Source: Brumimicrobium mesophilum (GTDB lineage Bacteria; Bacteroidota; Bacteroidia; Flavobacteriales_D; Crocinitomicaceae). From it: a DNA stretch of 64,000 bases. Numbering within the stretch: position 1 is the stretch's first letter; each line of letters opens with the position of its first letter. Below the pieces are notes generated by a model. It was not told the origin of the DNA and did not search any database. It saw only the letters and a program-made list of their open reading frames with translations. The DNA lies in contig NZ_PVSS01000012.1 in NCBI RefSeq assembly GCF_003025005.1, forward strand, positions 62,001-126,000, in the 5' to 3' direction. Shown piece by piece: positions 1 through 64,000 of the stretch. Made by a program: the position numbers and the translations under genes.

Positions 1-376
1 TTTGGTATTCTTATTGCTTGTATTCTTTATTATAATGAGTACAATGTCAGAGAAAAACACACCAGTTGAGTTGCCACAGCCTTCTGAAACCATGGATACT
101 TCTATGGAAAATACCACTACAACAGTGGTAATTACTGAAGATGATTTGTATCAAATAATGCTGAGTGATGCAAGCGAGTCAACAAATCCTTATGGGGTGA
201 AAACTGATGGAGTTAGTTATGAAGAAATACGTGAGTTTTTAATTTTAGAAGTTGAAAAAACACCAGAAATGAAAGTAAAGATTGCTGGAGCAAGAAAAGC
301 AAGTTATGAAGCTGTTTTCCAAATTCTAGCATTATCTAAAACGAAAGGGTGGAAGCCAGTATTGGCTTATGATTAA
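1..376 (+). CDS. exbD: ExbD/TolR biopolymer transport protein, 5' truncated by window edge
   Basis: C-terminal part of an ExbD/TolR-type inner-membrane protein. These work with ExbB to pass proton-motive force to TonB. The reading frame is already open at base 1, inside the end of the single transmembrane helix (LVFLLLVFFIIMSTM), so the start and the conserved membrane Asp lie outside the window. The roughly 100 periplasmic residues that follow end in the usual pattern of a conserved turn (KVKIAGARKASYEAVFQIL) and a last strand with a Pro (KPVLAYD). The next gene, a TonB-like protein, begins 17 bases downstream in the same direction, which supports an exbB-exbD-tonB type operon. The family call is firm; the assignment to ExbD rather than TolR rests on this context. 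Confidence 0.85.
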   Translation, partial: LVFLLLVFFIIMSTMSEKNTPVELPQPSETMDTSMENTTTTVVITEDDLYQIMLSDASESTNPYGVKTDGVSYEEIREFLILEVEKTPEMKVKIAGARKASYEAVFQILALSKTKGWKPVLAYD

Positions 377-393
377 TAATTGAATGAATAGTT

Positions 394-1119
394 ATGTCAC
401 AAGTACCTATAGTAAGAGAATCGGATAATCGTAATGGAATTATCGCTGCCATAGCGTTTCTAGCCGTTACGCTATTCCTACTTTTCTTTATTAAGTACAG
501 TGAACCTGATCCCCCAAAGGTAACGGTTTCCATTCCGATCGTAATGGAAGACAATGGAATATCAAACTTTGAAGTGAATAATGGTGGAGGCGGATCGCCA
601 AGTCCAACAACAAATCCTGATCCTGCTCCAGTAGAACAACCGAAAGAACAGCCAACTCAGGAGAAATCACCAGTAACGACACCAACAGGAAGCGGATCAT
701 CAAAAACTCCAGCAACAAAACCAAGCGAGCCTGAAAAACCTTCTAGTCCATTCTCTGGAAATGGTTCTGGTGGTTCTGGTACAAGCGGAACGGGAACAGG
801 TTTTGGATCGGATGATGGTCCTGGAAGTGGTGATGGAGATCCAGGGACTGGAATGGCGGGAGACCGTGTTCGTATCTCAAATATCACTTCTAAACCTAAA
901 ACTCCGAATGATGAAGTTTGTAGAATTGCGTTAAAATTAACAGTTGATTCTCAAGGAAAAGTAATGAGAGCTGATGTTATTCGTAACCAAACAACCGCTA
1001 CTAATCAACGGTTGATTGACGAGGTTATTGGTTTTGCTAAGCGCGAAGTTCGATACAAAGAAAAGCCTGGCGCTAGAGATGAGATAGCATTTTATACCGT
1101 TACTGTTCAACCAGGATAA
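394..1119 (+). CDS. TonB-like energy transducer protein
   Basis: A 241-residue TonB-type protein expected to couple ExbBD to outer-membrane receptors. Residues about 14-34 form one transmembrane helix (IIAAIAFLAVTLFLLFF) after a short cytoplasmic tail. Residues about 65-150 are a flexible periplasmic linker, first Pro/Gln-rich and then Gly/Ser-rich. Residues about 160-241 form a small C-terminal domain with a TonB-like strand-helix-strand pattern (RIALKLTVDSQGKVMRADVI). The usual YPxxA signature of canonical TonB is not obvious, so this is a divergent Bacteroidota transducer. It lies between exbD (17-base gap) and folC (2-base gap), so all three are probably cotranscribed. Antisense open frames over the linker are composition artefacts. 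Confidence 0.8.
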   Translation: MSQVPIVRESDNRNGIIAAIAFLAVTLFLLFFIKYSEPDPPKVTVSIPIVMEDNGISNFEVNNGGGGSPSPTTNPDPAPVEQPKEQPTQEKSPVTTPTGSGSSKTPATKPSEPEKPSSPFSGNGSGGSGTSGTGTGFGSDDGPGSGDGDPGTGMAGDRVRISNITSKPKTPNDEVCRIALKLTVDSQGKVMRADVIRNQTTATNQRLIDEVIGFAKREVRYKEKPGARDEIAFYTVTVQPG

Positions 1120-1121
1120 TC

Positions 1122-2324
1122 ATGAAATCTTCCGTTTACAATGAAAAAGTTGATTGGTTATTCAATCAATTTCCGGTTTTTCAAAAAGTTGGAGCTTCGG
1201 CCTATAAACCAACATTAGATAATACTTTATCATTAATTCAATTTTTTGGTGTGCCCATTGATGATATGAAATTTGTTCATGTCGCAGGAACAAATGGAAA
1301 AGGAACAACTTGTTCTGTAATTGCAAGTGGTCTAACTTCAGCAGGAAAGAACGTAGGATTGTTTACTTCACCGCATATTAAAGATTTCCGAGAAAGAATT
1401 CGTGTAAATGGTCAAATGATTTCCGAAAGTAAGGTTGTTGATTACATCAATCGCATACAAAATACAGATTTCGATTTTTCACCATCATTTTTTGAAATGA
1501 CATGGGTTATGGCTTTGGCGTATTTCTATGAGCAAGAATGTGATATTGTTGTTGTAGAGACTGGTTTAGGAGGTCGTTTGGATGCTACGAATGTAATTAA
1601 ACCAGAATTATCCGTAATAACGAATATAGGACTAGACCATGTTGCAATTCTTGGGGATACGAGAGAAAAGATAGCTTTTGAAAAAGCGGGAATCATAAAA
1701 GAAAGAGTTCCTGTAATTATTGGTGAAAGTGATGATGAGATATCACATGTTTTTATTGAAGCCGCTGATGTGAAAATGGCGCCAATTATTTTTCTACCTG
1801 AGCATTTAGGAGAAAATACTTTTGAAGTGAATAAAAGATTAGCATTCAAAGCTATTGATTTTCTATTGGAGGCCAATACAAATTTGGAAGGAATAAAATC
1901 ATTAGCGATTTCTAGTTTATATGAGAATACAGGTTTGTATGGAAGAAATCAGGTATACAGTAAACATCCTCTGATTATTTTAGATGCTGCTCACAATCCA
2001 ATGGGTATACAAAGATTTATTCTTGATGTTCAAAAAAGATACAGTGATAAAAATGTCCGTGTTTTATATGGAGCATCAAATGACAAAGATTTATTTGAAA
2101 TCGCCAATTTGTTTCCTGATACTTGGGAATATTACATTACAGAATTTAAAAGTCAAAGGACGATGAGAATTCAATATTTTAAAACCAATGAGAAATTAAA
2201 TCAATTAAATGTGACATATTTTTCTGATGCCAAGAAAGCATTTTCTGATGCTAAAGTTGTTGATAATGAAAATGGTATGTTGATTGTGTTTGGTAGCTTT
2301 TTTCTTTTAGAAGAAATTATTTAA
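1122..2324 (+). CDS. folC: Bifunctional folylpolyglutamate synthase / dihydrofolate synthase
   Basis: FolC joins glutamate to dihydropteroate and then extends the polyglutamate tail of folates in the cytoplasm (Mur-ligase superfamily). The 400-residue length fits the family. The ATP-binding loop AGTNGKGTTCSVIASGL is near residue 55, followed by the FolC hallmarks LFTSPHIKDFRERIRVNG and VETGLGGRLDATNVI. The C-terminal Mur-ligase motif LDAAHNP is near residue 290. The gene starts 2 bases after the TonB-like stop codon, so it is translationally close-coupled to the ExbD/TonB genes. It is followed by the tRNA promoter region and then two tRNA genes. Confidence 0.95.
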   Translation: MKSSVYNEKVDWLFNQFPVFQKVGASAYKPTLDNTLSLIQFFGVPIDDMKFVHVAGTNGKGTTCSVIASGLTSAGKNVGLFTSPHIKDFRERIRVNGQMISESKVVDYINRIQNTDFDFSPSFFEMTWVMALAYFYEQECDIVVVETGLGGRLDATNVIKPELSVITNIGLDHVAILGDTREKIAFEKAGIIKERVPVIIGESDDEISHVFIEAADVKMAPIIFLPEHLGENTFEVNKRLAFKAIDFLLEANTNLEGIKSLAISSLYENTGLYGRNQVYSKHPLIILDAAHNPMGIQRFILDVQKRYSDKNVRVLYGASNDKDLFEIANLFPDTWEYYITEFKSQRTMRIQYFKTNEKLNQLNVTYFSDAKKAFSDAKVVDNENGMLIVFGSFFLLEEII

Positions 2325-2365
2325 TTATTTTTTAATAAAAACTGCTCAGATTTGAATTTTGTACT

Positions 2366-2373
2366 TATATTTG
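2366..2373 (+). promoter_or_regulatory. Putative -7 promoter element for the tRNA-Val pair
   Basis: TATATTTG matches the Bacteroidota -7 consensus TAnnTTTG. It lies 44 bases before the first tRNA-Val, where a tRNA leader start would be expected. No convincing -33 TTTG at the usual 19-21 base spacing is visible, so this rests on the -7 element and position alone. Confidence 0.45.
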
Positions 2374-2417
2374 CACCCGCAACGAGATTTAACGAAATCT
2401 CATTATTGAAATAAAAA

Positions 2418-2492
2418 GGGCCCTTAGCTCAGTTGGTTTAGAGCACCTGCCTTACAAGCAGGGGGTCACTGGTTCGAATCCAGTAGGGCCCA
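2418..2492 (+). tRNA. tRNA-Val (anticodon TAC), copy 1
   Basis: Complete 75-base cloverleaf. The acceptor stem pairs GGGCCCT with AGGGCCC and the discriminator base is A. The D-arm is TAGCTCAGTTGGTTTAGAGC, the anticodon stem-loop is CCTGC-CTTACAA-GCAGG with anticodon TAC, and the T-arm contains GGTTCGAATCC. The CCA end is not encoded. Copy 2 at 2599-2673 is identical base for base, and the two are offset by 181 bases. Confidence 0.97.
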
Positions 2493-2598
2493 CTTAGAAA
2501 ATCTGTTTTATAGATTTTAATTTAAGTTTACTTAAAACCCTTATTATTTTAATAGTTGCATTTGTTGAGAGGTTTCCAATACCTCATTAAAATAAATT

Positions 2599-2673
2599 GG
2601 GCCCTTAGCTCAGTTGGTTTAGAGCACCTGCCTTACAAGCAGGGGGTCACTGGTTCGAATCCAGTAGGGCCCA
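2599..2673 (+). tRNA. tRNA-Val (anticodon TAC), copy 2
   Basis: Second copy of the same 75-base tRNA-Val(TAC), identical in sequence and structure to the copy at 2418-2492. The 106-base spacer shows no extra tRNA. A strong terminator follows at once, so the pair probably forms one transcript. Confidence 0.97.
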
Positions 2674-2674
2674 C

Positions 2675-2714
2675 AAAAAAAGCTTCACAGAAATGTGAAG
2701 CTTTTTGTTTTTTA
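2675..2714 (+). terminator. Rho-independent terminator after the tRNA-Val pair
   Basis: AAAAAGCTTCACA and TGTGAAGCTTTTT form a 13-base-pair stem around a GAAA loop, followed by a T-rich tract. It begins two bases after the second tRNA. Confidence 0.9.
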
Positions 2715-2755
2715 GCTCATTTAGTTTAGCGCATCCCTCTCCAACTTTTAAGACT
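2711..2755 (+). pseudogene. Possible decayed tRNA remnant (D-arm only)
   Basis: Just after the terminator, TAGCTCATTTAGTTTAGCGC closely follows the D-arm pattern of the two tRNAs upstream (TAGCTCAGTTGGTTTAGAGC). It is followed by a CTCTCCAA stretch that looks like an anticodon loop. The flanking bases no longer form an anticodon or acceptor stem and there is no T-arm. It may be a dead third tRNA gene of the cluster or chance similarity. Confidence 0.3.
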
Positions 2756-2848
2756 GATCCTAAAGAAGTCTGATTGAAGTTTTTTAACTTATCAGCTAAA
2801 ATTCTTATTCAACTGTATTTGTTTTGCATTTATCTCTATATTCGTTCT

Positions 2849-3199
2849 ATGGCTAAAGCAGAATATTCCGTTTATGTTGTTGAGTTGGCGAAACGAGTTT
2901 TTACTGACAATGCGAAATTTAGAAATGCAAATCCTCAATATAATGGAACCATGCAATGTGTTTATGTAGGAATGACTAGTAAATCACCGGCAGAACGATT
3001 TGAACAACATAAAACGGGTTATGTAAACAATAAAGGCTATAAATTATCAGCGAGCATAGTTCAGAAGTATGGAAAATATTTACGGCCTAGTTTATATAAC
3101 CACTTAAACCCAATGAAAACACAGGCTGAAGCCTTAAAAATGGAGAAGCAATTAGCTTTGGAGCTGCGTCGTCAAAAATATGCTGTTTGGTTCAATTGA
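2849..3199 (+). CDS. GIY-YIG-like nuclease-fold protein
   Basis: A 116-residue protein starting at the ATG of MAKAEYS. An in-frame start 75 bases upstream would add a hydrophobic stretch not expected in this family. The N-terminal SVYVVEL strand and the later CVYVGMTSKSPAERFEQHKTG block match the GIY-YIG fold: the second YVG-type strand, then a helix with a conserved Arg and a QH pair. The region between them is longer than in typical UvrC or YhbQ domains. The tail contains a helix with EKQLALELR. Such stand-alone proteins are possible endonucleases but their role is unknown. The gene stands alone, downstream of the tRNAs and convergent with the DUF2461 gene. Confidence 0.65.
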   Translation: MAKAEYSVYVVELAKRVFTDNAKFRNANPQYNGTMQCVYVGMTSKSPAERFEQHKTGYVNNKGYKLSASIVQKYGKYLRPSLYNHLNPMKTQAEALKMEKQLALELRRQKYAVWFN

Positions 3200-3254
3200 T
3201 TCTATTAAGGCAATGGTTTAAATTTGACTTTGCATCGTTGAAAAAACAGTACTC

Positions 3255-3935
3255 CTAATTGTCCAATAATGAAAGTCCATTTTCATCAGTAGTTAAAACG
3301 TCGGTCATGTAATCAAAGTATGGACGAATTGCTTTGAATGCGGTATTTATTTCCTCAATAAAATTCGGTGATAATACTTCTTCATCTGAAAAATACTTGG
3401 TAAAAACGAATTGTTTCTTTCGAATTAAATCAATGTTTTCGTGATCTTTTTTGAATCCTTTTGGAGCTGTTTTTAATTCCTCACCTTCTAATTCTCCCCA
3501 TATTTTTTTGAAAGACTTTTCTTCTATTATTTCTCTCAATTCTGAAGCGTCGAGCTCAAGTTCTTTTCGAATTCTTAATAAATCTTCTTTTTCGGGAGCC
3601 CAAAACCCTACGGCAATAAATGAACCTTCCGGGGCGATATGTAAATAGTAACTTCCTCTTAAATTTGGTTTTATTCGGATAAAGTTTCCTCCAAAATGTG
3701 TTTTGTATGGATCCTTGTTTTTTGAAAAACGGACATCTCTGTAAATGCGGAAAATTTTTAATTTTTCAATGTTGTCATACTCCTGTATTCTATGTAGCAA
3801 TTCATTATAAAATTCTTTTATTTCTGCTTCAACGGCTTTGAATTCTTTCTTATGTTCGTTGAACCAATCTCTATCATTGTTTTTAGCTAATTTTTGTAGA
3901 AAAGTAAATGCTTTTTGAGGAATTGTAACTGCCAT
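3255..3935 (-). CDS. DUF2461 family protein
   Basis: A 226-residue cytoplasmic protein with no signal peptide. It fits the DUF2461 / TIGR02453 family, marked by an N-terminal block ending in NNDRDWFNEHKKEF and a central FRIYRDVRFSKNKDPYKTHF motif. Both are clearly present, near residues 19-32 and 63-82. The family is widespread and has no established biochemical function. The gene is monocistronic, converging with the GIY-YIG gene and running in the same direction as the App1-like gene upstream (gap of 64 bases). Confidence 0.85.
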   Translation of the reverse strand: MAVTIPQKAFTFLQKLAKNNDRDWFNEHKKEFKAVEAEIKEFYNELLHRIQEYDNIEKLKIFRIYRDVRFSKNKDPYKTHFGGNFIRIKPNLRGSYYLHIAPEGSFIAVGFWAPEKEDLLRIRKELELDASELREIIEEKSFKKIWGELEGEELKTAPKGFKKDHENIDLIRKKQFVFTKYFSDEEVLSPNFIEEINTAFKAIRPYFDYMTDVLTTDENGLSLLDN

Positions 3936-3999
3936 AATTGAATTTATTTAAGCTAAATATATAAAGTTTATTCTCAACTGACGAAAGAAAGGTTGATAA

Positions 4000-4968
4000 T
4001 TAAATCACACCGATTTCCTTGGAATGTTTAATGGCTTCTGAGCTACCTTTAAAATAACAAGTCGCAACGTTAAGTTTGTTTATACTTTCCATGGTGGATT
4101 GAATATTGCTTTTTTTATTGTTTCCTATTTGACGAATGTATATGGCCTTTATTTTATTTTGATACTTCCTACAAATACGCTCATAAATAAATGCGTCATG
4201 TTGAGAGTCGTCACCTAAAAGGATATATTCGATGTTAGGGTAGAAGGAAATGAGATCATCAATTTTATGAAACTTGTGGTCGTGACTTCCTCTTCCGGTT
4301 TTAAAAAAATCAAGGATACCTGTTTTTATCTTTTTTAGTAAGATTACTGCCTTGGGTAACTTATGAAGTTGGGTGAACTCAATAATAAAATCATATAAGT
4401 TGTATTCGCTGCTGGAAACGTAGAAAAATGAATTGAAAGCAGTTTCTTTGGTTTGTCCATACCGACTTAAGGCTTGATAATGTGGTGTGACATCAATAAA
4501 TGCTTTTCGCTTGTTTACATTTTTAAAAAGCATGATGTACAATTTTTTAAAGAAACTCTTACTGTGTGAAACTAAAAAAGTATCATCAATATCGGAGATA
4601 ATACCAAATTTACTATCGTAAGGTTTAAGCACTTCACCTTTTCCGATGATGCCAAATTCTCCAATTTTACAAACGACTTCGAACTCATGCCAACCACTCT
4701 CTAATTTTGTATGAAAAGGAATTTCGAATTTGAAAAAGCCATCATTTTCTGTTTTAGATTTGATTTCGATGCCTTTAAACCTTAGGGTGACTTCTTGGTT
4801 TTTTAAAGGTTTAATTCTAAACATGTGTATGACTGAAAACGCATGATAAATTCCTCTTCTGTCTAGTTTGTATTTGTCAGGTGCCCAAGATTTGAAAACA
4901 TGGCCAAATACCACTAACTTTTCATCATTTAAATATCCTCTATATAGTTTTAGATCTAGTTTTGTCAT
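4000..4968 (-). CDS. App1-type phosphatase domain protein (DUF2183)
   Basis: A 322-residue protein of the App1 / DUF2183 family, named for the yeast phosphatidate phosphatase App1 and belonging to the HAD-like superfamily. Residues 1-115 form a beta-rich N-terminal domain. The catalytic segment FGIISDIDDTFLVSHS follows, with the DxDxT nucleophile motif at residues 126-130. The second acidic HAD motif LLGDDSQHD is near residue 252. No signal peptide or transmembrane helix is evident. By family, the likely substrate is a phosphorylated lipid such as phosphatidate. It is divergent from a diacylglycerol-kinase-like gene 141 bases away, which would carry out the opposite chemistry. The substrate is inferred. 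Confidence 0.8.
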   Translation of the reverse strand: MTKLDLKLYRGYLNDEKLVVFGHVFKSWAPDKYKLDRRGIYHAFSVIHMFRIKPLKNQEVTLRFKGIEIKSKTENDGFFKFEIPFHTKLESGWHEFEVVCKIGEFGIIGKGEVLKPYDSKFGIISDIDDTFLVSHSKSFFKKLYIMLFKNVNKRKAFIDVTPHYQALSRYGQTKETAFNSFFYVSSSEYNLYDFIIEFTQLHKLPKAVILLKKIKTGILDFFKTGRGSHDHKFHKIDDLISFYPNIEYILLGDDSQHDAFIYERICRKYQNKIKAIYIRQIGNNKKSNIQSTMESINKLNVATCYFKGSSEAIKHSKEIGVI

Positions 4969-5109
4969 TTAATTATTCTTCGCTTTTAGTGTTCTGCCTA
5001 TAATTTTATTTGTTTTAAGAACAATTTAGCATTATTTAATATTCTTATTCAATGCAAAAGCTTCATTACTGCCTTTAAATTATCTAAATTTATTCGATCT
5101 AAAAGAATA

Positions 5110-6009
5110 ATGATGAAAGAAATTAATCATGTCCTATTTGTAGTTAATCCCATTGCAGGAAATGACAATAAAGAGGTGTTAATTGATTTGGTGCAGACTG
5201 AATTGAGAAATCAAAATATAGAACTAACTGTTTATACGACCACGGGTGATGGAGACGGGCACCAAATTAAAGATTTAGTCAAAAAACATAAGTTTGACCG
5301 CGTATTTATTGCTGGTGGCGATGGTACAATAAAAATCACTACCGAAGCAATATTAGGGAAGAACTTGCCGATTGCGATTTTTACTGCTGGTTCTGCTAAT
5401 GGTTTTGCAAAGAATTTTGATCTTCCCTCAACTTATGAAGAGCAATTAAAGGTCGCATTGAGTGATTTCGTGTTTAAAATGGATTTAGTAAAGATTAATG
5501 ATCACATCAGTTTGCATTTAGCTGATTTTGGGGTAAACGCTGAATTGATTCAAAATTATGATAAAGCTGAATGGAGAGGTAAGGTGAGTTATTTGATGCA
5601 ATCTGTACCAACACTTATGAAAAGTGGTCATCCTTTTGAGTTTGATATTTCTACTGATGGGAAGTCTTTTTCCATAGAAGCTTCTGTGCTTTCGATTGCT
5701 AATTGTCAGAAGTATGGGACGGGTGCCTGCATAAATCCAACGGGATTGATGGATGATGGAAAGTTTGAAATTATCGCTTTTAAGAGTTTGAATTTGATTG
5801 AAATTGTAAAAACTTTTACCAATCAAGTTGAATTAAATCCTGAATTCGCGGAGACACATTCTGTTTCAGGAGCAACGATTACGTGTAAAGACCCTGTGCC
5901 ATTCCAAATTGATGGAGAGTATTTGGGGGAACTAACAAAAATTGAAATTTCTATTTTAAAGAAAGGTTTAGAGTTATTTGTTCCTGAGAGTTTTAAAGCC
6001 AATACTTAG
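5110..6009 (+). CDS. Diacylglycerol kinase family lipid kinase (YegS/BmrU-like)
   Basis: A 299-residue soluble lipid kinase of the DAGK catalytic family, expected to phosphorylate a lipid hydroxyl at the inner membrane surface. It shows FVVNPIAGN (residues 10-18), the nucleotide-binding GGDGTI (69-74), a following TAGSANGFAKN segment that matches the family's GT-NDFA block, and a C-terminal FQIDGEYLG strand typical of YegS/BmrU. Two ATGs lie in tandem at the start; the first is used. The gene is monocistronic and ends at a terminator shared with the convergent T9SS gene. It is divergent from the App1-like phosphatase. Confidence 0.9.
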   Translation: MMKEINHVLFVVNPIAGNDNKEVLIDLVQTELRNQNIELTVYTTTGDGDGHQIKDLVKKHKFDRVFIAGGDGTIKITTEAILGKNLPIAIFTAGSANGFAKNFDLPSTYEEQLKVALSDFVFKMDLVKINDHISLHLADFGVNAELIQNYDKAEWRGKVSYLMQSVPTLMKSGHPFEFDISTDGKSFSIEASVLSIANCQKYGTGACINPTGLMDDGKFEIIAFKSLNLIEIVKTFTNQVELNPEFAETHSVSGATITCKDPVPFQIDGEYLGELTKIEISILKKGLELFVPESFKANT

Positions 6010-6038
6010 TAATTTCAATACGTGAATTGTATGAATAT

Positions 6039-6071
6039 AAAGTCCTGTAAATTTTAATTTACAGGACTTTT
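6039..6071. terminator. Bidirectional terminator between convergent genes
   Basis: AAAGTCCTGTAAA pairs with TTTACAGGACTTT around a short loop, with A and T flanks on the two sides. It lies between the lipid kinase (+) and the T9SS protein (-), so it can serve both. Confidence 0.85.
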
Positions 6072-6084
6072 GTGTTGATGCGCT

Positions 6085-8100
6085 TTATAGCTTCACTACT
6101 TTCTCAATGTTTTTTTGATCGTTCAATTCGTATTTTAGGAGATAAATTCCGCTTTCTTTAGGTAAAGGAATCCAAGTAGAGCCGTTTATTTTTTCCGACG
6201 AAATTAAAAACCCCGTGGTATTGTAAATTTCAACTTCAAAATCTTTGTAGTTTTGGTTCAAAGAAATGTAAACTCCGTTTCTTGTTGGGTTAGGATAAAT
6301 TTTTATTCTTTCATCACCTTCACAACTAGAGGTTATAGTTTTTAGCGTATTCGTTTTACCGTCAAAATCTTTTTGTGATAATCTATAGTAAGAGGTTCCA
6401 GGTTGATAAGCAAAATCTATAAATTCGTAATTTGTAGAAGTTGATTTCGTTCCTTGGCCTTCTATTGTTTTAATAATTTCAAAATTTAATCCATCTGGTG
6501 ATTTTTCTAGAATAAAGTAGTTGTTATTGTTTTCTGAAGCAGTAATCCAGTTGACTTCAGTTTTTCTATTGTTGCAGTTGGCATAAAAATCTGTTAGTTC
6601 CACAGGTAGTGGTGTTGAAGGGCTAGTAGATCCAATTGTCATGAAGCCTCCTGATCCCACGTGATTATTTGCTGTTAGACCCGCAATTGTAACTGTGTTG
6701 TTGGCATATGAAATGCTAAGACCTGAACCATCACCATTATAGAATTGAGTTGTTCCTCCGTTTGAGAAATTTCCATCATCATCAATTAAAAGTTGTATGT
6801 CATTTGGGTTTATGCTTGAAAGGTTGGTGCTTGCCGAAAGGACAATGTCCACGTTGAATGAGTTTGTTAGATTGGTGGTTTTAACCTTCCAATTTCTTTC
6901 AAGAATAGAGGTAAGTAATGAACCGGATTGGATTCCTGAGTTTGAATTATTTGTAGCGCAAGATTTCCCTTGATTTGCACTGACTACAACAAAGGAGTTG
7001 TCATTGGCGATTGTTGCAGAGTTCGCGATGTTTGTAGCAGCAATATTGTTAAAGTAAAGTCGAAGACTATCATCTTGTGAGTGAGATTGTTTTTGCAATA
7101 ATGCAGAGTTGTCGTCTCTACCAATTCCGATGACATCTCTGGAAAAGTTTGCGTCTCCAGTCCAGATTTCCGTACCATTTGAAGAATGGTAATCTACTGA
7201 TGGTGGAAGTGTAACTCCGTATTTTATAGCGAGGTAGGAATCAACCCTATTTCGTTCTTCAGAGGTTATTCTTTTATTGAAGGTGATTACTTCTCCTATA
7301 TGCCCTTGGAATTGGCTTCTGAATGGTATTTCACCAATTCCAAATGCTGTATTATGAGAGCCAAGAATACTAAGAATGTCTAAGACAGAATTGACAAGTG
7401 GTCCTGCATTTAATAATTGAGGAGTGAGTCCATTTGTGCTTGCTCCATTTTGAGCTGTTGTTAAATTTAAACCTTGGAAAAGGTTGACTTCACCTAAAAT
7501 GCTTATTGCCGCATCTGCATAAATGTATTGTGATAATTGAATACTTGGTGTACTATTGACTGTGTTAGGCCATTGTATAGAGGAAAAACCTCCCAGCAAG
7601 CCTAATAGTCCGCTTGATTCAAAATATGTATTGTTCATACTGTGATTAAAAGATTCTGAGCCGTTTGGAACGAGACCTAAAAGATAGTTGTCAAGAGTAT
7701 ATCCACAAATTCCTTTATTGGTGAGTGCAGTGGAACTGGCTATAGAAATCAAGGTTCCTTCTCCATTCGTTCCGAAAACTTCAGATGCACCTGAAACATC
7801 TGATATGAATCCTCCGCCATTATCAAAAGAAAAAGAAGGATTGTAGTTCCAATTGTTATGAGAGGTGTGATACACTATATCTGTGGTAGTTGGTTCTAGT
7901 CCGAGTTGGGGGATGCTTGTAAATGGGAGGCTATTGTTTGAGTTGCTCCAGGTGTTATTAGGGAATGTATAGTCATCCACTTTGAACCAATTTTTGAGTC
8001 CTGTTACTCCTCCAGGAGAAGCTTGGGAAAAAGTAAAAGTAGTTTTATTTAATAAAAACAATAATAGGAGTAGTCCAATGGAAGTAAGTCGATTTTTCAT
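6085..8100 (-). CDS. T9SS-secreted surface protein, unknown function
   Basis: A 671-residue exported protein. Residues 1-26 are a signal peptide (SIGLLLLLFLLNKTTFTFSQA). The region from about 30 to 300 begins with a GVTGLKNWFKVDDYT pattern seen at the start of lectin-like modules in Bacteroidota adhesins. It ends in a segment (GHIGEVITFNKRITSEERNRVDSYLAIKYG, given here only as a landmark near residue 270-300) common in such proteins. A short LPVELTDFYANC bridge and an Fn3-like region follow. The last 75 or so residues are a type A T9SS sorting domain beginning IKIYPNPTRNGVYISL and ending in EKVVKL. No catalytic motif is visible. It stands alone between terminators, and binding or adhesion is inferred only from layout. 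Confidence 0.85.
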   Translation of the reverse strand: MKNRLTSIGLLLLLFLLNKTTFTFSQASPGGVTGLKNWFKVDDYTFPNNTWSNSNNSLPFTSIPQLGLEPTTTDIVYHTSHNNWNYNPSFSFDNGGGFISDVSGASEVFGTNGEGTLISIASSTALTNKGICGYTLDNYLLGLVPNGSESFNHSMNNTYFESSGLLGLLGGFSSIQWPNTVNSTPSIQLSQYIYADAAISILGEVNLFQGLNLTTAQNGASTNGLTPQLLNAGPLVNSVLDILSILGSHNTAFGIGEIPFRSQFQGHIGEVITFNKRITSEERNRVDSYLAIKYGVTLPPSVDYHSSNGTEIWTGDANFSRDVIGIGRDDNSALLQKQSHSQDDSLRLYFNNIAATNIANSATIANDNSFVVVSANQGKSCATNNSNSGIQSGSLLTSILERNWKVKTTNLTNSFNVDIVLSASTNLSSINPNDIQLLIDDDGNFSNGGTTQFYNGDGSGLSISYANNTVTIAGLTANNHVGSGGFMTIGSTSPSTPLPVELTDFYANCNNRKTEVNWITASENNNNYFILEKSPDGLNFEIIKTIEGQGTKSTSTNYEFIDFAYQPGTSYYRLSQKDFDGKTNTLKTITSSCEGDERIKIYPNPTRNGVYISLNQNYKDFEVEIYNTTGFLISSEKINGSTWIPLPKESGIYLLKYELNDQKNIEKVVKL

Positions 8101-8433
8101 AATAAGTAGAGTTTAATTGTCATAAATATAACAAAAAATCATTTTTATTTATATTATTAGGATAATTTATTTTTTATTACATAGTTGTTAAATAAATTTT
8201 TTGCATAGAATTCTTGTTTATTGTTCACGAAATCGTTTTTTAAGAAGCTCAAGTTTTTGAACTTAATTGATGATTTTTTATTTAATTCCAAGAATGAGCA
8301 AAATAAAAATGCTTCGTTTTATGAGTCCAATAAAGCAAAATCTAATAATTCATTAAATTTCGTTTATAGGTACTTCAACTCTTGAGTGTTTCCATATAAA
8401 ATTCAGATATTTGCATTTCAAAAAAATATAACC
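8101..8433. other. Intergenic region without recognisable gene
   Basis: AT-rich stretch of 333 bases between the divergent T9SS and DUF6495 genes. It should hold both promoters, but no exact TAnnTTTG element or palindrome stands out. A possible in-frame extension of the DUF6495 gene starts at 8386 but is not supported by family length. Confidence 0.5.
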
Positions 8434-8901
8434 ATGAAATATACTCGACTTCCATTGCAAGATTTGCAAGACCTTGAAAAAGAATTTATTGATTTTTTAG
8501 CAATTAACGGTATTCCTGCTGATGATTGGGAGAGAATGAAAAAGAATGATTTGGATAAAGTAGAAGGAATTATAGATCAATTTAGCGATGTTGTTTGGGA
8601 AGGATTATTGAGGAAAACAGAAATGGTTGAACTCAGGAGAAAAGACACATTAACAGTTTGTAGAGTTGAAGAAGGTGATTTAACGACATTGGTGGTTAAG
8701 GCAGCAAATGAAAATATTGACTTGACCAAGTCGGAGGATATTGAAAAAGTTTTATCAGATATAGATCATATTGAAATTAATGTTCGAAAGGATGAAATTA
8801 CAAAGCCTGCAACAGAACAGTTATTTGAGTTGATTCAGGTTGGATTCTATGTTTCTAAAAATCCAAAATATATTGATATAATTAAAAGCAGTTCTAAGTA
8901 A
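8434..8901 (+). CDS. DUF6495 family protein
   Basis: A 155-residue soluble protein. Its N-terminus MKYTRLPLQDLQDLEKEF followed by FLAINGI is typical of the DUF6495 family restricted to Bacteroidota. The middle is acidic and helical (DDWERMKKNDLDKVEGIIDQF), the C-terminal half has alternating strands and a final helix (LFELIQVGFYVSKNP). There are no transmembrane segments and no catalytic pattern, and the function is unknown. I chose the ATG that gives MKYTRL because the family starts there; an upstream in-frame start would add 16 atypical residues. Confidence 0.8.
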   Translation: MKYTRLPLQDLQDLEKEFIDFLAINGIPADDWERMKKNDLDKVEGIIDQFSDVVWEGLLRKTEMVELRRKDTLTVCRVEEGDLTTLVVKAANENIDLTKSEDIEKVLSDIDHIEINVRKDEITKPATEQLFELIQVGFYVSKNPKYIDIIKSSSK

Positions 8902-8917
8902 ACTTAATGCATAAAAA

Positions 8918-8947
8918 AATGCCTGCTTCCCCTAAGAAACAGGCATT
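8918..8947 (-). terminator. Terminator downstream of the FAS1 gene
   Basis: AATGCCTG and CAGGCATT form a stem around a 14-base loop. On the minus strand the stem is followed by a run of seven T, placing it just after the FAS1 protein gene. It may also stop transcripts of the DUF6495 gene from the other side. Confidence 0.8.
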
Positions 8948-8973
8948 AAACTAACCACTACTAAAAGTTATGA

Positions 8974-10113
8974 TTATTTTTTTATAAACTGACTGCTAAA
9001 TAGTTTTTGCCCATCAATGATATTTAAATAATATATTCCATTATTTAAGTTTTCTACTTCAATTTTATTGTTGTTTAATTTTCCAGATTTAACAATTTCT
9101 CCGTTTAAATTTATTATTGTGTAATCTAAATTTTCAAAATTTTCTACTGTAATTAAAGATGTAGTTGGATTTGGATAAACAGAGATGTTTTCCAATTCTA
9201 AATTGTCAACTGAAGCGGTACCCGGGATTAAAACTTTGTCAATTGCATGAACAACACCGTTGTCTGCATTCACGTCGGCTAAAGTTACCGTGGCGTCATT
9301 AATCATCACTCCTGTCGATATGTCAACCAGGATGTCGGCGCCGTTAACTGTAGTTACCAACCCATTGGTTAGATCGGTTGAAAGAACCTTCATTCCTAAA
9401 ACATGATATAATAGAATATCAGATAAACTAGAGCTAGCTAATAAATCGGCAGCTGTGATTCCAGCATTGGTCAAATAAGTTGTAAATGCTGCATCGGTAG
9501 GTGCGAAAACAGTGAATTCTGCGAAAGGATTGGATAGAGTAGGTACTAATTCAGCGGCAATAACGGCTTGCGTAAGTATCATGAAATTGTTATCTATTGC
9601 AATGTCAACAACGGTTTCATTAGTGAGTAGTACTGCATCTACTGAATGTACTACACCATTAGTAGCTGTTAAGTCTGCAGCTAAAACCTGACCTTGATTA
9701 ACAAAAACATCGGAAGCTGAAGTAACAGTCAATTTGAGTGTGTTAGCAGTGTTTAAAGGAGTAACAATGTCGCCATTTGTAATTGCAGAAGATGCTACAG
9801 AATTAGATAAAACATGGTAAGTTAATATGTCAGATAAATCAGGGCTAGCAAGTAAGTCTGCTGAAGTTATTCCTAGTTCCGATAATAATAAACCGAAAGC
9901 ATCGTTATCTGGAGCGAAAACAGTGAAATCTCCCATGGGGTCATTTAAAGTTGCGTCTAGACCGGCTGCGTCGATTGCCGCTGTTAAAGTGGTGTGGTCT
10001 GGGCTTCCAGAAATAACGCCATAAACTGTTTGTCCAAATGCAGAAACTGCCATCAGACTTAATGCAAGTGTAAAACTTACTTTTTTAATTGAGTTGAGTA
10101 ATTTTGTTTTCAT
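8974..10113 (-). CDS. Fasciclin (FAS1) domain protein with T9SS sorting domain
   Basis: A 379-residue secreted protein with a signal peptide at residues 1-27 (VSFTLALSLMAVSAFGQ). Two FAS1 domains follow, about 33-165 and 166-300. Each carries the FAS1 core pattern: FTVFAPDNDAFGLLL then LLTYHVL-type in the first, FTVFAPTDAAFTTYL then DILLYHVL in the second, each closing with a NGVVHxxDxVL strand. The last 70 or so residues are a T9SS sorting domain (ISVYPNPTTSLITVENF). FAS1 domains mediate adhesion, so the likely role is cell-surface or matrix binding after export by the type IX system. The gene is monocistronic with its own terminator, and a TGTTTAA palindrome lies upstream. Confidence 0.93.
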   Translation of the reverse strand: MKTKLLNSIKKVSFTLALSLMAVSAFGQTVYGVISGSPDHTTLTAAIDAAGLDATLNDPMGDFTVFAPDNDAFGLLLSELGITSADLLASPDLSDILTYHVLSNSVASSAITNGDIVTPLNTANTLKLTVTSASDVFVNQGQVLAADLTATNGVVHSVDAVLLTNETVVDIAIDNNFMILTQAVIAAELVPTLSNPFAEFTVFAPTDAAFTTYLTNAGITAADLLASSSLSDILLYHVLGMKVLSTDLTNGLVTTVNGADILVDISTGVMINDATVTLADVNADNGVVHAIDKVLIPGTASVDNLELENISVYPNPTTSLITVENFENLDYTIINLNGEIVKSGKLNNNKIEVENLNNGIYYLNIIDGQKLFSSQFIKK

Positions 10114-10144
10114 GACTATTTGTTTTTTGATTCCTCTTTATAAC

Positions 10145-10182
10145 ATTTTGTTTAACTATATGTTTAAAAGATTAAACAAAAT
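10145..10182. promoter_or_regulatory. Palindromic site upstream of the FAS1 gene
   Basis: TGTTTAA-AAGA-TTAAACA is a perfect 7-base inverted repeat at 10161-10178. A further half-site TTTGTTTAA at 10147-10155 also lets ATTTTGTTTAA (10145) pair with TTAAACAAAAT (10172). It lies 32-69 bases before the FAS1 start codon, where a regulator could bind. The protein that binds is unknown. Confidence 0.45.
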
Positions 10183-10399
10183 AAATGACATTTGTCGTAT
10201 TTGTGACAAAAAAAAGGTAGGTTTAAATTTTTAACCTGATTAAGATGATGTAACGACCAACTTGTGGAGTCGTTTTAAGAAATAGGACTTGATTATTTAT
10301 CCTCTGTTAGGTAGAATGAAGTTCAATTGAAGTTTGAAAGGGGTAGATTTTATCTTCAATTATTTTATCAATTTATTTCATTGAATAGATTAATGAATT

Positions 10400-10984
10400 T
10401 TAATCTAGGCAGTTACAAGGGTTGTCAAATTTGATCGTCGCATTAGGAAAAGCTAAAGTCCATTTTTCTACAAAGGATGTAGCGAAAGTGGTTCCTCGTA
10501 AATCAATGTATTTTAATTGTTGAAGTTCAGCAAATGCGTCTGAAATAGAAGTAAAACGATTGTCCCAAACATCTAAATATAGAAGTTGCTTTAGATTTTT
10601 GATACCGGTCGGTATATTTCCTATTTTGTTTCTGCTGATGTCTAAATAAATAAGATTTGATAAATGGAATATCTGAGGAGGGAAGATGGTGAAATCGTTT
10701 TTATCGATATATAAAAATTCAAGATGATTAAAAGTAGTGAAATAGTCTGGTAACTCTTCCAATTTGTTTTTAGTAAGTTTTAGTCCACGAAGATTTTTAA
10801 ATTGCTTTAAATCTTGCGGAAGAGTTGTAAGTTTATTCTTGCTTAGATCTATTGCATAAATTGTATCAGAAAAAGCAGTTTTAGCTTCTGTTAATGAATA
10901 ATAATTTAATTGGTCTTTAGGGATTTGACTACAAACAGAATTACCAATTATAATCAACAATCCAATTGCGAAGGCATACTTCAT
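10400..10984 (-). CDS. Secreted leucine-rich repeat protein
   Basis: A 194-residue protein with a signal peptide at residues 1-19 (YAFAIGLLIIIGNSVCSQ). About six leucine-rich repeats of 23 residues follow, from about residue 45 to 165, with cores such as LSKNKLTTLPQDL, LTKNKLEELPDYF and ISRNKIGNIPTGI. This is the bacterial short-LRR pattern with an LP step. It ends in a DNPCNCLD tail with two Cys and has no T9SS domain, so it is probably periplasmic. The start codon lies 44 bases inside the 3' end of ribF, so translation is probably coupled to ribF. Function is unknown; LRRs bind proteins. Confidence 0.85.
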   Translation of the reverse strand: MKYAFAIGLLIIIGNSVCSQIPKDQLNYYSLTEAKTAFSDTIYAIDLSKNKLTTLPQDLKQFKNLRGLKLTKNKLEELPDYFTTFNHLEFLYIDKNDFTIFPPQIFHLSNLIYLDISRNKIGNIPTGIKNLKQLLYLDVWDNRFTSISDAFAELQQLKYIDLRGTTFATSFVEKWTLAFPNATIKFDNPCNCLD

Positions 10985-11885
10985 CTTTTTTCATTTCTTT
11001 AATTAGTTCATCTAAACTTTCAAACTTCTTTTCGTCCCGAATGTTTTTCAATAGTTTTAAGCACAAATTTTCTCCGTATAAATCTCCTTCGAAATCCAAC
11101 AAATATGCTTCTATAGTAATTCTTCCCGAGTCATCTACGGTTGGTCTTTCGCCAATATTCACTAATCCGAAAAAATCAGAACCATTTTCTCGAATGACGC
11201 GAGTAGCATAAATGCCATTTTTTGGAATTAATTTTATATTGCTTTCAACTTCAATATTGGCTGTTGGAAAACCTAATTTAGTTCCTAGTTTCTTTCCGTG
11301 AACTACGATTCCATTGATTTCAAATTCTTCACCCAAATAGGTGTTAGCCAAACTTACATCGCCTTGCTTAAGTGCTTCTCGAATTTTGGTGGAACTCACA
11401 TTTACGTCATCAATGTCTTTGGCTCCTATTTCGATTACTTCAAAGTCATAAACTGGAGCTAATTCTTTTAATAGATCGATACTTCCTTCTCTATTTTTTC
11501 CAAATTGATGATCGTAGCCAATGACAATTGTTTTTATGTTGAGTTTATTCACTAAGTAATCTCGTACAAATTCAATAGCTGTTAATCGAGAGAAATCCTG
11601 AGTAAAAGGATGGACAATAATGTTTTTTAATCCGATACGTTCCAACTTATTCAGTTTTTCGGTTTGAGTTTGAATGAGTTTTAGACCATGAGAATCTGGA
11701 AATAGTACCATTCGCGGATGCGGGTAGAAGGTGAAAAGTACAGACTCACCACCGATTTTATTTGCTACTTCGTTGAGTTGCTTAATAATTTTTTGATGAC
11801 CAATGTGAACTCCGTCAAATGTTCCAATTGTTAGAACAGGGTGTGGAATTTTGGACATTGCATTAAATCCTTTGAAAACCTTCAC
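10941..11885 (-). CDS. ribF: Bifunctional riboflavin kinase / FMN adenylyltransferase
   Basis: RibF converts riboflavin to FMN and then to FAD. The 314-residue length is normal. The N-terminal FAD synthetase module has TIGTFDGVHIGHQKII (about residues 19-34, HxGH nucleotidyltransferase motif) and later VSSTKIREAL. The C-terminal riboflavin kinase module begins GIVVHGKKLGTKLGFPTANI with the conserved PTAN near residue 206. The start codon is GTG; it is preferred because homologues begin MKVF, ahead of the internal ATG nine codons later. The 3' end overlaps the LRR gene by 44 bases, an unusual pairing for a cofactor gene. Confidence 0.95.
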   Translation of the reverse strand: MKVFKGFNAMSKIPHPVLTIGTFDGVHIGHQKIIKQLNEVANKIGGESVLFTFYPHPRMVLFPDSHGLKLIQTQTEKLNKLERIGLKNIIVHPFTQDFSRLTAIEFVRDYLVNKLNIKTIVIGYDHQFGKNREGSIDLLKELAPVYDFEVIEIGAKDIDDVNVSSTKIREALKQGDVSLANTYLGEEFEINGIVVHGKKLGTKLGFPTANIEVESNIKLIPKNGIYATRVIRENGSDFFGLVNIGERPTVDDSGRITIEAYLLDFEGDLYGENLCLKLLKNIRDEKKFESLDELIKEMKKDEVCLRNWIVDYNW

Positions 11886-12064
11886 TTATTTTGTACTTTT
11901 CTTCAAAGATAAAGAAATCATATATGCATCAACATTTATTTGTAACTTTTCATTCTAAAATAATAAAATTGTAAAATGATTTTTAGTATGCTTGCATAAT
12001 AAAGAATAATCTTATATATTTACAATATAGAAAGTTATAAGAAAATAATATAAAATATATAGAA

Positions 12065-13849
12065 ATGGCAGAAAATACAGCAATTAAGGGAGGTGAGTTT
12101 ATTATTCGTGATACCAAACCAGAGGATATTTTTATTCCAGAAGAATGGACAGAAGAGCAATTGATGATTGCCAAGATGTGTGATGATTTTATTGCGCAGG
12201 AAGTTGAACCAAATTTAGATAGGATTGATGCAATGGAAGAAGGTTTAATGCCTTCAATTTTGGACAAAGCTGGAGAATTAGGTTTATTAAGTTTATCTGT
12301 TCCTGAGGATTTAGGAGGGATGGGTTTAGATTTTAAAACAACGCTTCTTGCTACTGAAAGATTAGGAAGTGGATATTCTTTTTCTGTTGCTTATGGAGCA
12401 CACACTGGAATTGGAACATTGCCTATTCTATATTATGGTACGAAAGCTCAAAAAGAAAAATATATCCCAAAATTAGCTTCAGGAGAATGGAAAGCTTCTT
12501 ATTGTTTGACTGAGCCTTCAGCTGGGTCTGATGCTAATTCAGGTAAAACCAAAGCTGTATTGACAGATGATGGTAAGCATTATATTCTAAACGGTCAGAA
12601 AATGTGGATTACTAATGCTGGATTTGCTAAGGTGTTCACGGTTTTCGCTAAGATTGATGATGATAAAAAATTGACGGCTTTTATTGTGGATGCTGAATCA
12701 GAAGGAATTTCTTTAAACCCTGAAGAAAAGAAAATGGGGATCAAAGGTTCGTCTACTAGACAAGTGTTCTTTAACGACGTAAAGGTGCCCGTAGAAAACA
12801 TGCTTTCTGAACGTGAAAATGGATTTAAGATAGCATTGAATATATTAAATATTGGTCGAATTAAATTAGGTGGAGCTGTACTAGGTGGAGCTAAATCAGC
12901 AATCGATTATTCTATAAAATATGCCAATGAGCGTGCTCAGTTTGGTAGACCAATTTCCAAATATGGAGCTATTCGCCATAAAATTGCTGAGCAAATCATT
13001 AAATGCTTCGTTGTAGAATCGGCTACTTATCGTGCCGGTCAAAATATTGATGACGCAATTCAATCTTATATTGATGGTGGAATGGATAAAGAACAGGCAA
13101 CACTTAAGGGTATTGAGTTGTTTGCGCCGGAATGTGCAATTTTAAAAGTTGCAGGTTCAGATTGTTTAGATTATGTAGTTGATGAAGCTGTGCAGATTAA
13201 TGGAGGTATGGGATATTCTGCTGAATCACCAGTAGAAAGAGCCTACAGAGATGCTAGAATTAATAAAATCTTTGAAGGAACAAATGAGATCAATAGAATG
13301 TTGATTGTGGATTTGGTTTTGAAAAGAGCCATGAAAGGAGAATTAGATTTAATGGGGCCAGCTCAAGAAGTGGCGAACGAATTAATGAGTATTCCTGATT
13401 TTGGAGATCAGCCAGAAGGTATTTTTGCAGAAGAATACAAGGCTTTAAAAGGATTCAAAAAAGTAATATTGATGGTTGCAGGTTCAGCAGTTCAAAAATT
13501 AATGGCAACTTTATCAAAAGAGCAGGAGGTTTTAATGAATATTGCAGATTTATCCATAGATACATACCAGGCCGAATCGGCATTATTGAGAGTTGATAAA
13601 ATGATTTCAATGCGTGGAGAGGAAGCATGTAAAGATGAAATTGCAATCGTAAAAACATATTTCTATGATGTTGCAGACAAAATCAATAAATATGGGAAAG
13701 ATGCAATTAACGCATTTGCAGGAGGAGACGAAGCAAAAATGATGTTGATGGGATTAAAACGTTTTACTAAAATTGATGGATTCAATTCAAAAGAAGCACG
13801 TCAGCAAATAGCATTACGTGTAATTGAAGCTGGAAAGTACAATTTCTAA
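12065..13849 (+). CDS. Acyl-CoA dehydrogenase, VLCAD-like two-domain type
   Basis: A 594-residue cytoplasmic FAD enzyme that introduces the 2,3 double bond into acyl-CoA in beta-oxidation. The first 400 or so residues are the dehydrogenase core, with the FAD/substrate motifs YCLTEPSAGSDANS and MWITNAGFA, then ERAQFGRPISKYG and QINGGMGYSAESPVERAYRD. The catalytic Glu is expected at residue 404 in IFEGTNEINRML, as in the VLCAD / ACAD9 branch. An extra C-terminal domain of about 170 residues, typical of that branch, follows. No electron-transfer flavoprotein or thiolase gene is nearby, so it is not in a fad operon here. A bidirectional terminator follows. Confidence 0.93.
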   Translation: MAENTAIKGGEFIIRDTKPEDIFIPEEWTEEQLMIAKMCDDFIAQEVEPNLDRIDAMEEGLMPSILDKAGELGLLSLSVPEDLGGMGLDFKTTLLATERLGSGYSFSVAYGAHTGIGTLPILYYGTKAQKEKYIPKLASGEWKASYCLTEPSAGSDANSGKTKAVLTDDGKHYILNGQKMWITNAGFAKVFTVFAKIDDDKKLTAFIVDAESEGISLNPEEKKMGIKGSSTRQVFFNDVKVPVENMLSERENGFKIALNILNIGRIKLGGAVLGGAKSAIDYSIKYANERAQFGRPISKYGAIRHKIAEQIIKCFVVESATYRAGQNIDDAIQSYIDGGMDKEQATLKGIELFAPECAILKVAGSDCLDYVVDEAVQINGGMGYSAESPVERAYRDARINKIFEGTNEINRMLIVDLVLKRAMKGELDLMGPAQEVANELMSIPDFGDQPEGIFAEEYKALKGFKKVILMVAGSAVQKLMATLSKEQEVLMNIADLSIDTYQAESALLRVDKMISMRGEEACKDEIAIVKTYFYDVADKINKYGKDAINAFAGGDEAKMMLMGLKRFTKIDGFNSKEARQQIALRVIEAGKYNF

Positions 13850-13867
13850 GTTACAAAGTATATCAAA

Positions 13868-13901
13868 CAAAAAAAGGGCGCAAATAGCGCCCTTTTTTTT
13901 T
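13868..13901. terminator. Bidirectional terminator
   Basis: GGGCGC and GCGCCC pair around AAATA-type loop bases, flanked by a run of A on the left and nine T on the right. It separates the convergent acyl-CoA dehydrogenase (+) and DUF4920 (-) genes. Confidence 0.92.
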
Positions 13902-13916
13902 GGTATAGAGATAAAT

Positions 13917-14459
13917 TTATCTAATGATTTCTATTCCATCAGCAACAAATGTCATATCATATTTTGGTTTTGTAATTGCATCAATTTCTTTTTGATCAGC
14001 ATTTGCGTCTTCCAAGAAATGTTGTTGCATTTCAACAGAAACAGTATCTTGAATTGCTTTTCCAGACAAGTAAGCTATTGTTCCTGGTTTAGTGTCAACT
14101 GGAATTGTGAAATGGTCTTTAAAAACAACCATAAATGTTCCACCATCTTCTTTTTCTATATTTACCCAACATCCAGCTTTAGAACAAGTTTCATGGATTT
14201 TCGCTTTAAAAGTAGCTTCCATCTCAGTTTTTCCTTCGAATTGAGCTAATAATTCTTTGGTAGAAAGTGCATTAACTGTATCAACCATTTTAGGTCCGTA
14301 AGAAGTTCTTGTAGAATCAACTATTACTTGTGATGGTTCTCCAACTTCAACTTCAATTGTGTCAACTTCTGTTGATGGAGCTTCTTCTGTCTCTGGGTTT
14401 GTGCAACTAGCAAATATTCCTGCAGTCAATAAACCAATCAATAGGTATCTTTTGTTCAT
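13917..14459 (-). CDS. DUF4920 domain lipoprotein
   Basis: A 180-residue predicted lipoprotein. The start MNKRYLLIG is chosen because it opens a lipoprotein signal with lipobox FASC at residues 17-20; an upstream in-frame start adds an unrelated hydrophobic stretch. A Glu/Thr-rich linker runs to about residue 45. The DUF4920 domain follows, with its hallmark GKTEMEATFKAKIHETCSKAGCWVNI, in which two Cys are spaced CSKAGC, and a closing FVADGIEI strand. The CxxxGCW pattern suggests metal or redox binding in the envelope, but no function is established. The gene is single and terminates against the acyl-CoA dehydrogenase gene. Confidence 0.87.
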   Translation of the reverse strand: MNKRYLLIGLLTAGIFASCTNPETEEAPSTEVDTIEVEVGEPSQVIVDSTRTSYGPKMVDTVNALSTKELLAQFEGKTEMEATFKAKIHETCSKAGCWVNIEKEDGGTFMVVFKDHFTIPVDTKPGTIAYLSGKAIQDTVSVEMQQHFLEDANADQKEIDAITKPKYDMTFVADGIEIIR

Positions 14460-14840
14460 GTGTTTAATTTTTATTGCTAAAGTAAGGTTTTTTCTTATTA
14501 GGAAAAATATATTATTTCTTAATAATTGGAGTAAGGACAACCGTGATTAGCAAAAAAACGGTGATTTTAGATTTTAATTATTTGAGTTTCTGATTTTTAA
14601 ATTAGATCTAATTTAAATTGCTATGCAATAGGTATAAGCTAGCAATAACAGATGTTTCCTGCTAAAAGTGAAACGCCGAGGAATCTCTCCTCTGTAAATA
14701 TTTGACCTAGTATTCAATTTTGTATCTCATATTGGAAATTCCCATTAAAATAAGGGTAGAACCTAGAATTTATTGCTGAATTATTTTAATTGAGGTGAAT
14801 TGGTCTCATAATAACGCCGTGAAAAAATATATTTATAAAT
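14460..14840. other. Intergenic region with a repeat-family fragment
   Basis: About 380 bases with no credible gene. At 14677-14687 the sequence CGAGGAATCTC is the exact reverse complement of GAGATTCCTCG at 31331-31341, part of a scattered intergenic repeat family. The rest is AT-rich and should contain the DUF4920 promoter at its left end. Confidence 0.5.
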
Positions 14841-14871
14841 ATATAGTACTATGTATTGCATAGTACTATAT
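14841..14871. promoter_or_regulatory. Perfect palindromic operator before padR-pspC
   Basis: ATATAGTACTATG (14841-14853) and CATAGTACTATAT (14859-14871) are exact inverted repeats of 13 bases around TATTG. The site sits directly upstream of a -7 element, over the -33 region. That placement fits repression by the PadR protein encoded 37 bases downstream. Confidence 0.8.
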
Positions 14872-14877
14872 TCTTTT

Positions 14878-14885
14878 TATATTTG
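14878..14885 (+). promoter_or_regulatory. -7 promoter element of padR-pspC
   Basis: TATATTTG fits the Bacteroidota TAnnTTTG element. It lies 22 bases before the padR start codon and 6 bases after the palindromic operator. Confidence 0.6.
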
Positions 14886-14907
14886 TCGAGAATATAATAA
14901 GAGAATC

Positions 14908-15240
14908 ATGAAAGTTGAAAACACAAAAGCACAAATGAGGAAAGGGATTTTGGAGTATTGTGTATTGTCGATACTTTCCAAAAAAGAGTGTTATCCTTCT
15001 GAAATTATAGAGCATTTGAAAGAAGCTGAATTGATTGTCGTAGAAGGTACGCTATATCCTTTGTTGACGCGATTGAAAAATGCTGATTTATTGGATTATC
15101 GCTGGGAAGAATCCAATGCTGGTCCGCCCAGAAAATATTATGAATTAACAAAATCTGGAATTGATTTTTTAACTGATTTAAAGTCAACGTGGGGAGTTTT
15201 AAATAAAGCAGTAAACCATTTAGAAAATAAGACACTATGA
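14908..15240 (+). CDS. PadR family transcriptional regulator
   Basis: A 110-residue winged-helix repressor of the PadR family. The start MKVENTKAQMRKG is chosen over an upstream in-frame ATG that lies within the operator palindrome. The DNA-binding domain spans about residues 10-85, with the family blocks LEYCVLSILSKKECYPSEI, EGTLYPLLTRLKNADLL and GPPRKYYELTKSG. A short C-terminal dimerisation helix ends in NHLENKTL. Its stop overlaps the next start in ATGA, so translation with the PspC protein is coupled. A perfect 13-base-arm palindrome covers the promoter, which points to autoregulation of the two-gene operon. Confidence 0.95.
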   Translation: MKVENTKAQMRKGILEYCVLSILSKKECYPSEIIEHLKEAELIVVEGTLYPLLTRLKNADLLDYRWEESNAGPPRKYYELTKSGIDFLTDLKSTWGVLNKAVNHLENKTL

Positions 15241-16775
15241 AAAAGACAACAACAATAAATTTAGCGGGAATGGTTTATCACATCGAAGAAGATGGATACC
15301 AGGTTTTAAAGAAATATATTTCTGACATCAAACGTGTTTTCTCAACACAAGAAGGCGTTGAAGAGATGGTTTCGGATATTGAGGTTCGAATTGCTGAGTT
15401 ATTTCAAGAGAGGTTAAATAAAAGTAAAGAAGTAATTACTTCAACGGATGTGGAAGAAGTGATGGCTATTATGGGATCTCCAAATCAGTTTGATGAGGAT
15501 TACGATGAAAATAATGAAGAACACTTTTACCAAGAATATTCAAGCCAAGAAAGTTCAAAACGATTGTATAGGGATGAAGATGAAGGAATGATAGGTGGAG
15601 TTTCTGCTGGTTTAGCGCATTATTTTGGAATTGATCCTGTGTTAATTCGTGTTTTATGGATTATATTGGTGCTTGCAGGTGGTTCTGGAGTTTTGATTTA
15701 TATTATCGGTTGGATTGCAATTCCTGGGGCCACAACAACAGCTCAGAAATTACAAATGAGAGGTCAGTCGGCAAATATTGACAATATCAGGGCATTTGCA
15801 GATTCTGTAAAAAATGAAGCGAAAACAGGATTTAAACGCGCATCAAATTCGATGAAAAATACCTTTAAAAAAAAAGATAATGCTTTCACGAATGGCGCGA
15901 AAATAATAGGGAAAATCTTTGGTTTTGTCCTGTTTGTCGGTGGGATTTTAGGTCTGATATTTTTAGGACTTTTCTTTTGGGCTGACTTCAATTTTATTTT
16001 TATTAATGATGAAATGTTTGCCGCAGATGCTCGAACAGTTATCGATTTGTTTTTCGATGAAACATTGTGGGCTACTTGGCTGATTGGTATCGTTTCAATT
16101 ATTCCAATGATTTTCTTAATTGTTGCCGGTGGAATGTTGCTATTTAATCAACGACCTAAATCGAAAGCTTTTATTTTGACATTGTTAATTCTTTGGTTCG
16201 CCTCAATTGTAGGTTTAGCTTTCTTGGGAGTCAGAACGGGAATGGATTTTAAAGAGAATTATAAATCAATCGAAAATACCAAGTTGAATGGAGATTATTC
16301 CGAAGTTCAAGTTAATTTATTTGAAGATGATTTGTTGATCACCAATACCATGGATTACGGTTTTGATAATTTTCTTACGATTTCAAACGATGAGGTTCAA
16401 TTGGGTTATGCTAAAATTGAAATTCGTACAACTACAGATTCTATTTTTCATTACTCAGTAGAAAAAAAGAGCCACGGTGGAACTTTAAAATTAGCGAAGG
16501 AAAAATCTGAAGAAATTCTATTTGATATTGAACAAGGTGGAAATACTTTAAATATTCCAGCACGTTATGGATTTCCTAAAGAGAATAAATTCCGTGGTCA
16601 GAAAGTAAATTTAAAAATTTATGTTCCGCTAGGAAAGGAAATCATACTGAATGGAAACTTAGAAGATTATCCTTTGAAAATTCAGACCAAAACAAGGTTC
16701 TCAGACGATTTATTGAAGCAAAGTTCCATTTGGAAAGCCACAGAATTAGGAATGGAGTATAAAGGTTTTTTATAA
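15237..16775 (+). CDS. PspC domain membrane protein
   Basis: A 512-residue membrane protein of the PadR-linked PspC type. Residues 1-105 are a soluble region rich in acidic residues with a VEEVMAIMGSPNQF helix. The PspC domain spans about 110-165, with KRLYRDEDEGMIGGVSAGLAHYFGIDP (landmark) followed by a hydrophobic helix ending in GWIAIPG. Two or three further membrane segments lie at about 225-250, 275-300 and 308-330. The remaining 180 or so residues form a beta-rich extracytoplasmic domain. PspC proteins take part in envelope-stress sensing, and the PadR partner suggests ligand-dependent derepression. It is coupled to padR by ATGA. Confidence 0.9.
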   Translation: MKKTTTINLAGMVYHIEEDGYQVLKKYISDIKRVFSTQEGVEEMVSDIEVRIAELFQERLNKSKEVITSTDVEEVMAIMGSPNQFDEDYDENNEEHFYQEYSSQESSKRLYRDEDEGMIGGVSAGLAHYFGIDPVLIRVLWIILVLAGGSGVLIYIIGWIAIPGATTTAQKLQMRGQSANIDNIRAFADSVKNEAKTGFKRASNSMKNTFKKKDNAFTNGAKIIGKIFGFVLFVGGILGLIFLGLFFWADFNFIFINDEMFAADARTVIDLFFDETLWATWLIGIVSIIPMIFLIVAGGMLLFNQRPKSKAFILTLLILWFASIVGLAFLGVRTGMDFKENYKSIENTKLNGDYSEVQVNLFEDDLLITNTMDYGFDNFLTISNDEVQLGYAKIEIRTTTDSIFHYSVEKKSHGGTLKLAKEKSEEILFDIEQGGNTLNIPARYGFPKENKFRGQKVNLKIYVPLGKEIILNGNLEDYPLKIQTKTRFSDDLLKQSSIWKATELGMEYKGFL

Positions 16776-16827
16776 AGAATGCATTTTTCAGTGGCGGCGT
16801 ATTTTGTTGCGTCGCTATTGTTTAAAA

Positions 16828-19017
16828 TCAATAACAATCCATCAAAATCTTTCCTTTCTCAATGTATTTTTCCAATGGTGGCAGACCTTCTTCCTCCAGG
16901 ATGTTTTTAATTGCTTCCAAAACTCCATCTCTCATTTTAATGGAACCACAAATCATGATACTGCCTTTGTTTTTTAGCAATCGGGCAACTTCAGCCTTGT
17001 TTTTAATGACTAAATCTTGAACATAACATTGGTTTCCGTCTTCCTTTGATAGAGCAAAGTGTAAGGTGTTGAATAATTCTGTTGAATTGATGTACTGAAT
17101 TGTTTTATGGTACAATTTAAAACTCAAAGTATTTCGACCACCTAAGTAAAAGATTTTCTTTTGTTTGGAATACATGGAGGTCATTCCTAAAAATGGGGCA
17201 ATTCCAGTTCCGTTTGCAATCATCAAAACATCCCCTTTTTTAGGCAAATGAAATTTATTGTTCACTTTGACATAAGCGGAAATTTCATCATCAATTTCTT
17301 GTTGAAATAAGAAATTTGAACATTCTCCAATATCATGTTTTTTTATGCTCAAAAGAATATTTCCTTCTTCTGTTTTTCCTATTGAATAATAGCGTGCAAT
17401 ATCATCTCCCGGAGGCGCAATCGCTAATAAATCTCCCGATTGAAAGTTGCTTTGTTCTTGAGGTGAAAGTTCGAGAGTGAAAGTTAAAACATAGCCATCA
17501 TCAACAATTTGTTTTTGTACAACTTTGAACTTAGATAAGCGAACAGGCTTTTTTAATTTCTCATTCGGAAGTTCAAGTTCAATTGAATGACGTTTTTTCC
17601 ATTCATCTATCGATAAAGTAAAACTTGTTTGTGACTTTGCATCGATTAAAGTAGGGGAGACATCTAGTTGAAATCCATCATTTTTTTTAAGTGTTTGATG
17701 AACCTCTATTGCAAATTTACAGAATTTCGGATAAATCATAGAGCCAAACCCTATCACATGCGTTGCTAAAACATTATGTTGTTTGATGCTTGCAACTTTC
17801 GATAAAAATAATCGAGCATTGAAAGGAGGATCTCCATCACCATAAGTCGAAGTCAATATGATGAGGTGTTTGGCTTTTGGAAAAGCTTTATAGTGATTCA
17901 TGTCAGCAATAAATACGGATTTCCCAGCGTTGAGCAAAGCAGTGAATAAATGTTGACCAAATTTTCGTGTTGAACCATTTTCAGAACCAATTAGTATAAT
18001 AAATTCTGCTTCTTCGGGACTAACTTTATTACGAGTTTTGGCTGAAATTCTCCTCCAAGCAATTTTTGTCCCAGAACACATGAAGTACAACAAGTTTATT
18101 GAAATTAAACCCAATACTATTGCCCAAATCCATTGGCCTTTTCCGGTATGAAGGGTCATTGACAGTGCGTTCAGATTTTGTTTCCATGTTGCATTTTGTT
18201 CAACAATAACTTCTCCAGTAAATTGATGGATTTTTAAGGTTTGATCATGTAATATTAATTCGAAATAATCTTCCTCATCAGGTGAGAATGGGAAGTTGAG
18301 AGTTTTAACTTCGCTTAAATTGGTGTTTAGAAATATAGGAAAGGCATCAATATCCCTGCTTTCTTTTTGCGTTTGGACATGAACAATTTCTTGATTTTCT
18401 TTAGGTTTAAATTGCGTATTCAAAAACAGCACTGTTCCTGAAAAAGCCATTATTATAATTGGAATGAAAGAAATTCGCCCCAATAAAGTATGATAATATT
18501 GAGCACTGTTTTGTTTCTTTATATGCGAAAATATATTTCGAAATCCGTTGGTGCGTTTGATCACCAAAGCAATTCCACTCAATGCCATGAGGAAAAGCAA
18601 GAAAACGGTAATTCCCATTAAAATTCGTCCTGTTGCATGAATGAACAAGGAGCGATGTAAAACAGTTACCCACGCATATATCTCATTCTTCGGAGGAATG
18701 TCAGCAATTTTTTCTCCTGTACTCGGATCGATATAAAAAGCACCATCTGCATTCTCATCAAAACCAATCACATCTACTTTTACTGCTTTTTCATCATCAA
18801 CGGATAAAGAAAAAACTTCGATGTATTGATCTTTTAATTGTGGGATAATTTGTGCTAAACTAATGTTGTCAGCAGCAATTCTATCGCTTGGCGAATCCAT
18901 GTGCTCAACGATTGGTTCTGTTGCGAGAATAATTCCCGTAACTGAAGCAATCAATAAGAACACACTAGAAAATATGGCCAGGAGCAAATGGCTTGTCCTC
19001 CAAAAGTTAGTCAACAT
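16828..19017 (-). CDS. PepSY membrane / flavodoxin / NADPH-flavin reductase fusion
   Basis: A 729-residue inner-membrane oxidoreductase. The N-terminal third is a PepSY-associated module with a first helix at about 12-32, others at about 135-155, 180-200 and 295-315, and periplasmic loops between them. A flavodoxin domain starts near residue 340 (FIILIGSENGSTRKFG) and includes TSTYGDGDPP. The C-terminal part is a sulfite-reductase-like FAD/NADPH reductase with ARYYSIG (FAD), GTGIAPFLGM (NADPH) and a terminal DCY. It probably moves electrons from NADPH across the membrane, by analogy with ferric or haem-reducing PepSY proteins. It follows the DUF2271 gene by 15 bases, in the arm divergent from a TonB receptor operon, which supports a role in iron release. 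Confidence 0.85.
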   Translation of the reverse strand: MLTNFWRTSHLLLAIFSSVFLLIASVTGIILATEPIVEHMDSPSDRIAADNISLAQIIPQLKDQYIEVFSLSVDDEKAVKVDVIGFDENADGAFYIDPSTGEKIADIPPKNEIYAWVTVLHRSLFIHATGRILMGITVFLLFLMALSGIALVIKRTNGFRNIFSHIKKQNSAQYYHTLLGRISFIPIIIMAFSGTVLFLNTQFKPKENQEIVHVQTQKESRDIDAFPIFLNTNLSEVKTLNFPFSPDEEDYFELILHDQTLKIHQFTGEVIVEQNATWKQNLNALSMTLHTGKGQWIWAIVLGLISINLLYFMCSGTKIAWRRISAKTRNKVSPEEAEFIILIGSENGSTRKFGQHLFTALLNAGKSVFIADMNHYKAFPKAKHLIILTSTYGDGDPPFNARLFLSKVASIKQHNVLATHVIGFGSMIYPKFCKFAIEVHQTLKKNDGFQLDVSPTLIDAKSQTSFTLSIDEWKKRHSIELELPNEKLKKPVRLSKFKVVQKQIVDDGYVLTFTLELSPQEQSNFQSGDLLAIAPPGDDIARYYSIGKTEEGNILLSIKKHDIGECSNFLFQQEIDDEISAYVKVNNKFHLPKKGDVLMIANGTGIAPFLGMTSMYSKQKKIFYLGGRNTLSFKLYHKTIQYINSTELFNTLHFALSKEDGNQCYVQDLVIKNKAEVARLLKNKGSIMICGSIKMRDGVLEAIKNILEEEGLPPLEKYIEKGKILMDCY

Positions 19018-19032
19018 AGGGAATTACAAAAG

Positions 19033-19539
19033 TTATTTATCGACAGGAATTAGTCTGATTTGGCGGATATATCCTTCTTTTCCTTCGTATTTACCTAATT
19101 TCAATTGGTCGTTGGATAATGAAACAACAACATCTTTAACATGATAACTTTTGTCCTCAACCGCTGTTTCGAAACGAAGAGAATAACCTTTGTCGATGTA
19201 TTTTTGATTAATTTTCAGACTAACAACAGAACGTTCGCCGCTTCCAATTGTGGCACCTGTAACACCATCTAACCTTGGCTGATGTCTGTTTTTATTTCTA
19301 AAAGCATACCACGATTTAATGTCTGGATACCATTCGTGGTCATCACCTAGAACGCGTAATGTTTCAACATATTCTCCTTTGGAATTTACCACAGATACAG
19401 CGATGTACGCACCTTCACCTTGATAGTTTTTTAATTGAATTAGGCATTTGTATTCTCCACCGACAGTTTGAGCGTTTGAATAAAAAGAATTCATTGTTAG
19501 GTTGGCGCAAATTAACCCCAGAATTAAAATATTTTTCAT
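19033..19539 (-). CDS. DUF2271 family periplasmic protein
   Basis: A 168-residue secreted protein with a signal peptide at about 1-23 (ILGLICANLTMNSFYSNAQ). It matches DUF2271: a beta-rich fold with YIAVSVVNSKGEYVETLRVLG, a following WYPDIKSWYAF segment and the conserved DGVTGATIGSGE motif near residue 90-102. The family is found beside PepSY proteins and flavin transferases and may handle flavin or redox partners in the periplasm; that link is contextual. The gene sits 5 bases before the ankyrin gene's stop on one side and 15 bases from the PepSY fusion gene on the other, so all three are likely one operon. Confidence 0.85.
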   Translation of the reverse strand: MKNILILGLICANLTMNSFYSNAQTVGGEYKCLIQLKNYQGEGAYIAVSVVNSKGEYVETLRVLGDDHEWYPDIKSWYAFRNKNRHQPRLDGVTGATIGSGERSVVSLKINQKYIDKGYSLRFETAVEDKSYHVKDVVVSLSNDQLKLGKYEGKEGYIRQIRLIPVDK

Positions 19540-19544
19540 TTCAC

Positions 19545-21002
19545 TTATTTTAAAAATTCTAAATCACCTGTTAAAAGCTCATTGCTTTTGGCTAAATCGT
19601 AAACTGATTCTTCAAAATCAGTTAGGATATTTTTGTCAGCTCCTTTACTGATTAAAAACTTAAGAAATTCTGTATGGTCACCTTTCATTGCCGCCAATTG
19701 TAGGGCAGTAATTCCATCATTGCTTTTGGCGTTGATGTCAACTCCAGCATCCAATAATGTATTCACTAAAAATTCGTTTTCAATTGCCGTTGCCAGGTAA
19801 ATAGTTTTATCTTGAACTTCGATTCCTTTGTTTACGAAAACACTAAAATACTGTGTGAAAAATGCTTTGTCTTTCTCATCATATGTTGCCACTAAATAAG
19901 TAATTACGTTGTCTCCTGATTTATCCTTTAATTTAAAGTCAGCACCTTCTTTTAATGCACGTTCTGCCAACTCTGTGTTTTTATTTTTCAAAGCAAAAGT
20001 CACTAGCGAATTTCCTTTTTCATTCACCATGAATTTATCTTCAGTTAAATCGTATAAGGCCCTGATGGCTACTGTATTATTTCTTTCAGCGGCATTCATC
20101 AAGGGTGTATTTCCTTCCTTATTTACTTTTTGAAGATCAACGTTTTTTTCTATTATATAGGTGAAAACATCTTCGTTTTTGTTACCAGAAGCTAAATAAT
20201 GTAACAGATTGTTCCCTGTTGCGTTCGTCAACTTTGGATCTAAACCAAGTTTGATTAGGTATTCAAAAACCGCCAATTCATTGGAGAATCTACGTTTACC
20301 TTTTGCAGCAAAAAACAAAGCATTTTCATTATTGTTGTTCAGCGCTTTTGGGTCTAATCCTTTGGTAATTAATTGATTTAATAATTCAATATTTCCTTGT
20401 GAACTTGCATAGTGGAAAACAGTGTTATTGTCTTTGTCTTTCGAAGTTAAATTGATTCCATTCTTAAGGAAGTATTCGAATTCCGCGATGTCATTTGCTT
20501 GTTGTGCCAAATAATGAATCACATTTGCTCCTTGTCGATTTGGGGTGTCTAGTTTTAGTCCTGATTTTATATATAAATCATAAATTCTGTGATCTGTAAC
20601 ACCACCCATAGCAGTAAAGGTCTGGATATTGTTTCCTTTGTCATCAATTATTTTTAGATCTGCACCTTCGTTGATTAAGAATTCCACCAATTCGAAATTC
20701 CCTTTGTAGCCTGCCCACATGAGGTAGTTTCTCCCATCATGTGTTATTTTACTCACTTCATTTCCTTTGATACTCAACAAATATTTCATTGTTTCAAAAG
20801 GAACTTTATTCAAAATGGCGTAGGCTGTTGCATCAAAATTAAAAGCATTAAATTCTGTAGGATCGTTTCCTTTTTTGATTGCAGCCTCAACTTGTTCAAT
20901 CGTTGTTGATTCATTCCAAAATTCTCCTCCAAGAAAAATGTTTTTTTGAGCATTTACATTAAAAACTCCTAAAAGTAGGAGGACACTAATAATTGTCTTC
21001 AT
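19545..21002 (-). CDS. Secreted ankyrin-repeat protein
   Basis: A 485-residue protein with a signal peptide at 1-18 (IISVLLLLGVFNVNAQ). About ten to twelve ankyrin repeats follow, from about residue 80 to 470, with cores such as GRNYLMWAGYKGNFELVEFL, NTVFHYASSQGNIELLNQLI, GNTPLMNAAERN and GITALQLAAMKGDHTEFLKFL (20 or 21 residues each). Ankyrin stacks bind proteins. In this phylum such periplasmic ankyrin proteins often accompany DUF2271 and PepSY-type reductases in metal or haem loci. Here it is the first gene of that three-gene arm and is divergent from the HmuY-like/TonB receptor arm across a 189-base gap. Confidence 0.88.
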   Translation of the reverse strand: MKTIISVLLLLGVFNVNAQKNIFLGGEFWNESTTIEQVEAAIKKGNDPTEFNAFNFDATAYAILNKVPFETMKYLLSIKGNEVSKITHDGRNYLMWAGYKGNFELVEFLINEGADLKIIDDKGNNIQTFTAMGGVTDHRIYDLYIKSGLKLDTPNRQGANVIHYLAQQANDIAEFEYFLKNGINLTSKDKDNNTVFHYASSQGNIELLNQLITKGLDPKALNNNNENALFFAAKGKRRFSNELAVFEYLIKLGLDPKLTNATGNNLLHYLASGNKNEDVFTYIIEKNVDLQKVNKEGNTPLMNAAERNNTVAIRALYDLTEDKFMVNEKGNSLVTFALKNKNTELAERALKEGADFKLKDKSGDNVITYLVATYDEKDKAFFTQYFSVFVNKGIEVQDKTIYLATAIENEFLVNTLLDAGVDINAKSNDGITALQLAAMKGDHTEFLKFLISKGADKNILTDFEESVYDLAKSNELLTGDLEFLK

Positions 21003-21084
21003 AGTTGCTTAGAATTATTCTAAATAAGGCAAAAGTAGAAAAATTATCACTCGAAATTTGAGAAACATTCAAAATACCTAGAAC

Positions 21085-21158
21085 AGGGTATTTTGTCCAA
21101 ATACTAGTGAATACCTACAATTTGGTATTGTTAAAAAAATATGTCTGCCCTACTTTTG
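21085..21158 (+). promoter_or_regulatory. Divergent control region with promoter of the HmuY-like gene
   Basis: A TTG at 21128-21130 and TACTTTTG at 21151-21158 match the -33/-7 pair at 20-base spacing, 33 bases before the HmuY-like start. Just upstream, GGTATTTTG (21087) faces GAATACC, and CCAAAT (21098-21103) faces ATTTGG (21119-21124). These interlocking inverted repeats could form an operator shared by both arms. The regulator is not known. Confidence 0.5.
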
Positions 21159-21191
21159 CGGCGTTATTTGTATTTAATCTAAATAAGAACA

Positions 21192-22445
21192 ATGAAAAAA
21201 TCTATACTTTTTACAGCACTTCTATTCGCAGGAAGTCAATTTTTAAACGCTCAATCAACAATAGAAACGGTTAGTATTGGAGCAGGATATGCAGACGAAA
21301 CTTGGTACAGTTTAGAAAATGGAGATCAAGGCACTAAAACTGCTGCTGATTGGGATTTGGCATTTGATTTAGGTGGTTTCGGAACATCAATCAGAATTAA
21401 TTCGGGTAATGGAGTTCTATTATATGCATATCCAAATGGAGATGTTAACGATTGGGCGATGGTTGATACAACAGGATTGTCAACTTGGGAGGCAGTTTAT
21501 AATTCGGAATCAACATGGTTTGAAGGAGCGCTGGATCAAAATATCAACCCAAATGATCCATTTGATGTAGGTTGGGGGATTTACGATATGAATACACATA
21601 TCATTTCTGGAGATTCAATTTTCATCATAAAATTAATTGATGATACTTACAGAAAATTACGTATTGATCAAATGGCAGGAGGTGCTTTTGACTTTACATT
21701 TGCAAATCTAGATGGAACAAACGAAGTTCAAGCACAAGTTGTAAAAGCGGATTATACAGACAAATTATTTGGATATTATTCAATTCAAAATGAAGTTGCG
21801 GTAGATCACGAGCCTGTTACAGTTGAGAATTGGGATTTATTTTTCGGAAAATACACTGGGTTCATTCCAACTCCATATAATTTAACTGGAATTATAGCAG
21901 GACCAAATACTGAGGTTGTTCAAATTGATGGGGTTTCAGATGTTGCAAATTACAACGATTGGGGAGCTGAAACTTTTACCACTGACATCAGCACAATTGG
22001 TGCGGATTGGAAAGAGTTTGTGTTTTCTTCTATGAGTTACGAAATTGCAGATGATGTGGTTTATTTCGTGAAAACTCAAGCTGGAGATGTATGGAAACTT
22101 ATTCCTACAGGATTTGGAGGTAGCTCAAATGGAGATTTCGAATTCACCAAAGAAAAAATCTCTGCATTATCAACTGACGAAAATGGGTTGCCAAACGCAG
22201 AAGTTGTTGTTTATCCAAATCCAGCTAAAGAAAATGTATCATTGATTTTGAACAACATGAATTCTAATTCATCAACTGTACAAATTTTGAATTTAAATGG
22301 ACAGGTATTATTTAATGAAAATTATGTTGGTTCTTCAAACTTCGAAGTGAAAAATATACCTGTAAGTTCTTTTGAGTCTGGGGTTTACTTAGTAAAAGTG
22401 AATTCTGGAGAGGAATATTTTAATCAGAAACTAATTATTAAATAA
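21192..22445 (+). CDS. HmuY-like protein with T9SS sorting domain
   Basis: A 417-residue secreted protein with a signal peptide at 1-20 (ILFTALLFAGSQFLNAQ). Residues about 25-320 carry two tandem copies of the HmuY-type pattern in which a strand W-DLAF or W-DLFF follows an Ala/Glu-rich lead (TAADWDLAFDLGGFG; TVENWDLFFGKYTG). HmuY proteins bind haem at the outer surface in Porphyromonas. The final 80 or so residues are a T9SS domain (VVVYPNPAKENVSLIL) ending in FNQKLIIK, so export to the surface is by the type IX system. It is first in an arm with DUF6607, a TonB-dependent receptor and a second HmuY-like lipoprotein, which supports a haem or iron-chelate role. Confidence 0.75.
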   Translation: MKKSILFTALLFAGSQFLNAQSTIETVSIGAGYADETWYSLENGDQGTKTAADWDLAFDLGGFGTSIRINSGNGVLLYAYPNGDVNDWAMVDTTGLSTWEAVYNSESTWFEGALDQNINPNDPFDVGWGIYDMNTHIISGDSIFIIKLIDDTYRKLRIDQMAGGAFDFTFANLDGTNEVQAQVVKADYTDKLFGYYSIQNEVAVDHEPVTVENWDLFFGKYTGFIPTPYNLTGIIAGPNTEVVQIDGVSDVANYNDWGAETFTTDISTIGADWKEFVFSSMSYEIADDVVYFVKTQAGDVWKLIPTGFGGSSNGDFEFTKEKISALSTDENGLPNAEVVVYPNPAKENVSLILNNMNSNSSTVQILNLNGQVLFNENYVGSSNFEVKNIPVSSFESGVYLVKVNSGEEYFNQKLIIK

Positions 22446-22480
22446 AAGAGAGATGGTGTTTTTCTTCATGAACACCGTTG

Positions 22481-22534
22481 CCTTCGATAGGCTCAGTCAT
22501 CGGGATGAACTTCGGAGATTGAGCTTGTTGAAAG
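22481..22534. repeat. REP-like imperfect palindrome
   Basis: CCTTCGATAGGCTCAGTC (22481-22498) faces ATTGAGCTTGTTGAAAG (22518-22534). Together they make an imperfect hairpin of the CTTCGACAGGCTCAG type that is scattered between genes in many Bacteroidota. A small GGTGTT/AACACC hairpin lies just before it at 22455-22476. It sits between the HmuY-like and DUF6607 genes and could attenuate or stabilise the transcript. Confidence 0.6.
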
Positions 22535-22603
22535 CGACGAAAGAACTGGAGGAAATTCACGAAAAACTAATATTAAAAACTAAATAATACAATACAAAAA
22601 GTT

Positions 22604-23527
22604 ATGAAAAAATCATTTTTATTTTTACTTGCCTTAGCCTTGACAAGCATAATTACATTTGCTCAGAAGGACAAAAAACAACAAGATCGAAATTCTATTT
22701 TAGCAATGGAAGGATGTTATAAAGTAACCTTCGATTTTGCTGAGACATTTTCACCTGATACTGCGTATGTGAAGTACGACAATTATTCTTCTCAAGCGAT
22801 TGAGTATGTATTTGCAATAGAAAACGAACCAGATTTCATCTCTCTACAGCATATTTTGGTAATCAACGACAGTTTTGTAGTTAAACATTGGAGACAAGAT
22901 TGGTTGTACGAAAACCAAACGCTTTTAATGTATGACAAAAACAGAACTTGGAATAACAAAGAGATTTCTAAAAAGGATGCAAAAGGAACTTGGACTCAAA
23001 AGGTTTTTCAAGTTGATGACAGTCCACGTTACGAAGGATACGGTACTTGGGTTCATGTAGACGGGAAAAATTACTGGGAATCTACGGCTGATGCTCCATT
23101 ACCAAGACGTGAATTAACGGTAAGACAAGATTACAATGTTACTCGTCGTCACAGTAGAATGGAAATCACTGAAAACGGTTGGAACTTAGAACAAGATAAC
23201 GAGAAAATTTACCGTGATGAAAACGGGAATGATCAATTGATTTCTTGGGAAAAAGGACATGAAATTTTTACACGAGGTGATCATGATTGTAAAGCTGGGA
23301 TTGACTGGTGGAAAGAAAACCACAGATTTTGGACGGATGTAAGAACTGTATGGGGTAAAACCATTGCAGCCAACAAAAAAATGCAGTTCGAAAGAAAAGT
23401 TGATAAAAAGTTGATGTATGAGCACTTATTCGCAATGGGTGATAAATATACTGGCGATAATTATGATCAAGCAGAAGCGCAGAAAGAAATTCAGGCTGTG
23501 ATCGAATCTTACCTAAATCAAAAGTAA
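22604..23527 (+). CDS. DUF6607 family protein
   Basis: A 307-residue exported protein with a signal peptide at 1-20 (FLFLLALALTSIITFAQ). It fits the DUF6607 family: an aromatic and charged beta-rich protein with MEGCYKVTFDFAETFSPD near the start, a central HWRQDWLYENQTLLMYD, and conserved PRYEGYGTWVHVDGKNYWES and LPRRELTVR blocks. The C-terminus is helical (YNQAEAQ-like repeats, ending ESYLNQK). The biochemical role is unknown, but the family occurs beside TonB-dependent receptors. Here it precedes one by 120 bases, which suggests a periplasmic accessory of uptake. Confidence 0.85.
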   Translation: MKKSFLFLLALALTSIITFAQKDKKQQDRNSILAMEGCYKVTFDFAETFSPDTAYVKYDNYSSQAIEYVFAIENEPDFISLQHILVINDSFVVKHWRQDWLYENQTLLMYDKNRTWNNKEISKKDAKGTWTQKVFQVDDSPRYEGYGTWVHVDGKNYWESTADAPLPRRELTVRQDYNVTRRHSRMEITENGWNLEQDNEKIYRDENGNDQLISWEKGHEIFTRGDHDCKAGIDWWKENHRFWTDVRTVWGKTIAANKKMQFERKVDKKLMYEHLFAMGDKYTGDNYDQAEAQKEIQAVIESYLNQK

Positions 23528-23647
23528 TCTTTCATAATTTGATAAGAGTTGTTCAGTTTGATTAAGGCTCAAACTGGATGACTTTTTTCAGTTCCTAAAT
23601 TTTACCTGGAAAATTAAAATATACTGGGTTGACTTTTCAAAAGAATA

Positions 23648-25933
23648 ATGATCATGTTTATAGCGATTTGTAAATATTTCTTCAATACATTTATTTTACT
23701 CTTGTTTTTCACAACATTTGCATGTGGTCAAACTGTAACGGTAATTTCTCTTGAAGATAGTCAGCCCATTCCTGGTGCTAGAGTGAATATTCAACTCAAT
23801 GAAAAAACTTTCAATTTTACAACTTCAATTGATGGAGAGTTAAAAATTGAGGATGCTTTTAAGTTGAAACCGCTGACAATGACCATTTCATTTTCCAGTT
23901 TTGAAACGAAGCGGTTGGAAAATTTAGTGCTTTCAAAAGATACAGCAATTGCATTGGCTTCTGCTGTTAAACAGTTTGATGAAGTGGCTATTACTGCCCA
24001 ATACAAATCGCAATTGGTTGAAAAAGCGGTACACAATATAAAAGTTATCGATCGTCAGAAAATCGAATCGATGGCGGCACAAGATTTAAAAGATGTTTTA
24101 ACCAATGAATTAAATGTTCGTTTAGGAGAAGACAACATCTTAGGAAGTAGCATGCAACTTCAAGGAATTGGAGGTGAAAATGTAAAAATTCTTGTTGATG
24201 GAGTTCCAATGACAGGAAGATTAAATGGAAATATTGATTTATCGCAAATTCCATTAGAAAGCGTAGAACGCATAGAAATTGTTGAAGGTCCACTTTCTGT
24301 AAGTTACGGAACGGATGCCTTAGCAGGAACAATAAATATAATCACAAAGAAAAACCAAGCCAATAAATTTATTGCGACTTCAAATAACTACTTTGAAAGT
24401 AGTGGAAAAGTGAACAACACAGTTTCTTTGGGCTGGCAATTAAAAAAGCATCAATTTCGACTAGAAGGTGGTCGCTACTTTTTTGATGGTTGGAACCCAA
24501 CGCACGAAACATTTCATTATGAACCAAATCCAATTGCAGACAGTTCTCGTGTAATGCAATGGAATCCAAAAGAACAGCTTTTTGGTGGAATTAATTACCG
24601 TTATAACAGAAAAAACACCTTGTTTAATTATAGCGGGCAAGTGTTTAATGAAAGTATTATTAATCGTGGAACACCACGAGCACCCTATCAAGAAACGGCA
24701 TTTGATGATTACTATGAAACCAATAGAATAAATCAACGTGCAAATTTCCAATACAGATTAAAAAATGATTATCGTTTATCAATAATTGCTGCTTACAACG
24801 GTTATTTTAGACGGAAAAACACTCAGATTCGTGATTTGACTGAAATTACAGATGTTGTTTCTGGAAATCCAAGTGACCATGATACTTCTGCTTACCATAG
24901 TTTTATCGCTCGAGGAAGATTAGTTCAAACAAAATCAAATAAGAAAATCAACTATGAAATTGGTTATGATATTCTTTATGAGGTAGCAAATGGAGAACGA
25001 ATCCTAGACAAGCAACAATCAATTGGGGATTACGCACTATATGCTACGGCAGAATATACACCTTTCAAATCTTTAATTATTCGTCCTGGAATTAGATATG
25101 GGTACAATTCTGAATACACCGCACCTGTTACACCTTCAATTAATGTGAAGTATGACTTCTTGGAAAATGATAAGCAATTGTTGAGTTTGCGTACCTCTTA
25201 CGCAAGGGGATTCCGTGCACCATCAATTAAAGAATTGCATTATGTTTTTGTGGATATCAATCACAATATAGTAGGTAATCCTGACTTGGAAGCAGAAACA
25301 TCGAATCACTTCAACCTTTCACTACATCAGAATTTGAATTTGAAAGAGGTGAAATTGAAGAATAAATTAGTTTTGTTTTATAACGACATTCATGACTTAA
25401 TTACCTTGGCTCAAGCTTCAGCAACTGAATATTCATACTTTAATTTAGATAGATATACAACAACTGGAGCGCAAGTTGAAAGTAATATCAATTACAAAAA
25501 TTTGACAACAGGAATCGGGATGGGTTATGTTGGAAGATATAATGAATTAGTAGAGGAAAATTCTAATTCTACAGATTTTTTATTCTCTCCTGAAGTGAAG
25601 TTTAACTTACAATACGATTGGAAAAAAGCGGGGATACAAACAGGTGTTTTCTATAAATATACAGGTGTTTTACCAAATATTCGTACCAATGCTGAAGGCG
25701 AATTGTATGAATCAGAGGTGAGTGATTATCATATCACTGACTTAACAGTTTCAAAATTCGTATGGAAAAAAAGGTTGAAATTTACAGTAGGAGTGAAAAA
25801 CCTATTCGATGTCACATCAATTACTGGAACAGCTAGTGGAGACGGTGCGCATTCTGTAACATCGGGAAGTGTGAGCGTTGGAATGGGACGTGTTTATCAT
25901 ATGGGAGTTAGACTTAATTTAAGTTCAAAATAA
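23648..25933 (+). CDS. TonB-dependent outer-membrane receptor
   Basis: A 761-residue TonB-dependent receptor. After a signal peptide (about 1-27, ending FACGQT) comes a carboxypeptidase-regulatory-like domain (about 28-105). Next is the plug, about residues 125-240, with the typical MQLQGIGGENVKILVDGVP and ERIEIVEGPLSVSYGTDALAGTINI blocks. The rest is the 22-strand barrel, including FRAPSIKELHY and LEAETSNHFNL, and it ends in VRLNLSSK without a T9SS domain. TonB-dependent receptors import iron chelates, haem or vitamins. Its neighbours are two HmuY-like proteins, DUF6607 and, across the divergent promoter, a PepSY reductase, so haem or ferric siderophore is the best guess. An alternative in-frame ATG lies two codons downstream. 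Confidence 0.93.
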   Translation: MIMFIAICKYFFNTFILLLFFTTFACGQTVTVISLEDSQPIPGARVNIQLNEKTFNFTTSIDGELKIEDAFKLKPLTMTISFSSFETKRLENLVLSKDTAIALASAVKQFDEVAITAQYKSQLVEKAVHNIKVIDRQKIESMAAQDLKDVLTNELNVRLGEDNILGSSMQLQGIGGENVKILVDGVPMTGRLNGNIDLSQIPLESVERIEIVEGPLSVSYGTDALAGTINIITKKNQANKFIATSNNYFESSGKVNNTVSLGWQLKKHQFRLEGGRYFFDGWNPTHETFHYEPNPIADSSRVMQWNPKEQLFGGINYRYNRKNTLFNYSGQVFNESIINRGTPRAPYQETAFDDYYETNRINQRANFQYRLKNDYRLSIIAAYNGYFRRKNTQIRDLTEITDVVSGNPSDHDTSAYHSFIARGRLVQTKSNKKINYEIGYDILYEVANGERILDKQQSIGDYALYATAEYTPFKSLIIRPGIRYGYNSEYTAPVTPSINVKYDFLENDKQLLSLRTSYARGFRAPSIKELHYVFVDINHNIVGNPDLEAETSNHFNLSLHQNLNLKEVKLKNKLVLFYNDIHDLITLAQASATEYSYFNLDRYTTTGAQVESNINYKNLTTGIGMGYVGRYNELVEENSNSTDFLFSPEVKFNLQYDWKKAGIQTGVFYKYTGVLPNIRTNAEGELYESEVSDYHITDLTVSKFVWKKRLKFTVGVKNLFDVTSITGTASGDGAHSVTSGSVSVGMGRVYHMGVRLNLSSK

Positions 25934-25944
25934 AAATTAAAGAG

Positions 25945-26904
25945 ATGAGATTTACAATATTATTAATGATCGCTGTTTTATTGTCGTCATGTTTGAAAGA
26001 AGAACTTCCTATTCCTAAAAGACAAGCAGGAGAATTAACTGTTGGTGAAGTGAGTATGGGAGCAAACTACGAATATCAAATTTACTTTGATTTTTCTGCG
26101 AACCAAATGACAGGGAATGTTTCAAAAAATATTTGGGATTTAGGTTTTGAAACAGGAGATGAGGGTAGCCGTGTAATTACAAATACATCACGAAATATGA
26201 TGGTTTATACGACAGATAAAACCGAATTGTCTGAAATATATAGCGAAGTTGGTTATACAAATGACCCTAAATTTGATAATGCAAACGGTAATTTAGATTC
26301 TACCGGAATAGGAAACTGGGAAGATGGATTTGTAAGAATCATTAATATGGGATATTCCTCTACTGGAAACGAATTAGGATTTTTTAAATTAAAAATTCAT
26401 GAAGTTACACCAACTACCTATACTTTTGAATTTGCGAATATATCTGCAAGCAATTCTTCAACACGTACTATTCTTAAGCGTGAAGGCTATAATTTCACAT
26501 ACTTTAGTATGTTGAGCGACTTAGAAGAGGATGTTTCTCCTAAAACACAAGATTGGGACATTGTTTTCACGCAATACATTCACCAATTTTATGAACCAGT
26601 TGTAACTCCTTACTTAGTTACAGGTTGTGTTTCTAACAGAATAGAGACAAAAGTTGGATTAGTAACAGAAGTTGATTTCGACGCCATAGATTTAGAATAT
26701 GTTGAAGGCTTAGAATTATCAGAAAACACAAATACAATTGGTTTCAGTTGGAAAACACTAGTTGGGGAAAGCTATGAAATCAATACTGAAATGACTTATG
26801 TAATTCAAGATTACGAAGGAATTTACTACAAGATGAGGTTTATTGATTTTTATTCTGAGACAGGGGAAAAAGGGAATCCTGTTTGGGAATTTGTGGAGTT
26901 GTAA
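25945..26904 (+). CDS. HmuY-like surface lipoprotein
   Basis: A 319-residue lipoprotein with lipobox LSSC at residues 13-16 (TILLMIAVLLSSC). It shows the HmuY-family pattern twice: NIWDLGFETGDEGSRVITN at about residue 62 and KTQDWDIVFTQYIHQF near 198. HmuY binds haem outside the cell and hands it to a TonB receptor. Its start lies 11 bases after the stop of the TonB-dependent receptor, so the two are coupled, matching the hmuY-hmuR type pair known in Porphyromonas but in the opposite gene order. The family call is by motif; haem ligands cannot be read from the sequence. Confidence 0.8.
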   Translation: MRFTILLMIAVLLSSCLKEELPIPKRQAGELTVGEVSMGANYEYQIYFDFSANQMTGNVSKNIWDLGFETGDEGSRVITNTSRNMMVYTTDKTELSEIYSEVGYTNDPKFDNANGNLDSTGIGNWEDGFVRIINMGYSSTGNELGFFKLKIHEVTPTTYTFEFANISASNSSTRTILKREGYNFTYFSMLSDLEEDVSPKTQDWDIVFTQYIHQFYEPVVTPYLVTGCVSNRIETKVGLVTEVDFDAIDLEYVEGLELSENTNTIGFSWKTLVGESYEINTEMTYVIQDYEGIYYKMRFIDFYSETGEKGNPVWEFVEL

Positions 26905-26913
26905 ATGATTTCT

Positions 26914-27219
26914 TTAGATCATTTCCCAAAGTAGGTATGCTAATCCAATCAACAACAAATTGACATAAGGTAGAAATGCAAATTTGATGTTTTTCTTATA
27001 ACGAAACAGTAGCAGTGAAACAATAATAGTTATAGGATAAACTGTTGTTGCAATGATGAAAAAATAGGGAATAAAAACATCAAAAAATGAAGAGTCAGGT
27101 GCTTTATGGCCTGCCAAACTCATAGCGTTTGCAAGTAGAACAAAGGGATAGAAGAGCAGTGGAATAGCAGATATTCCAATGAGAATAAATCCTGTGAGTT
27201 TTGTTCTTTTATTGTTCAT
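26914..27219 (-). CDS. Small membrane protein, unknown function
   Basis: A 101-residue hydrophobic protein with three or so predicted membrane helices at about 8-32 (GFILIGISAIPLLFYPFVLL), 45-70 and 80-98. I recognise no family. Its start codon overlaps the 3' end of the DUF1016 pseudogene by 11 bases, and its stop lies 9 bases from the convergent HmuY-like lipoprotein stop. It may depend on readthrough from the disrupted upstream gene for expression. Confidence 0.6.
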   Translation of the reverse strand: MNNKRTKLTGFILIGISAIPLLFYPFVLLANAMSLAGHKAPDSSFFDVFIPYFFIIATTVYPITIIVSLLLFRYKKNIKFAFLPYVNLLLIGLAYLLWEMI

Positions 27220-28279
27220 CCTCTAAAATATTTTGTTCAATTTCTTCAATAGTAGGTAAAGAAGATTTGAGGTTTTCTGGAAGTATATCTGTTAATTCAA
27301 ATTCGCTAACGCCCATTGGCTTGTTGATGTCTCGTAATGCAAATTCAGCTTCAATATTGTTCTTTTCTCGACAAAGTAAGATTCCAATTGTTGGTTTGTC
27401 ATCAGCTCCCTTTAAAGTACTATCAACTGCTGACAAATAGAAATTTAACTTACCAGCATATTCGGGTATGAATGCCGTGCTTTTTAATTCTATAACCACA
27501 TAGCACTTGAGTTTAATATGATAGAAAAGTAAACCCATATAATAGTCCTTGTTAGCAATTTCTAAATGATATTGTTGGCCAACAAACGCGAATCCTTTGC
27601 CTAGTTCTAATAGGAATTTCTTGATATGATTAACCAATTGGTTTTCTAAATCTTTTTCTTTAAAGCCCTCTGTCAGTTGCATAAAATCAAAAACATAAGG
27701 ATCTTTTAAAGTTTGCTGCGCCAAGTCGGAAAATGGTTCAGGTAGGGTATTGGAGAAATTAGTTATTGCAGCACCATTTCTTTGAAACAGTTGAGATTTA
27801 ATTTGCAAAGCCAAAGTGTCTCTACTCCAATTATTTTCTTTTGTCTTTTCTAAATAAAAGACGGCTTCTTTTATATCTTTAGACTTTGAGAAAATTAGGA
27901 TATTGTGTCCCCATGGTATTTGGGCAACAGCTTGTTGCCCAAATACAAAAATGTCCGAATCTTTGGAAGGTTGGGCAACAACTTGTTGCCTAATTGGAAT
28001 AGTGTAAAACTCCTAAAATCTACGGCAATATTTTATATTTCTTTCTGAAAACCCTTTCATTTCAGGGAATTCATTTCTTAATTCTTTGGAAACATTTTCG
28101 AGAACCTTATCGCCCCAATTACTTGATTTTATCTTTTCAGAAATCATCATCCCTAAATCCCAATAAAAAAGAATGAGCTCCCTATTTACAACTACAGCTG
28201 CTTTAATCTGAGCGGATCGAACCTTTTTTTTAAGTTCTGAAATCCAAGTTTAGTAATCTTTATCTTTAATTAGTTCCAT
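27209..28279 (-). pseudogene. DUF1016 / PDDEXK nuclease (YhcG-like) pseudogene
   Basis: A full-length DUF1016 frame of 357 codons from ATG at 28279, interrupted by two in-frame stops: TAA at codon 10 (28250-28252) and TAG at codon 89 (28013-28015). No frameshift is needed. The translation around the stops still fits the family: ELKKKVRSAQIKAAVVVN, FYWDLGMMISEKIKSSNWG, FPEMKGFSERNIKYCRRF, then QIPWGHNILI. The C-terminal nuclease domain reads DYYMGLLFYH and YVVIELKS. The PD-(D/E)xK acidic residue normally seen before LLFYH has become Gly. The remaining open frame of 201 codons starts only from an internal TTG. I judge the gene dead. Confidence 0.88.
27923..27993. repeat. Two hairpin palindromes inside the DUF1016 pseudogene
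   Basis: TTTGGGCAACA-GCT-TGTTGCCCAAA is a perfect inverted repeat with 11-base arms (about 27923-27947). A second, TTGGGCAACA-ACT-TGTTGCCTAA, occurs about 50 bases later (about 27971-27993) with one mismatch. In the coding sense they add the short peptides QQAVAQ and QQVVAQ. Confidence 0.75.
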
Positions 28280-28594
28280 TTAAATGTAGAATTGTGAAAA
28301 AAGTAATTTAATTTTATCAAAATAGAGTTTTTCGATGTTTTTCCCTTCTACAATATAACAACATTCCCCAAAACCTTCACCACCTATGAACGTTTTTTCG
28401 ATTTCAACTATCCCAAAACCTTTACAAGTCCACATTCAAAAAAAATCGTATTCCTAAAATTCGTAATTAGCTGCACTGAGGGTTAAAGCCGTTCGTAATT
28501 GATCATTCGTAATTGCTCCAAAAACATTTATTCAAACGATTTTCTCAACTTTTGAACATGATTAATTATCTTTGTGTCAAACTAGAAATTAAGC
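28280..28594. other. Intergenic region with TTCGTAATT direct repeats and valS promoter
   Basis: Three copies of TTCGTAATT lie at 28460-28468, 28492-28500 and 28506-28514, a short repeat type frequent between genes in this phylum. A reverse-orientation copy is at 40122-40130. TATCTTTG at 28567-28574 fits a -7 element for valS, 20 bases before its start codon. Confidence 0.55.
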
Positions 28595-31219
28595 ATGGAA
28601 ATTCCTAAAACATACGAGTCACAGAAGTCTGAAGAGAAATGGTACAAACACTGGATGGAAAAGAATTATTTTCACAGTGAACCAGATGACAGAGAACCTT
28701 ACACAATTGTAATTCCACCGCCGAACGTGACGGGAGTTTTACACATGGGACACATGTTGAATAACACAATTCAAGATGTTCTGATTCGTCGTGCGAGAAT
28801 GCAAGGAAAAAATGCTTGTTGGGTACCAGGAACAGACCACGCATCGATTGCTACTGAAGCAAAAGTAGTGAATAAATTACGTGCGGAAGGAATTAAGAAA
28901 TCCGACTTAACACGTGATGAATTCATGGAGCACGCTTGGGAATGGAAGGAAAAACACGGAGGTATCATTTTGGACCAATTGAAGAAATTGGGTGCGTCAT
29001 GTGACTGGGAACGTACTTCTTTTACCATGGACGAAAGTTATGCTGAATCTGTTGAGGATATCTTCATTGATTTATACAAAAAAGGAAAAATATACCGTGG
29101 AGTAAGAATGGTGAATTGGGATCCATCTGCAAAAACGGCACTTTCTGATGAGGAGGTAATCCACAAAGAAGTGAATTCAAAATTATACAATGTTCGTTAC
29201 CAAATCGAAGGAACAGACCAATGGTTGACTGTTGCAACAACGCGACCTGAAACTATTCTGGGAGATACCGCGATTTGTGTAAATCAAAACGATGTACGTT
29301 ATGTAAATCTTGTGGGTAAAAAAGCAATTGTACCGATTTCAAACCGTGCAATTCCGATTATCCAAGACGATTATGTGGACATGGAATTTGGAACAGGATG
29401 TTTGAAAATTACTCCAGCGCATGATGTTAATGACCATGAAATGGGTGAGCGTCACAATTTGGAAGTAATCGACATCTTAAATTCTGACGGTACTTTAAAC
29501 GAAAAAGGATTACATTATGAAGGAATGGATCGTTTCGAAGCAAGAAAAGCTATCGTTGTAGAATTGGAGGAAAAAGGGTTTATGGTGAAGGTAGAAGACC
29601 ACATCAATAAACTTGGTTTTTCTGAAAGAACAGATGCGGTAATTGAGCCACGTCTTTCTTTACAATGGTTTGTAGATATGAAAAATATCTCTGCACCAGC
29701 ATTGGAACATGTTATGAATGGAGACATTAAGTTCTATCCAGACAACATGAAAAATACTTACCGTCACTGGATGGAAAACATCAAAGATTGGTGTATTTCT
29801 AGACAATTGTGGTGGGGACACAGAATTCCAGCTTGGTATTTCGGTGAAGGAGAAGAAGATTTCGTTGTTGCTAAAACAAAGGAAGAAGCTTTGAAATTAG
29901 CGACTGAAAAAACAGGAAAAACAATTACAGATCTTGACTTAAATCAGGATGAAGATGTATTGGATACTTGGTTCTCAAGCTGGTTATGGCCAATCTCTGT
30001 TTTTGATGGATTAACGAATCCAAATAACGAAGAAATCAACTATTACTATCCAACAAATGATATCGTAACCGCACCAGAAATTATGTTCTTCTGGGTAGCG
30101 AGAATGGTAATTGCTGGATATGAATGGATGGGAGACAAACCATTCAAAAACGTTTACTATACTGGAATTGTTCGTGATAAATTAGGCCGTAAAATGTCTA
30201 AATCATTGGGGAATTCACCAGATCCAATAAAATTAATTGAAGATTTCGGAGCGGATGGAGTAAGAATCGGAATGTTGGTTTCATCACCTGCAGGAAACGA
30301 CTTACCGTTTGATACAAGTCAATGTGAGCAAGGAAGAAACTTTACGAATAAAATTTGGAATGCCTTCCGTTTGGTAAGTTCGTGGGAAGTTACTGAAATT
30401 GAACAACCCGCTTCATCGAAAATTGCGGTTGAATGGTTCGAGAGCAAATTGAACGAAACTTTGATTCACATCAATGACCAATTCGATAAATTCAGAATTT
30501 CTGATGCGTTAATGGCATCTTACAAATTGGTATGGGATGATTTCTGTTCTTGGTATTTAGAAATGATCAAGCCGGCATATCAACAACCAATTGATGCTAC
30601 AACAAAAGCACAAACAGTTGAGTTCTTTGAGCAATTAATGAAAATTATTCACCCTTTCACACCATTTATTTCTGAGGAAATCTGGCATTTACTAGGAGAT
30701 AGAAAAGAAGGTGAGGACATTATTGTTGCAGCTTGGCCAGAAACAGGTAAAGTGGATGAAAAGTTATTGGATAATTTCAAGCTTACGTCAGAAGTAATTT
30801 CGAACATAAGAAATATCCGTAAACAAAATAACATTGCTAACAAGATTGAGATTGAATTGGGAATTGTGAAAAGCAACAATCACCCTGTTGAAATGGACCC
30901 AGTTTTAGTTAAAATGGGGAACGTTTCTGCACTTTCTTACATCGACGAAAAAATGGCGAATTCATTCTCATTCATCGTGAAAAACTCTTCATTCTACATT
31001 CCATTTGGAGAAACAGTAGACGTTGAAGCAGAGATTGCAAAAGTGAAAGAAGAATTAGATTATACGAAAGGATTTATGAAATCAGTTCAAAAGAAATTAG
31101 GTAACGAAAGATTCGTAAACAACGCACCAGAAGCTGTTGTTGCCATCGAAAAGAAAAAGTTGTCTGATGCTCAAGAAAAGATTAAAATCCTTGAAGAAAA
31201 AATAAAGAATTTAGGTTAG
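28595..31219 (+). CDS. valS: Valyl-tRNA synthetase
   Basis: An 874-residue class I synthetase that charges tRNA-Val in the cytoplasm. It has [16 protein letters not shown] with the HIGH-type motif HMGH at residues 50-53, the editing domain with [16 protein letters not shown] (about 216-231), and KMSKS at residues 533-537. An anticodon-binding domain follows, and a C-terminal coiled-coil arm from about 810 to 874 ends in [11 protein letters not shown]. Length and layout are standard. It is monocistronic and downstream of a dead nuclease gene. The window also carries two tRNA-Val genes, but 26 kb away, so there is no sign of a link. Confidence 0.97.
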
Positions 31220-31330
31220 TGGAGATTCAGTCAGTGGACTGAGAACTCCTGGTTGATTCAGATTGATATACTTAATGTTTCGAAAGGTACAAAAACTTAA
31301 GTATTGAAAAGGAATAGTTGATAGGTAAAA

Positions 31331-31500
31331 GAGATTCCTCGTCGCTTTGCTCTGTCGGAATGACGGAGGTCGAAGGCTAGGATTGGGGTAGGTTATGATG
31401 AAGAAGAGCTTCATCATAACCTACCCCACAAAACCTCCAACCAAATTGTCATTCTGTTCTGACTACTGTAAGGAAGGGAATGAAAATGACGGGGAATCTG
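31331..31500. repeat. Composite intergenic repeat with a perfect 20-base hairpin
   Basis: GAGATTCCTCGTCGCTTTGC followed by a GTCGGAATGAC stretch (31331-31364) is a common Bacteroidota intergenic element. A counterpart in inverted sense, starting GTCATTCTGTTCTG, lies at 31448-31490. Between them TGGGGTAGGTTATGATGAAG (31384-31403) and its exact reverse complement (31409-31428) form a 20-base-pair hairpin with loop AAGAG. No T-run follows, so it is not a standard terminator. There is no open reading frame here. Confidence 0.7.
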
Positions 31501-31535
31501 ACCTTTTTAAAGGAATTGATTTAAAATTTGAAAAG

Positions 31536-31760
31536 AATCCTAAAGGGATGACATGTATTTAACCAAGATGTAAATCCTTGGTTTAAAATGGTAAAAGTTC
31601 AACTAACTCCGAAGGGGTGATATATGATTTGATTAACTATTTAAATGAAATGAATAATAATTTAAAAATAATCCTGAAGGGATGACATTTATTTAACCAA
31701 GGATGTAAATCCTTGGTTTAAAATGACAAATGTCAAACTAACCCTGAAGGGGTGATATAT
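31536..31760. repeat. Two tandem copies of a ~90-base intergenic repeat
   Basis: Unit A (31536-31624) and unit B (31670-31759) align along their whole length, offset by 134-135 bases. Both contain AATCCTxAAGGGATGACAT, a hairpin of the AACCAAGGA-TGTAAA-TCCTTGGTT type, and a CCGAAGGGGTGATATAT tail. Unit A lacks one G of the hairpin arm. They lie before hutU and may end up in its leader. Confidence 0.8.
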
Positions 31761-31806
31761 ATCCATTAACTCAATATTTAATAAAATAGAATAAAAACAA
31801 AAAGAC

Positions 31807-33807
31807 ATGATTTTAGAAGATATTCAAAAAGACATTCAGGAAGGAATACCATCAACACTTCCTCCTGCACAACCGTATGATTCATCTGTAAATCATGCGC
31901 CAAAAAGAAAACAAATTCTTACCAAAGCGGAAGAGAAGTTAGCCTTGAAAAATGCTTTACGTTATTTTCCATCTGAGCAGCACGCAGAATTGTTGCCAGA
32001 ATTTAAAGAAGAATTAGAGACTTACGGTAGAATTTACATGTACCGTTTACGTCCAAATTATAAATTACATGCCAGAGATATTAAAGAATATCCTGGGAAA
32101 TGTGACCAAGCCAAAGCAATCATGTTGATGATTCATAATAATTTGGATTACGCAGTAGCACAACATCCACATGAGTTAATCACTTACGGAGGAAATGGAG
32201 CTGTATTCCAAAATTGGGCACAATATCGTTTAACAATGAAGTATTTATCTGAAATGACAGATGAACAAACATTGGCAATGTATTCTGGTCATCCGATGGG
32301 ACTTTTTCCATCACACAAAGACGCACCAAGAGTGGTTGTTACCAATGGAATGATGATTCCGAATTATTCTAAACCAGATGATTGGGAGAAATTTAACGCT
32401 TTGGGTGTAACACAATACGGACAAATGACAGCCGGTTCTTTTATGTACATTGGACCGCAAGGAATAGTGCATGGAACAACGATTACTGTTTTAAATGCAG
32501 GAAGAAAAATCGCTGTTGATGGTGAAGATTTGGCTGGTAAACTATTTGTTACATCAGGACTTGGTGGAATGTCTGGAGCTCAGCCGAAAGCAGGAAACAT
32601 CGCAGGGTGTATCACTGTTTGTGCGGAAATCAATGAAAAAGCAACAAATACTCGCCATTCTCAAGGTTGGGTTGATGAGGTGATTTCTGATTTAGATGAA
32701 TTAGTTACCCGCGTAAAAACGGCAAAAGCAAATAAAGAAGTTATTTCAATAGCCTACCAAGGAAATATCGTTGATGTATGGGAGAAATTCGATGAAGAAA
32801 ACGTAAAAGTTGACTTAGGATCAGATCAAACTTCATTGCATAATCCATGGGCAGGAGGATATTATCCAGTTGGTTTTTCATTAGAAGAATCAAATCAAAT
32901 GATGGCTGAAAACCCGGATCAATTCAAGGAAGAAGTTCAGAAAACGCTTGTACGTCATGCGAATGCAGTAAATAACCATACCGCAAAAGGAACTTATTTC
33001 TTTGATTATGGAAATGCATTTTTGCTAGAAGCTTCAAGAGCAGGAGCGGATATCATGGCAGAAAATGGAATTGATTTCAAATATCCTTCCTATGTTCAAG
33101 ATATCATGGGACCAATGTGTTTCGATTTTGGATTTGGACCTTTCCGTTGGGTTTGTGCATCAAACGATCCAGCAGATTTATTAAAAACTGACGAAATTGC
33201 TTGTCAAGTATTAGAAGAATTACAGAAAGAAAGTCCAGCTGAAATTCAGCAACAAATGTCTGACAATATCCAATGGATAAAAGGCGCTCAAGAAAATAAA
33301 TTGGTTGTGGGTTCACAAGCAAGAATCTTGTATGCTGATGCCATTGGTAGAATGAAAATCGCTGAAGCATTCAATAAAGCAATTGAAAATGGTGAAATCG
33401 GACCAGTTGTTTTAGGACGTGATCACCACGATGTTTCAGGAACAGATTCACCATACAGAGAAACTTCAAACATTTATGATGGTTCACAATTTACTGCCGA
33501 CATGGCGATTCAAAACGTAATTGGGGATTCTTTCCGCGGTGCAACCTGGGTTTCCATTCACAATGGTGGTGGAGTAGGTTGGGGAGAAGTAATCAACGGA
33601 GGTTTTGGAATGTTACTCGATGGAACAGCCGATGCAGACAGACGTTTAAAAAACATGTTGCATTGGGATGTGAACAACGGAATCGCAAGAAGAAACTGGG
33701 CAAGAAACGAAGGAGCAATGTTTGCGATCAAGCGAGCCATGGAAATGGAACCATTGTTGAAAGTTACAGTTCCGAATTTGGTGGATGATAAATTATTCGG
33801 AGAATAA
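31807..33807 (+). CDS. hutU: Urocanate hydratase
   Basis: A 666-residue urocanase, the second step of histidine degradation (urocanate to imidazolone propionate), cytoplasmic and NAD+-dependent. Motifs include YGGNGAVFQNWAQYRLTM, YSGHPMGLFPS, the NAD-domain GLGGMSGAQPKAGN near residue 250 and the C-terminal NGGGVGWGEVINGGFGM. The length exceeds that of classic 550-residue urocanases and fits the longer Bacteroidota form. No other hut gene is in the window, so the pathway must be encoded elsewhere. A repeat-bearing region of 587 bases separates it from valS. Confidence 0.96.
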   Translation: MILEDIQKDIQEGIPSTLPPAQPYDSSVNHAPKRKQILTKAEEKLALKNALRYFPSEQHAELLPEFKEELETYGRIYMYRLRPNYKLHARDIKEYPGKCDQAKAIMLMIHNNLDYAVAQHPHELITYGGNGAVFQNWAQYRLTMKYLSEMTDEQTLAMYSGHPMGLFPSHKDAPRVVVTNGMMIPNYSKPDDWEKFNALGVTQYGQMTAGSFMYIGPQGIVHGTTITVLNAGRKIAVDGEDLAGKLFVTSGLGGMSGAQPKAGNIAGCITVCAEINEKATNTRHSQGWVDEVISDLDELVTRVKTAKANKEVISIAYQGNIVDVWEKFDEENVKVDLGSDQTSLHNPWAGGYYPVGFSLEESNQMMAENPDQFKEEVQKTLVRHANAVNNHTAKGTYFFDYGNAFLLEASRAGADIMAENGIDFKYPSYVQDIMGPMCFDFGFGPFRWVCASNDPADLLKTDEIACQVLEELQKESPAEIQQQMSDNIQWIKGAQENKLVVGSQARILYADAIGRMKIAEAFNKAIENGEIGPVVLGRDHHDVSGTDSPYRETSNIYDGSQFTADMAIQNVIGDSFRGATWVSIHNGGGVGWGEVINGGFGMLLDGTADADRRLKNMLHWDVNNGIARRNWARNEGAMFAIKRAMEMEPLLKVTVPNLVDDKLFGE

Positions 33808-33815
33808 TTGCTTAT

Positions 33816-33904
33816 GGACGGTTCTCAAACCATCCGTGATTCATCCACACAAAACAATAATTTAAAATAGAATTTAAGGGCGGTGAACAAACCGTCCTTT
33901 TTTA
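33816..33904 (+). terminator. Terminator region after hutU
   Basis: GGGCGGT (33878-33884) pairs with ACCGTCC (33891-33897) and is followed by seven T. A related hairpin GGACGGTT-CTCAA-ACCATCC lies upstream at 33816-33835 without a T-run, so the motif appears twice. Confidence 0.8.
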
Positions 33905-34012
33905 TTTGATATGAATTACTGTGTTTTAAAAGATATAAAGCTTTACCCTTTTGTCGATTAATTTCTTGAGTTAAGCAAAACAAGGGCATTTTCAAAATTC
34001 AAGAATCCTCAT

Positions 34013-34507
34013 CTATTCATTCAAATATCTATAAATAACAACTTTTGATTCAAGAATCGTTCGTTTCTCAAATTCTTTGAAATTTAATTTTTTTAATAAT
34101 TTTTTAGAGACTAGATTATTTTCATCTGTTATTCCAAAGACTTCCTTCAATTTTCTTTCTGTAACAGCATAGTTAAGGAGTTCGGTTAATAACTCGGTGG
34201 CATACCCTTTATTCCAAAATTCTCTTTTTAAATGACATCCAATATGTGTCATCGCAGTATCAGAAAATTGATTTAAGTTGATTGTTCCAATAAATTCATT
34301 GTTCTTTTTTCCTCGAACAGACCAAAAACCAAGATTTTTAGCATTTACAGCTATTTTATTTTCGAGGAAGGTGGTATAAAACTCATCCGATTTCCCTTCA
34401 TATTGCTTCACATATTTAAAAGAATCAGGTTCATTGTACATTTTAATAATTTCAGGAATGTCCAGTTTGTGAATAGGTTTGATAAAAGTACGGTCGGTGT
34501 AAAGCAT
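34013..34507 (-). CDS. GNAT family N-acetyltransferase
   Basis: A 164-residue acetyltransferase of the GNAT superfamily, RimJ-like branch, which moves acetyl from acetyl-CoA to an amine. The N-terminal LDIPEIIKMYNEPDSFKYV helix pair and the central HIGCHLKREFWNKGYATELL are typical. The latter holds the acetyl-CoA loop (N-K-G-Y-A). A FGITDENNLVSKKLLKKLNF block near the C-terminus matches motif B. No signal peptide is present. The acceptor is unknown. It is a single gene, converging with hutU. Confidence 0.9.
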   Translation of the reverse strand: MLYTDRTFIKPIHKLDIPEIIKMYNEPDSFKYVKQYEGKSDEFYTTFLENKIAVNAKNLGFWSVRGKKNNEFIGTINLNQFSDTAMTHIGCHLKREFWNKGYATELLTELLNYAVTERKLKEVFGITDENNLVSKKLLKKLNFKEFEKRTILESKVVIYRYLNE

Positions 34508-34854
34508 TGTTGTATGGATTTGGGTTACTACAATTTTCTGAAATTACGCTTTATTAGCATCATTCTTCCAAATAATTTAGAGTATTTAGCATGAAGTAAT
34601 CTTTCTAATTATGCTTCATCCAGAAACTGAAAGCTTATTCTAAGTTGGCTAAAGCTCAAATAAAAGAAATTTATTTTTTTCTGGAGAATTAATTTTTATT
34701 TGCTATTAAGATTGTTCGAATGTATAACTAATTACTATTCAAGGGTGTAGGTTTGTTTCTTGAAGTGTAAATGAGTCATTTTATAAAGTAAGGGAAAACC
34801 CTCGCTTTTTAGGGAATAAGTTTATCTATGTTTGTAACATAACTCAATACGCTT
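34508..34854. other. Intergenic region with a -7 element for the next gene
   Basis: 347 AT-rich bases with no supported gene. Near the right end, TATGTTTG at 34827-34834 fits a -7 element 20 bases before the start at 34855. An AGGGAAAACCCT motif lies just upstream (about 34791-34802) and faces TTTTTAGGGA. Confidence 0.45.
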
Positions 34855-35217
34855 ATGAAACTTTTGATAATTATTTCAGGAATTATTACATGCCTTCCAG
34901 TGATTTATTCACTTGCTCCACGATGGGCTTTAAGGAAGTTGAATGACACCAATTTCAGTTCTGAATCGGGACTCTTTGTAAAACATTGGGGCATTCTATG
35001 TTTAATGATGGGAATTTCCATAATCTACGCAGGTTTGAATCCGGTGTACTTACCAGTGATTTTGTCAATGGCGATTTTCGAAAAACTATTATTGGTTGTT
35101 CTCATATTTCAAGGATATCAATTTCATAAGAATAGTTTTTATAAGGGTTTTCTGTCTACCATGATATTTGACCTGATCTGCAGCAGTTTTTATATTTTCT
35201 ACTTAAATGCTTATTAA
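34855..35217 (+). CDS. Small multi-helix membrane protein, unknown function
   Basis: A 120-residue hydrophobic protein with four predicted transmembrane helices, about 2-20, 43-62, 64-85 and 98-118. A short NDTNFSSESGLF loop follows the first helix. I do not recognise a family. It precedes the acyl-ACP-reductase-like gene by 71 bases in the same direction and could share its transcript. It has its own credible -7 element (TATGTTTG at 34827). Confidence 0.65.
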   Translation: MKLLIIISGIITCLPVIYSLAPRWALRKLNDTNFSSESGLFVKHWGILCLMMGISIIYAGLNPVYLPVILSMAIFEKLLLVVLIFQGYQFHKNSFYKGFLSTMIFDLICSSFYIFYLNAY

Positions 35218-35288
35218 TTTAATAATGGAATAATCAGATGGTTTAGAATTTCAATTCCAATATTTGCCACCTTTAAAAAAAAATAATT

Positions 35289-36398
35289 ATGATAACTCAA
35301 GAATCAACCTTAAATCGACCCGAGCAATCCTTTATTGAATCTAAATTGTTGGGGAAATTTGCTTTTTTTATACACTTCAGATATGGATATAGCGAAGATA
35401 TGGGACAGCTTTGGAAACCATTAAGTAAGATTCCAGATAAGTTTTACAAAAAAACCTTTGAATTAACCCAATGGGATTCCTACAAGTGGAGTAAAATATA
35501 CATGGAGGGAAAAAAGAATGATAAGAAATTGATTGGTGTTAATCAAGTCCTATTACTTTCTTCGGATGACATGCTGGCTAATGGTTTTAAATACACCACC
35601 AATAAAATTGAAAAAGCCATAGATAAATTAGTGGAAAAAGGATATACGAATATTGGACTTGGAGCGCTAACTTCTCCAATGACCCTTGGTGGAAAAATGT
35701 TGAAAAACAGAAAAGATATTTCAATTACAAATGGGAATGCTTTTACAGCAGTTTCCATTTACAATGGAATTCTGGAATTAATGAAAATAGACGAAAGCTT
35801 GATTGAACATCAATCGATTGTTGGTGCAACCGGTAGTGTAGGTTCATTAGTCGCAAAAATGCTGGTCAAAAACAATTGTGGAGTAAAGCTGCAACTTGTA
35901 GCGCGTAATTTGAAGAAGTTAGAAGCGTTAAAAAAGGAATTAATTGCGATTTCTCCAAAGGCAGACATTGAAGTAAGTATTGATTTGAAGGATATTAAAA
36001 AATCTAAATTAGTTACGCTTTTAACAGCGAGTACCGAAAATTTAATGCGTTCTGAAATATTGCAAAAAGGGGCGTTTATTCTGGATGGAACACAACCTAG
36101 AAATACCTCGCCAGAACTAATTGAAGAAAGACCAGACCTCACAGTTGTTGATGGTGGAATTATTAGTATTCCAGGAATTCGTCTACAAAATGGGGGTATG
36201 GGATTACCCGAAAATAATTTTTATGCGTGTTTTTCTGAGACTTTACTTTTAACTTTGGAAGGATACAAAGAACATTTCTCAATAGGAAATCCAACCCTTG
36301 AACAAGGAGAGTACATTAATAAACTTGCTCAGAAACATAAAAAATACGGTTTTCAGTTAGCTGAATTCACAAGTTTTGGAAATCCAATCAGTTTTTAG
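35289..36398 (+). CDS. Acyl-ACP reductase-like protein (AAR-type Rossmann oxidoreductase)
   Basis: A 369-residue protein whose layout matches cyanobacterial long-chain acyl-ACP reductase, which reduces fatty acyl-ACP to aldehyde. Shared features in order are GLGALTSPMTLGG (about 123-135), SITNGNAFTAVSIYNGI (145-161), the nucleotide-binding IVGATGSVGS (177-186), LVARNLKKLEAL (203-214), ILDGTQPRN (264-272), a VVDGGII strand (286-292) and NFYACFSETLLLTLEGY (310-326). In AAR the Cys of that last block is catalytic, and it is kept here as Cys314. No aldehyde deformylating oxygenase is adjacent. A FAD enzyme starts 10 bases downstream. The substrate is inferred from motifs alone. Confidence 0.7.
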   Translation: MITQESTLNRPEQSFIESKLLGKFAFFIHFRYGYSEDMGQLWKPLSKIPDKFYKKTFELTQWDSYKWSKIYMEGKKNDKKLIGVNQVLLLSSDDMLANGFKYTTNKIEKAIDKLVEKGYTNIGLGALTSPMTLGGKMLKNRKDISITNGNAFTAVSIYNGILELMKIDESLIEHQSIVGATGSVGSLVAKMLVKNNCGVKLQLVARNLKKLEALKKELIAISPKADIEVSIDLKDIKKSKLVTLLTASTENLMRSEILQKGAFILDGTQPRNTSPELIEERPDLTVVDGGIISIPGIRLQNGGMGLPENNFYACFSETLLLTLEGYKEHFSIGNPTLEQGEYINKLAQKHKKYGFQLAEFTSFGNPISF

Positions 36399-36408
36399 AA
36401 TCAATGTT

Positions 36409-37722
36409 ATGCAAAAGAAAAAAATAGTTTTTATTGGGTGTGGTTATGTTTCTGTGTGGGCATTTAAATCGCTTTATTCAAAATTCAAATCACAAATCAA
36501 AAATGGAGAAGTCGAAATCACTTTACTTTCTAAAAGTGCTGGACACGATTTTCATGGATTCACAGGTGAATTTATTAATGGTTTTTTACCCCTCAAATTT
36601 AGATCTACACCACATGAAAACTTATTTAGGCATTCAAAGTATATTCAAGGTAAGCTGTTGAAGATTAATCCGGAAAACCAAATCATTTCCTATTGTAACG
36701 AAGAAAATGGAGAAATTGGCACATTAGATTATGATCATGTAATAGTAGGAGCTGGTTCATACGATCATTTTCAATCTATTCATGGAGCAAATGAGTATGG
36801 ATTAAGCGTAAAAAAAGCCAATGGAATTAGCCAATTACGAAAAAAGCTGATTCAAAATTTGATTAAAGCTGAATTGTCTGGTGACCCGAAAGAGATAAAT
36901 CACTTGCTGAGTTTTACGGTTGTTGGGGCTGGCTTGGCAGGAGTGGAAGTCAGCGGGAATCTTGTGGAAACATTAAATGACTTGAAAGAAGAATTCCCAA
37001 TTTTGAAGCATGAAGGATTCAAAGTGAATCTTGTTTATTCAAGTGACGAGATATTGCCACAGCTCGAGAAGAAAAAAGTGTTGAGAAATTATAGTATAAA
37101 AACACTTCGGAAATTGGGGGTAAATCTTTACTCAAATTCACGAGTTCAATCAATAAATGATTATTCTGTTGAATTTTCAAATGGTGAAAATCTTCCGACT
37201 TCTTTTGTTGTTTTTACAACCGGACAAACAAATGATGCTTTCATAGATAACGTGAAGTCTGAAGCGAAATACAATAATAGAATTACAGTCAAATCAACAC
37301 TTCAAAGTGAAGCGTATGAAAATGTTTGGTCTGGAGGTGATGCTGCAATCGTCAAAAGGCCATATTTTGAAAAGACTTGTAATCACGATGCATTATGGGC
37401 CATTAAGCACGGGTCAAGAATTGGGAAGAATATTTCACGAACATTAAAGGGCAAAGAACCAGGTAGTTTTAAGTATCCTGGATTAGGTCAGACAGCGGCT
37501 TTTTATAAAAACAAGGCCATTTTAGAAATTTATAGTATACCTATAACTGGAAGATTAGCCTTTATGGTTAGAATAGGTTTCTTTCTTTATTTTATGCCTT
37601 CACGCAAGAATGCCTTTAAGGCGTTGAAATCCATTCTTTTTGATAAAGATCAAAGAAAGGAAGGTTGGAAATCAATTATTTCTAATGAAAGAGCGAAGGT
37701 CAATCTTAAAAATGCAGTTTAA
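36409..37722 (+). CDS. NAD(P)/FAD-dependent oxidoreductase, NDH-2-like
   Basis: A 437-residue pyridine-nucleotide-disulfide-type flavoprotein resembling type II NADH dehydrogenases. The ATG giving MQKKKIVFIGCGYVSVW is chosen because it puts the FAD-binding GxGxxS at the very N-terminus; an upstream start would overlap the previous gene. Other landmarks are DHVIVGAGSYD near residue 117, the second dinucleotide-binding VVGAGLAGVEVSGNL (about 166-180) and WSGGDAAIVKRP near 304-315. It is tightly linked (10 bases) to the AAR-like gene, so it may supply or take electrons for it, or oxidise a product. A quinone-reactive C-terminal helix is possible. Confidence 0.85.
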   Translation: MQKKKIVFIGCGYVSVWAFKSLYSKFKSQIKNGEVEITLLSKSAGHDFHGFTGEFINGFLPLKFRSTPHENLFRHSKYIQGKLLKINPENQIISYCNEENGEIGTLDYDHVIVGAGSYDHFQSIHGANEYGLSVKKANGISQLRKKLIQNLIKAELSGDPKEINHLLSFTVVGAGLAGVEVSGNLVETLNDLKEEFPILKHEGFKVNLVYSSDEILPQLEKKKVLRNYSIKTLRKLGVNLYSNSRVQSINDYSVEFSNGENLPTSFVVFTTGQTNDAFIDNVKSEAKYNNRITVKSTLQSEAYENVWSGGDAAIVKRPYFEKTCNHDALWAIKHGSRIGKNISRTLKGKEPGSFKYPGLGQTAAFYKNKAILEIYSIPITGRLAFMVRIGFFLYFMPSRKNAFKALKSILFDKDQRKEGWKSIISNERAKVNLKNAV

Positions 37723-37862
37723 GGATGGTTTGGCAACTGCTCTTTTTTTAATTATTGAGTCTATTTGGCAAGGCAATTAAATTCATATTTAATGCTCTAT
37801 CTTCTAGCTCACTCTAAAGATTTTTATCGGACCTAATCCCTAATCCTAGCTACTGCTCTAAA

Positions 37863-37898
37863 TTCATCTCGCTCTACCAAGATTTATTGCGAGATGAA
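37863..37898. repeat. Small inverted repeat
   Basis: TTCATCTCGC (37863-37872) and GCGAGATGAA (37889-37898) form a 10-base stem around 16 bases, upstream of the prolyl oligopeptidase gene. A related CGAGAT-TTT-ATCTCG palindrome lies at 48847-48861. Neither has a T-run. Confidence 0.5.
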
Positions 37899-37962
37899 AT
37901 GTCGTAATAAAGCTTGTTCCCGCATTTTCCTTATATTTATACAATTCAAAAATTATAGAACC

Positions 37963-40119
37963 ATGTATAAAAAGCTATTAATCATTCCAATCCTTGGAAG
38001 CTTGCTTGTTGGGTGTAATGCAGACAATCAAGAAAAAGTAGAAAAAGAAGAAATGAAAACAAGTTTAACCTATCCTGTAACGGAAGAAGGAAATGATGTC
38101 GATACTATATTTGATAGAGTAATTGCCGATCCTTACCGTTGGTTAGAAGACGATATGAGTGATGAAACAGCGGAATGGGTGAAAGCTCAAAACAAAGTGA
38201 CTTTCGATTATTTGAAGGAGATTCCTTACCGGGAAGAATTAAAAGACCGTTTATCTGAAATCTGGAATTATGAAAAAGTTTCAGCTCCACGAAAAAGAGG
38301 AGATTATGTTTATTATTATAAAAATGATGGGCTTCAAAATCAATATGTTGTGTACAGAAAAGATGCAGAAGGAAACGAAGAAGTTTTCCTTGATCCAAAT
38401 ACTTTCTCAGAAGACGGAACAACATCTTTGGGTCAGTTGTCATTCACAGAAGATGGAACGCTAGCTGCTTATGCTATTTCTGAAGGTGGTTCGGATTGGA
38501 GAAAAGTCATCATAATGGATGCTGTAAAGAATGAAATTATCGAAGACACATTAATCGATGTGAAATTCTCAGGACTTTCTTGGAAAAACAATGATGGATT
38601 CTATTATAGTAGCTACGACAAGCCAAAAGGAAGTGAATTATCTGCTAAAACGGATCAACACAAATTGTATTACCATAAACTAGGGACAGCTCAATCAGAT
38701 GATCAAGTTGTTTATGGAGCAACTGCAGAACAAAAAAGAAGATATGTTGGAGGAAGTGTTTCTAAAGACGGAAAATATCTATTTATTTCTGGATCTGTTT
38801 CAACTTCAGGAAATGAGTTGAGTGTTCTAGATTTATCTAACCCAAATGCGAAAATCAAACCATTGGTTACAGGATTTGATCAAGATGCAGGAGTCGTGAC
38901 AACGAAAGACGAAACATTCTATATTTCTACAAACCTAAATGCGCCAAACAAGCGTTTAGTGAAAACAACATTTGAAAATCCAACAACAGACAATTGGGTA
39001 GATGTAATTCCAGAAACAGAAAATGTTCTTTCTATCTCAAAAGGAGCAGGATATTTCTTTGCGCAATATATGGTTGATGCCATTTCTGAAGTGAAACAAT
39101 ATGATTATGACGGAAAAATGATTCGTTCAATCGATTTACCAGGAATTGGTTCTGCGGGTGGATTCGGTGGAAAAGACGAAGACGAAGTATTGTATTATTC
39201 TTTCACGAATTACATTACTCCAGGAAGTGTTTTCGAATTTAATCCAGAAGCAGGGACTTCAACAGATTACTGGAAACCAGAAATAGACTTTAATCCAGAT
39301 AACTTTGTTTCAGAACAAGTTTTTTATACTTCAAAAGATGGAACAAAAGTTCCGATGATTATCACCCACAAAAAAGGATTGAAAATGGATGGAAAAAATC
39401 CAACGATTCTTTACGGTTATGGAGGATTTAACGTGAGTTTGACACCATCATTCTCAGTAGCCAATGTTGTATGGATGGAAAACGGCGGAATTTACGCAGT
39501 TCCAAATCTTCGTGGAGGAGGTGAATACGGTAAAGAATGGCACAATGCAGGAACGAAAATGCAAAAGCAGAATGTTTTTGATGACTTTATCAGTGCAGCG
39601 AAATACTTAAAAGATAAAAATTACACTTCATCTGATTACTTGGCATTACGTGGAGGATCAAACGGAGGTCTTTTAGTGGGTGCAGTGATGACGCAAGAAC
39701 CAGAATTAGCAAGAGTTGCTTTACCAGCCGTTGGAGTTTTGGATATGATTCGCTACCACACATTTACTGCAGGAGCAGGTTGGGCGTATGACTACGGAAC
39801 AGCTGAAGATTCTCAAGAAATGTTAGATTATTTATTGGGTTATTCGCCAGTTCACAACGTGAAAGAAGGAACAAGTTACCCAGCAACAATGATTACTACA
39901 GGAGATCACGACGATAGAGTAGTGCCAGCGCATTCATTTAAATTTGCGGCAGAACTTCAAAAGAAAAACACAGGTGATTCACCAATGTTGATTCGTATCG
40001 AAGTAAACGCAGGTCACGGAGCAGGAACACCAGTAAGTAAAACAATCGAGCAATATGCCGATATATATGGATTTACTTTCTATAATATGGGAGTAACTGA
40101 ATTAGGAACTACGAAATAG
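37963..40119 (+). CDS. Prolyl oligopeptidase lipoprotein (S9A)
   Basis: A 718-residue serine peptidase of family S9A that cleaves short peptides after proline. The start MYKKLLIIP is chosen because it gives a lipoprotein signal with lipobox LVGC at residues 15-18. A DPYRWLEDD block (about 49-57) opens the beta-propeller, followed by the hydrolase domain with PTILYGYGGFNVS. The nucleophile is Ser566 in RGGSNGGLL, the acid lies in GDHDDRVVPAHS, and His685 is in AGHGAGTP. The signal and lipobox suggest envelope location, typical of Bacteroidota S9A enzymes. The gene is single with its own terminator. Confidence 0.95.
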   Translation: MYKKLLIIPILGSLLVGCNADNQEKVEKEEMKTSLTYPVTEEGNDVDTIFDRVIADPYRWLEDDMSDETAEWVKAQNKVTFDYLKEIPYREELKDRLSEIWNYEKVSAPRKRGDYVYYYKNDGLQNQYVVYRKDAEGNEEVFLDPNTFSEDGTTSLGQLSFTEDGTLAAYAISEGGSDWRKVIIMDAVKNEIIEDTLIDVKFSGLSWKNNDGFYYSSYDKPKGSELSAKTDQHKLYYHKLGTAQSDDQVVYGATAEQKRRYVGGSVSKDGKYLFISGSVSTSGNELSVLDLSNPNAKIKPLVTGFDQDAGVVTTKDETFYISTNLNAPNKRLVKTTFENPTTDNWVDVIPETENVLSISKGAGYFFAQYMVDAISEVKQYDYDGKMIRSIDLPGIGSAGGFGGKDEDEVLYYSFTNYITPGSVFEFNPEAGTSTDYWKPEIDFNPDNFVSEQVFYTSKDGTKVPMIITHKKGLKMDGKNPTILYGYGGFNVSLTPSFSVANVVWMENGGIYAVPNLRGGGEYGKEWHNAGTKMQKQNVFDDFISAAKYLKDKNYTSSDYLALRGGSNGGLLVGAVMTQEPELARVALPAVGVLDMIRYHTFTAGAGWAYDYGTAEDSQEMLDYLLGYSPVHNVKEGTSYPATMITTGDHDDRVVPAHSFKFAAELQKKNTGDSPMLIRIEVNAGHGAGTPVSKTIEQYADIYGFTFYNMGVTELGTTK

Positions 40120-40163
40120 AGAATTACGAATTTTGTAGTTGATATTTTAGTAGTTGATATTTT

Positions 40164-40198
40164 AAAGGCCTTTCGATTGATTTCGGAAGGCTTTTTTT
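40164..40198 (+). terminator. Terminator after the prolyl oligopeptidase gene
   Basis: AAAGGCCTTTCG pairs imperfectly with CGGAAGGCTTT around an 8-base loop and runs into seven T. A short direct repeat (TAGTTGATATTTTA, two copies) lies just before it. Confidence 0.75.
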
Positions 40199-40268
40199 AA
40201 TTATATACATATCATTTTTTAGGATAAAAGCTTAAATAAAAAGTAAATTAAAATGATTTGGTAGATGT

Positions 40269-40300
40269 CTCCCTCTTTGGAGAGGGATTAAGGGAGAGGA
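40269..40300. repeat. G-rich hairpin repeat, copy 1
   Basis: CCCTCTTTGGAGAGGG is a small hairpin followed by GATTAAGGGAGAGGA. The same arrangement recurs at 43642-43675 with a CCTCCCCATTTTGGAGGGG core. The two define a dispersed intergenic repeat family. Confidence 0.6.
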
Positions 40301-40413
40301 CTTCAACTCAGCGTTTGTCTTTGATACTCATTTCAATATGTATCTCCTTTCTTTTCAATCGACCTAAATAGTTTTATATTTACCTTAATCATAACAATTT
40401 CCAAAGCACATTC

Positions 40414-40737
40414 GTGAAAAACAGAGAAGTGATCAATAAAACAGCTAAATACACTGCCATTACCCTTGTAACTATTCTAAATCTTTTGGTTCTGCTAATG
40501 TGGCTGGGACACCTATCGTTTGGACATGGTTTAGGTGATATTGCTTATTTAGGATATTACACTCTATTAGCAGCGGTGGGTTACATTACGGTTATTGTAA
40601 ACAAAAACACTTATGTCAACCTGTTTCTAATCTTGGTTTTCATCATCGCCAACTTTTTATTTATACAAAAAGCTACAATTGGAAGAGGGCCAGAACAGCG
40701 ATGGGATGGAAATTTCTTAGTTTTATCCGAAACTTAA
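40414..40737 (+). CDS. Small membrane protein, unknown function
   Basis: A 107-residue hydrophobic protein with a GTG start at its predicted N-terminus (MKNREVINKTAKYT). It has three predicted helices, about 15-38 (ITLVTILNLLVLLMWLG), 45-65 and 70-90. The C-terminus is charged and ends WDGNFLVLSET. I recognise no family. It lies between the prolyl oligopeptidase terminator and the OsmC gene, same direction, and probably has its own promoter. Confidence 0.5.
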   Translation: MKNREVINKTAKYTAITLVTILNLLVLLMWLGHLSFGHGLGDIAYLGYYTLLAAVGYITVIVNKNTYVNLFLILVFIIANFLFIQKATIGRGPEQRWDGNFLVLSET

Positions 40738-40889
40738 TATTTTAATCTAAGTTTCATAATTTAAATTCAAAACGTCCAAATACGTGAACTATTTCTCCCT
40801 TTGGCTATTCTTTTCTTCCTTTTTCTATTCTTAGACTTGTATTCAATTCATATTCTCCGTAAAATAGATTTCAAATAAAAAAAACATCT

Positions 40890-41288
40890 ATGAGTTCAAT
40901 AAAATCAAAAACCTTAAACGATAATTACGAAATTGAAATTAAATCAATATCGGGGCATAGCATCACTGTAGATGAACCTTTATCGCTAGGTGGACAAAAC
41001 AAGGGAATGTCACCTGATGAATTAATCATCGCGGCATTGGCTGGATGTACTTCTGCAACTTTAAAAATGTATGCGCAGCGCAAAGAGTGGGATTTAAAAG
41101 AAGTACATACAGATATCCAACTAATCAAAGGTGAAAAAACCGGAGATTTACCTTCAATTCATAGAGATATTGTGCTAGAAGGCGATTTAGATGATAAACA
41201 AAAAGCACGTTTAATGATTATCGCTGATAAATGTCCAATTCATAAATTAATCTCAGGACAAGTTCAAATCAATTCAGCTTTGGTTTAA
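40890..41288 (+). CDS. OsmC family peroxiredoxin-like protein
   Basis: A 132-residue OsmC-type protein that detoxifies organic hydroperoxides in the cytoplasm. The fold is seen in the N-terminal strands, then IIAALAGCTSATLKMYAQRKEW with the first conserved Cys (about residue 52) and the second in ADKCPIHKLISGQV (about 115). Both redox Cys are present. OsmC/YhfA members can also act on sulfur-containing compounds, which is of interest because the next genes look sulfur-related. It is separated from them by 121 bases and a possible regulatory site. Confidence 0.92.
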   Translation: MSSIKSKTLNDNYEIEIKSISGHSITVDEPLSLGGQNKGMSPDELIIAALAGCTSATLKMYAQRKEWDLKEVHTDIQLIKGEKTGDLPSIHRDIVLEGDLDDKQKARLMIIADKCPIHKLISGQVQINSALV

Positions 41289-41362
41289 TATGTCGAAAAG
41301 TTTCTAAACTGCTCATTCCTCGTTTCCGGTCCTTGTAAAATTCGTTAAAAACAGGGTTGGTG

Positions 41363-41405
41363 TAACATAAGTCACGTTGTGAATGAAACACATCTTCTAT
41401 ATTTG
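41363..41405 (+). promoter_or_regulatory. Putative regulator site and -7 element of the 41410 gene
   Basis: TAACATAAGTCA at 41363-41374 is close to a TAAC-N4-GTTA inverted repeat of the kind bound by Crp/Fnr-like factors (one mismatch). It ends 23 bases before TATATTTG (41398-41405), a good -7 element. The spacing would place the site near -43, as for activation. The assignment to a regulator family is inference. Confidence 0.4.
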
Positions 41406-41409
41406 AACT

Positions 41410-41808
41410 GTGATAAAAAAACAGGAGAATAGAATTTTACTATATTTTCAGGTATTGGCCCTTGGGCTGATACTTGTTTTTTCGCCTTGTTCTGTGCGAA
41501 ACTCTATTCAAGATTCCCTCAATTTAACCCAAACTGGAGTTACAAATAAAAGTAAAACCACAAATCAATTTGAGGAACTTTGTACAGCTTTTTCAGTTGA
41601 TGTTGCTGGAGACAATCCTATTCAAAAAATAAATACAACTCCCGAACTTCCTGAGTTGGGAAACAATCAAAACCTTATTTCTCAAGTCAATTGGGGATTT
41701 GCACAAGGTTTAGCTTTTAATCATTACCAATCTCCATCAAAAGTAAAAGACAAAACTCCTTTGTATCTTTTACATCAACAATTCAAAGTCTACCTGCAAG
41801 AGGCGTAA
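41410..41808 (+). CDS. Hypothetical protein with N-terminal membrane anchor
   Basis: A 132-residue protein from a GTG start. Residues about 9-27 (ILLYFQVLALGLILVFSPC) form a helix or signal and end next to SPCSVRNSIQ. The remaining part is polar with no known domain. The GTG lies only 5 bases after the -7 element, so the transcript would be nearly leaderless; the true start may be different. It precedes the SoxB-like gene by 151 bases in the same direction. A shared role is possible but nothing in the sequence shows it. Confidence 0.5.
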   Translation: MIKKQENRILLYFQVLALGLILVFSPCSVRNSIQDSLNLTQTGVTNKSKTTNQFEELCTAFSVDVAGDNPIQKINTTPELPELGNNQNLISQVNWGFAQGLAFNHYQSPSKVKDKTPLYLLHQQFKVYLQEA

Positions 41809-41959
41809 TTGTATAGAATAGCATCCTGCTTTCTGTTCCGTTCTGAAGTACGCAATCCTTCAATTATTCAATACATTTATTAGGGCCGAATTTTGGCTCA
41901 ATAGCTTTAAACTTTTTCAATTTTAAAATTGATGAGGTTCAACGCTTAAATTTATTCAA

Positions 41960-43612
41960 ATGAAAAAAATATTTTCAATCCTTGTTGCAGGTAGTTTTTT
42001 AACTGCTTGTGGATCAAACTCAACAAATAATCAATCAGAAACTAAAAAATCAGAACAGATTTCGGACAATAGTGGTGATACCATAACCATCCTGCAAACA
42101 GCCGACATTCATGGTCAATTAGAAGTACACGATGAACTTTTCTGGGAAAACGATGAAATTACCTTTAGAAGACTCGGAGGAATGGCCAATATGAAAACCT
42201 TGTTTGATATGGAGCGCAATAAAAACCCTGAAGGAACAATTATTCTTGATGGTGGAGATTTAATTCAAGGTGGTGCAGTGGCAGCACTTTCTGAAGGAGC
42301 AGCATTTTCCAATATTGTTAAGTCCATGAATTACGACTTCTTAATTCCGGGGAATTGGGAGGTAGTTTATGGAAAAGAGAAAATGATTAATGTTTTGAAG
42401 GCCTACGACACACCTGTGATTGCAGCGAACATGTATGACGACGAAACGGAAGAGTTTATTTTCCCGCCTTACTTCATTAAGGATGTAAAAGGGGTGAAAG
42501 TTGGATTCATTTCATATAACGACCCAGATATTCCTGTTCGTCAGAATCCTTCGTTCAGTAAAGGAATTCGCTTTGATCAAGTGCATAAAAACTTAGCAAC
42601 TTTGGTGAATGAACTTAAAGATGAGAAAAAAGTTGATGTTTTATTTGTGGTTACGCACATCGGAATTTCAAAACAATTTGATTTGTCGAATGACCCTACA
42701 TTGAGCAAAGTCGATTATATCTTAGGAAACGACACCCATGAAAGAATCCGTGAACCTTTGCAAGGAGAGTTTTCTAAAGTTACTGAACCTGGAGCATTCG
42801 CTTCATTCGTTGGGAAACTTCAATTGGTGGTAAAAGATGGAAAAATTGAATATGAAGATTATGAGTTGATGGAAGTGGACCCAAAGATTTATGCACCAGA
42901 TCAGAAAGTTGCTGCAGTAATTGAAGAAGAAACAGCGCCTTACAAAGAAAATATCAGTCGAATTTTGGGATATACGTCAACACCGATGTACCGATATTTC
43001 GTGGTCGAAAATCCTATGGATAATTTTATCACAGATGCAGCTCGCTGGAAAACAGGTGCAGACATTTCAATTTCTAACGGATTCCGTTTTAGTCCGCCCT
43101 TAGTGCCTGGAAAAGATGGGAAAGCTGAAATTACCTACGAATATTTATGGAATATGCTTCCTGTAAATGAATATGTAAAAACAGGAAAAGCAACAGGTCA
43201 GCAAATTCATGATTGGATGGAGCAAGAAATTCATAACGTTTTTGCGAAGAATCCAAAAGAGAAATTTGGGGGATGGCTAGTTCGTTTTTCGGGAATGACA
43301 TTGAAATTCGATTCAAGCAAGCCAAAAGGTGAACGTGTAATTGAGATAAAGGTAGGGGAGGAAGCACTAGATTTGAAAAAGGTCTACACTGTTTCTGCTT
43401 GTCGCAGAGAGGGCGAACCCGACCACATGTTATGCAGAATGCCGAATTTAACGGAAACTGAAGTGAAAGAATATACTGTTCATGAAGTGCTCGAAGAATA
43501 CCTAAATGAAAAAGGTACAATTTCTCCAGTGCGAGATGGCCGTGCACAAGCAGTAGATTTGGGAGATAATGTTTTGTCTCAAATGCCAGAATCTGGATAT
43601 CACTTTCATTAA
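41960..43612 (+). CDS. SoxB-like / 5'-nucleotidase family metallophosphoesterase lipoprotein
   Basis: A 550-residue lipoprotein with lipobox LTAC at residues 14-17 (ILVAGSFLTAC). It belongs to the 5'-nucleotidase metallo-phosphoesterase family: QTADIHGQL (46-54), LDGGD (96-100), GNDTHERI and a C-terminal substrate domain. Instead of the usual GNHD/E ligand motif it has GNWEVVYG (131-138), and the C-terminus carries SACRREGEPDHMLCRMPN. From memory SoxB thiosulfohydrolases have a HWEFTYG-type motif at this place, so it reads as SoxB-like rather than as a nucleotidase. It is followed at 92 bases by DoxX and a DsrE-like protein. The activity is inferred. Confidence 0.7.
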   Translation: MKKIFSILVAGSFLTACGSNSTNNQSETKKSEQISDNSGDTITILQTADIHGQLEVHDELFWENDEITFRRLGGMANMKTLFDMERNKNPEGTIILDGGDLIQGGAVAALSEGAAFSNIVKSMNYDFLIPGNWEVVYGKEKMINVLKAYDTPVIAANMYDDETEEFIFPPYFIKDVKGVKVGFISYNDPDIPVRQNPSFSKGIRFDQVHKNLATLVNELKDEKKVDVLFVVTHIGISKQFDLSNDPTLSKVDYILGNDTHERIREPLQGEFSKVTEPGAFASFVGKLQLVVKDGKIEYEDYELMEVDPKIYAPDQKVAAVIEEETAPYKENISRILGYTSTPMYRYFVVENPMDNFITDAARWKTGADISISNGFRFSPPLVPGKDGKAEITYEYLWNMLPVNEYVKTGKATGQQIHDWMEQEIHNVFAKNPKEKFGGWLVRFSGMTLKFDSSKPKGERVIEIKVGEEALDLKKVYTVSACRREGEPDHMLCRMPNLTETEVKEYTVHEVLEEYLNEKGTISPVRDGRAQAVDLGDNVLSQMPESGYHFH

Positions 43613-43641
43613 GCTTTTCACGTAAGAAATAGAAATTTTAT

Positions 43642-43675
43642 TCCTCCCCATTTTGGAGGGGATTAAGGAGGAGGA
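43642..43675. repeat. G-rich hairpin repeat, copy 2
   Basis: CCTCCCC-ATTTT-GGAGGGG forms a hairpin followed by ATTAAGGAGGAGGA, matching copy 1 at 40269-40300 in layout. It lies between the SoxB-like and DoxX genes. The first 17 codons of a possible DoxX extension read through it, which argues against that extension. Confidence 0.6.
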
Positions 43676-43703
43676 TTTATTAAAATATAAAATAGAAATA
43701 GGT

Positions 43704-44123
43704 ATGAAGAATTCGACATTCGAAGTGAAAAAATCTTCGGTAGTTATTTTGCGAATGATGTTATCAGGCATTTTTATTGTGGCGAGCTTAAACCATTTAT
43801 TTAATCTGGAGAAAACCGTTTCACGAATAGAACAAGCCAATTTTGGAGCGATCGGTCAACTTTTGGGTTCGCCGGAAGTGGCCGTTATCGCTTCTGGAAT
43901 ATTAATGCTTATCGCAGGAATAGCTCTTTTTATAGGATTCAAGACCAAATGGGCAGCCATTCTTCTCCTCCTGGTTTTGATTCCAATCACATTAACGATT
44001 CAAGTGGGACAAACGCAAACCATAGGTCCATTATTCAAAAATATAGGACTCGCTGGCGGACTTTTGTTCTTCGCTATGAATGACATTCAATTTCGAATAA
44101 ACTCGGAATCAACTTTAAAATAA
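43704..44123 (+). CDS. DoxX family membrane protein
   Basis: A 139-residue inner-membrane protein of the DoxX / DoxD type with four predicted helices, about 13-30, 53-72, 76-95 and 105-125. The start MKNSTFEVKKSS is used; an upstream in-frame start would run through a hairpin repeat. An N-terminal LRMMLSGIFIVASLNHLFN segment has the family's shape. DoxD/DoxA form thiosulfate:quinone oxidoreductase in archaea, while bacterial DoxX proteins are mostly uncharacterised. It lies between a SoxB-like and a DsrE-like gene (7-base gap to the latter), so the three are probably cotranscribed. Confidence 0.85.
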   Translation: MKNSTFEVKKSSVVILRMMLSGIFIVASLNHLFNLEKTVSRIEQANFGAIGQLLGSPEVAVIASGILMLIAGIALFIGFKTKWAAILLLLVLIPITLTIQVGQTQTIGPLFKNIGLAGGLLFFAMNDIQFRINSESTLK

Positions 44124-44130
44124 AACAATT

Positions 44131-44559
44131 ATGAAAAATTTAATAACAATACTCACACTTGCTTTCGCATTCACTTTAATGCAAAGCGCAACAGCTCAAG
44201 ATTTAAGCAATATAAATACCAAAAAGAAAAACTATATAGTATTAACGAAGAAAGTGCCTCAATTAAAACCAATCACTTTAGCAGCTCAAGAAATGAAAGC
44301 TGAAGACGGGAAAAAATATGGCGAATTTCATGTTGTTTTTTGTGGTAAAGAAATTGGTCAACTTACAGATAAAGAATTGATGAAACCTTATCTAGAAATG
44401 TTAGAAAAAGAAGGCGTTCAACTCATCGCATGTGGATTTTCCTTGAAAAAATTTGGAGTAAACCCTAAAGACCTACCAAAAGAAATAGAAATTGTTGACA
44501 ATGGAATAGCTTACAGCTTAAAATTGAAAAAAATGGGATTCTTCGGAATGGAACTATAA
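44131..44559 (+). CDS. DsrE-like secreted protein
   Basis: A 142-residue protein with a signal peptide at about 1-22 (ILTLAFAFTLMQSATAQ). The remainder resembles the DsrE/DsrF-like fold: YIVLTKKVPQLKPITLAAQEM, FHVVFCGKEIGQL with a Cys at about residue 70, then a helical LMKPYLEMLEKEGVQLIACGFSL with a second Cys near residue 110. Cytoplasmic DsrE proteins carry sulfur. This one is exported, so the exact role is open. It is the last gene of the SoxB-like/DoxX/DsrE set. Confidence 0.7.
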   Translation: MKNLITILTLAFAFTLMQSATAQDLSNINTKKKNYIVLTKKVPQLKPITLAAQEMKAEDGKKYGEFHVVFCGKEIGQLTDKELMKPYLEMLEKEGVQLIACGFSLKKFGVNPKDLPKEIEIVDNGIAYSLKLKKMGFFGMEL

Positions 44560-44985
44560 AATTTTCAACTGGAACAAGAGTTTTTATCGTGCTGACCTAT
44601 ACTTTTTTTATTTTGTCGAAAGAAGGATGGATGAACTTGTTGAATTCTAACTCAAGGAAGCATAAATAAAAGTATAGGTCAGGTTCCCTTTCAGTTGTCT
44701 ATCGCGTTAAATCTTTTTCATAAAAAAGGACACCAGTGCTACTTTCAGCCGAAAAGATTAGTTTTAATAAATTTAGTTTTTGACTATTTATAGATGTAAG
44801 CTACTTTTCATACGAAGGGATTTTCACACTTGAATTAGTCAAAAATTATTATGAGCGTCCTAAAAAAATTGTCTTTTATTAATTAATTCAAGATAATTGG
44901 GCTGAAAGAATATTCTAAATGAATGGAATTAATCAAATGATTATAGCAGTACTAACCCCTGCTTTTTGTTCAACTTATTTTGAAA
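44560..44985. other. Intergenic region with a 14-base inverted repeat pair
   Basis: TGACCTATACTTTT at 44593-44606 and its exact reverse complement at 44668-44681 flank 61 bases that hold no gene. This could be a small palindromic mobile element remnant or a long RNA hairpin. No target-site duplication is evident. The rest is AT-rich without feature. Confidence 0.55.
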
Positions 44986-45228
44986 GCTAATTTAAAGAGG
45001 TACCGCTTTATTTATGATACTCAATCTGATTAATTGGATGAACACAATGGTCGTTTTTATATTACTCCAGAATATCCGAATGGAGCGTATGCATATTTTG
45101 CTACTGTTGATGAATATTGGAATTCTGTATATCCTTATGTTTTTGAACCAACTTTTTATAGAGTGGCAACTAATAGAATAGTAAGGTCCTTAGACAAACC
45201 AACTACAATCCAAGAATTATACGATTGA
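44986..45228 (+). pseudogene. YHYH-domain protein fragment with nonsense codon
   Basis: The readable peptide is LKRYRFIYDTQSD, stop, LDEHNGRFYITPEYPNGAYAYF (shown in two parts), then VDEYWNSVYPYVFEPTFYR. The LDExxGRFxxTPEYPxGxYAYFxTxD-type block is the hallmark of YHYH-domain proteins. The TAA at 45031-45033 replaces what is a Tyr codon in the second copy (TDYLDEH). The N-terminal half of the domain is missing. An open frame of 64 codons remains after the stop but I do not think it is a gene. Confidence 0.75.
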
Positions 45229-45318
45229 GCTTTTTGATGTCATTAAAATATGTCAATATAGCTTAACATTAAAATAAATCATATGGTTTAATAGCTTAAT
45301 CTTATTTCTTTCTAAACC

Positions 45319-45352
45319 AAAAAGCTTCGTAATAATTATTGCGAAGCTTTTT
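45319..45352. terminator. Bidirectional terminator
   Basis: AAAAAGCTTCG (45319-45329) and CGAAGCTTTTT (45342-45352) are exact inverted repeats around 12 bases. On the minus strand it follows the LamG T9SS gene; on the plus strand it follows the YHYH fragment. Confidence 0.9.
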
Positions 45353-45386
45353 GTTATGTCTAAAGAATTGTTTTCCCTAGATTTTA

Positions 45387-46430
45387 TTATTTTTTCAATA
45401 CTTTAATATTCTTAAATTCTCCTTTCTTTCCTGTAATCTCGAAGAAATATATCCCTTGTGAAAGATGACTAATATCTATTAAAGAATTTACTTTTGCATT
45501 TAGAACTATTTTTCCTAGATTGTCTCTTACCGTAATTGCTGAAATTGTTTCAGGATTCGAAATATTAATTTTACCAGTTGTGGGGTTAGGACCAATATTC
45601 AAACTCTTTAAATCTTCCTCTTTTTCAATCCCTACATGCAAGTTGTTGCACTCACCACTTACGAAGTTTGAACTGTTACCGTTCAAAGAAAAACTGTTAA
45701 AACTGCCAGATTGAGAAGCGTTTGCTTTGTTTACTAATGTAGAAATATTTGTATTATTCCCATTTGGGTTCCCTTGGTTAAAATCAAAATAAACTAACAA
45801 TCCTTGTTCTGTTCCTGCTAGTTCCATGTTCTTTCCATTAATAATCTGATTCTGAGTTTTTGCGTAATTCCAAATTCTAAAATCATCCATTTCTCCGTTG
45901 TATAATTGAGAAACAGGATTTGTGGCTGGATCAAATTCTTGACCTAAAGAATGTAAATCTTCAGGTTTGAAAGCGAAATTATGTGTTCCAGTGGCATCCA
46001 GTTGACCGTCAACATATAATGAACAAGCTGAATTTTGAAAAGTGAAGGCTAAATGATGGCATCTGTTATTTCCTATTGTGGTGTTACCTATAATCCAATT
46101 TTGATTTCCATTTTGGTCTTCAATGAAAACTACTGCAGCATCAGAGATATTATCCTGAGGACCTGCAAACCTAAAATTAAATCGATTGGTATAATCACCC
46201 GGGTTTACTCCATAAAAACAATTGTAGTCGGTGTTATCCTGTGCACTGAAATTTACCCAAAATTCAATTGTAAAAGCATTTAAGTTTTGAACACTACTCG
46301 ATATGGAATTGATGTTTATATAACTTTCATTTTCGAAATTAAGTGCGTTATTAATATTTTGCGCTGAAGTGCTTTGAATTGTTAAAGCAAAAGCAAGCGC
46401 TGATAGTAGAAGATTTCTCATTAGTTTCAT
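45387..46430 (-). CDS. LamG-like (concanavalin fold) T9SS protein
   Basis: A 347-residue secreted protein with a signal peptide at about 1-23 (LLLSALAFALTIQSTSAQ). Residues about 28-250 form a LamG-type jelly-roll domain. Marks are NALNFENESYININS, AFTIEFWVNFS, HHLAFTFQNSACSLYVDGQLD and the typical EMDDFRIWNYAKTQNQI. The C-terminal 75 or so residues are a T9SS sorting domain (LNIGPNPTTGKINISN) ending FKNIKVLKK. Likely a surface carbohydrate- or protein-binding protein; the ligand is unknown. It is intact, yet flanked on both sides by decayed YHYH-domain copies in the opposite direction. Confidence 0.9.
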   Translation of the reverse strand: MKLMRNLLLSALAFALTIQSTSAQNINNALNFENESYININSISSSVQNLNAFTIEFWVNFSAQDNTDYNCFYGVNPGDYTNRFNFRFAGPQDNISDAAVVFIEDQNGNQNWIIGNTTIGNNRCHHLAFTFQNSACSLYVDGQLDATGTHNFAFKPEDLHSLGQEFDPATNPVSQLYNGEMDDFRIWNYAKTQNQIINGKNMELAGTEQGLLVYFDFNQGNPNGNNTNISTLVNKANASQSGSFNSFSLNGNSSNFVSGECNNLHVGIEKEEDLKSLNIGPNPTTGKINISNPETISAITVRDNLGKIVLNAKVNSLIDISHLSQGIYFFEITGKKGEFKNIKVLKK

Positions 46431-46563
46431 GTTTAAATAATTAGTATTTATTTCTAATATTGGAAATAGCCAATAAATTGATTACATCAAAATTAACGTT
46501 AAATTTTCAAATTTCAACGCAGTACATAAATTAAATCTTGATGTAGTTTCAATCTGTTGTAAT

Positions 46564-47289
46564 TTTTATGACGCCGACGCATTGTATGCCATTTATAGGG
46601 CAGAACATTCTCCTTTAATTGGTTTTGCCTATGATTGTTTTCCGATTTATGGAGCTTTTGCATTTGGAAATACAGAGGGAAAAGGTCCAATTTTACGAAT
46701 GAAATCTAGTTACGATTTAAACCGGCCTTCATCAAGAGTTATTGGTCGGCCAAATAATTCAACTTATGTTGAAGGCTATATTAAGAAGATTATAAATACG
46801 TTTCTCATAATCAAACTGATTATTTGGACGAACACAAGGGTCGCTTTTTTAGCACACCAGAATATCTAAACGGAACTTATGCTTATTTTGCAAAAGTAGA
46901 TGAAGATTGGAATTCGGCATACCCTTATGTTGTTCGACCAACTTTTTTACGGAGTGTCAGCTCTAAGAAAAGTAAACTATGTTAACGAACCCATGACAAT
47001 ATTTGATGGTTCTTTGAGTGTTCAAAACATAGATATTGAAAAGCTATCTGTAAACATTTTTCCAAATCCAGAGAGTGATTTAACCGCGATTCAGGTGAAT
47101 GACTTAGTAGACTTGAGTATTATTATTGAACTTTTTGATGCCAAAGGAAAGCTTGCACAGTCGAAAGTGATAAAACCAGAATCTATGATTTTATATTTTG
47201 ATATACAAGCACCTTATTCGGGTATTTACTTTGTGAATATTTCATCAGGAAATTCTTCTAAACTCCATAAAGTAATTATCGCAAGATAA
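46564..47289 (+). pseudogene. YHYH-domain T9SS protein, frameshifted remnant
   Basis: A decayed gene lacking its N-terminus. Frame 1 reads DADALYAIYRAEHSPLIGFAYD, then FPIYGAFAFGNTEGKGPIL, the core of a YHYH domain. Around 46782-46790 one base is lost, and the next piece (DYKYVSHNQTDYLDEHKGRF and STPEYLNGTYAYFAKVDEDW) continues in another frame. A T-run of six at 46943-46948 carries one extra base, after which frame 1 returns as GVSALRKVNYVNEP and runs into a T9SS sorting domain (VNIFPNPESDLTAIQV) ending at 47289. The two shifts compensate, but no start or signal peptide is visible. Confidence 0.8.
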
Positions 47290-47537
47290 ATTAGTTTATT
47301 GACGAATCAAAGTTGTTTTTTTATTAAACAGAGCTCCGCAATTCATTTTGGGGAACTTTGGTATTTTATAGAATAACTGGTTTTTGAAACCGAGTGTTTT
47401 TCCATTCTTTAAATCCTCTTTTTGACTTCTTTTGTTCTGCATTCTAAAAGAAATTTACCCCATGTGAAAGAATACTGATATCAATTGATAAATGACAATT
47501 CATTTCTTATTTTTGAGCCTCTAGTTTATTCAAATCA

Positions 47538-48833
47538 ATGAATTCGAAAAAGAAAGTTCTCGTTATTGCATATTATTGGCCTCCGAGTGGTGGGGCAGGA
47601 GTGCAACGTTGGTTGAAACTCACAAAATACCTAGCGAAGTTAGGTCATGAAGTACATGTTTTATCTGTTGCCCCAGAAAAAGCAAGCTATTTTCATGTGG
47701 ATGAAAGTTTAAAAAACGATATTCATCCGAATGTGAATGTTCATTTAACAAGTTCTTTCGAACCCATAAATATTTATAGTAGATTGGTAGGGAAAAAGAA
47801 CGTCCCTACTGCAGGTTATTCGAATGTTGATGAACAACACTGGAAACAAAAATTGGTAAGTGGGATTAGAAGTAATATTTTTATTCCTGATCCTCGCGTT
47901 GGTTGGAAAAATTATGCTTATAAAAATGCCTTGGAGATTATAAAGACTGAAAATATTCAGAATGTAATTACCACTTCTCCACCACATTCTACTCAGTTAA
48001 TTGGGCTTAAACTCAAAAGGAAATTAAAAGATAAAATTAAATGGATTGTTGATTTTAGGGATCCTTGGACGGATATTTACTATTATCCTTTATTACAACA
48101 TTCAAAATTTTCTCACAACATCAATTTAAAATTAGAACGTCAAGTTATTGAAGAATCAGACCGAATTATTACAGTAGGGGAAGGTTTTAAAGCCTCTTTC
48201 TTGTCAAAAACTAAAAAAGTTACTCCAGCTAAGTTTGAAATTGTCTCGAATGCTTTTGATCCCGATGATTTTAAAATGAAAGATGAGGTTCATCCAGATA
48301 AAGATGTTTTCTTAGCTTCCTATATTGGTACAGTTTCAGATAAATACGCTCCGGATATCTTTTTCGAAGCATTAGGTCAATTGGCAAAAGATTTTCCAAA
48401 TGCGCCGATAAGATTTAAAGCAACAGGGGTTGTTTCTGAAAGGTTACAAGAGTTAATCACAGATTACCTTGGAGATAAAGCTTCTTTTCACGATCCTGTT
48501 CCGCATGAGCTAGCTGTTCACGCCATGCTTAAATCTCGTTTGCTTTTGTTGATTACTCCAGGGATTGAAGGAACTATTCCAGGGAAAACATTTGAATACT
48601 TGGCCTCTGGAAGAAGAATCATAAGCATAGGTAAAGGTGACAGTGCAAAGGCAATCATCCAATGTGAAGCTGGTGCAGCATTCGAACGTTCAGAAAAGGA
48701 AGTTCTTTACGAATACTTGAAAGAAGCGTTAATGGAATATCAGAACAATGTTCACTTTGAAACCAATTATGAAGAACTTAAAAAAATGTCTTGGGACTAT
48801 AAAGCAGCTCAAGTAGCTCAATTGCTTGAGTAA
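47538..48833 (+). CDS. Glycosyltransferase (GT4-like)
   Basis: A 431-residue cytoplasmic glycosyltransferase with a GT-B fold. The N-terminal Rossmann domain begins VLVIAYYWPPSGGAGVQRWLKL, with the Gly-rich acceptor-side loop typical of group 4. WIVDFRDPWTDIYYYP (about 170-185) and a central ERQVIEESDRIITVGEGFKA follow. The C-terminal donor-binding half has SNAFDPDDF, YIGTVSDKYAP and PGIEGTIPGKTFEYLASGRR, where the Glu of the GKxFEYLA block is the usual nucleotide-sugar contact. It probably adds a sugar to a surface polymer or glycan. No polysaccharide operon surrounds it; it stands alone. Confidence 0.88.
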   Translation: MNSKKKVLVIAYYWPPSGGAGVQRWLKLTKYLAKLGHEVHVLSVAPEKASYFHVDESLKNDIHPNVNVHLTSSFEPINIYSRLVGKKNVPTAGYSNVDEQHWKQKLVSGIRSNIFIPDPRVGWKNYAYKNALEIIKTENIQNVITTSPPHSTQLIGLKLKRKLKDKIKWIVDFRDPWTDIYYYPLLQHSKFSHNINLKLERQVIEESDRIITVGEGFKASFLSKTKKVTPAKFEIVSNAFDPDDFKMKDEVHPDKDVFLASYIGTVSDKYAPDIFFEALGQLAKDFPNAPIRFKATGVVSERLQELITDYLGDKASFHDPVPHELAVHAMLKSRLLLLITPGIEGTIPGKTFEYLASGRRIISIGKGDSAKAIIQCEAGAAFERSEKEVLYEYLKEALMEYQNNVHFETNYEELKKMSWDYKAAQVAQLLE

Positions 48834-48879
48834 ACTTGTGTTGCCGCGAGATTTTATCTCGTAGTTCAAACTCTATCAC

Positions 48880-50187
48880 TTAAAACAACTTCTGAAATCC
48901 ACCACTCAACAAAGAAATATTCAATCTTGCTGTTTGATACTCAATTTGAGATTGCAACAACCTTCCTTCGGCTTGAATGGCGCTGTATTGAATTTCCCTT
49001 AGTTCTAAAGGTGTAATACTTCCGGCTTTAAGCGCTGTTTCTGAAATTTCAATAATCGATTGTGTTTGTGAAATATTACGTTCTTCGAATGATAATTTCT
49101 CTTCAGCAAATTGTATCATTTGATAGTAGTTCCTTAAATCGGCTAATGCATTAATCGAATCATTTTGATAAGCAAGTTCTGAACGTTCAACATTCAATCT
49201 GCTATTTCTCAATTCCGTAACGCTAGAAAGTTGGTTCAAAATGCTCCAAGATGCAGTGATTCCCACACTAGGTCCGTAACTTCTGTTTGAGGCCAAGAAA
49301 CCTACTTCATTTACTGAATTTCCAAAATTGTATGCTGCATAAAAACTTAGTTGAGGATAAAATTTACTTTTCGCTTCTTTAGTTGATAATTCTGAAATAG
49401 CAATGTTCGCTTTAGCTTGCATAATTGAAGTGTTTTGCGCCATGAATTGGGTTGCTATTGCATCCCATTCTTGCGTTTCTTCTCTTGTACCTAAATTTCC
49501 TTCAACAATTATTTCTTGTGTAACATCTAGTTGAAGAATCTTAATTAAATCTGCTTTTACTTGAGCTTGAGATTGTTTATTGGCAATGTATGCCGCGCTA
49601 TCAGCGGTTAAATCTAATTCTGCTTGCATCAATTGAATTCTATTTGCTGCTCCGCTATTGAAACGGTTCTCAGTATAATTCTTACGCATTTTAGACAATT
49701 CAATGGCGCTTGTATACACTTCCTCCATTTCTTGTAAAGACAATAACGTATAGTAATTAACTACCGCCTCATAAATTTTCATTTCCATTTGAGCGCGCAG
49801 ATTCAATTCGCTAAAACGTTCCAATTCATCCAACTTTTTGTCAGTTGCAAACATTTTAAAACCATCAAAGAATGTCCAGTTTAACATTATTCCAGCGTTA
49901 AAAGCTCTGTTGTTGGCATTCGTTGCTTCGTTTACATCTCCACTGATGAATTCTTGTCTGGCTGTATTTACTGTTAAATCTTGCGTCGCGTCAGCATCTA
50001 TAGTGGGAAGGTATCCTGCTGCTCCAATATTGTTTTCATTCTTGGCGATTTCAACATCTACTTTCGCAATTTGAATTCCAAAATTTTGCGATAAAACACG
50101 ATTCACGACTTGTTCTAGACCTAGCTTTTCTTGTGCTATCGAAAAGGAACTCAAAAAAAATAAACCAGCTATAATTAATATTTTCAT
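48880..50187 (-). CDS. TolC family outer-membrane efflux protein (RND operon)
   Basis: A 435-residue outer-membrane channel subunit with a signal peptide at about 1-18 (IAGLFFLSSFSIAQ). Long amphipathic helices fill the rest, in two repeats typical of TolC, with LGLEQVVNRVLSQNFGIQIA at the start and SGAANRIQLMQAELDL and KAGSITPLELREIQ as the paired TolC signatures. It would form the trimeric exit duct for the RND pump encoded just upstream. Its start overlaps the pump's stop by four bases, so it is coupled to it. It is the last gene of the operon. Confidence 0.93.
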   Translation of the reverse strand: MKILIIAGLFFLSSFSIAQEKLGLEQVVNRVLSQNFGIQIAKVDVEIAKNENNIGAAGYLPTIDADATQDLTVNTARQEFISGDVNEATNANNRAFNAGIMLNWTFFDGFKMFATDKKLDELERFSELNLRAQMEMKIYEAVVNYYTLLSLQEMEEVYTSAIELSKMRKNYTENRFNSGAANRIQLMQAELDLTADSAAYIANKQSQAQVKADLIKILQLDVTQEIIVEGNLGTREETQEWDAIATQFMAQNTSIMQAKANIAISELSTKEAKSKFYPQLSFYAAYNFGNSVNEVGFLASNRSYGPSVGITASWSILNQLSSVTELRNSRLNVERSELAYQNDSINALADLRNYYQMIQFAEEKLSFEERNISQTQSIIEISETALKAGSITPLELREIQYSAIQAEGRLLQSQIEYQTARLNISLLSGGFQKLF

Positions 50188-53100
50188 GATTCTAATGCTT
50201 TATTTTCAGTAGCTTCAGCTTCTGATGATTTTTTTGGTTTCGAAGAAATGTAAATATACAATCCCGGAATAATGTATAAGGTCAGAACCAATGAGAATGT
50301 TAATCCTCCGATTATGGCTAATCCCATCGGAACTCTACTTGTTGCGGCATCACCCAAAGCTAAAGCAATTGGAAGTGCTCCCAGAATTGTTGCTAAAGAA
50401 GTCATCAAAATTGGTCTAAATCGTTCTGCTGATGCATCGATGATAGCAGATTTTAATGATAGACCTGCATCTTTCCTTTGGTTCGCAAATTCTACAATCA
50501 AAATTCCATTTTTGGTCACTAAACCAACCAAAACTATTATCCCAATTTGACTAAAGATGTTCAATGTTTGTCCGAACAGCCAAAGGGTAAGAATTGCTCC
50601 AGCGAGTGCCAATGGAACCGTTAACATTATCGTAAACGGATCTCTAAAGCTTTCGAATTGAGCCGATAATACTAAGTAAACTAGTATCAGAGCTAATCCA
50701 AATGCGAAAATTAAACTTCCTCCACTTTCAGTAAATTCTTTAGATGTTCCAGAAAGTGAGGTGGTGAATGAAGCATCCAACAATTCATCCGCAATTTTAT
50801 CCATTTCTGCAATTCCATCTCCAATGGTTTTGCCTGGGACAGGTGCCGCAGAAATTGTAGCAGAAACATATCTGTTGTAACGGAAAAGTTGTGGCGGACT
50901 TGATTCATCTTTAATATTTACTAAGTTACTCAGCGGAATTAATTCTCCGTTTTTACTTCTCACATTAATTTCTTGTAAATCACTCGGTTCATTTCTGAAC
51001 TCTTTCATTGCCTGACCAATAACTTGATATTGTTTTCCTTCTTTTATGAAATATCCGTAGCGCTGACCAGAGAAATACAATTGCATTGTTTGTGCGATAT
51101 CTAAAACTGAAACACCTAGAGTGCTCGCTTTATCACGATCAATTGTAACTTGTAGTTCAGGTTTGTTGAATTTTAAATTTACATCTACAACTTGGAATAT
51201 TGGACTTTGTCGCGCTCTGTCCATAAAGTCAGGAATTATTTCCTCTAACTTCTCCAAAGTAGGAGCTTGTAAAACATATTCAACTGGAAGGCCCGAACTT
51301 CTTCCTCCACCAATAGTTTGTTCTTGAACCACAAAAGTTCTAGCAAAATTAAATTCTGACAACTTTGCTGTAATTTCATTTGCTAATTCAGCTTGGCTTT
51401 TATCTCTTTCGCCTTTAGGAACAAGATTCATTCTTACAAAACCTGTATTGGTAGAAATTGATGATCCAAACCCTGGTGCTGTAACTGAAAGCAAGTTTTT
51501 TCTTTCTTTCATCGTATCCACATACGCGATTATTTCTTGCTGAAATTCATCCATGGTTTCAAAGGAAGTTCCTTCAGGTGCAGAACTCATAATTCTTAGC
51601 CTTCCTTTGTCTTCCATAGGCGCAAGTTCAGATTGCAATTGACTACCAAAGAAGAAAATAGAACCAACAATAATTGCCATATAAATAAAGGCTTGCCATG
51701 GTTTTTTCATAAAAGCCATCAAAGAACGTTTGTATCCTCTAGTTAATCCATTAAAGAACCTCTCAGATTTTAAGAAAATCTTACTCTTATTTTCTGTTTT
51801 TTTCAACATCCTTGAAGACATCATTGGTGTTAATGTTAAAGACACAAATGATGAAATGATGACTGAACCGGCTACAACAACACCAAACTCCCTAAATAAC
51901 CTTCCTGTTAATCCTTCCAAGAAAATAACAGGCATAAATACCGCTGTTAAGGTAATTGTAGTAGCTAAAATTGCGAATATTATTTCATTTGAACCTTCAA
52001 TAGCGGCTTGTTTAGGCTTCATTCCCCGTTCAATCTTTGTGTAAATATTCTCCATGACTACAATGGCGTCATCTACCACGAGTCCAGTGGTTAAAACAAT
52101 TGCCAATAGTGTTAAAATATTAATTGAGAATCCACTCAAGTACATAATGAAGAATGTACCCACTAATGAAATTGGAATAGCGATAATTGGAACCAAAGTA
52201 GTTCTCCAGTTTCTTAAGAACAGGAAAACAACCAATACAACCAATAGGAAAGAGATGATTACCGTTTCTTTTACTTCGTCAATGGATTTTCGAATGTTTT
52301 CAGTGGTGTCTAAAGCAACACCCAGTTGAATGTCCTCAGGTAAATCAGCACTAATCTCATTGATTTTTTCATAGATTTTATCTACAATTTCAATGTAATT
52401 TGCTCCTGGTTGAGGTTGGATAGCAATTCCGATCATTGGAACACCACCATTTCCTCTTAAAATAGTTCTTTCGTTTTCGGGTCTTAACTCGGCAGTACCG
52501 ATATCCTTCATTCGAATAATTTCACCATTTTCCTCTCTTATAATAAGGTCGTTAAAGTCCGTCTCAGTTGTTAGTCGACCAAATGTACGGATTGTCAATT
52601 CCACATTATCTCCTTCAATTCTTCCTGAGGGGAGCTCAATGTTTTCACGCAATAAGGCTGCTCTAACTTCTGTTGCTGTAATGTTTTTCGCCGTCATTTT
52701 GTTGGGCTCCAACATAAGCTTCATAGAGAATTTCTTTTCTCCCCAAAGGTAAATTCTACTGATTCCAGAAATAGTTTGTAAACGCTCCTTGAATAAATTT
52801 ATTCCGATATCTGTTAATTCTAATAAACTTCTATTGTCTGACTGAACTGTCATTGAGAATATAGTTTCCGCATCAGCATCAGATTTCGCAACAATAGGAG
52901 GATCTGCATCATCGGGTAAATTTCGAATAGCTCCAGACACCTTATCACGAATGTCATTCGCTGCGTTGTCCAAATCTAAATCGAGGTTAAATTCCACCGT
53001 AATTGTACTACGACCATCACTACTCACAGAAGTCATGGTTCTAATTCCTTGCACCTGATTAACTGCTTCCTCAATTGGTTCTGTGATCTGAGATTCAATG

Positions 53101-53273
53101 ATATCAGCGTTTGCACCAGGATAATTGGTGGTAACAGTTATAATTGGAGGATCTACGGATGGGAATTCTCGTACTCCCAAGGAATAAAATCCTATTGCTC
53201 CGAAAATGACAATTACAATGGATAAAACCATTGCCAGAACAGGTCTGTTTATGCTTAATGATGAAATACTCAT
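50184..53273 (-). CDS. RND efflux pump permease (AcrB/HAE1-like)
   Basis: A 1029-residue inner-membrane RND transporter with twelve predicted helices and two large periplasmic loops. The opening SINRPVLAMVLSIVIVIFGAIG helix and VDPPIITVTTNYPGANADIIE stretch are standard. So is the transmembrane proton-relay block VLTTGLVVDDAIVVMENIYT (about 395-414) with its paired Asp residues. The C-terminal half repeats the pattern (GIIVLVGLVTKNGILIVEFAN). It exports small amphiphiles, drugs or detergents, using proton-motive force. It overlaps the adaptor gene upstream and the TolC gene downstream by four bases each. Confidence 0.96.
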   Translation of the reverse strand: MSISSLSINRPVLAMVLSIVIVIFGAIGFYSLGVREFPSVDPPIITVTTNYPGANADIIESQITEPIEEAVNQVQGIRTMTSVSSDGRSTITVEFNLDLDLDNAANDIRDKVSGAIRNLPDDADPPIVAKSDADAETIFSMTVQSDNRSLLELTDIGINLFKERLQTISGISRIYLWGEKKFSMKLMLEPNKMTAKNITATEVRAALLRENIELPSGRIEGDNVELTIRTFGRLTTETDFNDLIIREENGEIIRMKDIGTAELRPENERTILRGNGGVPMIGIAIQPQPGANYIEIVDKIYEKINEISADLPEDIQLGVALDTTENIRKSIDEVKETVIISFLLVVLVVFLFLRNWRTTLVPIIAIPISLVGTFFIMYLSGFSINILTLLAIVLTTGLVVDDAIVVMENIYTKIERGMKPKQAAIEGSNEIIFAILATTITLTAVFMPVIFLEGLTGRLFREFGVVVAGSVIISSFVSLTLTPMMSSRMLKKTENKSKIFLKSERFFNGLTRGYKRSLMAFMKKPWQAFIYMAIIVGSIFFFGSQLQSELAPMEDKGRLRIMSSAPEGTSFETMDEFQQEIIAYVDTMKERKNLLSVTAPGFGSSISTNTGFVRMNLVPKGERDKSQAELANEITAKLSEFNFARTFVVQEQTIGGGRSSGLPVEYVLQAPTLEKLEEIIPDFMDRARQSPIFQVVDVNLKFNKPELQVTIDRDKASTLGVSVLDIAQTMQLYFSGQRYGYFIKEGKQYQVIGQAMKEFRNEPSDLQEINVRSKNGELIPLSNLVNIKDESSPPQLFRYNRYVSATISAAPVPGKTIGDGIAEMDKIADELLDASFTTSLSGTSKEFTESGGSLIFAFGLALILVYLVLSAQFESFRDPFTIMLTVPLALAGAILTLWLFGQTLNIFSQIGIIVLVGLVTKNGILIVEFANQRKDAGLSLKSAIIDASAERFRPILMTSLATILGALPIALALGDAATSRVPMGLAIIGGLTFSLVLTLYIIPGLYIYISSKPKKSSEAEATENKALES

Positions 53274-54313
53274 TTAATTTCGTTTTTCGCTTTTATGTCT
53301 GCACCAACTCTCATTCCCAATAACCCCGTAAGAACTATAGAATCATTTGGCTCTACCTCTCCAAAAATCTGAACATTTTTATTCGATCGGTTTCCAATAT
53401 TTACTTTTCGCTGTGCAGCTTTTCCATTTTCAAAAACCCACACAATTTGACCATCAATTACAGAAACGATAGCTGATGTTGGAACGGTGATACTGTTTGG
53501 AGATTCTCCTAAATTAAAATCAACATTAACAAATCCTCCAGCTACAATGTTTTCACTGCTTTCCACTTTAGCTCGAACATTCAACATTTGGGTGTTTTGA
53601 TTAATTATGGGACTAATGGCATAAACAGTTGCTTGAACTGGTGTAGAGCTTATCGAATCGGAAGGAGGACGCAAGGAGACTTTTTGCCCATTTTTTACTT
53701 TATGAGCATAGCGTTGTGCGATCGAGAAATCAACTTTAAGTTGATTGTTCTGAGCTAAGACAGTGATTAAATCACTTGAGGTTATAAAAGCACCTTCACT
53801 AATTTCTCTTAATCCAACTGTTCCCTCAAATGGAGCCGTTATTCTTCCTTTTGCAATTTGAACGTCCAATGATTGAATTTGTGCTTTTAAAGAGTTTACA
53901 GAAGATTCCGCCTGTTCAAATGCCTCTTCTGTTCCTGCCTCGCTTTCAAAAAGTGATTTTTTTCGAGATTGATCCTTTTTAGCTAATGCTAAATCAACAT
54001 TTAATTTACTTCTTTCAGCTTGAAGAATGTCTGTATCAACTGTCACTAATAATTGACCTTTTTTGATCAAGTTTCCTTCTTCAAAATGAATTTTTTTAAC
54101 TCTACCGCTCACTTCACTGTATATCATGACTTGTTCGAAAGGCATTGTTTTTCCTGGAATTGTAATGATTTCCTCAAAAGGCTGAACTTTTGCAACATAA
54201 TAATCTACATTGGTATAGTCGATTTCTCCAGTTGCGTTTTTTAAACCAGGTTCTTCTCCGCAAGAAATGAGAATCAGCAATGGGATTGAAAAAAGGAGCG
54301 TTTTTATTTTCAT
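53270..54313 (-). CDS. RND efflux periplasmic adaptor lipoprotein
   Basis: A 347-residue membrane fusion protein with a lipoprotein signal (lipobox LISC, Cys18). It has the usual order: a beta-barrel and lipoyl half (GKTMPFEQVMIYSEVSGRVKK), a coiled hairpin (about 95-150), the second lipoyl half (GRITAPFEGTVGLREISEGAFI) and membrane-proximal domains (ending MRVGADIKAKNEIK). It links the RND pump to TolC. It follows a MarR-family gene by 3 bases and overlaps the pump gene by four, so all four genes form one operon. Confidence 0.94.
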   Translation of the reverse strand: MKIKTLLFSIPLLILISCGEEPGLKNATGEIDYTNVDYYVAKVQPFEEIITIPGKTMPFEQVMIYSEVSGRVKKIHFEEGNLIKKGQLLVTVDTDILQAERSKLNVDLALAKKDQSRKKSLFESEAGTEEAFEQAESSVNSLKAQIQSLDVQIAKGRITAPFEGTVGLREISEGAFITSSDLITVLAQNNQLKVDFSIAQRYAHKVKNGQKVSLRPPSDSISSTPVQATVYAISPIINQNTQMLNVRAKVESSENIVAGGFVNVDFNLGESPNSITVPTSAIVSVIDGQIVWVFENGKAAQRKVNIGNRSNKNVQIFGEVEPNDSIVLTGLLGMRVGADIKAKNEIK

Positions 54314-54316
54314 TTT

Positions 54317-54796
54317 CTATTTATTTAATCTTTTGTAATCTAAAACAATTCTGTCACCTTCAATTGGACCAACTTTATTCACGAGATTTGTAATTCCTGA
54401 TAAAACAAGTGCTTTGTTTTCTGAGTCAATGGCATCAATAAATTGTTGATCAGTTTCAATCAATGCATGCTCTATCACAGGAACATATTTTTTTCCAATA
54501 GCCGTGACGTGAAGTAAAAATGATCGTTTATCATTGGGGTGTTTTATTCTTTCAATGAAATTCTTGTCGGAAAGATATTTCAAAATCCTCACAACTAGCA
54601 CTTTATCAGTTTGCAATAGTTCGGAAAGTCTTTTTGATGTTATATCTCCGTCATTGTCAGCAATTAACCAAAAAGCATAGAAATATCTATCAATAGGTAA
54701 ATCGTTCAATTTAGCACCCAAAATACTCAGGTATTGCTTCGTTAAAATCGCAAATAATTTGCCCAAAGGAGTTATTTGTTGTTTTGTTTCTGACAT
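54317..54796 (-). CDS. MarR family transcriptional regulator
   Basis: A 159-residue winged-helix regulator of the MarR family. The DNA-binding part includes DGDITSKRLSELLQTDKVLVVRILKYLSDKNFI (helices 3 and 4, about residues 53-86) and the wing HPNDKRSFLLHVTAIGKK. MarR proteins often repress drug-efflux operons and release DNA when they bind phenolic or similar ligands. As the first gene of the adaptor / pump / TolC operon it most likely regulates its own transcript. No clear palindrome was found immediately upstream. Confidence 0.92.
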   Translation of the reverse strand: MSETKQQITPLGKLFAILTKQYLSILGAKLNDLPIDRYFYAFWLIADNDGDITSKRLSELLQTDKVLVVRILKYLSDKNFIERIKHPNDKRSFLLHVTAIGKKYVPVIEHALIETDQQFIDAIDSENKALVLSGITNLVNKVGPIEGDRIVLDYKRLNK

Positions 54797-54959
54797 TAAA
54801 TTTTGTTATTCTTTAGAAAGTTTACAAAGTTAACTAATTAACGAGTTTTTTGAGATATTGTTTAGATAAGTTCTAAATAAAGTGTTAAAAGGTGGAGTAA
54901 TGATTTTGTTGGTTGAAAACCACTTAAATTTTTCTTCTAACTTTGAAAAAAAAATCACA

Positions 54960-55733
54960 ATGAAGCAGATATTCACTTTCATTTTAATTATTCTATGTCT
55001 TTCAGTTTCCATTGAAGGGAGAGCCTGGGGATTGTTGGGGCACCGCGTAATTGGTGAAATAGCAAGTTTACACTTACATGAATCCACAAAGAATAAGATT
55101 CAAAATATTCTAGGTCACCAAACTTTGGCGGAAGTGAGTACTTGGATGGATGATATTAAATCAGATTCAAAATATGATTCTTTAAAACCTTGGCATTATA
55201 CAACGATTCCTGATGGAATGAAGTACAACGAAACCAATGTAAATCCAAAAGGAGATGTGATTTACGGAATTAACTTCATCGTAGAAGAGTTAAAAAAAGG
55301 AGAATTAAATCCTCAATTGGAAAAAGAATATTTGATGATGCTCGTACATTTAATTGGAGACATTCATCAACCTTTGCATGTGGGAAATGGTGAAGATAGG
55401 GGTGGGAACCAAGCAAAAGTAACTTGGTTTGGCGAAAGTTCAAATTTACATAGGGTTTGGGACAGTGAAATGATAGATGGGAAATTGTACAGTTATACTG
55501 AATTGACGAAAATAATCAATCATCCAATGCACGAAGAATTAGTGTCATGGCAGTCGGATAGTGTTGAAGATTGGGCACACCAATGCATGGAATTTCGCAA
55601 TGGAATATATGAGTACGGAGACGATTACGGATGGGAATATAAATATCAGTACACTCATTGGGATACAATGAAACTCCAACTTTTAAAAGGTGGAGTGAGG
55701 TTGGCTGGAATCCTCAACGAAATCTATGGATGA
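54960..55733 (+). CDS. S1/P1-type nuclease
   Basis: A 257-residue secreted zinc nuclease of the S1/P1 family, cleaving single-stranded nucleic acid. The start MKQIFTF gives a signal peptide that ends at about residue 22. Mature residue 1 would be Trp23 (AWGLLGHRVIGEIA), the N-terminal zinc ligand in this family. Other ligand blocks are WMDDIKSD, PWHYTTIP, HLIGDIHQPLHVG and HRVWDSEMI. All zinc-binding positions I can identify are present. It lies between the two exporter operons, divergent from the first. Likely used to degrade nucleic acids outside the cytoplasm. Confidence 0.93.
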   Translation: MKQIFTFILIILCLSVSIEGRAWGLLGHRVIGEIASLHLHESTKNKIQNILGHQTLAEVSTWMDDIKSDSKYDSLKPWHYTTIPDGMKYNETNVNPKGDVIYGINFIVEELKKGELNPQLEKEYLMMLVHLIGDIHQPLHVGNGEDRGGNQAKVTWFGESSNLHRVWDSEMIDGKLYSYTELTKIINHPMHEELVSWQSDSVEDWAHQCMEFRNGIYEYGDDYGWEYKYQYTHWDTMKLQLLKGGVRLAGILNEIYG

Positions 55734-55902
55734 TTTTAATTGGCAATTCGTTGGGCAATGATTTTAGTTTCGGAAAGCCTTGATTTTGCTAAGCATAATG
55801 CGGCTAGGTAACGAAATTTCTATCTCAGAAATATTGATTTTTGAAATTGGTTTTCCTCCTAAATTTTTTATATCCCTGAATCCCTGAATTTTTATCTTAC
55901 CG

Positions 55903-57303
55903 TCAATTCAACCTCCCCAATTCGTATTCGATTTTCATGAATGCCTTCTGAGACTTTATCAATAAATCAACGAATTTAACTTGTGTACTGATGTAGCTCC
56001 ATTCTCTAGAGTTTACAAGAAATAATGAGCTTTCGCCAGCGTTAAATTTTTGTTGTTCGGCTTGCAATAATCGATTTGTGCTCGTTACAATATCTGAATA
56101 ACCTAAAAGTTGTTGCTGTGTTGTTTCCCAAGTATTCATTGCTGCTGTCACATTTAAATTTATCGATCTTTCCATTTGATCTAAATTATATTGCTGCTCC
56201 ATAATGTCAATATTGGTTTTTTGAAGTTGACCTCTTTCCTTTCTCAAGAATATTGGCATCTTAAAGGTTAAGCCCCAATTGTAATTGTTTATCGAATATC
56301 CTTGAATGAGATCACCATTTAGCGGTTCGTTTAATGCATTATACTTTAAATCTAATTTCGGCTTTAAACGTTCTAAATCTAATTTTCGTTGAATATTAAG
56401 TTGTTCGAGATACAATTGATTCTTGGCCATTTTAGGATGATTTTTTAGTAAAGAATCGAGTCGAATTCTCATTGCTCCAACATCCATTGATGATTCGAAA
56501 TCATTCGTCCTTGGTGGTGAAATGTTTGCCGATAATTCCAAAGGTATTCCATCCTGATTCCAGAGATAAATTTCCAATTGTGCATTGGCATTGCGATAAT
56601 CTAAAATAGCATCTTGTAAATTTATGGTTCTATTTTGATACTGGATATAGGCCTCCAAAGTATCAATGGCAGGACTTTCACCTACAATCGCCGATCTCGT
56701 TAATGCCCTGTAGCGGGTTAAAGCTAAAATTTGACCTTCTTGATAAATTGACAATTTCCTTGATGCGCTAACCCAATCCCAATATGCAGAGATGGCATCT
56801 TTAAATAAATTGTTAATCAATATTTGTTGTTCTGCTTGTGTGATTTCCTGATATACTTGTGCTTTCCTTAAATCGGCTCTTCTTTGATCCATAAATAAAT
56901 CTTGTCCAATTGGAATTGAAATTCCGGCATAAACTAGGCCGTTTGCAGGAGTTCCTCGTTGCGGATTTACGTAATTTCCATCAGATTGTTCATACCCAGC
57001 ATCTATTTCAATACCAAACCATGTTGGAATTTTCATGCCTGCATTCAATAAATCATAATACTGCTTGTCATCAAAATACTTTTGATAAATATCACCATAT
57101 AGATAAGGGTCGAAAGCTCCTTTTGAAGATTTTAGATTTTCAGTTCCGTATTCAATTCTTAAGTTCGCTTGTTTTCCCAAAGGGTGAAAATCTCTTACGA
57201 TTTTTAGAAAGTCGCTCAAACCCAGGACCTGAGTGGTGTCCTGAGACAAAGATGCGCTTGATCCTAAAATAATTAATACAATAATTGAAATAAATTTTTT
57301 CAT
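55903..57303 (-). CDS. TolC family outer-membrane protein (ABC operon)
   Basis: A 466-residue TolC-type channel subunit with a signal peptide at about 1-20 (ISIIVLIILGSSASLSQ). Two helix-rich repeats are seen, with LGLSDFLKIVRDFHPLGKQAN near the start and a final FNAGESSLFLVNSREWSYI block, the usual TolC sequence marks. It would form the outer-membrane exit of a tripartite system with the HlyD-like and ABC proteins encoded just upstream. Its start overlaps the HlyD gene's stop by one base (TAATG), so it is translationally coupled. Confidence 0.92.
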   Translation of the reverse strand: MKKFISIIVLIILGSSASLSQDTTQVLGLSDFLKIVRDFHPLGKQANLRIEYGTENLKSSKGAFDPYLYGDIYQKYFDDKQYYDLLNAGMKIPTWFGIEIDAGYEQSDGNYVNPQRGTPANGLVYAGISIPIGQDLFMDQRRADLRKAQVYQEITQAEQQILINNLFKDAISAYWDWVSASRKLSIYQEGQILALTRYRALTRSAIVGESPAIDTLEAYIQYQNRTINLQDAILDYRNANAQLEIYLWNQDGIPLELSANISPPRTNDFESSMDVGAMRIRLDSLLKNHPKMAKNQLYLEQLNIQRKLDLERLKPKLDLKYNALNEPLNGDLIQGYSINNYNWGLTFKMPIFLRKERGQLQKTNIDIMEQQYNLDQMERSINLNVTAAMNTWETTQQQLLGYSDIVTSTNRLLQAEQQKFNAGESSLFLVNSREWSYISTQVKFVDLLIKSQKAFMKIEYELGRLN

Positions 57304-58655
57304 TATTCTGATTTTTCTTTAGACAGGGTTTTCCCATTGGAATAGTAATCTGGAGGGAAACCATTAAATTGACGCCACATCTCATACCAAACTGGAACAT
57401 CAGAAAGCAAGAGCATGCTACTCACACCACCACCAACACTTAATACACTTGGCCATTCATTCTCAGATTCTTCTGGTTGAACCAAGATTCTAAAAGTTCC
57501 ATTGGGTTGTGCAAATCTATCAACGGCATAAACAGTTCCTCCATAAGTACCATAACTTTTATCTGGCCATCCAGAAAACACTATTGCAGGCCATCCATCA
57601 AATTGAATTCTAACATGTTGTCCTTTTTTAATTAAAGGAATATCAATTGGCTGCACATACATTTCGACAGCCAAAGCAGCATTGGCAGGCATTATACTCA
57701 CAATTTGATCACTTTCTTTTATTAATTCTCCAATTCCCGTAGAAATAGATTGAGTAATATACCCATCCTGTGGGGCAGTTACGTAATAAAATCCTTGTCG
57801 AATTTCATAATTAGACAGTTTGTTTTCTAAACCTTTCATTTCTTTAAGGGCGGACATTTGATTTGATTCAGTGCTAAATTTTTCAGAATTAATTTTAGCA
57901 ATACTCATGTTGTAATCATTTCTTATCGAGTTCAATTCTATCTTCGCATTGATTACATCATTTCGTGAAGCCAATAAATCATTCTCAGCTCCAATTTTTT
58001 CTGCTACTGTCTTCTGGAATGTTAATTTTCTATTTTCAAAATCAGTCTTTGACTTTAATCCATCATCCAAAAGTGTTTGAAATCGATCCAATTGACCTTT
58101 AGCAATTTCTTCATTCATTTTAGAGGCTTCAAACTTAATACTATCACTTTGAACTTTGAGCTCTGTTTGCTTTAGTTTGTTTTTAGCTTGTTGTAATTTT
58201 AATTTTACAATTTCACGTAAACTACCTACTTGCTCCTCTAGTGTTTTCACCTTGTCGGAGTAGGCCTCTATTGATTTTTCGGAAGCATCAACTTGATCTG
58301 ATGTGCGTTCAATGAGTTGAGGGTCAAAATATTCTGGTTTAACTTCAGTGATTTTCATAATCGTATCTCCTTTTTTCACAAAGTCGCCTTCCTGAACAAA
58401 CCATTCGTCAATTCGACCTGGTATAACAGAATGTAACATTTGTGGTCGAGATGAAGGAGATAGAGCTGTTACATTTCCTCTTGCTCGGATATTTTGTGTC
58501 CATGGAACAAATAAGAAAATTAAAAAAATAAGTAAAGCAATAGTTAGAATTTTAAGAAGAACTCTATTCCCAGTGCGGTTTTGTACAGTTATTAACGCAC
58601 TAAAATTTTTGCTGTTTATCCTTTTATGAATTGAAACTTTAGATAAATTTATCAT
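57303..58655 (-). CDS. HlyD family adaptor protein
   Basis: A 450-residue membrane fusion protein of the HlyD type. A single transmembrane helix lies at about 33-52 (LLKILTIALLIFLIFLFVPW), then a lipoyl half (NIRARGNVTALSPSS, IDEWFVQEGDFVKKGDTIMKI). A long coiled coil runs at about 125-290, then YYVTAPQDGYITQSISTG as the second lipoyl half. The coiled coil is longer than in RND adaptors, as expected for type I-like export. It sits one base from the ABC gene and overlaps the TolC gene, so it should bridge them. Confidence 0.92.
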   Translation of the reverse strand: MINLSKVSIHKRINSKNFSALITVQNRTGNRVLLKILTIALLIFLIFLFVPWTQNIRARGNVTALSPSSRPQMLHSVIPGRIDEWFVQEGDFVKKGDTIMKITEVKPEYFDPQLIERTSDQVDASEKSIEAYSDKVKTLEEQVGSLREIVKLKLQQAKNKLKQTELKVQSDSIKFEASKMNEEIAKGQLDRFQTLLDDGLKSKTDFENRKLTFQKTVAEKIGAENDLLASRNDVINAKIELNSIRNDYNMSIAKINSEKFSTESNQMSALKEMKGLENKLSNYEIRQGFYYVTAPQDGYITQSISTGIGELIKESDQIVSIMPANAALAVEMYVQPIDIPLIKKGQHVRIQFDGWPAIVFSGWPDKSYGTYGGTVYAVDRFAQPNGTFRILVQPEESENEWPSVLSVGGGVSSMLLLSDVPVWYEMWRQFNGFPPDYYSNGKTLSKEKSE

Positions 58656-58656
58656 A

Positions 58657-60363
58657 TCAATTATCGTTTAGTAGATGTTTAACTTGGTCGTATTTCCCTT
58701 GTTGTTTGATCGTACCTTTGTCCATCACAACAACTTTGTCGCAGATAGTCATAACTTCAGGATCTTTTGTAATAAAGATGATCGTCCAATTATTCTTCTT
58801 GTCGAAAAGAAAATCCATAATTGTTTTTTTGTCTTCAGGTGTTACACGCTCAAATGAATTTTCAAGAAGTAGAAGCCTTGGTTTGTCCACTATACTTCTG
58901 GCGATTAATAATTTTTGAACAACATTTTTAGGTAAAGATTGACCATTGGGTAAAATCATGGTGTTAAAACCCATTGGAAGTTCTCCAATAAAATCTGTTA
59001 ATCCAACTTTTTCGATGGCCCATCTCACATTTTGTGTACTGGCATCAGATCTTCCTACTTTTATATTTTCAATAATAGTTCCATAAAACAGGTCCTCTTG
59101 TATTAGATTTGTACCTATTACATTTCGTAAAGTTTCTAAATTGAGACTTCCTAGAGAAAGGTCATTATAGGAAATGTTCCCTTGTTTTACGTCATAAAAT
59201 CCTGCTATTATTTGCATCAAGGTGCTTTTTCCTGAACTTATTTTACCAACGATTGCGACACTTTCATTGCTTTTTACTTTCAGTTTTACATTTGATAATG
59301 TCTTAATTGCAGTGCTGGGGTACATGAATGAAAGATCATTGATGCTCAAATTTAAACCTCCTTCAGCTAAGTTTAGTCCAAGGTCTAAACCTTCGTTGTT
59401 CTCCAGAGGTAAGTCTGTTACTTGAGCAACCTTTTCTATTCCCGTTAGTACATCATAAATCGTATCAATGTCACGAATCAACTTTTCAATAGAGTTAATA
59501 ATCATTACGATAATTATTTCTGCAGCAACGAACTGACCAATATTCATTTCTTGTTCCATAACTAATACACCACCAATAATTAATAGTCCAGCTACAATTA
59601 AGACCTTGAATATTACTAATAAAGAGTAATGAGAAACCAATACTTTAAAATGTTTTTCGCGGGCCTCGAGGTAGTCATCTGCATGAATGTTGGATCTCTC
59701 TAACGCATAATCGGTTTTTCCAGCCATCCTAAAGCTAATACTTGTTCGTCCAACTTCTTCAAGCCAATGTACAAGCTTATATTTATGCGTTGATTCTTCA
59801 AAACTTGTAAGTAATCCTCTTTTCCCCATTAATTTGAACATTAAATAGAGAATTACAATTAACAAAAAACTAAATATTATAAAAAATGGATGGTATAAAG
59901 AGAGTAATATTAACCCTAGAAACACTGTAACTCCTGATGTTGAAATAGAAGTTAAGAGTTTTGACATTCCCTTTTGAATTGTTACCACATCAAAAAAACG
60001 ATTTACTAACTCAGGTGTATAGGTTTTAAAAAGTGCTTCTAGTTTTATCCTAGGAACTCTATAAGCAAAGTCAAAAGCTGCTCTAGTAAAAATTCTTTGT
60101 TGAATATTTTCTGTAATTCTTAACTGTAGAATTTGAAGTATTCCTTTTACGGCAAATCCTAAAACAACGATAATAACCATTACAATCCAAGCTGAATTTA
60201 TTCGGCCAATTTGTATAAGATTAATTATGGCTTGAATACCTAATGGTAATGTTAAACTGGTGAGTCCAGCAAAGAATGAATAGTAATAAACATTTCTTAT
60301 CTCTTTGGCATCTATTTTTATTAATTGCCAAAACCTCTGTGATAGGGATAATTTTTCTTCCAT
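58657..60363 (-). CDS. ABC transporter permease/ATPase with degenerate nucleotide-binding domain
   Basis: A 568-residue fused ABC exporter with a six-helix membrane domain (about 25-310) and a C-terminal nucleotide-binding domain. Walker A is intact (GKISSGKST, 373-381) and the Q-loop Gln is present near 422. The other motifs are not. At the LSGGQ position it has LPKNV (477-481). Walker B is LLLLEN with catalytic Glu replaced by Asn (502), and the Asp before it is Glu. The SALD D-loop is FERV, and the H-loop His is Lys (533, ITKDP). It therefore likely binds ATP without normal hydrolysis, or works with a partner. It lacks a peptidase domain. It is first after TetR. Confidence 0.85.
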   Translation of the reverse strand: MEEKLSLSQRFWQLIKIDAKEIRNVYYYSFFAGLTSLTLPLGIQAIINLIQIGRINSAWIVMVIIVVLGFAVKGILQILQLRITENIQQRIFTRAAFDFAYRVPRIKLEALFKTYTPELVNRFFDVVTIQKGMSKLLTSISTSGVTVFLGLILLSLYHPFFIIFSFLLIVILYLMFKLMGKRGLLTSFEESTHKYKLVHWLEEVGRTSISFRMAGKTDYALERSNIHADDYLEAREKHFKVLVSHYSLLVIFKVLIVAGLLIIGGVLVMEQEMNIGQFVAAEIIIVMIINSIEKLIRDIDTIYDVLTGIEKVAQVTDLPLENNEGLDLGLNLAEGGLNLSINDLSFMYPSTAIKTLSNVKLKVKSNESVAIVGKISSGKSTLMQIIAGFYDVKQGNISYNDLSLGSLNLETLRNVIGTNLIQEDLFYGTIIENIKVGRSDASTQNVRWAIEKVGLTDFIGELPMGFNTMILPNGQSLPKNVVQKLLIARSIVDKPRLLLLENSFERVTPEDKKTIMDFLFDKKNNWTIIFITKDPEVMTICDKVVVMDKGTIKQQGKYDQVKHLLNDN

Positions 60364-60366
60364 TAG

Positions 60367-61047
60367 TTATGATTTAATTGTTTTAAGCACCAAGTCTGTA
60401 AAAAACTGTGGAACGTTGTCTTCGCCGTGCTCGTTGCTGGTAGTTAAGGCCGGTAGGTGTCGAATAAAAAATCTTTGCAAATGTGTTCCTTCTATTATAG
60501 TCGAAACTAGCATATGTGGATATTGATAATTAGGATTAATTTCTAAAATTATTTCACTTACCCTTTGAACTACAGATTTGTAGTATGCGAATACTCCATT
60601 TTTATTTTCATCATCTACCAGTTTATTGATATACGCTTTGGCTGACTCATCATATACCACTTTTTGAAGTTTACGTTCATTAATTTCCTTGAAACTTCTA
60701 TCTTCTAAGACCGCCTCGGTTATTACAGCCAATGCTTTTTTTAATTTTAACTCTTTGTCTTCGACATTTGTAATGGCAAAAATTAATTTTGATTCCGTCC
60801 AGCCCCAAAACCAAATCGTCATGTACAATAATACTTTATTCTTATTTTCAAAGTAGCGATATACAGAAGCTTCTGTTGAATTTATCTCCTTGGCTAATTT
60901 TTTGAAAGTAAAAGCCTCAAAACCTATTTCATGCATTAATTCTATGCTTCCCGAGATTATGCGTTTACCTAATTCACTACTGAAAGGGTCTTTCAGAAAG
61001 AGGTAGTCATTAACCTTAATTTGAATATTCGAAAGAAATTGCTGCAT
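60367..61047 (-). CDS. TetR/AcrR family transcriptional regulator
   Basis: A 226-residue regulator of the TetR family with an N-terminal helix-turn-helix at about 25-75: GKRIISGSIELMHEIGFEAF, then FKKLAKEINSTEASVYRYFENKNK. The remainder is a helical ligand domain. I use the ATG giving MQQFLSN; a GTG five codons upstream is possible. A perfect 7-base-arm palindrome and a TAnnTTTG element lie just upstream, and the ABC/HlyD/TolC genes follow within 3 bases. It is therefore probably an autoregulated repressor of the exporter operon. Confidence 0.92.
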   Translation of the reverse strand: MQQFLSNIQIKVNDYLFLKDPFSSELGKRIISGSIELMHEIGFEAFTFKKLAKEINSTEASVYRYFENKNKVLLYMTIWFWGWTESKLIFAITNVEDKELKLKKALAVITEAVLEDRSFKEINERKLQKVVYDESAKAYINKLVDDENKNGVFAYYKSVVQRVSEIILEINPNYQYPHMLVSTIIEGTHLQRFFIRHLPALTTSNEHGEDNVPQFFTDLVLKTIKS

Positions 61048-61061
61048 AAAAGTTTTTTGCA

Positions 61062-61085
61062 CAAATGTAATAGCATTACTATTAC
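61062..61085 (-). promoter_or_regulatory. Promoter and palindromic operator of the tetR-ABC operon
   Basis: GTAATAG (61067-61073) and CTATTAC (61079-61085) form a perfect inverted repeat around CATTA. On the minus strand TACATTTG (61062-61069) matches the -7 element and overlaps the palindrome's edge, 15 bases from the ATG. Overlap with the promoter fits repression by the TetR protein. Confidence 0.7.
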
Positions 61086-61388
61086 CTATGTATATTTTAC
61101 TATCAAATTTATGTTAAGAATTGGACATTAATGGATATTTTATTGTTCAAAACTGATTTTCACAGTTTTGATTTACAATGCTTTAATATTTTTAGTCCAT
61201 ATATTATTTTTTTACTTTTTATTCATATCGGATCTCAACTTAGGTGACAGTAATTGATAAGAATAATTAAAATATACATTGGAGCTAACACCAAATACAC
61301 ATAATATAAAAAACAATTAAACGACATGTTAGTTCACAGTCTGATTGAAAATTAAAAAAGAACACGTTAAAAAATTAAACATTAATAA
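61086..61388. other. Intergenic region without recognisable gene
   Basis: About 300 very AT-rich bases. Apart from the upstream part of the tetR promoter at its left end I see no gene, RNA or repeat. It separates two genes in the same (-) direction. Confidence 0.5.
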
Positions 61389-61859
61389 TTATTCTTGACC
61401 TCGAAGTCGTGCAATAAATAACCAGCCTAAAGTTGGGTGAGGCTCTATGCTCAAATCAAGAATCTTTAAATTTTTCAAATTTTTTCTCCATACCTTATAG
61501 GTAGATTGTTGAATTGGTTGGGTTAATTTTAGAAATTCATTTTCTTCAAAGACTTGAAATGAATTTCTCTCATTGGAAGAAAACATAAAAGAATTAGGTT
61601 GATAATCATTTTCGTAGGAATGGTAACTCAATGCAGAATCCAATAGAATTATTTCATAGCCTATGCTGTCGATTTTTTGAATTGAATCAGAATTCCAATT
61701 TTGAATTTGATTTAAAAAAAGCTTCACCAAATCTTCCTTAGAATTGGTTTTATCTTCATCTTTACTGACTTCAGGTTTGTTTCCAGCAACGTCACAGGAT
61801 GTAAATACTAATAGAAATGCACTAAGAATATATAATATCACTTTCTTCAACCAAACCAT
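61389..61859 (-). CDS. Lipoprotein, unknown function
   Basis: A 156-residue predicted lipoprotein. The start at the second in-frame codon (ATG, giving MVWLKKVILYILSAF) is used; the codon before it is GTG. The lipobox is FTSC near residue 22. A charged linker (KPEVSKDEDKTNSKED) follows, then a domain with ILLDSALSYHSYENDY and a final strand pair (GWLFIARLRGQE). I do not recognise the family. The gene begins 38 bases inside the 3' end of the exonuclease gene, so translation of the two is probably linked. Confidence 0.65.
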   Translation of the reverse strand: MVWLKKVILYILSAFLLVFTSCDVAGNKPEVSKDEDKTNSKEDLVKLFLNQIQNWNSDSIQKIDSIGYEIILLDSALSYHSYENDYQPNSFMFSSNERNSFQVFEENEFLKLTQPIQQSTYKVWRKNLKNLKILDLSIEPHPTLGWLFIARLRGQE

Positions 61860-62553
61860 CACCTTTCATTTTTAAAAATAACTGAATCAACGCTACAACG
61901 TCTTTTTCGCAATATACTTTTATTCTTTCAAGGTCCTTGTCTTCATAGTAAACTCTTGCAACATCAGCTCCAGAAATATCGTCTTTTGGCGTGGGGATTT
62001 TGAATATATGACACAATAATGGGAGGGAAGTGAAGTGTTTGTAGTCTCCGAATTTCCATAATTCCAAGGTGTCTAAATGATTAACTTCCCAGGGTTTTTT
62101 ACCTGCAATATCTAGAGGGATTGGGAGTTTTATACCGAGAATAAGCATTCTTCTGGCGATATATGGAAAATCAAATTCTTTTCCATTATGACCGCACAAT
62201 AAATTTTGCGGACCACTATAGTATTCATTCAGCAATTCAGCGAAATCCCTTAAAAGAGTTTCTTCATCATGATGATAAAAAGACTTCATCCTTATCTTTT
62301 TATTGTGTACTACTCCAGATTTTGGTTTCTGAATATATCCTACTGAAATACAGACTATTTTTCCAAATTCTGCTAGAATACCTGCATTTTCACCATAAAC
62401 TTCTCCTTCAAATTCACTCCCACGTTGTTTAAATCGAGTTTTTTGTTGAAACAGGTTAGCCGTGGTTTCATCCAACTCATGGTAATCATATACTTGAGGA
62501 ACAGTTTCTATATCAAGAAACAATATTTTTTCTAAGTTGATTTTATCTAACAT
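61822..62553 (-). CDS. PolB-like 3'-5' exonuclease (RNase H-like fold)
   Basis: A 243-residue exonuclease of the DnaQ-like superfamily (predicted PolB exonuclease 2 group), acting on nucleic acid in the cytoplasm. The ExoI motif is LFLDIETVPQVYD (DxE near residue 14), ExoII is CGHNGKEFDFPYIARRM (N...D), and a C-terminal EKDVVALIQLFLKM carries the YxxxD/ED-type ExoIII. No polymerase domain is attached. The 3' end overlaps the next lipoprotein gene by about 38 bases. Exact substrate is not known. Confidence 0.88.
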   Translation of the reverse strand: MLDKINLEKILFLDIETVPQVYDYHELDETTANLFQQKTRFKQRGSEFEGEVYGENAGILAEFGKIVCISVGYIQKPKSGVVHNKKIRMKSFYHHDEETLLRDFAELLNEYYSGPQNLLCGHNGKEFDFPYIARRMLILGIKLPIPLDIAGKKPWEVNHLDTLELWKFGDYKHFTSLPLLCHIFKIPTPKDDISGADVARVYYEDKDLERIKVYCEKDVVALIQLFLKMKGDGLVEESDIIYS

Positions 62554-62882
62554 ACTTTTGCTTTTTAATTAAAGATACAAAAAAAAATGAAAGCGTTTTT
62601 AAATAATATTATAGCTCGTAAAAACACGAGTCAATTCTTTTAGTAGGCAAATTTCCATTTTTTCGAGTTAGGATTTTTGTCTTGTGTTTTACAAAAATAT
62701 TTAATGGACTGAACATAACATTCTTTAACAAGTGTACTTATTTGATTTGAAGTCAGTTGTTTGTAGGTGTTAGGTTCCATTGAAATTGTTGTTGTTAAGA
62801 TTTTTTAAGAATCAAAGCGGTGTGAATTTTATTTAATACCTCTACCTTAGACTCAACTAATAACTAAATAAAATATATTATT
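62554..62882. other. Intergenic region upstream of the mini-lipoprotein pair
   Basis: 329 AT-rich bases between the divergent exonuclease and first mini-lipoprotein genes. No clear palindrome. The leader directly before the start codon ends in an ATATTATT stretch, almost the same as before the second copy (TTATTATT at 63291-63298). Confidence 0.45.
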
Positions 62883-63080
62883 ATGAAAAAAGTATTGTTT
62901 GTAGGAATGGTATTCGGAGCATTGGCATTAACTTCTTGTAAAAAAGATTATAAATGTACAACAGAGGTTGCAGGAGTTGAAAATGTTGAAACTTATAAAG
63001 ATTTGGATAAAGACGAAGCAGATGAAAAAAAGCAGGAATGTGAAACTGGTATAGTTTCAGGAACTTGGTCTGTTGACTAA
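62883..63080 (+). CDS. Mini-lipoprotein, copy 1 of a tandem pair
   Basis: A 65-residue predicted lipoprotein: MKKVLFVGMVFGALALTSC is the signal, with lipobox LTSC (Cys19). The first 22 residues are identical to the copy at 63299. The mature part is short and acidic (CTTEVAGVENVETYKDLDKDEADEKK, given as a landmark) and includes Cys residues at about 25 and 53. It ends GTWSVD. Function unknown; small acidic lipoproteins of this type are common in the phylum. A terminator follows at once. Confidence 0.8.
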   Translation: MKKVLFVGMVFGALALTSCKKDYKCTTEVAGVENVETYKDLDKDEADEKKQECETGIVSGTWSVD

Positions 63081-63104
63081 TGTGATATTCACATAACGTA
63101 TATT

Positions 63105-63134
63105 AAAAGGAGTTCTTAAGAGCTCCTTTTTTTT
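63105..63134 (+). terminator. Terminator after mini-lipoprotein copy 1
   Basis: AAAAGGAG and CTCCTTTT are the outer arms of a near-perfect hairpin (TCTTAAGA inner palindrome), followed by a T-run. Confidence 0.9.
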
Positions 63135-63298
63135 ATGGTGTTCATCCCATAAGTTTCTGTAGAATTGATAAAACTTCATGATTTAGATGAGGTTGTGAGT
63201 TTAAAATAACTTTTTTTATTTTTTTAAATAAATTAACATCTTAATACGTTTTTATTATTACTTTCGGCCATCATTAATTATTAAAAAACATTATTATT

Positions 63299-63487
63299 AT
63301 GAAAAAAGTATTATTTGTTGGTATGGTATTCGGAGCATTGGCATTAACATCTTGTAAAAAAGATTATACATGTGAATATGATTCTGTGTTTTATGACGAT
63401 GTGACGTATCCAGATCTTGACAAAGATGAAGCATCTGCTGCTGAAACAATTTGTAAAGCACAAGGAGGAACTTGGTCAGAAAAATAA
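63299..63487 (+). CDS. Mini-lipoprotein, copy 2 of a tandem pair
   Basis: A 62-residue paralogue of the preceding gene. The first 22 residues (MKKVLFVGMVFGALALTSCK then KDY) match exactly. The mature part is shorter and different, with DLDKDEA and a C-terminal GTWSEK replacing GTWSVD. Cys residues are kept at about positions 25 and 52. The layout of signal, acidic middle and GTWS tail is shared. It has its own terminator, so the two may be expressed separately. Function unknown. Confidence 0.8.
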   Translation: MKKVLFVGMVFGALALTSCKKDYTCEYDSVFYDDVTYPDLDKDEASAAETICKAQGGTWSEK

Positions 63488-63508
63488 TTCTTTCCAGTTC
63501 AAAAAATT

Positions 63509-63535
63509 AAGGAGCTCATTTGAGTTCCTTTTTTT
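63509..63535 (+). terminator. Terminator after mini-lipoprotein copy 2
   Basis: AAGGAGCTCA pairs with TGAGTTCCTT (one G-T) around TT and runs into T. It resembles the terminator of copy 1, so the duplicated unit includes it. Confidence 0.85.
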
Positions 63536-63601
63536 ATGCGTTTTATTTTGGTAGAAATGATATATTTTCCGAACTTAAGTTCAACCATAAATCAAAATAG
63601 C

Positions 63602-63961
63602 ATGACCACAAAAGAATTAGGAGATTTTGGAGAGCTTAAAGCGCTTCAGTTTCTACGTAAAAATGGATTTCAAATTGCCGATACAAATTACCGCTACAAT
63701 AGAAATGAAATCGATATCATTTATAGATTGCCAGGAAAAATAGTTTTTGTTGAAGTAAAAACAAGACAAACTGCCGAAATTGGACCACCTTGGAAGTCTG
63801 TAACACGCCACAAGCAAAAGCAAATCATCAAGTGCGCACATCATTATATTGTTTCTAAGGATTTAGATATTGAGGCGCAATTTGATATTATTTCAATTGT
63901 CCATAATTCTCATGGCACATTTCTAGAGCATATTGAAGAAGCTTTTTACCCTAGATTATAG
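63602..63961 (+). CDS. YraN family (UPF0102) nuclease-fold protein
   Basis: A 119-residue YraN-type protein. The start MTTKELGDFGE is chosen from the family's usual N-terminus; an upstream in-frame start would begin inside the preceding terminator. The domain is a PD-(D/E)xK-like nuclease fold with GELKALQFLRKNGF, then NYRYNRNEIDIIYRLPGKI and the signature VFVEVKTRQ (about 43-70). NEIDII and EVK are the active-site-like acidic and Lys residues. The family is near-universal in bacteria but its function is not established. The gene is unrelated to its lipoprotein neighbours. Confidence 0.93.
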   Translation: MTTKELGDFGELKALQFLRKNGFQIADTNYRYNRNEIDIIYRLPGKIVFVEVKTRQTAEIGPPWKSVTRHKQKQIIKCAHHYIVSKDLDIEAQFDIISIVHNSHGTFLEHIEEAFYPRL

Positions 63962-64000
63962 AGGTTGATTTCCCTTGATTAGTTCAACTAAGAAAACTTT

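Follow-up and report, generated by a model that had tools for sequence, protein, structure and literature searches.

ABC exporters and type I-like tripartite pumps are conventionally presented as driven by ATP, and a functional ABC ATPase is marked by an LSGGQ signature, a Walker A motif, the D-E pair of Walker B and the His of the H-loop. Type I exporters such as HlyB are encoded in the gene order ABC-HlyD-TolC. In heterodimeric exporters (TM287/288, TAP, BmrCD, TmrAB), degenerate catalytic residues and a retained Walker A motif occur alongside one canonical site. The membrane domains of truncated MsbA (MsbA-MD; PMC4979069) and truncated LmrA (LmrA-MD; PMC2704374) perform ion-coupled transport alone, and SbmA is an ABC-like membrane domain without a nucleotide-binding domain (NBD) or coupling helices that is driven by protons via a glutamate ladder (PMC13316013). 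This ladder is incomplete in YddA, according to the same paper (PMC13316013). In the literature consulted, the concept of an ABC membrane domain acting alone as an ion-coupled transporter has rested on engineered truncations and on the importer SbmA.

Here we analyze an operon in a stretch of 64,000 nucleotides from Brumimicrobium mesophilum (contig NZ_PVSS01000012.1), referred to as the window. The operon shares its gene order with the HlyB systems, and the model of its ABC subunit superposes on HlyB (8dck) and PCAT1 (8voz) with Foldseek TM-scores of 0.91 and 0.90. Unlike HlyB and PCAT, the window protein lacks the signature, the catalytic Walker B pair and the H-loop His, its membrane domain is not preceded by an N-terminal domain, and its family includes relatives that lack the NBD. 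It resembles the degenerate sites of heterodimeric exporters in its degenerate catalytic residues and retained Walker A motif, but no gene for a canonical half lies beside it. The system looks like a tripartite apparatus of the type I secretion or efflux kind with an ABC fold that lacks the catalytic part of an ABC exporter.

The family also invites comparison with SbmA/BacA (SLiPT). Relatives of the window protein share with these transporters (PMC13316013) an ABC-like membrane domain without an NBD, a membrane Glu and, in a clade of fusion proteins, the loss of coupling helices; in members reduced to the membrane domain, coupling helix 2 is relaxed. The Glu in transmembrane helix 6 (TM6) recalls the incomplete ladder of YddA. 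The window protein itself differs in having a degenerate NBD and, in its model, coupling helices. SbmA is a peptide importer, whereas this family occurs in export operons and matches PF00664, and the SbmA paper names neither HlyD nor TolC (PMC13316013). MsbA-MD and LmrA-MD are engineered, whereas here the deletion of the NBD is natural, recurrent and embedded in a tripartite operon. Among the papers listed by literature searches, none reports an NBD-less or doubly degenerate tripartite ABC exporter, and none names a fusion between such a membrane domain and HlyD.

The operon and its ABC subunit

The ABC subunit is encoded by an intact, uninterrupted ORF of 568 residues on the minus strand (58657..60363) and matches Pfam ABC_membrane (PF00664) and ABC_tran (PF00005). 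It is preceded by a TetR-family regulator of 231 residues (60367..61062; TetR_N) and followed by a HlyD-type periplasmic adaptor of 450 residues (57303..58655; HlyD_3, with TIGR01843 below its cut-off) and a TolC-type outer-membrane efflux protein of 466 residues (55903..57303; OEP, 5.2e-35). All four genes lie on the minus strand, with gaps of 3 nt between TetR and ABC and 1 nt between ABC and HlyD, and an overlap of 1 nt between HlyD and TolC; the tight placement between partners reported by a first-pass annotation of this DNA is borne out. The three components of a type I secretion system, namely an inner-membrane ABC protein, a HlyD adaptor and a TolC channel, are therefore all encoded at the locus. 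From its genes, the operon is predicted to encode a tripartite exporter with a TetR regulator. Brumimicrobium glaciale supplies the closest named relative of the ABC subunit (L038, 81%). The neighboring genes at 48880-54796, on the minus strand, encode another complete tripartite pump, comprising a MarR regulator, an RND-type adaptor, an AcrB-type RND permease of 1029 residues and a separate TolC-type protein. Between both pump operons, on the opposite strand, lies an S1/P1-type nuclease gene (54882-55733).

An AlphaFold2 model of the ABC subunit (51 sequences, mean pLDDT 85.9) has an ordinary exporter fold, and its best Foldseek matches are TM287/288, PCAT1, HlyB and MsbA. The membrane domain spans residues 1-325 (59389..60363) and corresponds to the part kept by NBD-less relatives. 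Coupling helices are present in the model; DSSP places coupling helix 2, which is relaxed or deleted in those relatives, at residues 208-213 (59725..59742). Glu282, within the TM6 motif GQFVAAE (59518..59520), is nearly invariant in the family alignments. The degenerate NBD, delimited by Pfam, by the model and by alignment with other exporters of the same genome, comprises residues 335-560 (58684..59361).

The first-pass annotation had described an NBD that keeps Walker A and has lost nearly all other ATPase motifs within 58765-58935, an interval that corresponds exactly to residues 477-533. Five other exporters of the same genome have, in the same alignment columns, LSGGQ (one LSTGQ), D-E (one D-D) and His. 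The window protein instead has LPKNV at residues 477-481 (58921..58935), LLLLEN at the hhhhDE position of Walker B at residues 497-502 (58858..58875), where E-N replaces D-E, and Lys533 in place of the H-loop His (58765..58767), so that all three substitutions are as originally read. Its Walker A, GKISSGKST at residues 373-381 (59221..59247), requires a small amendment: the GK(S/T) core and Lys379 are kept, but the middle Gly is Ser. Among the features of a functional type IV ABC exporter, the protein thus has the membrane domain and Walker A, and lacks LSGGQ, the Walker B D-E pair and the H-loop His.

Degeneration and loss of the NBD in the family

Relatives are widespread. At E 1e-80 or better, 92 of the 395 genomes in a phylum sample (own genome included) match the window protein; when the membrane domain served as query, 197 of the 395 in a class sample matched at 1e-30, with weak class-level matches followed in 30 genomes. 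After removal of identical copies, 237 distinct family proteins, including that of the window, were aligned. These were collected in similarity searches that used the window protein or its membrane domain as query and, in two families of genomes, NBD-less queries, so the shares below should not be read as frequencies in nature, and the sample may hold too few members whose NBD is closer to canonical. The counts exclude one canonical row from the window's own genome (CAN_L006), which lowers the degenerate class from 162 to 161 and a Walker A Lys tally from 168 to 167; a raw LSGGQ/LSTGQ tally had included four canonical rows.

The NBD is degenerate in 161 of the 237 proteins and absent in 51, or 50 once a gene cut by a contig end (L253) is discounted. 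Four proteins have D-E without His, and two lack the Walker A Lys. The H-loop His is found in none of the 161 degenerate proteins, in which the Walker B pair is E-D in 85 and E-N in 16. Homologues with LSGGQ, D-E and His, which the first-pass annotation had named as evidence against its reading, were found only in part: D-E with His occurs in 19 proteins, all outside the window's class, and LSGGQ in none of the 186 NBD-bearing members. Of these 186, 184 retain the Walker A Lys, and Gly373, Gly378 and Lys379 are among nine NBD residues invariant in 51 sequences. F426, G428 and R489 are family-specific NBD residues, likewise invariant in that set. Further loci from the same class include three without that Lys (L272, L304, L307) and one that keeps His with D-D (L271). 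Within the stretches examined, HlyD lies downstream of 134 of 137 NBD-bearing loci and TolC downstream of 126. The pattern is family-wide, which rules out a mutation peculiar to this gene or its individual decay, and suggests that the annotation ‘ABC transporter ATP-binding protein’ is misleading for the family. Three relatives from one family of genomes (f48; L138, in two pieces, L144 and L145) have D-E without His and no HlyD downstream, within 5.9 kb for L138 and L145 and within 0.2 kb for L144; these relatives may work without an adaptor.

In the short form, the gene stops after the membrane domain; for example, HlyD starts at once in L146 and L147. By open-frame length alone, this form is found in 25 of 101 matching genomes in family f9 and 36 of 111 in f10, and a third family, f3, contributes five more loci. 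In all 32 short-form loci with flanks (L253 apart), the start of HlyD falls between -14 and +118 nt of the stop, with a median of -8, and TolC comes after it. Five short-form pairs show dN/dS of 0.05-0.29, indicative of purifying selection. Ten loci (L308-L317; e.g. L310, 5977-8232) have a single ORF of 747-784 residues in which membrane domain and HlyD are fused; TolC follows in 10/10, and 9/10 stretches contain a TetR-like gene. The NBD-less relatives match PF00664 and no other ABC-type membrane family at E 0.1. Two f10 genomes (G876, G907) have a longer, NBD-bearing family copy in addition to the short form. L253, with an ORF that ends 2 nt from the contig end, was rejected as an independent NBD loss; it was included in a quick tree and left out of the careful one. 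Some members (L118, L130, L154, L254, L157) have an N-terminal extension ahead of the membrane domain, with total lengths of about 690-840 residues. The extension was considered as a C39 peptidase, but no Pfam peptidase matched it at E 0.1 in these five, nor did any other Pfam family match it convincingly. The short forms fall inside the clade of these longer members but have no such N-terminal domain.

A careful maximum-likelihood tree of the membrane domain was built from 88 rows (68 representatives thinned by identity and 20 loci) after rows with fewer than 250 filled columns were dropped. A branch with 100/100 support sets the D-E + His rows apart; three D-E-without-His rows and a single degenerate row (L139) fall on their side of it, and every other row falls on the opposite, degenerate side. 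Nested within that degenerate side, the short-form rows make up a clade of their own (100/99), as do the fusion rows (100/99). Forcing the two together lowers the likelihood by 38.6 (AU p 0.016), which is moderate evidence against a single loss of the NBD. In the shortest history, the catalytic motifs would have decayed first and the NBD would then have been lost twice within the degenerate group.

Relatives also occur on sphingomonad plasmids. Of 22 plasmid records matched, the NBD was read in seven from Sphingomonadales (L348, L349, L351-L355); a Persicobacter record (L350) gave no ORF under the motif filter. The P-loop is missing in all seven proteins read, including that of Novosphingobium aromaticivorans pNL2 (L348, 5611-9836), which retains an NBD-sized C-terminal part. 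In each of the six annotated regions the ABC gene comes first, then an adaptor (HlyD or lipoyl-binding) and then TolC. In a tree that included five canonical exporters, from which L131, L141, L304 and L307 were dropped and in which the short forms were thinned to 10, the sphingomonad rows fall outside the Bacteroidota rows, so the loss of the P-loop looks like a separate event; the canonical rows form very long branches, the seven sphingomonad rows are not one clade and the root is unsure.

Constraint on the NBD and the search for a partner

The two halves of the protein evolve under different constraint. Among 30 orthologues of a canonical exporter (L003), 434 of 435 pairs show higher conservation in the NBD than in the membrane domain, compared with 44 of 171 in the D-E + His group and 2 of 12880 in the degenerate group, the pairs being mutually non-independent. 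NBD dN/dS is 0.03-0.16 in the 11 pairs, out of 16, that allowed an estimate of dS, which is often near saturation; between the window protein and L038, it is 0.103 for the NBD and 0.034 for the membrane domain. Given the inversion of the pair counts relative to the canonical exporter, the NBD is relaxed relative to the membrane domain, and it is still selected.

Coupling helix 2 is where an NBD would dock, and loss of its constraint is expected when that partner is lost. Its conservation (residues 206-213), relative to that of the whole membrane domain, is 1.10 in the D-E + His group, 0.90 in the degenerate group, 0.63 in the TMD-only group and 0.15 in the fusions, where 46% of cells are gaps. 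Coupling helix 1 (residues 107-113) runs against this simple story: it is relaxed only in the fusions (0.22) and not in the TMD-only group (0.74, versus 0.45 and 0.41 in the NBD-bearing groups). TM3 and TM6 are above the membrane-domain average in all four groups, reaching 1.44 and 1.45 times in the fusion clade.

The first-pass annotation had also proposed that the subunit might pair with another ATPase, and this is not supported. There is no other ABC match on the window's contig, and BLAST with the family NBD and seven NBDs from the same genome detected another ABC-type NBD in only 5 of 180 stretches, which speaks against a canonical partner nearby. When the NBD of L154, the nearest relative that bears one, was used to query 18 NBD-less genomes (14 short-form, 4 fusion; G876 and G907 lie outside this set), none of the 18 had a family-type NBD among the matches listed, which speaks against relocation of the domain within these genomes. 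The best of these matches was 31%; most lie within ordinary exporters, and some are stand-alone frames of 257-344 residues (26-31%). In two NBD-bearing control genomes, the same query returned 100% (itself) and 50%.

Proposed energy source of the family

On balance, and with moderate confidence, we favor the reading that the operon encodes an ABC-fold tripartite exporter that no longer hydrolyzes ATP. The inner-membrane subunit retains the ABC-exporter membrane fold but would not function as an ATPase, and its NBD would be a pseudo-ATPase that probably still binds nucleotide through Walker A and possibly serves dimerization or regulation. A dimer of membrane domains would transport by alternating access and hand the substrate on to HlyD-TolC. 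By analogy with SbmA and the MsbA and LmrA membrane domains, coupling would most likely be to the proton motive force via membrane-embedded carboxylates such as Glu282 of TM6. This Glu is found in 18 of 19 D-E + His proteins, 159 of 161 degenerate proteins (Asp in the other two), all 51 NBD-less rows (L253 included), 10/10 fusions and 7/7 sphingomonad proteins; this column reads I, T, V, T and I in the five canonical exporters from the window's own genome. Since it is shared with the D-E + His group, the residue is not tied to the loss of the ATPase and seems to predate it, making it a candidate coupling residue rather than a proof. The non-hydrolyzing role suggested in the first-pass annotation is supported, at the level of motifs, by their family-wide loss and by the NBD-less sister lineages. 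That the gene is selected rather than decayed also holds, given the conserved gene order and the retention of the operon in those lineages.

This reading must be weighed against an ATPase that has been rebuilt, in which the E-D or E-N pair and a new signature form an unorthodox nucleotide switch, working by slow hydrolysis or ATP binding alone, that the NBD-less members lost secondarily. The near-invariant Walker A Lys, the low NBD dN/dS and the invariant F426, G428 and R489 all fit such a switch. Given the near-invariant Walker A, nucleotide binding seems to matter still where an NBD is present, and proteins with the E-D pair (85/161) could in principle hydrolyze ATP slowly. The 19 relatives with D-E and His, L271 with its His, the unrelaxed coupling helix 1 of the TMD-only group and the NBD-bearing copies in G876 and G907 also weigh against the favored reading. 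We nevertheless consider a rebuilt ATPase unlikely: in the window protein Asn occupies the catalytic position and both signature and H-loop His are missing, the membrane domain is the better conserved half in all but two of the degenerate pairs, and whole lineages do without the NBD. It is less likely still that the subunit transports nothing and serves as an inert platform in the membrane, or as a passive channel, to hold HlyD-TolC in place while a substrate gradient or another pump powers export. A single chain joining membrane domain and HlyD would suit an anchor, and a complete MarR/RND pump operon adjoins in the window. However, TM3 and TM6 are conserved even in the fusion clade beyond what an anchor seems to need, and the modeled window protein retains an exporter fold. 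A scaffold and an ion-driven transporter look alike at the level of sequence.

Pairing in trans with a canonical ABC subunit encoded elsewhere has precedent in the well-known exporters with one degenerate site (PMC7756269), and the genome does contain other exporters; likewise, G876 and G907 carry an NBD-bearing paralogue beside the short form. Such pairing is nonetheless very improbable in light of the contig-wide and genome-wide searches above and of the degeneration of both coupling helices in the fusion clade. Simple decay, with pseudogenes or assembly artefacts accounting for the pattern, is harder to credit than any of these: L253 and several relatives read later are indeed cut by contig ends, but the ORFs are intact, the operons tight and the exporter genes under purifying selection, and the TMD-only form is common to three families of genomes.

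If ATP hydrolysis has indeed been abandoned, as we favor, the pumps of this family probably run on another energy source. Whether the family moved from ATP to ion-gradient power at least twice, in Bacteroidota and in Sphingomonadales, is evenly poised in our judgment. The surviving intermediates in that case would be a partly canonical NBD, a degenerate NBD with Walker A, an NBD without P-loop, no NBD at all, and a membrane domain fused to HlyD. The family supplies a naturally occurring, widespread series that leads from primary export to export apparently not driven by ATP, in which the ATPase decays, loses its P-loop and disappears, and the membrane domain fuses to HlyD. How a primary transporter becomes a secondary one would be directly testable in an export pump. 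If the proposal is true, the family would stand as the naturally occurring exporter equivalent of SbmA and of the MsbA and LmrA membrane domains made by engineering.
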